Origin: Saccoglossus kowalevskii
Lineage: Eukaryota > Hemichordata > Enteropneusta > Harrimaniidae
Direction: 5' to 3'
Length of the DNA: 36,056 bases
Assembly: GCF_000003605.2 (NCBI RefSeq)
Contig: NW_003145789.1
Location: 86,802-122,857 of the forward strand
The position numbers and the translations under genes were made by a program. The notes below the pieces were generated by a model. That model saw only the letters and a program-made list of their open reading frames with translations. It had not been told where the DNA came from and searched no databases. Shown piece by piece: positions 1 to 36,056 of the stretch (within the stretch, counting starts at the first letter, position 1; each line of letters starts with the position of its first letter).

Positions 1-343
1 GAGATATACAAAAAAGGGGGTTTAAAAGGAGTTCTAGACTGAAAAGTTCCCTAGATAGGGGGTGAAATTCATCGGAAAAGCCCGTGAAAGGGGGGTTAAA
101 TTTTCTTCTTTTCCCCAGATGGGGGGGGGGGGTCAAAACATAGGGAGTGGGGGGGCGGCGATATGTAGTACTGCGTGCCAGTTGAAGCTGGCTTAGTTTT
201 TCACTGTTTTCTTTTTTGTTTATTGCATTTGTCATTTTTATTTTTTTTAATCCACATTCTTTATAACAAAATAGGTAACATTCATTTTATAACAAAAATG
301 CTGTATGAAACAATAGGTGTACATATGTATAAGAGATATTCAG
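1..343. other. G-rich low-complexity stretch, no gene
   Basis: This stretch holds several G runs, including 12 G at 121-132 and 7 G at 149-155, followed by an AT-rich, T-rich segment. No coding region or recognisable element is visible. The G runs could fold as quadruplexes, or they may be an assembly-difficult simple repeat. Confidence 0.5.
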
Positions 344-2299
344 GTTAAAAATTCTTCAATTAATGTTCGTGGGTTCAGAGAATACAAAAAGGGGAGAAAG
401 CTCTTGGGGTGGATGAAATCTAAAAAGCCCAACATAGTGTTTTTACAGGAGACTCATAGTATTCAGGCAGATGAAAAATATTAGTCTAATCAAGTACAAG
501 GTGGTCACTGTGTCTACTCTCATGGCAAATCTAACAGTAGAGGAGTAATGATAATTCTAAAAGGTCTTAGGTATGTGATAAATTCTGTACAAGTGAGCGA
601 TGTGGGACGGTACATAATTGATTAATATATACGGCCCGAATGATACCAAAATGCAAGGCCAATTTATTGATGAAATTTCTGAATTAATTACATCATGTGA
701 TGCGGCTCCAGATGTAGAAATAATTGTAGGGGGTGACTTTAACTTTACCTTGAAAGCACAGGACAGATTTGGCTCGCACAGTGCAACAAGTAAACAAGCA
801 GAGCAATCGATGATGGAATTGATGGAGAGACATAAACTAATTGATATATGGAGAATTAACAATCCTTTGGTAAGGGGTTATACGTGGAGAAGGAGAAAAC
901 CAAATATTATTCAAAGTAGAATTGACTACTTCTTGGTGAGTGATACACTTCAGCAAGACATTATAACAACTGAAATAATATCATCGATTGCCTCTGATCA
1001 TAATACAATTACTTTAGTACTCGAGTATGATCATACACCATACGGTCCATCCTACTGGAAATTAAACAGTACTTTAATAAAAGATGCTAAATACATCGCT
1101 CAGGTCACAAAAAATATTCCAATGTGGATTCAGAATTATGAAAATATAAAAGATAAAGGACTCAAGTGGGATTTAATTAAATATGAAATAAAACAATTCT
1201 CCATGGTCTTTAGTAAGAAAAAAGCCAAACAAAAACGAGAATATATTCAAAAACTTGAGAACCAAATGTCAGAGCTAGAAATCAAGCTAAATATAGAACC
1301 AATTGAAGAGAATTATGAAGAATTGGAAAAAGTCAAAAGTAAACTTGATATGAACACGAATACATAACAGAGGGAGCCATTATTCGATCAAGGGTTGCAT
1401 GGTATGAAAAGGGTGAGAAGAATAATAAATACTAGAGAAATGGAGAGGGAAAAATCGAATATTACTAAAGTTAGATCTTCAAAAGGAATAGTTACCAACC
1501 CAAATGAGATTTTAAAAGAATTGAAAGCATGTGATGATAGTTTTGAAGAATTAAATACAGACCAGTATTATTTTGACAACGAACATATTATTTATATTTC
1601 CAAAATTACAAAACTGAAAATTAAGAAAGTTCTGCAAAGTCAAAATGACTCTGTTCCTATCAGTGAGAGCTACTATGAAAGAAAGATTGAACTAACTAGA
1701 GATTGGAAAGCCACATATAACTTGCCATTTAGAGTGGCAATAGATGTTAAGACCAGAGAATTTCAGTTCAGATTACTCCACCATATTTTATATACTAATT
1801 ATGACCTAAAGAGAAGGGGGTACAAATATCTGAATTGTGTACATTCTGTGGAGGTGAGAGTGAGACACTTGAACATCTCTTCTTTTCATGTGATGCAACA
1901 AAATTATTCTGGTTAAAGTTTCTCCAGTGTTTCAGAGATGCATTAGTAATGAGGGAAGTGCCAACTCTTGGTGAAATTTTATTTGGGGGAAGTGACTTTG
2001 TCTAGGTTGCACAATCACTTACTGCTTCTGCTAAAAGACACATTTATCTTATGAAAATGAGAAACCTAAAACCCCACTTTCCATTTTTTCTAAACCATGT
2101 CAAGTATAACTATCATATTGAATACAACATTGCTTTGAACAAAGACAAAATTGAAATACACTGTAATAAGTGGATTAAAATCTACCAAATTGTTATGTCT
2201 TGAATGCACTTGTATATTAGTCTGTATATGTACGCAGTGTATTCTGCTTACTGATGTATTATGAATGATTACCAATAACAACTTATAAATATAAAAAGA
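344..2299 (+). mobile_element. L1/Tx1-type LINE, reverse transcriptase deleted
   Basis: This is a non-LTR retrotransposon copy. The apurinic endonuclease domain is readable from about 344. It shows NVRGFRE near the start, NIVFLQETHS (about 428-457), INIYGPN (about 621), VGGDFNF (about 727), SRIDYFLVS (about 915) and ASDHN (about 990). A basic coiled linker follows to about 1350. The next frame (1395-1916) starts with the usual pre-RT linker and passes straight into the post-RT region (WKATYNLPFRVA, FQFRLLHHIL). The roughly 2 kb RT core is therefore missing at about 1650-1690. The C-terminal zinc-knuckle segment (CTFCGGESETLEHLFFSC) and the final conserved block (KRHIYLMKMRNLKP, KWIKI) follow in shifted frames, ending at a stop at 2201-2203. 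A TAG sits at about 481 in the endonuclease, and frame changes are visible near 622 and 1835. The copy is dead and 5' truncated. The 3' boundary is uncertain. Confidence 0.85.
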
Positions 2300-2559
2300 A
2301 GTCCATACAATTTAGATAAATAATTGAGAAACCTTTAAGCACGACAATATATGTTAAATATTTTTTGCTTTTGATATTTTTAATTATTTTTAACTAGCTA
2401 CTTCCCAAATAAATTAAAATCCATACTATAAATACCAATCAAACATGAAGCTGAAAAAAAGAATATTTCGAATAAACACTTAATAAATATAAAGTCAACA
2501 AAATTGTTTTGACATGTTGAATATCATATACATAATCAACATCTTGCATGATTTGAGTG

Positions 2560-2594
2560 TATAAATATTTCGTCGTCTGTATCGTGCAGTTCAT
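2560..2594 (+). promoter_or_regulatory. TATA box and initiator, likely SLC1 promoter
   Basis: TATAAATA lies at 2560-2567, and a GCAGTTC initiator-like sequence lies about 28 bp downstream, near 2587. This is the right geometry for RNA polymerase II. An exon with a strong donor (AGT|GTAAGT at 2811) follows, which supports a transcription start here. The assignment to the transporter gene rests on matching splice phase and is inference. Confidence 0.4.
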
Positions 2595-2810
2595 CTCAGC
2601 CAAGCTTTCACATGAGATTCAAGACCAGTAGTCACGTGATAGTGTCAGTGGTTTGCAGTCATTGGCGGGTGACGTATTGCCTCACTGTCATCTAAGTGTA
2701 TGCCTTATACATACACCATTGCTTTCGGGTGGTTTTAAAAATCAAGATTGACTATTTGTAAAATTCTGATATGCATTCTTTTGATTCAAGTCGCCCAGTA
2801 CCTCTCCAGT
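2588..2810 (+). CDS. SLC1A-like: Probable first exon of the SLC1 gene (coding from 2771)
   Basis: The exon runs from the predicted start site to the donor GTAAGT at 2811. The ATG at 2771 opens a 13-codon frame (MHSFDSSRPVPLQ) that ends in phase 1 exactly at the donor. The acceptor at 7107-7108 also needs phase 1. Joining them gives a 26-residue cytoplasmic leader up to the KKW just before transmembrane helix 1. Two ATGs earlier in the exon open short frames that stop, so leaky scanning or upstream-ORF control is possible. The alternative is an exon opening at 6938 with ATG 6946, which would give a 62-residue leader unlike known SLC1 leaders. Transcript data would settle it. Confidence 0.45.
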
Positions 2811-5800
2811 GTAAGTGTTTTTTGCTTTTCTATGCTGTAGCATGATACTGGATTAAGAATCAGTCGCATGTTTTACATTTTGTTAACAGTTTAAAAGTGG
2901 CAATACAACTCAAAGTTAACATTTTATAGATTCTGTCCAATAACCATTTTTATTGCGGGATAGTAAAACTTCATGTCGTGAAAAGAGGCACTTTTAAGCA
3001 TGGATGCCATGGATATGGTTGAAGACATACAAAGATCTCTACCACATTTCAGATCAATCAGTTGAAACGCTAATTGTAAACATAACAGTTCAAAATTCAA
3101 GCATTTGTTGTTGGTTTGTGTCTATGAGAGCTGAATTCAGTTGATGTATGCAGTATATATGGCATGTCGGCTCTTATTTTCATCAATTAAACCTAAGCTG
3201 TCACATGCCTTTTTCACTATTTCTGTTTACAAAATTGATGAATAACAGGAATAAAAGAAATCTATCAAAGTTCTCGGATGATTGACTTATAATTTGGCAT
3301 ACATCATTCATATCTGTAACACCGAGATTTTAAACTAAGTTTACAACTAATCGCAAAGTTTAGTTTTACGGGAATAACTAAAATTCTTCAACAATCTTCT
3401 TTACAAAAAGTTTTTGGCCAATTAACACGAAATTGGTACGAAACAACCGCATCCACCATTAATAGTTGGGGACCCAAACGTCTTTCCTCTATTAAGGGAT
3501 CTGACTTTTGCAGCCATATTAGATTTACCTTCTCTAACAATGTAAATTACAATTGATTCTCTTCAACCACTAATCACATTGATATCAACATTGGCTTGTA
3601 TTGTCTGTGCATGAAGTAAATTAGTTTTTAAACACAAGCAGATAATTAACTCGCTAAGAGTGGACGAGATGCTTCCCTCAGATAATTTGCGAATTTATCT
3701 TCACAATGAACATCAGCTTCATCAGAAAATTTTGAAATGTTTAATTGTTGTCTGGTAGACTGATTTACAACACGATTAATAAAATAATGTTTTTCGAAAT
3801 ACATTGTCATTATTACACCATGCAGCATGTTGAGTAAATACTTTCTTTGTACATAGTATTAATAACTGGAATATAATGAAAAGCTAGTACATGTAGCAAG
3901 CTAAAGAACTCTGACCAGAGCCAAATTTACTCTTGTCTGTCAATTTTGCACTTGATATTTTTGTGAAAAAACAACATTTTCAAATAAGCATGTGTCAATG
4001 GACAGAATCTGCGCCACATATATGTTAGACCAATCAGTGACGTTATGTAGTGCACTGAACCAATAGTAATCACGCAGTGACTGCTTGTTACATTAACTAA
4101 TTAGCATGAAAGTGAGTGTCCACTATTTGACACATATTGCTATATATGGAGTAATACAGTATATGTTTTAATGTTAAAACTAATAGAGACAATGAATATA
4201 AAGAAAATAGGCATTGACTTATGATGCCAAAGAATTGAAAACAAATATCAGATATCTACATTTTCTAATGCAAAACGATATGCTAATAATGAAATAATAA
4301 TGGAAAGAAATTAAAATTTCAGTTACATTATACTGGCACATAAAAACGTTTCCACTTAATAGCGACGGCAACAATGAAACGGAAGCAACCACATTATGAA
4401 CAAAATTCCATTCCATATACAAAACGTTTTTTTCTATTTCACTCACAATGTCTATATTTTTTTGAAAAAGGGCTAAATGAGTAAATATTTCCCAATGTAT
4501 CATAGACAATAGACATAGAAAATATACACGTCAACACATCGCCATCGACTTGTTTCGAGAGTTGACCCTTTACCTCTCCAACCTCGCATGTATATAACAG
4601 TTAAACCGACCTAAATTTGACGTATAAATTGAGGGAATTAATGTGATAAGTGATTTCAATATTAAGATGGCGATAACATAATATTTTTATTAGTGCACTG
4701 TGTTCTGGAATGTTAAAGGTTAAATAAGATGGCATTTCATTTTGCTCTAATATCAAAATCATAACCATGCTGAATTCAATATTATAGCAATGACATTGAG
4801 AAAATGGGTTGTTTGATAATACAAGTGTAATACAAGATTTTATAATGCCAAAGTTAATTTGCAAAATCTTTGACATAGATCCTCATATTTCACTTCTAAC
4901 AAGATACGTTGATGATGTAACTGTAATTTAAAGAAGAAAACTAAGACTATTACAATTGGAACACATTACCCAGGTAAATAAAAAAGTCAATTAAGTTAAA
5001 ATAGTCTCCGATATATTCGATTAATAGGACTTATAATGGTACAGTGAAAATAATTTACACATATCCGTGGATCATTAAACAGTCACCTAATACAAGTTCA
5101 TGGACACAATGCAATAACAACCAACATGTGGATGTGGTATTTCAAAATAAGTTAGCACATTCTGTTCATATGCAGCCTATAAGGTGCATCAAAATGTAAA
5201 ATAAAAGTGGTACACGCATGATGCATCGCTCGATTGGCATGGTTTCACTGAAGCCGACCTTCCATGACGAACTGCTGAATAAATGAACCTAGGAAGGCGA
5301 GGATCTCATAATGCTACCGATACCAACAGAGCTATACAAAGAAGTGGAGTTCTTTAATTGTTCTGGGCTGAACCATTATATTGTCCATGCCTACGACTAC
5401 AATGGATATTCCCAAAATACATGACATCCCCTTATGACTTTCTTTAAACTGATGTAACCCACCCTATATTCGCATCGGAGTGACACTCCCAAAATCCCCC
5501 CCCGCCATACCGCCAATTAAGTCATTCCAAAGAGCCTTTACGTTGCTGAGGTCACCTTTACAGTATACATTAGGTATAACTCTATAACTGTATGGGTGGC
5601 ACAAGAGTGACATGTTTTGACTTCAAATTGACCTTAAAAAGTATTAGTTATTTATCCAGTCTTGTCATTGTGTAAGTGTCAATACACGTCCGATTTGAAC
5701 CTCTTAACCAGACTGCATTGTGGCAAATGTACTGGAACTGGGCCATGAAAACATTTACATATGACATTTAATGCAGCCAGCCCAATTACATGTTTTATCT

Positions 5801-7108
5801 GTTTGCCATATGTAAGTACCACTCATACAACGTACTCAAGAACATACACAGGGTAGCCTTGAATGACGAAGATCAGCATGGAGAGACGTGAAGGTAAGTA
5901 TTCGAATGTATTGTGCAGTTACACTGTCAACAACTTTAGCTCCCATGGCGTGTGATCCCAGCATTCTCGGTTCACACCTCTGTCTTGGACAGTGTCTGAA
6001 GCTTCTCAGTATGGCTGACCACAATCCAAACTAACGTTAAAGTAAAGACTACTATACATGCCACACCCACTTTTGTGATATATTATCTTGTTCGAAAATG
6101 TATTTATGTAACATAACATTTGTTATAATGTTTCTGAACAGATTACTCCCGGAGATATTAATCCGCCCATTTTGTTTTTATACGTATTTGCAACACCCAC
6201 AATTGCTTCATTTGCATATTACAGTGATTACCCACAATCCTATTAAAACAAGAGCTATGGGTGGTGTTATTTACCCTTCTTGGCCCACATGACTTGTGTA
6301 CTATTGTGCAAAGTGTATTATGTAATTTTACCTACACGAGTTCATATACTATTTTTTCAACCTGAAGCTTGTGTATATGAAATTATTAATAGCAAATGAT
6401 GTCATTTTGGGAGATTTCATTCTAAATGTTCTATGAACATGTTAGGTATTCACTCAAGCCGTGTAATGTCAATTCCACTTGGTATAGTCTTTTCGCTTTC
6501 CTCTCGAATTGGCTGCATAGGTTTCACCATCACTGCTAATTGGTGGCCGTGACTTTGGTTGGCTGAGAAATAAAGTTTGGTGATATAACCAAAGTGACGC
6601 TTTCAGTCATCTGGAAATCAGAATCTCCATGCATAAAAATATTTACCGACCAATGCCTAATGTAATGAATGGAATACAATAGAACACAAAGTTTCTAAGT
6701 ATGCAAATATCACAGCTCATTCTTCAAGATGTTGAAATTCACATTGAATCAGTCGTTGATATTTGGGGTATATATAGTTGATAGTTGATATATAGAGTGC
6801 ATATTGTTGTTGAGCAATTTTGTTTGTATTTTTCAAAATAAATTGCCCGTTAACTTAAGCGATAGGTGAAATCACATGTCTCATTGTGTATACACAAATA
6901 GCATAACCCTCTTGTTTTTCACACACATCCCACCCAGATAAATAAATGACCATTCCCCTATACAATATGTTAATAGTGCATAGAATATGCACAGTGATCA
7001 CTACCCTTCCAAGTCATTCTTTAGATTCTCAACATATTGTGCTATCACTGCCGACCAGACAGGATAGGACACTATCCTTTAGATTCCTGACACATGTTTT
7101 GTTCCCAG
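2811..7108 (+). other. Long first intron of the SLC1 gene, no gene seen
   Basis: About 4.3 kb of AT-rich DNA without a supportable coding region. A pair of CCAAT motifs and a TGACGT motif cluster at about 4030-4065. A second TATATATA sequence lies near 6768, and an acceptor-like CACCCAG precedes 6938. Together these last two could form an alternative downstream promoter and first exon using ATG 6946. Nothing else stands out. Confidence 0.4.
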
Positions 7109-9330
7109 ATAAATCTAAATGTTCTACACTCTGCTTCAAGAAATGGATATTAGATAATCTTCTCCTGATACTGACTTTGATTGGAGTGGTTGTCGGTTTC
7201 ATCCTTGTTCCTATACTACAGGTAAGACATTTCAGTGGAGGGCAAATTGGTTGCTATTTTGTAAGTATTTTTTTTCCATATTGAGTCAAACATTTGTTTA
7301 AGTTAACAAATAAATATGACGTCGGGATATTCTTGGTACGCATATAATCAACAGCTGTTAAATTAATTCTCTTAATGAAAATTAATATTATATTAGATAT
7401 ACGCTCACGCATTGACCCGACATTTTTTTTAATTGTATGCGAAGCCTTTGGACTTCCGTGTTCAGATAATTACAAAATATTAAAATTAGAGAAAAAAAAA
7501 AAAAAAATAACAAAATCACACACCAGCAGAATATAGATTATATTATGCATTTGTTCAGTATTACAATACATGTTCCAAGTTGATATACTCAAGAAAATAT
7601 CGGTCAATAAATATCGGAAACAAGTGGTATAGCTGCGTCACATTTTGATTAAATAACTGTACAACCTTGAGTGCGCTTTTACTTAGTGGCACGTTTCAGT
7701 ACACGTGCGGCTACGTAGAATTTTTCAGCAAACTAATACTGTTTTATATGCTATAAAAACAATTTTCAGTTCACGATAGTTCATCATCTATACTCGTCTT
7801 GCCCTCCTCATGTATATATAATGTGAACAGCCATTGTTGTGTTTATAGTATTTGCGTTCGTTGTTAAAAGCGGACCCGTATATGGGTCATGCGATTCACC
7901 TAGCCTAAAACAGATCATCAGATTCTATACTCTTTGACAACATGGTTCTATTTTATGCTGCTGTATACAATTCGGTTACGTATGTTGAAAACAAATTTCA
8001 TACGTAGTACTGCTATTCGTCAAAGTATGAATACGCGACGAGGCTAATTACAGCGCCCTCAACATGGTAAATAACGCAAGCTTGACGGGTACTCATTACA
8101 TTAATATGAGAATGGGTTGTCGAGACGGATACACGTTTTGCGTGATCTTATCAGCACACTTACGGGATATTTTATTTTTGCGGTCAAATTGACTGTTATT
8201 GAGGCATGGTTGCGTCGCCATGCTTGCTACTACTGTACGCATATGCAAATATTTAGAGAGGGTGCGTTCTACAATCCAATGAACGTCCTGAAAAAAATAT
8301 ATTTAATGCTCTACCAAAACAAACTTTCATATTTCATCTTTAAATTTAATTCACGGTGAATCGTTATAAATCATCGTTAATCTGTGCTGGTAACGTCATG
8401 GTAATTACATGTAGCAGTGATGTACGTGTAACTATTAGAATTGCTAGTTTGTCGAGCGTGTTAACAACGAAATGTTTTTATCAAGTTATAATTGTTTTGC
8501 AGCCTTTGGATCTCTCCGATAACGCCATTATGTGGATTGCACTACCAGGTGAATTGTTTATGCGGGGACTCAAGTGTATGGTTATACCGGTACTTTCAAC
8601 AAGTGTTATTACAGGTAATACGATATAACGCATTGGATATGTATACCCTGTCATAGCAACTTTCCACGGTGCCATTTTAATTATAGGATATTTACATAAA
8701 ATTGTGTATTATGTAGTTTATGTCCATTTCATTAAACCACAAGATATTGGGGTTGTGACAATGGTATTATATCGGATGGCGATAATTCGTCTGGATCCTC
8801 CCTACTTCCGAACGGAAAACCGAAACGATCGCCAATATTGAATATTCTTGATTATATCTTCTCAAAACGCAATGAAATAGATCTCAGAGTTTGAAAATTC
8901 CAGTAACCCTCATTGCAAAAAATAGCAGATTATATCAGAAAGGAATATTCAAATACATATCACTATTGCTATATTATAATCAAACATATCGACGAGGCGT
9001 CATTCTAGTATCTATATTGTCCTTCGACAGCGACAGCGTCACTGGAACCAAAGTCTAACGGTAAGATGAGCGGTGTTAGCTGTGCCTATATGGGCAGTAT
9101 GGTATTCTTTGGTGTAGTCGTGGGTATTATACTAAGTGTAACAATACAGCCCGGTAACGTCGATTCTGACATCACTAGTTTCGACTACAAACCTGCATAC
9201 TACGAAACCCAGGACGTGATTGCCGACTTGTTTAGGTTAGCCTTATTTCCATATTCGAATATTATAGCTAGAAGGTTTAGTTATGTTTCTCTGCACTCTG
9301 AAATTTGTAGATTTAAATATATTTCAGTAT

Positions 9331-9378
<48 letters not shown>

Positions 9379-12300
9379 CGAGTTATTTTTATTGTCTCGG
9401 GGGTGTATGTGATGAAAAGAATTGGGAGTGTCAATAACAATAATATATTTAAATGTTTCAGGAATATGATACCAGATAATATCATCAAAGCTTGTGTACA
9501 GTCTGTGAGTATACCTATAGAGAATGATCTAAACTATATAAAAGCTTTCAGAAAGTATATACATTCTTAGAGATAACTTGAATAACTGACCCAATATTGT
9601 ACATATATTTTCCAGATACGCACGACATATGAGTTTCAAACCACTGACAATAACGGCACTAATACAACAGAGCAAGTACTGTTGTCCAAATCGACGGACT
9701 ATGGATTTCGTTCAAACTTACTTGGTAAGAGCACTGGGAAATATTAGGTATTCAATGGTAAGATGGCGGCGTCACATAGTATAACTCTAACTGCGCATGC
9801 TTGCTTCGTATTCATACGAGCTGTTCAGCTAAATCGTGGGTACGCATCCCTGAAAAAAAATCGGGTAACTAAATACACATGTCTGTTTCACGGTTTGTCT
9901 GTGTGATAGTTAAATGTGTAATCAATGTATAATAGGGAATGAATGCCTGGACTAAATTTGTTTCTATGCGATTTGTTCACATATAAAATGGGAAAGCCTA
10001 TAGTGTTATTCTTTAAAAATCATCCCAAGAAACACATTTACCTTGTGAACATACAGTTTAAGACCCTTCAAAGAAGCGATCTGGTCCAACCCATCAAACT
10101 ATGTATCTCTTATAAACCAAATAATACATTGATGTTTCATATTATATTCATTATGTGTTATGAACACGGAATAAAAATATTTAAGTCAGTAGTTATTAAC
10201 ATTACTGGTGATTTGAATACTGTCTATTTTTGCATGATATTTATTACAGGGGTTCTTATATTCTCTGCTGTATTTGGTGCAGCCATGTGTTTCCGAAAAG
10301 AAGAAACGCGCACTATGTTTCAATTCATGTGGGAACTTCGAACGATTTCGATGGACATACTTACAGTATTCCTGTGGTATGTTGGAATCAATTACGTTTC
10401 TTCATTATATTTTGGGAATTATAGTGTCTCAGTTGACTTATGTGAAATGTGAAACAGACCGTGCAGTCTTTCTTTGAATCCATAATATTTGCTAAAATGT
10501 CACCGCAGATTATCATCCCTTTGAATATCCTCAATTGGAAACCGAGATCACGTCGAGAACGAGATAGAGACCCCCCATGACCATGGTATTTGAAACAGGG
10601 GACGCGATGGAAGAAGAGGCACTATTTGATGAGCAAAATCAAATCAATCAAATCAATCTCGCGGTTATCTCGTTCTCAACGAGATCTCAGCGTCCATTTG
10701 TGTCCAAGGTGTATTTAGAAAATGAGAAAAGCTCTAATTTGAAAAAAAAAATGACGACCAGAATTTGTCGGGGCCATATATTACTCTGGAGTGTATACAT
10801 CCATATTTAATAGCAATCTGTTAACTGATCATTTCACCTTCATGACAACATTTCACTCATCATTATTATTATTACTCACAGGGCATTACCAGTCGCTACA
10901 GCTAGTCTTATCTGCAATTCTATGATTCGAGTGGATGATATGGCAGTCGTGTGGGAAGCTTTGGGTAAATTTGCTGGCACCGTCATAGCAGGACTCGCCA
11001 TTCATATCTTCATTACCGTCTCATTGACGTTCTTCATATTGACGAGAAAGAACCCGTTTCGTTTCCAATTTCGATGTCTTAAAGCTACTATCACAGCAAT
11101 GATTACAAAAACCAAGTAAGTTTTTTTAACGATGGAATGACTGGCAATTGTCTTACAAATAGAGAGTTTTGCTCAGAGGAAGAATTCGAAACAAGTACAA
11201 GTAAATGAAATAGATGTGATGGTATACAATTCAAGATAAAATTACATGATATACATACTAAAAATAATCTAAGGAATCGTATATAACACCAACAAAAATA
11301 TAACGTTGATGTTCCTTTGTTCCCTGTTTGCTAAATTAACGTTTTATTTTTTGTTTTGCCCCAGTGCTGCCATTCTACCGCTGATATTTCGAGTCTGTGA
11401 AGTCAACAACCGAATCAACAAAACTGTCAGCAACTACGTGGTGCCGTTGAACGTGGCTTTTAAGACTGATGGTTCAGCTCTGTTCATCGTCAGCGCTGCT
11501 ATGTGGTTAGCTCAAAGTGAAGGAATGTCCTTAAACGCTGGACAAGTGGTTACCATGGGGTAGGTTGGTCAGGCTCTTTCGCGTGTTTGGGAAGTATACG
11601 ATAGACATTTAAAGATTGCTAAGACAATCAGTGATTCACAATAACTCATTCGAAAACATTCCTGAAGTTTTCGTGATTATTTTGGGATTAATTATTCAAT
11701 TTGTGTGTACTATCACCTCCATCACGTGTGTGGTTTCGCTACTAATATTCTATACCCCCAAAGTAAACTTGCATACAGCATGTTGTTTATTTGTTTTGTT
11801 CAATAAAATAGCTTTCGCTTTTCCCGCGATGTTTTTTTTTAATGGGGCTCTCGAGCAATGCTTCCATGGAAACAATGATTGTAGTTCCTATTGCCTAACG
11901 ATAACAGACCATTTTAGTCTACGTGTGTGCGAAGCATGCAAGGGAGGCAATAAGTTTGGCATGTTGGTGTGTCTGTTTAAGAAATGCGTCAAAACCTCTG
12001 AGTGGATTTTGATCAAATTTACTACGTAGGTACTTCGGGGTAATACGCAGACATAATTAGTTTTGGGGCTATATTAAATAGCTAATTTACATATGAATTA
12101 TTTCATTTCAGCCTTTGTAGGCAAAATCGCAAAAGAAAACGTCCTCGTGATTACATGCGTAGAAGTTTGGAGATATTTAAGCTGTAATTAACAAATAGTA
12201 TCCACTGTTTTTTTATATTGCATTGGATTGTTGCCGTTTAACTACATGTGCAGTTAAAGCGTGAAGGTCGTCACCTGCGCACGCGCAGGTGGCGCTCCCC

Positions 12301-12795
12301 CGATTTAACATTGCCGACAGTGGCAATATATTTACTTATATGTTTTATTTCCTCGTTTTTATTTTTTAGATCAAGTTACTATTTGTTTGTTTGTTTGTTA
12401 TATCACTTTTAGAATTGTGTCCTGGATAATGGGTTTGAGTCTCCCAGCAGTGCCAAGTGCAAGTCTTGTTGCCGTGGTTACTGTATGCAGCTCAGTTGGA
12501 ATCCCTTCGTATAATATCGGTCTGTTGATTTCCATGGAATGGCTATTGTGAGTATTATGTTTCGCATAAGTTGCATAACGTGTTATATCGATGTAACCAT
12601 TACATATGCAAATTATTGTTAATAATATATTCCTTTTTTTTCAGAGATACTCTACGAACTGGTGTTAACTGTTCCAGTCATTGTTGTTGTGCCGGCATAG
12701 TTGATAGCATAATGAAAAAAGGTGGTGTAGATAGTCGAAATATCGATGACCAGGACCGGGTTTCTAACGAAAAAGTGACAATGGATGTCATCTGA
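7109..12795 (+). CDS. SLC1A-like: Divergent SLC1 (EAAT/ASCT-type) amino acid transporter
   Basis: This is a polytopic membrane carrier of the family that moves glutamate, aspartate or neutral amino acids with sodium. Exons are 7109-7221, 8503-8614, 9031-9235, 9462-9504, 9616-9724, 10250-10376, 10882-11115, 11365-11559, 12413-12547 and 12645-12795. All junctions are GT-AG and phase-consistent. With the 2771 start the protein is 487 residues (EAATs are about 520-570). TM1 is about 30-50. The TM2 block has ALPGELFMRGLKCMVIP, then SLEPKSNGKM, RNMIPDNIIKAC, an extracellular loop with sequons N184 and N187, LTRKNP and VCEVNN. Key sites depart from the family. HP1 GTSSSSATLP is ITKTNAAILP (324-333). 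NMDGTAL is KTDGSAL (361-367, nucleotides from 11462). HP2 GAAGIP is SLPAVP. The TM8 aspartate corresponding to GltPh D405 is H450. D439, R442 and N446 are kept. The frame is intact, so the gene looks functional. Substrate is unknown. Confidence 0.9.
9335..9377 (+). repeat. (GAT)n microsatellite
   Basis: About 14 GAT units lie in the SLC1 intron that follows the exon ending at 9235. The run happens to stay open in one frame and reads as a methionine string, but it lies outside every inferred exon. Confidence 0.9.
10532..10700. mobile_element. Hairpin MITE-like element with 34-bp inverted ends
   Basis: The left arm (10532-10565) and the right arm (10667-10700) are imperfect reverse complements. 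The inner part (GTCGAGAACGAGAT against GTTGAGAACGAGAT) is nearly perfect, and outer matches extend to CAAxTGGA. The spacer has no coding capacity beyond chance. The whole lies in the SLC1 intron 10377-10881. No clear target-site duplication was seen, so the class is undetermined. Confidence 0.6.
12253..12291 (+). repeat. Short dispersed repeat with NRF1-like palindrome
   Basis: The segment starts GTTAAAGC and contains the near-perfect palindrome CACCTGCGC-AC-GCGCAGGTG (12272-12291). The centre fits the NRF1 consensus (YGCGCAYGCGCR), and the flanks are CACCTG E-boxes. A 36-bp relative in reverse orientation lies at 15711-15746. It sits in the SLC1 intron before the exon at 12413. Regulatory function is unproven. 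Confidence 0.5.
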
Positions 12796-12915
12796 TTAAA
12801 TTAAGGACGTTAGAGAAAAGAAAATTACACAGGAATGATTATAATAACAATATATATGTGCATAATGCAATATTAATAATGTATAACATCCCCGACATGT
12901 GATTGAACGTAGTGC

Positions 12916-13043
12916 GATTTAAAGCGCGGTGGTCGTCACGCAGCGCGTGTTCGAATTTCATGTAAATAAACAATGTATTTTACAGCGTTGTATACGTCAA
13001 TATGGACCCCATATCGAACAGGACACGGCGCGACTACCTTTAG
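12916..13043 (+). mobile_element. GATTTAAAG-ended MITE, copy 1
   Basis: About 128 bp beginning GATTTAAAGC and ending near CTACCTTTAG. It is clearly related, in opposite orientation, to 33970-34110. Shared blocks include GCGTGTTCGAATTTC, GTAAATAAACAATG and CCCATATCGAACAGGAC. Its ends are imperfect inverted repeats, most visible in copy 2. It lies 120 bp after the SLC1 stop codon and encodes nothing. Confidence 0.75.
12965..12970 (+). terminator. AATAAA polyadenylation signal, likely for SLC1
   Basis: This is the first canonical AATAAA after the SLC1 stop at 12795, 170 bp downstream, followed by a GT-containing stretch. It lies inside the MITE copy at 12916-13043. A weaker ATTAAA overlaps the stop codon at 12795-12800 and could serve instead. 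Confidence 0.4.
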
Positions 13044-13705
13044 AGCAACAGATAATATCCGAATCATTATATCTATATTATACAAGTTTGGACCTAACTG
13101 ATATTCGTCTTCAGTATCAAAATGTATCTTTGGGTTGTTATTGTTTTGGGTTACATTAATGTTTTTTTATGTATGTTAAAAATTTTGACTTTTGTTTCAA
13201 ATGTTATTCAAACGTTATTTGTGGAATTTGAATTGAGTACGGCTGCATTATTTCAACTTAAAACTGGTGTATACGACAAAACCAAAATTGTTTCTATGCT
13301 AAGTTGTGTCTGCTTTTTATACATATACTACAGAATTACGTTCTTTTCATGTCAGTCTGAGCATTTGGTTATGAGTCTGCATATTTTATTTAGTTAAGTC
13401 CATTTAACTTGACATGTAGGTACTCCAGTGGACCCTTTGTTATTTTTTGGTGAAAAACATTATTCTTGACTCCCAAAGGCGTCGATAATGAATATGTACA
13501 CACTTACACAATTTCCCGAATGGATAATTTGACATTTTGGGTGAAAGATATGGCATTACATGTGTGTGTAGCACCCGGCGGCTCAGCATCATGTCATTCG
13601 ATCGGCGAGACAGATGTACACACGATTTGTATCCTCATACTATTACTAGTCAGAGCACGAGCTGTTATTAGAATATAGTGAGTAGTTACTCTACTGACTG
13701 GCCAT
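13044..13705. other. Intergenic, nothing recognised
   Basis: There are short open frames on the plus strand (for example 13122-13397), but none has family features, splice context or a believable composition. This is spacer between the MITE and the BEL/Pao remnant. Confidence 0.4.
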
Positions 13706-14513
13706 TCAATTGGATCTCGCTAGTTGTTGTTGAAATGCAACAGGTAATCTGGACAGCAACATAGGAATCAACAATCCCTCATATTCGGTTTCGTTTTTGC
13801 CGAGTGCGGCGAGTGCTCGAACTGAGACGTCTATGTTGTCGTGGAACTCTCGTAGAGCTGAAGCATTGTATTTGGGTAGCGGTTGAGTATATAACGCTTT
13901 CATGTGCGCGCTTATAACTGACTGAGTACGACCATACCGCTTCTCCAACAGTTCGTACGCCTTTTTGTAATTGGCGTCCGACATTTGAAATCCTTCGATA
14001 AGTTTTCTCGCACCATCTCTGACTAGCGATCAAAGATATGTGAACTTCTGAGTCTCAGTAATTGTGGTGTTTGAATTGATAGTATTCTTGAAACTGTCAT
14101 TGAACTCGCTCCAAGTAAGCGGGTCGCCATGAAACGGTGTTATTTCTAGGCGCGGTAGTTGAACATTGTGTTGAGATAGGCCCCGTTGAGTTGTCCGGGA
14201 TGGCGGATTTGGAGTTTGAACTTGATGTTATTCGAGCAACACGATTGAGAGCGTTTATCTTGTACTGGTCTGTTTCGGAAAATTCCTGGTCTGTTACATC
14301 GACAGTGTCCGTGATATTGGCATCAACGGTGACTAGTGCTTCCAGTCGTGTATCGACGGCCACTTTCCTGGTAGCGATGTCTTGATAAGCGATGTCCTTG
14401 TTTGGCGCTGCATCGTAATTAGTTAACGACTCTTCGAGGGGTTGTAAAACTGCTTCTAATTTGGCCCTTGCCCTGTCTTTTGTCTTGATTAATGCTTGTA
14501 ATTTGGGTGGCAT
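13706..14513 (-). pseudogene. gag remnant of the BEL/Pao fossil
   Basis: The amino-terminal part, near 14513-14100, is the lysine- and glutamate-rich start typical of BEL gag (PPKLQALIKTKDRARAKLE). The part near 13984-13706 carries the DUF1759-type core, with the ANYKKAYELLEKRYG and AHMKAL motifs followed by a leucine-rich LLIPMLLSRLP stretch. The family places this protein in the particle-forming role. This copy is incomplete and broken. Confidence 0.7.
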
Positions 14514-14713
14514 GTTGAAAACTTAAAGTATTACTCACAATAGTTGAAGATCTCTTGAGTTGTACAGGTTGAAAGTTCGTTGTCCTAATTGAAGAACACG
14601 TGTTGATTCAATTTCGCGGTCTTTTCGGAGCGGTCTCTTGCAATGTTGAGTGGTGATTCTTGGTCATGTAATAGCGAAATATTGAGTGAATCTTGATGTC
14701 CTGTAGAAATATA

Positions 14714-14730
14714 TCCTGGTCTCGGCACCA
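14714..14730 (-). other. tRNA primer-binding site of the BEL/Pao fossil
   Basis: On the minus strand the sequence reads TGGTGCCGAGACCAGGA, three bases after the LTR's terminal CA. TGG starts and about 17-18 bases of complementarity to a tRNA 3' end are typical of LTR-element primer sites. The primer tRNA is not identified here. Confidence 0.65.
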
Positions 14731-14733
14731 GTT

Positions 14734-15358
14734 TGTGGCTGTGGGAATTCGGTTCGAATAAATCGCCACGTTTAATAAATCTCCACAGAACATACAGCAG
14801 ACTCAAATGATCGAGTTCAAAAGAAAGTCGTAATGACTTCTTTATTCATGGGTAGAACGCTGAACATTTCAACCAGTAATTACATCAGTAGTACAAACTT
14901 CTGCATTAAAACTGTGAGTGCCCTTAATGAGGGGCAAATAGGTGAATAACTTGAAAAACTATGAACTAAATTAAAATGTGGACTCCATTGATGACCGCCA
15001 TATCCATCGAGAGTAGGAATCATGGGTAACACTGCATAATAATTAGCATGTTTGAGGTCGATTCCATTGCTCATAGGGGGTAACTCTTAATGTACGAACA
15101 CATGTAAACGATCTAACAGTGAAATAATAGGGTAATTTCCTCAGTTAATAGGGAAATATGAATAAACTAGAATAATCTAAACTGTTTATAAAGATAACAC
15201 TAGATGAATAAATCTATCTAAAAGTAGAAATGTATTGATACATATTCTTATGCATTTAATTAATTAACAAACAAACACACATGTTGACCTGTGCCCCGAC
15301 AAGAGTGTCTCGCACTCATTCATATCACTCTGCCTGGACCAGTGTCCAAGTTGTTACA
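14734..15358 (-). repeat. Likely 5' LTR of the BEL/Pao fossil
   Basis: Read on the minus strand, the LTR would begin TGTAACAACTTGG (15358 downward) and end CCCACAGCCACA at 14734, giving TG...CA ends immediately before the primer-binding site. An AATAAA on that strand near 14840 fits the usual position of the polyadenylation signal. The inner end is well supported by the primer site. The outer end is inferred from the TG start only. Confidence 0.55.
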
Positions 15359-15710
15359 ATTCACTACCTTCTTAGAAGCATCAAATTTTACTGTGAAAAT
15401 GAAAATTTTCCTTGGCGAGCGTTTGAAACGGATTGAAGCTATGAGCTGTCACTGAATAACAATACATGTAGTCAGATTCACCACAGACTGCCTGAAACCA
15501 CTTCTGCTAAATGTGATTGGTCTAATATCACGAATTAAACTTTTGTTGGGCTTTCCTTTTATTGGGAAATTATACTTCAAAATAGCGGGGGTGGTGTCTT
15601 CACCTCCGCATGCGTCAGATGGCCATAGCGTGTCATTGTTTACAAACAAGCGTCTGCCCGTGAGCCTTTGCGTTTTTAGCGTGTTGTTATCGTCCCTTGG
15701 GACTCAATTC

Positions 15711-15746
15711 CCGCGCGTGCGCAGCTGGCGACCTTTCTGCTTTAAC
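15711..15746 (-). repeat. Second copy of the GTTAAAGC short repeat
   Basis: Read on the minus strand, this starts GTTAAAGC and contains CTGCGCACGCGC. It matches 12253-12288 at about 30 of 36 positions and carries the same NRF1-like core. It lies beyond the outer end of the inferred LTR. The start also resembles the GATTTAAAGC MITE ends at 12916 and 34110, so all may be one loose family. Confidence 0.5.
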
Positions 15747-15924
15747 ATATATGCAAATTAATCATTCACTCACTCACCCACTCAAAGATTTAATAATGAA
15801 TCAGGGCAACAAGATACACAGTAATCTTGTCTAACTTCCTTTAATTCCACTCCACATAGAAAGTACATTTTACTCTAACAAGAATATTGATTTGAAAATT
15901 TAAGTAGCTATAAGTATTGCATCA

Positions 15925-16117
15925 CAAAAATCGTGGTACAATTGATAAGACTTTGGATTTGGCATCAGAAGGATGTTGGTTCAAATCTTGGCGTGTGCCC
16001 AGAGTAAACATATACCTGGTAAGGTAGTGATTGCTAATGTATATGTTTAGCTCTGATGCCTGCTCCCAAGACAGTTGAATCGATTCATATAGCTAGGAGA
16101 TAATGAAATAAAGAACT
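15925..16117 (+). mobile_element. tRNA-derived SINE
   Basis: The head resembles a tRNA. An A box (TGGTACAATTGATAAG, 15934-15949) and a B box (GGTTCAAATCT, 15978-15988) are spaced about 44 bp apart, as for polymerase III promoters. A non-tRNA body follows, containing TTGAATCGATTCA, and the end is A-rich near AATGAAATAAAG. The tRNA-like part does not fold as a clean tRNA by eye, so a SINE is preferred over a tRNA gene. Confidence 0.65.
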
Positions 16118-17500
16118 TATGAGCAACTCACTGAATATACAGCATTATCTAAATGCCTAAATAGCATTATTATTAAAATAAAACCATGAGGGCACTGTTC
16201 TCTATCAGTGCTTCCTGGCTCTCACATGATTGAGAAACAAAAATAGATATTTTGCAGTTTTTGGAAGATATTTGTAAATATTTTTTGCAATCAAATTACA
16301 TTGCAGCTACTTACTACATTTTGGCAAAATTAAATATGGCAATTACCTACTGTTGCTATGGAAACTGACATGTTACAAAATTTGAAGTGCTATATACATA
16401 AAATCAATATTACAAAAATGTTATCAAGTTCTTCAAAATATACACATCAGTTTAGCCAATATTTTTTGGCTACAGCGAGTGAACTCATTTTGTGGAGACT
16501 GCCCTCTATGGTAAAGTGTATGAACAGCAAGAGGGCGCACTTTAAACATCAGACATGAAAATAAAAGAATTGTGGTTAAAATAAGCAAAAATTCCCATCT
16601 AACAGCAAAAGGCATCTGTTTGTGATGGTTTAATCTGTAATTTAAAAACATACAGATACCTACAAAATATTCATAAATTGAATTCTGATTTATATAATGT
16701 ACTATCTTTGAAAATTACTCTTTTGGTACTTGTATTAAAATTAATTAGAAATAAATGCTATTACAGAAATGTGAATCACAATGTTCCTGGACGCTGTGAT
16801 TCAGTATTTCAAACTACGATAATGCCATTAAGGAAAGATGGTAGGCAACAAATTAATTAATTTCCTGCACAAAACTCTAATGATAGTTTACAAATTACAG
16901 GGGTAAAAAATAAGAGATATCTTGTTTCCTTGGAAACAGGGATTTTAGTTTTTCTCCAAACTTAAGGTCTAAAACAGTGACCATTTTGGAGAGCTTTGTG
17001 TCTTTGTTAATTTTAATGACAGGTATTGAAATGAATTGATGTTAAAAGTTTACATGACCATTGTTATGAAAAATTCTGACATTGCAAGGTCTACTATCTC
17101 TCCTGTGCTATTTTGTATCAATACATGTAATATTGTGTGCCTCCCAACCTATATGTCTTGCGGCTGCACTAAAAAGGGTCAATATTTGACAATAAGTTCA
17201 AAATTATTAACTATTTGCACTTGGGTGAAGTTACCTTGAACCTAAAAAACACATTTCCCATCATTAAAACTGCTATTATGAATGATGGGTGCATAACAGT
17301 TAGTATAAGGTATTTATTATAACAATACCTCATTTGGTACAGCGGGGTAAAATAACACATAAAACTTCATTGTTGGCACTATTGTTCATTTTTAGGAAAG
17401 ATTATGAAATGTTTGTCATTGCAGATCAGTGTTTTTTTCTTTCAAATTACATAAATAACATGGTAATAAAACTAAAAATATCAGTAATGACAAGATACTC
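16118..17500. other. Intergenic spacer downstream of CIMIP2
   Basis: AT-rich DNA with no supportable gene. It includes the X-box consensus match at 16352-16365 and a similar palindromic GTTTCCTTGGAAAC at about 16924-16937. Short frames on both strands have no family features. Confidence 0.4.
16352..16365. promoter_or_regulatory. X-box (RFX-site) consensus match
   Basis: GTTGCTATGGAAAC fits the RFX X-box pattern RYYNYYATRRNRAC at all positions. It lies 1.3 kb past the stop of the ciliary CIMIP2 gene. About one such match is expected by chance in a window this size counting both strands, so function is uncertain. Confidence 0.25.
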
Positions 17501-17506
17501 TTTATT
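17501..17506 (-). terminator. AATAAA polyadenylation signal of CIMIP2
   Basis: TTTATT on the plus strand gives AATAAA on the minus strand, about 150 bases after the stop codon at 17657-17659. This would give a short 3' UTR. Another AATAAA on the same strand near 17313 is an alternative. Confidence 0.45.
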
Positions 17507-17656
17507 CTTGAACTTGTCTGAGGGCGCTGTTCATGCCATACAGTGAAAATACAGAAAAGTGTATATTTAACAGTGGTATTCTTTCCATCATTCATTTCTG
17601 GATTCATACCCAAACCCTCTATTTTAACATAAACCCCATTTAATAATACATTTTCT

Positions 17657-20600
17657 TTAAACTTTAGCTGATCTCTGTGTACGAATATATTCACCAAAAG
17701 TTGGACGGCTATGGTAGCAAACAGGCAGAGATCGAGATGTATCTCCATAGGTGTTTCCAAATCTGTATCGCATTTCTGTAAAAAAAAAAAACATAATAAC
17801 TATTGAAGTTTGTGAAGTTATTTATGTAAGTAATTCACTCTTTTTCATTTAGCTTTGGTCGGTCCATGTTTTAAAAGTTCAATGTTGAGATAAAAATGAT
17901 CTGTTAAGATTGCCATGTGCAGCTTAATCTTAAATCTACCGTACATGCCAATCCACAACATTTCATTGACAGTTTATTCACAAAAAATCTACAAATTTCT
18001 AAGACATTGATAAAACCGTAATTGTTCATACAAATATTAGAAATGTTGATACTTACGGGGTAAATATCCTGTATATTTTGGAACCATTCCATTTTGTTTG
18101 TAAAGTCTACGGCTATTGGCGTCAGGATGCTGACGTGGGAGTTCTACACCCGTCACACCCACTGCCTCGGCTTCATTCCTGTATGAAGTAGAATTGTTTT
18201 GACGTTTTAGTATTGAAGTATTTACTTTGCTCAATCACTGCGACAATATTATGAATACAACTTTATGATTCTAGACATCAAATTAGTTTGAAAGAATGAA
18301 TGAATAAAAGGAAGTGGTACAATGCAATACTACTAAATAGACATAATAAATTCTGATGGCAAAATGATTTAATAACTGATAACACAATATATAGAGGATA
18401 TCAAATGAGTAATATTTAATTAGAGTATTTATTAAACCCATGTGGTAATTTTCATATTTTTAAGCTTTTGATAATTAGTACATATGAATTAAATATAATA
18501 TTACACACATATAAGCAACTCTCTGCTGTTTCACTTGGGTTTTAAACACAAAAACTGACAATAAAACTGAGTGTGAACATCATAAGCATCTAATAACATT
18601 CTATTCATTTGCATCCAGCAATGCCAATCTATAAATAAGCATTGCAGCCATTTTATCGGCTGCGATTAAACAAATAATTATTTCTTGGAACCATCAATGT
18701 ATTTACTGTTATAGAGCCACAGTGACAACAATTTAACTATTGGCTAGTTTTATTAGCATCCTTCATTTTGTCTTAGCAGTAGTGGCGGTTCAGTACAGAA
18801 AATGAATTCCAAGGCGAAATTCATAAATTCGATTCAAAATTCTAATATGGAAAAATATTATATGGTTTTATGTTATGCCACTGCCATAATTATTTAAGTT
18901 TGCACTCTGCGATCACTCATTAGGCTTCATTTGGATCTTTCTTCTTTTTTTTATTTAAAGATATTTTTTATTGAGTCAAGTCTCTTAAAACTACATTTCG
19001 GTTTTACTTAAGAATCGCATGAAATACTTTTACATAGTCACAAATTGATCCCATTTAAGCATTAATGGCTTATGTGGATCTCCCAACAGAATTGTTTCAT
19101 CAAATATTTCTAAACCCTGTTTGTTTTCCTCATCGCTCAACAAATTTCTCACAATACAAATGAACAAAAGAACAGCATATCATCAGGTGCATAATAGTTT
19201 CTGCTTCCCCTTTAAAGAATGTACACATTTTAGATGAGCAAATCGAGGGAAAATTTTATTTAGTTTTACTTCATTTGGATCATAGGAATATTATGTGACA
19301 TATTTCATGGTATGATAGTAACAAATATTTCACTTCTTCTTTGTTCTGATTTACAATGGCTCACAGGAATTCAAAACAGAGTTGAATCTTTGTGAATATA
19401 TGCATATCAGAACGATAATCAAAATTCTTGACAAATGTTTATTTTTCATTTTCCACAAATATAGAATATTAAATATTTCACATGAAAGTCTCAAGAATCC
19501 AATAAATTCACAGGAATGACCTTAGAGTGCAACTTTCATACTGTGTTTTAACTTTCTGATGATAACATACCTTGGGGGTATCACTGGTTTTCCAATCTTT
19601 GCCATGTGTCTTTGTGTTTCATGGTCAAACACTTCTAATGAGTCTTTGCATACAGTGTGGTAGCGCCCTCCCAGTCCTAACTCTGTCACTCCTTTCCTTG
19701 GTATGAACCCACGATAACCAGGCATTGGTGCTTCTGTTGGTGTTTTTCTACTTTCTGAAAACACAAAATAAAAGTGAAATGTTTCTCCTTCGGACTGAGA
19801 GAATACTATAAATATATTTGCAATAATAATAATAGTGATCAAGACACCTAATGTATCATTTAACATTGAGCCAACACTAAAAAAAATTGGCCAAATTCAT
19901 CGTTTTTGTGTGGAAAAATCCCTTGCGAAACGAATACCTAATTACACAAGTTCACATTCCCGGGGTACAAGTATTTGAAACCGAAATCCTCATCTAACTG
20001 TAAGGTCATCACTGATTGGCTCCTGAGTTGGATAAGAAGTTTAGTTTCAAATACCGTTTGTATTGGTAAATTGATCACATTTATTTTATTATCATGTGTA
20101 CGCCAGCTGTCTGTGTGTTCTAAATAACAAAATGCTACAACGAGTAAACTTAGTTGACTCTGAACAACACTGCTACAACACTCCACCCATCTACATTAAT
20201 TTTATAGCATTAAAATATCTTTTTTTCTGATGCATTTACAATTTACTTTAATAATATTTTTTCTAAAACAAATATTAATGTATTTAAAAATGATTATTAA
20301 TGATTTCTATAACAGACTTTCAATATTTTGTATATATTTATTCTAAACATTTATGAATATCTTGAACTAAATTTATACAAATACCCAGTATATTCCCACT
20401 TTACCAGTGTTACATGTAAACACTCGCCTAGAAAAATGTAAAATACTGTGTGTAAAATTGCTACCAAACACTACATACCTAGTAAAATTGGTGCTGTAGG
20501 ATTCCTATCTCTGAAGTCATTCAGTCGTTTGATCACTCTATCATCATCTTTCGTGACAGCGTTCAGATTGGGATAGCCATTAACAGTTTGTTTAAGTTCA

Positions 20601-23600
20601 TGAACGTTTGTTCCATGTTTTTTAGTATTTGTGAGGAAGTCGTCAATGCAGACATCACAATCTTCTTTGTATGTGCCACCAAACTTGAAAGGCATTCTGG
20701 GAATATAACCTGCGAATATAAAAATTACATAAAAATAAATTTGATTTCAAACTTTAATACAGACTTAGTTTATATGATTCCCAGAATATATAAGTGCCCA
20801 CATCCTCAGGATGAGCTTTCAATTCAATGCAGTTACTTCTTCTATAGGAATTTATGAAAACAAAGTTTCAGTTTAAACTAATAATCATACAGTAAATGCA
20901 TATACCAGGTATATACATGTATCTAGTACATTTGATTTGCAATAATTTGAAATAGCTTTCAACATATCATGATGTGTATTTCATATAAAAAATGACAACA
21001 TACTGTAGAACCTAAAACTCAACTACATGGCTTAAATTTTAGCTGGTTTTTATTTTCAAATAAAAACTGACAAAACACTGTACAATTATCTACAGCACAA
21101 CTACTGTACATGGCTTAAATTTTAGCTGTTTTTTATTTTCAAATAAAAACTGACAAAACACTGTACAATTATCTACAGCACAACTACTGTACATGGCTTA
21201 AATTTTAGCTGTTTTTTATTTTCAAATAAAAACTGACAAAACACTGTACAATTATCTACAGCACAACTACTGTACATGGCTTAAATTTTAGCTGGTTTTT
21301 ATTTTCAAATAAAAACTGACAAAACACTGTACAATTATCTACAGCACAACTACTGTACATGGCTTAACATTTAGCTAGATTTTATTATCACTTAAGGTTA
21401 AGTGTGTCTGATTAACTTAGTGAATATTTAACAAATTTAACAACAGAGTATATTGTTTTTTCTCAAACCAGTGAATTTGAAACCTAGAGAATAACCAAGT
21501 AATCCACTATATTAATGCTATGAATTGTATTTATCTTTCTACATTACTATATACAGATAAATATCTTGTAGTGGTAATTACCCAATTTGTAGTGGGTTAC
21601 ATAGTAGTAAAATTACATGTATGAAAAGAGTGGTCAAACAGTTTTGTTCTATAGTATATGCTAATTTATGCTAATTAGACATAAAACCTAACCATGAGAG
21701 TTTTGTCTGCATGCTAACAGTGTTTGATGATCAGTAGAATTCCTTTCCTTAGTAATATCTTTTTAAATCAATATTTCTTTCACTGTTAAGATTTGGTGTT
21801 GTCTTGGTCCGAATTCATCATATTATATCACTGTGATCGAACAGGAACCGTTACTTTTCAAACACAATGATAAACAAAATATTGGTGGAAACAGTTGCCC
21901 ACAAAGTGGGTGCAACATATATTAACATGTAACTTGTCTAGTCAATGCCTTGTAGTTTTGTTGATTACAAATAAATCAATTTGTGGTATGATCAAAAGAA
22001 ACTAGAAGCATAAATGACATGTTTATTTGGACTGCTCATCCAACTCACTGCACAGTACTGAGGATTATAGCCAGAACTTTTGACATTCAGTGCAGGTCCG
22101 AACCCAGTTAACTTCTTCAATGAATTCTAATCCCTTAATCTCAAAAAAACAGAACCTACTGGGGTTAATAAAAACTATGTAAATCTCCATATAACTGTTG
22201 CTATTTACAACCATAAACAAAGAAAGTGTGGAATTCACAAGAATGAATGCAGATATTAACTTAAACAATACCTAAACTATCATTCCCTTGGCAAAAAAAA
22301 GACATTGGTATTGACTTGTTATTGCCAGTGAAATGAAATAAACTGTTAAAGAGAATGGACATTGAGAGAGTTGGGGTTTGAAAGTATTTTCAATAGACTT
22401 GGTTCACAATAATGCAATACTGTAAAATACTTTATTTTCGCTAGAATTAATTTTCGCTTTAAAGTGTTTTTGGGTGTTTTGTATGGAATTTATTTTCACT
22501 GGATTTCTGACGAGTTGAATGTGAAAAACAGGAAAAAAGGTATATTCGCTGGATTTTATTTACACTGAATCATTCCTGCAGCGAAAATAGCGGAAATTAA
22601 TTCCAAGCTAAAATAAAGTATTTCACAGTACATCAACAACTGATATAGAAATTAGTGCATGATTTAACGAGGTATGAGTGTACGATTCTCGAACAATTTC
22701 CCATGTACAAAAACTTAATGGCCAATTAATGGACTGAACTAATGCTAAATAAACACAAGACTAATGTGATACCAAGTATAACTTTAATGACAAGAATAGG
22801 GTGCCTGTCTGTACTCAAGTATTCTTATTAATTTCTCAAGTGATATGAGCGAAGACAATTAACTGAATACCTATAAGTTGCAATTGACAGTTATAGAAAT
22901 AGCACTATATAAGTGGTGTCAACAGACACAGTAGTTTGAAGTCACCACTCTCAAGGTCTTCTTGTGCCATACTTACTGAATACATTGATGCTATTGAATT
23001 AACAGTTGCTAGGGCAGGCTACTACAAAACATTAGCTTTGTTCTCCTGGGACATTAGTTATACACTGGTCAGTTAACAGCCCTCTAATGGATTAATGGTT
23101 TCTCAAAGACATCAGTTTACACTGTAATTGAATGTGGAGTGCCAGAAATTGGAAATTGTTGTTGCATTCTAGTTGTTGCAAAATTGTGGGTTTATAAGAA
23201 GGATTAGGATCAGAAAAACAAAAGAAGTTGTCAAAAATCAGTGTGAAACAATTTTTAAATATTCATTTTATTTTAAAATTGTCATTAAAATTTATTTTTG
23301 ATTTTGATTTTTTAACAAACCTGTGATGCATATTCAGGGTTTTATATATTTATATATACTCAGAAAAGCAAGCTTAATAAATCTGATATCATGGGTTATG
23401 ATATTCTATTTATCACATGTATGTATTACTAGCTGTCCTGCCAGAAGAAACTAACATCAGAATCATGTGTGTGTGTGCATTTTAAACTTCTCAATGTGTT
23501 CTATTCATTTGCATATGGGAATGCCGTTCTTCGAACTTAAGTGCTTCCAGTTTATTGGCTGTGATTAACACATCCACGGATAGCCTAAATAAATAGGGGA

Positions 23601-26600
23601 AATTAACGTCAACAGGCGATGCCACGAACCATTAATATACATATGATTATAGAGAGACAATATTGAAAACATTTTAACTAAATTGTGGGCCAGTTCGGCA
23701 AGCAGTAATGATGGAACAGTAGGGAAACAAATTACATGCATTGCCACGATAAGGTTGGAAGCATTAGAAAAGCAAAATTGTCAAATTCCACTTTAAAACA
23801 AAAATGAACATTAATGAATGTATTAAGTTATCAGATTGACCATATTTTACACTTATCACAAAACTAATTTGACTACTCACCAAACAAGTTATGTTTTGGA
23901 ATTTTAGGAGGTGACTAGTTATTGATATCAAAATTGCATGCAAGAACCAATCAGATTTGTCACTTGGCGGGAGGGGGGGGGGATTACGGAAAAAATGATA
24001 AATGGCTTCATGTGACTGCTACACTTGATAAGTAAAGTTACATTCTATAATGACAAAGTAATTAAATACCAGGCTTTACTCATTCATGGAGAATTTGGTA
24101 AGAAATCTCAGATTATATAATTACTAATCCAAATGAGATATAAGCCATTCAAACATTTTTTCATAAAGGTTTTATTAAAAAACTATCAATCCCTACATGT
24201 AATGTAGCATCAGACTCGTGATCAATAGACCCAAGTTCAAATCCTACCTCAGGCTGCACACCAAAACGGGTTGACCCCATGGATGAGTGTGCCACTGACT
24301 CAATGAATGCACTAATAAATGTAACTTTGGGGGAACCTTGGTTCAGGTCCACAGGTGCTTGTGTTCGACCGAGCATGGTTGATGCCAGGATAGCGCATTA
24401 AATTGCCAAACATGAATATGACTTCTGTGGCAAGAATGCACTAATGTCAGCATTAGCACTTGCAGTTTGCACGTACAACAGTGACATTCAATGTCCAGAA
24501 CTGTTGCCAGGCAAAAAAACATTTTTTTTTTTAAATAAGGATCATAGATATTTGATTAGTAACAAATAAATGAAAAACCTTCAATAGCAATTATTTCATA
24601 AATATAATTATATGTAAAAAACAGCCACGCTGGTATACTAGAACATAGTTATCTTATACAAATATATAATTACTGCATATAATATAAATACAAAGCAACA
24701 AAACAATCATAATTCCAACCCTTTACCTCAGTTACCATGGTAATGAGTGTTGTTTAGGTTAATGATTAAAGTTTCAGACATGAATCAGAGATGTAATGTT
24801 CGGCCCAACCATTGTGCTTTGGTATACATAAATGGATTTAGTCTGAGAGAATACTAAAACATAACATTCAGAGATGTAATGTTTGGCCCAACCTTAGTGC
24901 TTTGGTAAATAAATGGAGTTAGTCTGAGATAATACTAAAACATAACATTTTTCTTTCAATATTTTGAATTTAAATCTGAAATAATAAGACACTCGGGTCA
25001 TAAGAGATGAATGTCAGACTTGGCTAGTCATCACCAACGAGATCCTTTATTCCTATGCTAGGAATGTGTACTACGAAAACAAAACAGTCTACAGTTGTTG
25101 AGTCAGTGAAACGCAGTGTTTTTCTTTCTCACCACAGGGTATATTGGCAAAGTACTGTGAGTACAAGCACATTTGTTGGCTTTGGCAATATTGATGTTGG
25201 CAAGGCACATGCAAGCTATACAGACACCGATCTGATCAATGCCTTATATTTATTTTTAATTTCCTTTATATCTACAAATCATTGTTTAACAAGGTGGTTC
25301 TTTAAATGACCCCAATAAATATGTATGAGCAATTCAACAAAGCAGCACTGATGTTGGCATAGCAACAAAGGTCATAGTACTACAACAAACCTGATCTGTT
25401 CAGTTCTTTTTTATTATATCGACTGGAGGTTTTATTTTATGTATGGATTTAGAGGCGAGGAATAAAATCAATATTTTCAAAATTTATTTTAAAGTGTTTT
25501 TAAACTAATTATTATTAATTATTGACATTAAATAAAATATAAATCGCACTGTGAAAATTCATGATTATTCATTAAGAACTCCACAAAACAATCCCAAATA
25601 AATGAAACAACAGCTTTAATTAAAACTATTTTAAGAATTTTTTTTTTAAATTGCAATTCTGTCACTACTTTTCACTCAAAGGCGGGGAAAAAGGAGTGGC
25701 AGGTAAATAATAGATACTTAAACCTTATTACCACACATGAACCTTAACAAACACCAAAGACATCACATAAATGCAGCACAAACAACAGGTCAAAGTTCAC
25801 ACCAAGATTTATTGGCTGTAACATTAACGATGAATTTGAAATTTTTTCATTGTATTAAATAGAAGTGTTGGTGCAAATAGGCAGCAGGAGATAAACATTA
25901 ATTCAAAAGTTATCAACAAAATTTCTTAAGACAAAGACTTTATTTCTTTAAATATAATAAGTGAATCTGGACATACAGTTATGTAATCATTAACATACAC
26001 CTATTGTACATCATTTATTTAAATGCTGCATTCATATCAAATTATGGTAAAAAAAAATTAATTGAGGTCGTGTAATTTGTTTTTATCTGGTTTCACACAC
26101 ACATAGATAGATAAAATAGTTAACAATATAACAAAGTTAAATTATTTCTAAAAAAATTTTGCTCATTAGTTGACTTCAAACACAAGCAGGGTTTCCTATA
26201 TAGAGTGCTAGTAAACACCAAATCTGTTCTCAACATAAAACCCCTATAAACTAGCTATAGCTATTTACCAAGGCTGGCGATAAAAACCTAGCAACATAGA
26301 TGCTCTTTTGTTCAGTTATCTAGTGGATGTAATTAAGGTTCACATACAAGTGCTCCTGTTGGTGTCAATGTTATACTCATTTCAGAGTGCAAGTAGTTGG
26401 ACAACACCATGGACGCCTTGCAACTGGTGACTATATTCACAATCTTGCGGTTAACTGTCAGCTATTTACGATATGTAATACACTCAGCAGTCTAACAAAT
26501 CAAGCTAAATTGACCTTTGACCTTGTGTGGGTTAAAAAATAAGTTGTCAATCCCTGGGATTGCACCAGTGAATTGTGGGACACCATGGAGTACTCGTATG

Positions 26601-29600
26601 TAGTTTACACTATTAATTTGTAAATTTGCTATGAGATTAGACTTAACTAGAGCCTGCCACTTCACACATCATATAATTTATTTGACTCAATATTTCAACA
26701 ACATTTTGGAATATTATAATCAAGGTTAATTAGTCAATATGTATACCAAATAATTTACTTGACTGTTGCAACACTAAATGTAACCATAAATTTAAAGTCA
26801 TTCATGCAAACAATGTACCAAATATATTTGTAATAAATTTGTAACTACAGTTGTGTAACTATTAGACATGTGTGATATAGTGACCCATGGAATGCCATGC
26901 CATCATATTAATATTAGTACAATATTAATATAATTTTAGATTTTGCTCTAGATTTTCTTTGTTAATTTTTTAAATGGATATCATTTCCCATTGACTACAA
27001 GTCAATATTACGTGGGTTTATTTTATGATAGTTCTAACTGGTTGATAAAGGCTGGCAAGAAGAAAAACAATTTTATTGATTGTTATTGACTGATTGTTAT
27101 TCATATTTGTATTCATATTTTGGTGAAATGTGGTTTTCAGAGGCTGCTATAGGATACAAAACCAGATACAGGACAGACAAAACAAAAGGGATAATATAAG
27201 AACAGGAAAGCAATGAAGGGACAGAACGATAGTCTTGCAGGGGGGCTGTTTATAAATAATATTAAAAACATGATAGCTATAAAGGGACAAACCATTAGAG
27301 TTTTGCAGGGGGCTAAATAATATTACAACATGATAGCTATAAAGGGACAAACCAATAGAGTTTTTTGGAGGGGGGGGCTAAATAATATTACAACATGATA
27401 GCTATAAAGGAAAAATCAATAGAGTTTTGCAGGGGGCTAAATAATATTACAACATGATAGCTATAAAGGGACAAACCAATAGAGTTTTGTGGGGAGGACT
27501 AAATAATATTACAACATGATAGCTATAAAGGGAAAATCAATAGAGTTTTGCAGGGGGCTAAATAATATTACAACATGATAGCTATAAAGGGACAAACCAA
27601 TAGAGTTTTGCAGGGGGCTAAATAATATTACAAACATGGTAGCTATAAAGGGACAAACCAATAGAGTTTTGCAGGGGGCTAAATAATATTACAAACATGG
27701 TAGCTATAAAGGAACAGGCCAATAAACTTTTGCAGAGGGTTAAATAATATTACAACATGATAGCTATAAAGGGAAAACCAATACAGTTTTGCAGGGGGCT
27801 AAATAATATTACAACATGATAGCTATAATGGGAAAACCAATAGAGTTTTGCAGGGGGCTAAATAATATTACAACATGATAGCTATAACGGGAAAACCAAT
27901 AGAGTTTTGCAGGGGGCTAAATAATATTACAACATGATAGCTATAAAGGGACAAACCAATAGAGTTTTGCAGGGGGCTAAATAATATTACAACATGATAG
28001 CTATAAAGGAACAGGCCAATAAACTTTTGCAGAGGGTTAAATAATATTACAACATGATAGCTATAAAGGGACAAACCAATAGAGTTTTGTGGAGGGGGGG
28101 CTAAATAATATTACAACATGATAGCTATAAAAGGACAAACCAATAGAGTTTTGCAGGGGGCTAAATAATATTACAACATGATAGCTATAAAGGGACAAAC
28201 CAATAGAGTTTTGGGGGGGACTAAATAATATTACAACATGATAGCTATAAAGGGAAAACCAATAGAGTTTTGCAGGGGGCTAAATAATATTACAACATGA
28301 TAGCTATAACGGGACAGACGAAAACTATTTTGCAACCATTTTTTGATTCAAAATGGCAAGAATTTGTTACGCTTTTTTCTTTATGAAACATATTCCAAAC
28401 TGAAATGTAAAATATACATTTATAGCGAAAAGTTACAGAATAATGTTAACATTGTAGATGATAGTCAAACCTTACCTGTATAGCCTGGAACCATACTCTC
28501 TGTAAGTTTATTATCACCAGTGGATGCTGGTAAATTATGTTTTGGAATCCTCTCTCGTACTTCGGCACCAGCTGATCCTGTTCCGACATATTTTGTGCTA
28601 GTTTCAAAATAATTATGCGGCCACGCTGCTGCAATTGGATGCCTATCTCTCTGCAAAAAACAAAAACAAAAAAAAACATGGTGAAGTCATTATTGTAAAA
28701 CATATGAATTTAAATTGAATGTCTACATGAATTCTATCAATTGAAGGATGGTAGTCATTGTGCAACACATGTGTGAGATTTAAGTTGATCAACATTGATT
28801 TCAACACAATTCAATGTCCACTCCTAGCGGCATACACACGTGTTTTATATGCAATGTGCGCAAAATACCTTCTTTGATTCATTTTTATTCATTTATGTGT
28901 TGCAATCATACCAGGAATTATCTAGTTAAATCTTGATAATATATATTTATTAATATTATTTATGTACCTGCTAGTAAAAGTTTAAAAATCAACAAAAACA
29001 AGGGGTGCTTCATGCTTTATTTGTGGAATAGTTGGAATTGACAAAACTGTAAACTGAGTTGACATGTGTACACGTATTTTATTGTGACTGATTTGTCTTA
29101 AATTTCAGATAACACAGGGCAAACAAGGATTTTTATTGGACTGGATTTTTGCAGCTTCATTAAAATTGCAAAAATAAAGTATTCTAATTCTACTGTCAGA
29201 CTTTAATGCATTTTGCCGATTTCAAAATGGCCACCAGTAATGCAGACCAAGAGTAATAAAAAAAACAGAATTCAAACAAAATTATAAAATTGCCACTCAT
29301 GACGTACATCACCTTATCTTGAATTGAGCAAATTTGTTGACAACCCTGTTTTTAATTTAATTTTAAGGCAACGTTATCAACCATGATATGGTTACTATTG
29401 GAAATAATTTTATAGAGATAATTCTAAAGCCCACCAAATCCTGTGTTTGTAGATTCTAAATAAATATATGTTTTACAATATAAAATTGTCTTTTTATTAA
29501 TCATATGCAGCTTTGTGACAATACATATAAATTTATCACCAAAATAGTTGTTACGTATTAATATAAGAACATGTAGAATGGTCTATTTTCAAACTTTTCA

Positions 29601-32381
29601 TTATGCATACTCACGCAATACAATTTAGGATTGTAATAATAACAATAATAGTCTTAATTGAAGTCCTTTCCTAAAAATGGACATAGATCTAAGTACAATA
29701 AAGCATGGCTGTCATTCCATGTTAGAAACATTCAGAATAAAAAAAAAAGATACACTTGTATATATTTCTAGAAATCAAAGAAAAAGTTGTGTTTTTTGGC
29801 GAAGTGTGTGTGAAAAAAAGAATCTTTTGGGGAAAATAATCCAGGAAATATTTTTCTGTGCAAGTAGTCTGTGGCAAAAAACCTTAAATGCCACAATGCA
29901 ACATCAAATAAAGTATAGATAAAACAATTTTTCACCACTTCTGAAAGGCATCCAGTAATGGTCAAAAGGTTAAATGTATATTAGGCATGGGAATGTTGTT
30001 GCAATTAAGTGATGTTTTATGCTGATTGGTCCACTTAACTCTATCCGGATTTACATGCATTAATAGCATCTTACACAAGTACAGTAATACATCATGTAGG
30101 TACAATGTAATGCAGTACAAAATCCATATAGCATACAATACAAGAACCCTGAGCATGCTGATACATTGTAACACAATGTGTATGTATATATTCAGATAAG
30201 GTCATTAATATGCACAGATTGATACAAAAACAAATCAAAACCTGTCACTAGCCTAACACATGATGATTATATTTTATAGTTATTGGGTAAGTCTGTTCAG
30301 ACACAGGGTAAACCTTTTTAACCCATTGCCTACTGGAGATTTTTTATACAATAGACATTGACAATCTGTGACTATCTGGGAAAGCTTTTAGCAGTTTAAG
30401 TGCTAAAGTTAATTAAGACACTACAACCAAAATATTTTGTACCAAAAATCAATCACAGCTTGTACTTGTACCAGATTCTTAAATGTAGATTTGTCCACAT
30501 TTTGATACAGACACCACTAAAACATAGTCTTCTGTTTTGTACTGCACTACATTTAGAAATAGAATTTTCACATTTAACAAGAAATTACATAGAGGAAGAA
30601 CCGAAGACTGATCTTTATTACATTTTTCATTTTTGAATATTATTTAAAAAATATTCACAGAATGTTGTCTCTATATAGAGACTAATTCTGACATTTCAAA
30701 AATCCTGACAATCACAAACCATGACAAATCCTAATCCTCACTACCAGTACTTTCCTTCAAATCACAGGGATAGAGGGGATATCAATCACCATGTCTCCTT
30801 ATTTCCGCATGATTGGAAAGAGGATGCAATGTTTTCATGTATATATTCCGATTTCTAAGAGTGTTGTGCCTTTGTGTTGACAGACGCCAGTGGCACTCCG
30901 TTAACCAAATAGATACACAACAGGCGAAACTATGAGAAAAACAACGCAAGCTCTCACGTAACAGTTGAATAGTGACAATACAAGAGATTTCGGACCTCTT
31001 TGGTCACACAGCAACACACAGTCATACTGGTAACAAGTGCAGCAGTCAATTTACCAAGGCCAACTCTTTCAATGTACTGCACGACAGACATTCATGGCTT
31101 CTGAGCAACCGGGGATATATGAGTGGGGAGGGGAGAATAAAAATGATCACAGTGTTCGTGATAAAAGTATGGCTTCCACAGTCCAGTGCTTCATCAAAGT
31201 TACGAAAAGAAATTAAACGCACGTTACGTTTTCGGTTGGTGTCAATGTTATACGCCCAACAAAACAATAAATACTGCTCAGATACTAGCGGATTAAAAGA
31301 TTTGGCATAATCGCGGAAATTAAGCGATAAAAAACGACCTCCGCACGTCTGTAGGCGGCGAAACCGCTACAGTAATCCGTCTGCAAACACAACGACGTTA
31401 TTCCACAAACAATAGAAATAATTTTGGTGAAAACATACATCATTCTCGGGTCAAATGAGGTTTTGGGTATCCAAACTTATGTTTTCTGTGTTCATTATGG
31501 GCAACTTGATACCCGGTGCTGTTTCTAAATTTGACCGAATGACTGCGTTTTATGTATGCCTCACCGACACGCAAAACAACAACTGAAAACGATCTACATT
31601 CATTCTCAAACAAGCAAAACTGACATTTCGCAGCAGGTAGGAAATTGAGACCACCCCTTCAAAATAACGTGTTATATTTGTTTCTGCCTCTCCACGTTAA
31701 TCCCACAACACACAAGCAACACCCACGGCAGTTATAAACAGCGATTTCCCTCAGAAAAGCTCAGATACGACGCGGAATGGGTCTTACTGTCGTACATGTC
31801 CACGCCATATTTTCTTTGAACAGAGTGAATGAATTACAATTACCGCAATAAACGCGTCTATGCTTTAAAAATGCACTAACTACCGAGGATACTGGTTAAT
31901 GAATCTGAACAATACATACGATACATAACTCAATTGAACCGTTTACCCAAACTCAGTCAGTCCACTGGACGGCGTAATGGGAAAGAAATATGCAGTTGAA
32001 AATGGCGTTTGGCAACATTGAGTGAATTTATAAACAACACATACCTGTGAAAGCTTGTTTGTAGCGTTCCCATATGTATCACCAATGTGGTATTTATACT
32101 GTTCGATATATCCACGATAACTGCGAGAAACAGAAACAAGTAATAATGATTAAACTGCGTAAACTCTTCTCGTAATAAGCCACGGTCATTTTCTGGCCGT
32201 GCACTGTTACCGAGGGCGGAAGTCACGGCAAGTTACTTTAATGGCCATACTACACACTGTACTATATAAGCGAATTTATCGGCACTCACCCTGGCAGTTG
32301 TGTTCCCGGTTTCAACGCACAGAACTCCCTCCGCCTGTCCACGTTCCACATCGTGGAATTGGGTAAATCTGCGTTCATCAT
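17657..32381 (-). CDS. CIMIP2B: Ciliary microtubule inner protein, CIMIP2B (FAM166B)-like
   Basis: This is a complete seven-exon gene: 32381-32290, 32120-32045, 28650-28476, 20709-20479, 19754-19571, 18178-18057 and 17775-17657. All junctions are GT-AG and the phases agree; the product is 332 residues. Four copies of the family motif (DUF2475 type) are visible: PGYRGYIEQYKYHIGDTYG (30-48), VPGYTGYIPRMPFKFGGTY (110-128), PGYRGFIPRKGVTELGLGGR (203-222) and VPKYTGYLPQMRYRFGNTYG (285-304). Vertebrate FAM166B also has four and FAM166A fewer, hence the B-like call. Family members sit inside the doublet microtubules of motile cilia and sperm flagella. There is no signal peptide or membrane segment. 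The start is the first in-frame ATG (32381), preceded by A at -3 and an upstream in-frame stop; ATGs at 32378 and 32351 are alternatives. The 7.8 kb intron 20710-28475 carries most of the repeats. Confidence 0.92.
18599..18795 (+). repeat. Dispersed repeat, copy 1
   Basis: The segment starts TTCTATTCATTTGCAT and includes a GGCTGYGATTAA block and an ACCATYAATRTA block. The same order of blocks occurs at 23499-23720. It lies in a CIMIP2 intron. No coding potential, and the ends are uncertain. Confidence 0.5.
20880..21027. other. Intron sequence beside the 83-bp array
   Basis: Ordinary AT-rich intron DNA, ending in a partial match (CAACTACATGG) to the start of the adjacent 83-bp repeat unit. 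Confidence 0.3.
21028..21366 (+). repeat. 83-bp tandem repeat, four near-identical copies
   Basis: TGGCTTAA recurs at 21028, 21111, 21194, 21277 and 21360, giving an exact 83-bp period. Units 1 and 4 look identical, and so do units 2 and 3; the two types differ by one base. Each unit holds a hairpin with the arms TTTTTATTT and AAATAAAAA. It lies in the 7.8 kb CIMIP2 intron. Confidence 0.9.
22420..22628. mobile_element. TA-flanked MITE (Tc1/mariner-like), 209 bp
   Basis: The ends are inverted repeats of about 23 bp (CTGTAAAATACTTTATTTTCGCT against CTGTGAAATACTTTATTTTAGCT when reversed; 21 matches) flanked on both sides by TA. The interior is non-coding and repeats the TTATTTTCGC theme several times. 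TA duplication and size fit a non-autonomous Tc1/mariner derivative; the family name is not certain. Confidence 0.75.
23499..23720 (+). repeat. Dispersed repeat, copy 2
   Basis: This is the relative of 18599-18795 in the same orientation. Shared blocks include TTCTATTCATTTGCAT, GAATGCC, TTGGCTGTGATTAA, GAACCATTAAT, TTATAGAG and AGCAGTA. The two copies are diverged, so the family is not young. Confidence 0.5.
24180..24400 (+). mobile_element. Probable SINE fragment with tRNA B box
   Basis: AAGTTCAAATCCTACC (about 24233-24248) matches a polymerase III B box within a tRNA-like 3' half (GACTCGTGATCAATAGACCC before it). No A box was found, so the copy is 5' truncated or diverged. The body differs from the SINE at 15925. 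Confidence 0.45.
24786..24951 (+). repeat. Two-copy 83-bp tandem duplication
   Basis: CAGAGATGTAATGTTYGGCC begins at 24786 and again at 24869. The copies differ by scattered substitutions and a small indel and end with ACTAAAACATAACATT. Its sequence is unrelated to the array at 21028, although the period is the same. Confidence 0.85.
24952..27212. other. Intron of CIMIP2, nothing recognised
   Basis: AT-rich DNA inside the 7.8 kb intron. No coding segment, RNA gene or clear element was seen. An X-box-like GTTACCATGGTAAT occurs shortly before this stretch, at about 24731-24744. Confidence 0.4.
27213..28318 (+). repeat. 60-bp minisatellite, about 18 copies
   Basis: The unit (about 59-65 bp) runs CTAAATAATATTACAACATG, ATAGCTATAAAGGGACAAAC, CAATAGAGTTTTGCAGGGGG. 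GCTATAA is counted 18 times. Units vary in the G run and in a few substitutions. A distinctive variant with GGCCAATAAACTTTTGCAGA occurs twice, near 27717 and 28014, five units apart. The array ends 160 bp downstream (minus-strand sense) of the 28476 donor. It is non-coding. Confidence 0.95.
28651..32044 (-). other. Second intron of CIMIP2, no gene seen
   Basis: About 3.4 kb. The stretch 30940-31800 is less AT-rich and has open frames on both strands (30972-31310 and 31046-31267) overlapping each other, but neither resembles a known family or has good splice context. A near-perfect palindrome GTCTCTATATAGAGAC lies at about 30666-30681. Confidence 0.4.
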
Positions 32382-32534
32382 TTTGGAAGGCTCACAATGG
32401 CGCGGTCAAAGTCTCCGCCGAAAAAATAACCCTGTCAATGGGATCAGCACTGTATCATATGATGAACAATGTTGTTGTAGTACTTGCCAACGCGAGCTCG
32501 TTTTACCGACAGCGAGACTGGTTGTCAGGGTCAC

Positions 32535-32606
32535 GTTGTTAGCAACCCAGATCAATGAATAATTCATTAGCCTGTGATCAATTAGCCGCGTTGGGGCGTG
32601 GCCAAT
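32535..32606 (-). promoter_or_regulatory. Likely CIMIP2 promoter: X-box-like site, GC box, CCAAT
   Basis: GTTGTTAGCAAC (32535-32546) has both RFX half-sites of an X-box but lacks the central AT. It lies about 155 bp upstream of the CIMIP2 ATG. GGGGCGTGGCCAAT (32593-32606) combines a KLF/Sp-type box and a CCAAT motif. RFX factors commonly drive ciliary genes through X-boxes close to the start, so the position is apt. Function is inferred. Confidence 0.4.
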
Positions 32607-33969
32607 GCACCGATTATAACACGATTATACACTGGTATAATATAATTCCGCGGCTATTCACAGCATACACACTTATTGTGGTCACGAGAAAGAATGGAAC
32701 GGCAATATTGCAGTATGAGACTCTGCTAACAGAATAGCTACATTACACAAAGTGTTGCCACAGACAGCAATAGCAACACTGTGAGCAAAATAGTAATATC
32801 AGTGTGTCGCACTGCAATATTGTCGTTCCATTATTTATTGCCAGTAGATTACAGTCGAATTCAATAGCCTGGAATCTACCAAATTTAATATGAATCAACA
32901 TTTCAAACATGCAAGGATATTGTTAAATTATTGAAACGAAGAATGTTTGAAAATGTACAGAGTTACTATCTTGGGCAGTTTATTCACAAATTACTTAAGT
33001 TTAAACGGTGTGGTTTTATTTTAGTGTTGCGGACTACAACCCCAATAATTAAACTATTCTCCACACACACACAAATAAGATAAACATCCATTTACCATTG
33101 GTTCTGATGCAATCTGATAACAATCCCAGTGACTTTTTATATTCTTACTTTGGTTGATTTTTTTTTTATTTTAACTATTACTACATACTGTATGGGCTCT
33201 TGGAATTAATATATTTGAGAAGAAAAAATTAATAAAAAAAATAAAATTAAAATAACAAAAAATGAGGACTAGGACTTTGGTTCCTATGGTGACCAGAAAT
33301 TTGTTATATTTGGTGCCAAAAAATGAGAATGGCAGATTTATCTTCATTTCTGTATTACATGCATACATGAACAAATAAATCACTTTCACCTGGATACTGA
33401 AGTACTATATCTCCAAAAATGATAACATTTTCGTAAGCTAGTATCATTTTACATTTCTCCAGTCTGTCATTGGTGGCGCTGTTTATAAAAGTTTGTACAA
33501 CAAGTGCAAGAACGCAATTTCTAAGATGACTAAATACAAAATGGTCACCTTGGAATGGATCATAAAACAAATGCATGTATATACGTGTTCCAATATGTTA
33601 GATGCGTGTGACACGATCAAGTCAAGCATTTCCGTAATGCAAGTGTGGACAGACTGATGCACTGAGCCTCTAAACCCACTACGGATAGCCAAAAAAACAA
33701 ACATCAGCAGTTACTTGAAAGAGAAATGCGAAAAAATAAATTCACAGCTACATTATCGTGAAAAAAAATATAGCCTTGAAAACTGTGTGAAGAAAAAGAT
33801 GCACAGAAGTTTATAACGTGCCTCCTCCAGTGTATTCATTAGATCATATATATATCATGATATATACAACATTAAAATATATCTATAACGTAACAAAAAT
33901 ACCCGACATCAAATAATCACTATTGCATAGTAAAATTTCATCATACCCCCAACTGACCTGACGGCCATT
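32607..33969. other. Upstream spacer, nothing certain
   Basis: AT-rich. Two overlapping minus-strand open frames (33355-33576 and 33483-33704) have protein-like stretches, but no acceptor in a phase that would join the exon candidate at 34148-34238 was found. No family is recognised. Confidence 0.35.
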
Positions 33970-34110
33970 GATTTAAAGGCAGCAGTCGTCGTGCCGCGTC
34001 CTGTTCGATATGGGACTCATAGCGACGTGTATACAACGCGTGTAAAATACATTGTTTATTTACACGAAATTCGAACACGCATTGCGCGATGACCACCGTG
34101 CTTTTAAGCA
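33970..34110 (-). mobile_element. GATTTAAAG-ended MITE, copy 2
   Basis: 141 bp, inverted relative to 12916-13043. Its two ends, GATTTAAAGGCAGCAGTCGTCGTG and (reversed) TGCTTAAAAGCACGGTGGTCATCG, are imperfect terminal inverted repeats. It carries AATAAA on the minus strand inside GTAAATAAACAATG, as copy 1 does on the plus strand. Confidence 0.75.
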
Positions 34111-34147
34111 TTCATTGTTTTGCCGTACAAATTATTAGCTAGCCTAC

Positions 34148-34238
34148 CTTCTGAAACAATTCCCTCTTTTCTGTCAAAAACTCGGGTTCCTCACGCGACA
34201 CGAACTGCTTCATATGTTCGTGTGTTTGTTTGTTTTTT
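34148..34238 (-). CDS. Possible coding exon of an unidentified gene
   Basis: On the minus strand a strong acceptor (CATCTCTCCAG with a T-rich tract before it) is followed by 91 nt that encode KNKQTHEHMKQFVSREEPEF and then LTEKRELFQK. The exon ends in phase 0 at the donor AAG|GTAGGC. The charged, low-complexity-free composition looks coding. An internal ATG at 34213 would allow it to be a first coding exon. No partner exon in the right phase was found, and the family is not recognised. It could belong to a gene that starts beyond the right edge, or to one whose first exon follows the CCAAT/E2F-like cluster at 34543-34593. Confidence 0.35.
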
Positions 34239-34542
34239 CTGGAGAGATGGAAAATCAGAAAAACGAAACGTTGAACTTGAAATAAACACCAATTTCCTAG
34301 TCGTATTGTTTTTGGATTCGCTGTTATTCTACTTGCATTCACTATGAAAAATGTTTGTTTTGTTAACAGAAACGATATTATCATTTTAATGTTTGCAGTG
34401 CATAAACTACCCGATACAAATACATTTAACTTCAGATAACTCGAATGTTGCGAACTGCAATATTGCCAATATTCTTTGGTTCCAGGCGTCCTTTGCGAAT
34501 GGCCCGGAGGACGCAGGTAACAAGCAACAAGAAAGTGATGAA

Positions 34543-34593
34543 CCAATCAGAATGCCGGATTCGTTACTAGTTACCGGCATCTTGAGGCGGGAA
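34543..34593. promoter_or_regulatory. CCAAT and E2F-like promoter cluster
   Basis: CCAAT occurs at 34543-34547 and GGCGGGAA at 34586-34593, in a locally GC-richer stretch (34480-34690) within AT-rich DNA. This fits a polymerase II promoter of a broadly expressed or cell-cycle gene. The direction is not determined. Confidence 0.3.
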
Positions 34594-34693
34594 CCAGCCA
34601 AACGAAAGGAGATGATCTTCACACAATCTATCGCTGGTGGCGCTTCAACAAAATCAGCTGCTTGCAAAGGCTAAAACAACCAACGGGGAGGGT

Positions 34694-35626
34694 TGAAATA
34701 AAACCGAAGTAGAAGCTTATCCGAAATTCTTCAGAATGTTCAACAGTGAAGATTAAGTCAAATGTTAAACCATATATCAGGAGAATACAACAAAGCCTCT
34801 TTATGTTTAACTTATTTTTAAAAACGATTAAAAACAAAAAGTACCCCGGTTTTCAAACTTTTCCACAAAAAACGATTTTGTCCCTTCAGAGTTTCACAGC
34901 CTGCTGCACACTGACTGAAAAACAAATTTATTTTCCTTAGAGTAATTTACAGTTCAACACAGCATATCAGATATTTAAATATGAATTCAAGAAAAGACAT
35001 ACAATACACAAAGCTGGTGAATATTTAATATCAGAAATAGCAATGACTGACATTTTACTTTAGTATTATATCACTAACATTTTATGGCTGTCAACTGAAG
35101 GAATCTATTTTTAAGGATGCAATAAATTCATTAATACATGTTTGTCCAGATAAAAGGATCCAGTCACTGTGACAAAATATAGCTGTATAATGCATTAGTA
35201 CGATGCACATGTCAATAACTGAATTTTGTTGATGGCTCATTATACTTCATATAGACTAAACAGTCTATGGTTAGCAACTCAATAAAATATCACAGATGAA
35301 ACAATCATACCAGGAAATTCAAAAGATGTGTTATTTATTACGAAATATTAAATATATTTAAAAATGAACCAAAGCCTGATGTCAGTCTGTAGGTTATCCC
35401 AAATTACACAAGTATCAAATTTCACCGAGACCTTATACAATGTAGGTAGTTCTACAAATGTACAAAGCCACAAAATAAAATTGTTTCCTGTATTACACAA
35501 ATGAGAATGATACTTCGACATTTATTTTTTTGTAGCAGAGGGTGGATGTATTCAACCAAAATAACGAACATAATTATAGACAAGCAGCCTATCGGCTGAG
35601 ATAGCTCCGCTGTTAGCAATGCACAT
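34694..35626. other. AT-rich spacer, nothing recognised
   Basis: No gene, RNA or repeat was identified between the promoter-like cluster and the terminal tandem repeat. Confidence 0.4.
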
Positions 35627-36056
35627 TTCAATTAAAGAACTGAAGACATCATTAGAAAATGAACAATATGAATAGTATCAAAGCAATCGGACTTACAGTT
35701 TTTAACAAGAAGTCGAAAATATCACTTTTTACCAAAAATTACAAAAATATTCACCAAAATAAATTAATTAGAGAATTGAAGATATCATCACAAAATGAAC
35801 AAATCTGAGAGAGGTCCACATGTAGTACCTATATATGTAATATCAAAGCAATCGGACTTACAGTTTTCAACAAGAAGTCGAAAATATCACTTTTTACCAA
35901 AAATGACAAAAATATTCACCAAAATTAGAGAATTGAAGATATCATCACAAAATGAACAAATCTGAGAGAGGTCCACATGTAGTACCTATATATGTAATAT
36001 CAAAGCAATTGGACTTGCGGTTTTTAACAAGAAGTCAAAAATATCAACTTTTTACC
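35627..36056 (+). repeat. Tandem repeat of about 157-165 bp, running off the window
   Basis: AATCGGACTTACAGTTTT recurs near 35685, 35850 and (one or two changes) 36007. The block GAAAATATCACTTTTTACC and the block TCTGAGAGAGGTCCACATG recur at matching offsets. The first copy lacks the latter block. At least two and a half units are present, and the last is cut by the window end. Confidence 0.85.

Follow-up and report, generated by a model that had tools for sequence, protein, structure and literature searches.

A hemichordate SLC1 subfamily with replaced ion-coupling residues and a retained substrate site, a possible cation-independent glutamate/aspartate exchanger

Introduction

How SLC1 carriers couple their substrate with three Na+, one H+ and one K+ is among the central questions about the family. 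GltPh is reported to gain high affinity through an inward flip of the NMD loop of TM7, which takes place once Na+ occupies Na1 and Na3 (PMC12668577), and the mutants N310A and D312A gave zero uptake (PMC3302783). In the EAATs, the H+ is accepted by E406, a role described as established, and this residue is said, like R479, to be conserved in all K+-coupled members (PMC6769379). The main evolutionary study of the family reports that prokaryotes lost sodium coupling by allosteric changes that left the binding sites intact; its reconstructed sodium-uncoupled bacterial ancestor reaches the flipped-in state Na+-free and is a cation-independent exchanger (PMC12668577). A different solution is described for sodium-independent LAT carriers, in which a lysine takes over the role of Na2 (PMC8399266).

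Here we describe an SLC1-like gene of Saccoglossus kowalevskii and four paralogues with similarly altered motifs. We tentatively propose, at somewhat short of an even chance, that in an entire animal SLC1 subfamily a protein-borne lysine or arginine has replaced sodium, making it a cation-independent glutamate/aspartate exchanger. In the open-licence literature on animal SLC1 families and their evolution we found no animal SLC1 clade of this kind; automatic annotations of the five genes may well exist under EAAT-like names.

Results

The window, meaning the whole stretch of 36,056 nucleotides analyzed here, corresponds to bases 86802-122857 of contig C3653 in the 572-Mb genome of S. kowalevskii. 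The mitochondrial contig of 17,037 bases agrees with this source. In its COX1, ATA occurs at 9 positions, at which the aligned mammalian protein has Ile (5), Val (2), Leu (1) and Met (1); the one AAA falls on a conserved Lys, TGA encodes Trp, and the strand of COX1 is opposite to that of most other recognized protein genes. AUA is reported to encode Ile in echinoderms and hemichordates, and AAA to encode Lys in S. kowalevskii, whose gene order is derived, and in the pterobranch Rhabdopleura (PMC3121625). An SLC1-like gene lies on its + strand at 7109-12795 (window positions), with ten exons and 473 residues, counted from 7111 to the stop:

7109-7221, + strand, exon 1
8503-8614, + strand, exon 2
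9031-9235, + strand, exon 3
9462-9504, + strand, exon 4
9616-9724, + strand, exon 5
10250-10376, + strand, exon 6
10882-11115, + strand, exon 7
11365-11559, + strand, exon 8
12413-12547, + strand, exon 9
12645-12795, + strand, exon 10, including the stop

The nine introns are all GT-AG and all in phase, and the 473 residues contain no internal stop. An earlier note on this DNA had placed the gene at 11100..12795, an interval that does fall within it but covers only the 3' part. Its statement that the splice sites and phases of all exons are sound is borne out for these ten exons and nine introns; the start-codon exon is not among them, none having been located, and the gene begins at or before 7109. 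Residue numbers in that note equal the present numbering plus 14, and 14 N-terminal residues of its 487 could not be placed in the DNA. In the paralogues C4449 and C1739, a Met precedes TM1 by 13-14 residues, which makes a short N-terminus likely here as well.

The window protein matches PF00375, the SLC1/SDF profile, with 257.2 bits (cut-off 27.9), and aligns to human EAAT1 from residue 10 to 449. Exons of 205, 43, 127, 234, 195 and 135 bases have equal lengths in the window gene and in the canonical gene C1299 of the same genome, and the window gene is thus a descendant of an ordinary animal SLC1 gene. A retrocopy or a bacterial transfer as its origin is ruled out by the same shared lengths. 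With one exon used as the query, no second haplotype of the gene was found.

The following features depart from, or retain, the residues that define canonical carriers (GltPh numbering unless stated):

9099..9104, + strand, TM3 codons for Met and Val at T92/S93 (Na3 hydroxyls), placed by ungapped alignment
11108..11110, + strand, Lys codon at the HP1 tip (R276, EAAT1 S363)
11462..11476, + strand, TM7 KTDGS replacing NMDGT (310-314)
11486..11488, + strand, Ile codon at the EAAT proton-acceptor Glu (EAAT1 E406, GltPh Q318)
12432..12464, + strand, HP2 tip GLSLPAVPSAS, against the canonical SIGAAGIPQAG
12537..12539, + strand, Glu codon at D390
12646..12669, + strand, TM8 DTLRTGVN, with D394, R397, T398 and N401 kept and Thr at M395 (Arg in EAATs)
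12679..12681, + strand, His codon at the Na1 aspartate D405

The motifs read in the earlier note were recovered as it gave them. The HP1 tip is ITKTNAAILP and contains an intron with phase-compatible GT-AG ends (11115|11365), TM7 has KTDGS where NMDGT is expected, and HP2 reads LSLPAVPSAS; TM8 reads EWLLDTLRTGVNCSSH, with Glu at D390, His at D405, and D394, R397 and N401 retained. Other exons that might restore the canonical motifs, a case the note had raised, do not occur in the window as written: a six-frame pattern search of its whole length, which is blind to alternatives that splice inside a motif, found neither NMDG or N.DG[TS] nor an HP1 of the SS-x-T[LM]P type or a G[AT]A[GS][IV]P HP2. 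We further identified replacements absent from the note's list, namely TM3 T92/S93, EAAT1 E406 to Ile, TM8 Arg477, and Lys at the HP1 position of R276, and these strengthen the note's case.

Searching the genome with the PF00375 profile gave at least 17 matches, and using the last 213 residues of the protein as the query gave 21; both led to the same seven genes. Altered motifs occur in five of them: the window gene, a tandem copy ~30 kb upstream of it (C3653a), C2796, C1739 and C4449, each matching PF00375 above the cut-off. The remaining two, C1299 and C1748, have the canonical NMDGT; only part of C1748 was read, as a fragment that begins after TM3, and its letters at T92/S93 are therefore meaningless. 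Every intron in the gene models used is GT-AG, and none of the models has an internal stop. For C3653a, the stretch read yielded no TM1-TM2 exons; they may lie concealed in a 5.8-kb block of N whose end is ~1.4 kb upstream of the first exon identified. The first exon of C1739 is frameshifted and was excluded from its model.

A tree, which the earlier note had proposed, was built by maximum likelihood from 28 rows (19 of 75 usable prokaryotic ORFs and, as animal rows, the seven genes of this genome plus two human proteins). The altered five form one clade (support 100/100), whose long stem measures 1.63 changes per column. This clade falls inside the animal SLC1 group, beside EAAT2 and C1299 (92/84), a placement that is not firm. 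Used to scan the genomes of bacteria and archaea, the alignment of the five genes gave 36 pattern matches and 0 confirmed relatives.

Residues that vary among the five genes are given below in the order window gene, C3653a, C2796, C1739, C4449 (GltPh numbering; T92 and S93 from an ungapped alignment):

T92 (Na3): M M V M I
S93 (Na3): V V L V I
R276 (HP1 tip): K K K K R
N310: K K N K K
M311: T S R S K
G351 (HP2): S S S C C
M395 (Arg in EAATs): T S A A A
D405 (Na1): H H H H Y

In TM7 the motifs are KTDGS, KSDGS, NRDGS, KSDGS and KKDGS, with NMDGT in none of the five, D312 unchanged and T314 replaced by Ser throughout. The TM7 lysine pointed out in the earlier note is no one-off: a Lys occupies N310 in 4/5 genes, and C2796, which keeps N310, has an adjacent Arg at 311, giving a Lys or Arg at 310 or 311 in every gene (two lysines in C4449). 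Neither T130/T131 of EAAT1, the Na3 hydroxyls, nor its Na1 aspartate D487 survives in any of the five, His standing at the latter position in 4/5 and Tyr in C4449. All five further share Ile at EAAT1 E406 (with R479 retained) and Glu at D390, and in HP2 they have Pro for A353 and Ser for G359. They also carry Lys or Arg at the HP1 tip; C1299, EAAT1 and EAAT2 have Ala or Ser there, and 22/75 prokaryotic ORFs, from the best 80 of 587, have Arg. The substrate residues D394, R397 and N401 are kept in 5/5 and T398 in 4/5 (Gly in C4449). The signature of the dicarboxylate carriers DctA and CuqDCT (D394 to Ser or Asn, T398 to Ala) is absent, D394 being present in all five. Among the signatures of the H+-coupled prokaryotic members (ExtH), a hydrophobic residue at 92 is present in every gene, and M311L, D405N and S279E each occur in 0/5.

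The prokaryotic sample comprised the best 80 of 587 loci nearest the query, for which HP2-TM8 was used to avoid selecting for TM7; five ORFs shorter than 250 residues were dropped, leaving 75. N310, M311, D312, A353, G359, D394, R397 and N401 are present in 75/75 and D405 in 74/75, figures that represent GltPh-like homologues (best 80 of 587) and not SLC1 at large. From the alignment of the five genes with these ORFs, it follows that the residues that read the substrate are untouched and those that hold the ions are changed. The contrast that the earlier note drew for one gene, ion-coupling residues replaced and substrate residues kept, thus extends to all five paralogues.

The window gene and C3653a differ at 86, 56 and 215 first, second and third codon positions. 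Maximum-likelihood omega for this pair is 0.051 and spans 0.025-0.115 over all ten pairings among the five, dS being saturated and unreliable at 3.5-20; NG86 and YN00 gave no dS for any pair. When the window gene is paired with each of the other four, amino-acid identity is 0.73, 0.58, 0.48 and 0.46, with 0 stops. By contrast, a neutral simulation matched for four-fold divergence gave mean identities of 0.06-0.11, and none of its runs had fewer than 9 stops; at 0.63-0.76 that divergence is near or at saturation, which brings the simulation close to a comparison with random sequence. The five genes are under strong purifying selection, which agrees with the earlier note's view of the window protein, here as a comparison of paralogues with saturated dS.

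Within the altered five, identity is 52.1% in the transport domain and 55.6% in the scaffold, against 67.0% and 52.7% within the canonical rows. The extra constraint that is usual on the carrier core is lost over the depth of the five-gene clade. In the tandem pair, the window gene and C3653a, conservation is nevertheless highest in TM7, HP2 and TM8 (86-87%).

Discussion

Judged from the replaced residues, loss of Na+ coupling in the altered five is very probable. As GltPh with N310A or D312A shows no uptake, an ordinary Na+ carrier is unlikely here. That the five chiefly work as acidic amino-acid carriers uncoupled from Na+, H+ and K+, with a tethered cation in sodium's place, is a proposal to which we give an even chance. 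Under this proposal, all three couplings would be gone and the acidic amino-acid site kept. The Lys or Arg at N310/M311 of the unwound TM7 loop would pair with the retained D312 and occupy the Na3/Na1 space, a role for which the LAT lysine that replaces Na2 provides the analogy. The loop would then be held flipped-in and substrate-ready, a state that sodium-coupled members reach only upon binding Na+, and loss of D405 would leave the site charge-balanced without Na+. The outcome would be an uncoupled elevator carrier, a Na+-independent glutamate/aspartate exchanger or facilitator driven by the substrate gradient, possibly with an anion conductance alongside carriage.

Charges at the sites can be counted from the alignment. 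In canonical members, D312 and D405 bring two negative side chains to Na1 and Na3 for two Na+. In four of the five genes, one side chain there would be negative and one positive, neutral in the ion-free state if the His is uncharged; C4449 would carry one positive charge in excess at Na1/Na3. The five need not share one mechanism, as C2796 has N310 with Arg311, and C4449 has two lysines and a Gly at T398. It also counts against an uncoupled carrier that the lower constraint on the transport domain would fit loss of carriage as well, that the gain of Pro and loss of glycines in HP2 may stiffen the gate, and that in the well-studied bacterial case coupling was reportedly lost with the sites intact (PMC12668577).

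The five could instead be chiefly anion channels, having lost coupled carriage and passing Cl- along the interface of the transport domain with the scaffold, perhaps with glutamate as the gating ligand. At positions listed for the SLC1 anion pathway (PMC5472439), EAAT1 P290 and L296 are kept in 5/5, S103 is Ser in three of the four genes that reach it, and Phe stands at EAAT1 L88 in 4/4, like F50 of GltPh. In GltPh the positive charge of the pore is reported to be supplied by HP1, and in EAATs by TM8 (PMC8763778); here the TM8 charge of the EAATs is regained at the HP1 tip as in GltPh, whose R276 is described as bonding to D394 part of the time (PMC6175574), and an anion conductance is therefore plausible. 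Zebrafish EAAT2b, moreover, is reported to be mainly a chloride leak (PMC12648573). However, ordinary carriers keep the same pore residues, which are thus not channel-specific, and D394, R397 and N401, kept in 5/5, would be needless in a leak channel; on balance we consider a channel as the main function unlikely. A glutamate sensor or regulatory subunit, which would bind substrate or join canonical subunits without moving substrate, would explain a retained substrate site beside a changed HP2 gate (A353 to Pro and G359 to Ser, 5/5) and a transport domain less constrained than in canonical rows. Yet the exons found encode no added signalling domain, only PF00375 in 5/5, and it is precisely TM7, HP2 and TM8 that are best conserved between the tandem pair, which makes this role rather improbable in our view.

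Coupling to protons, as in the bacterial GltP group, with His405 or the loop Lys titrated, would agree with Met, Val or Ile at T92 in 5/5, one of three signatures given for H+-coupled members (PMC12668577), and with the titratable His at 405 in 4/5. In none of the five, however, is M311 Leu, D405 Asn or S279 Glu, the EAAT proton acceptor is Ile throughout, and C4449 has Tyr at 405; we regard proton coupling as very unlikely. Na2 is built mostly of backbone carbonyls and D312 is retained in 5/5, and on these grounds some Na+ coupling might persist through a rearranged or reduced site. Against it, the Na1 and Na3 ligands are replaced in 5/5 with a cation in the loop, and N310A is reported to abolish uptake by GltPh (PMC3302783), leaving little room for this reading. 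The start-codon exon that was not found, the tandem copy without TM1-TM2 exons in the stretch read and the frameshifted first exon of C1739 would suit a decaying pseudogene, or an artefact of assembly or prediction. We consider that extremely improbable, given the unbroken frame across ten soundly joined exons, the same replacements in five genes under strong purifying selection, and a 5.8-kb N run that may conceal the missing exons of C3653a.

If the uncoupled, tethered-cation carrier is real, it would represent a second, independent route to uncoupling, with sites replaced by a fixed charge in five paralogues. It would amount to ion coupling deleted in nature, with the charges kept in balance, in a family whose coupling is very well studied, and would allow a direct test of whether an NMD-loop lysine together with loss of D405 makes a canonical carrier sodium-free. 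Its hemichordate source would bear on the diversification of glutamate handling in deuterostomes.

Compared with animal EAATs (SLC1A1-3, A6, A7), the five share the PF00375 fold family and D394, R397 and N401; identity to EAAT1 and EAAT2 is 31-35%, and the nearest sequences in the tree are EAAT2 and C1299. They differ from the EAATs in that NMDGT, the Na3 hydroxyls, D405, E406 and the TM8 Arg477 are all replaced, and that Lys or Arg stands in TM7 and at the HP1 tip. With the sodium-uncoupled prokaryotic exchangers AncInt and ExtInt they would have in common substrate binding without Na+ or H+ coupling; those proteins are described as having undergone allosteric changes first, with intact sites, whereas here the sites are replaced and would carry a cation of the protein itself (PMC12668577). 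The Na+-binding residues of that ancestor are not retained, T92, S93 and D405 being replaced in 5/5. The H+-coupled prokaryotic members of the GltP/GltT type likewise have a hydrophobic residue for T92, but their M311L, D405N and S279E are found in 0/5 here. The mosquito dicarboxylate carrier CuqDCT is another animal SLC1 paralogue whose function was changed by replacement of core residues; its reported changes, D to N and T to A, are in residues that contact substrate, whereas the five keep D394 and change the ion residues (PMC3737229). Zebrafish EAAT2b, with its chloride leak, offers a precedent for an EAAT duplicate with a main job other than uptake (PMC12648573). Finally, carriers of the LAT/ApcT type, in which a lysine is reported to substitute for a sodium ion and transport is sodium-independent, have an unrelated fold and resemble the proposed carrier in mechanism only (PMC8399266).

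An intron shared by four of the divergent paralogues

Comparison of gene structures revealed that the intron separating TM1 from TM2 (7221/8503 in the window gene, a ten-exon SLC1-like gene on the plus strand at 7109-12795) is common to this gene and its paralogues C2796, C1739 and C4449, and is absent from C1299, a canonical SLC1 gene of the same genome; the comparison covers C1299 and four of the five divergent genes, the tandem copy C3653a being unreadable there. Another intron of the window gene (9235/9462) holds 15 perfect units of a TGA/GAT repeat at 9334-9378.

Repeats and neighboring features

We found matches to the short motif TTAAAG-NNN-GGTGGTCGTC at 12254-12272 and 12919-12937 of the window, as well as at 868-886 of L025, a stretch of C4449. 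In the window gene it follows shortly after the stop, and in C4449 some 20 bases separate it from the stop. Allowing up to three mismatches, the window contains 3 matches, compared with 0.13 expected; the motif is perhaps a dispersed repeat. Pfam matches elsewhere in the window were as follows:

618-1367, plus strand, non-LTR retrotransposon endonuclease domain (PF14529, 41.4 bits)
13706-14029, minus strand, DUF1759 (74.7 bits)
19522-19896, minus strand, exon matching the sperm microtubule inner protein SPMIP5 (41.4 bits against a cut-off of 21)

DUF1759 is a domain known from the gag part of BEL/Pao-type elements; its match here lies on the downstream side of the SLC1 gene, some 0.9 kb away. 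A neighboring open reading frame at 20471-20746 (minus strand), for which the Pfam comparison returned no match, may be the next exon of the SPMIP5-like gene.

Separately, contig C4830 (stretches L112 and L113) is mitochondrial and spans 17,037 bases. Its COX1 is on the strand opposite most other protein genes, reflecting either a derived gene order or an assembly effect.

Site replacements in the paralogues

C2796 (stretch L014) has a C-terminal tail with a run of about 17 aspartates. The most divergent sites among the paralogues are those of C4449 (L015 and L025), in which lysine occupies the positions of both N310 and M311 (GltPh numbering), D405 is replaced by tyrosine, and T398 by glycine. 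According to PMC3737229, the T398 position is strictly conserved across eukaryotic SLC1 proteins, with the exception of two mosquito genes.
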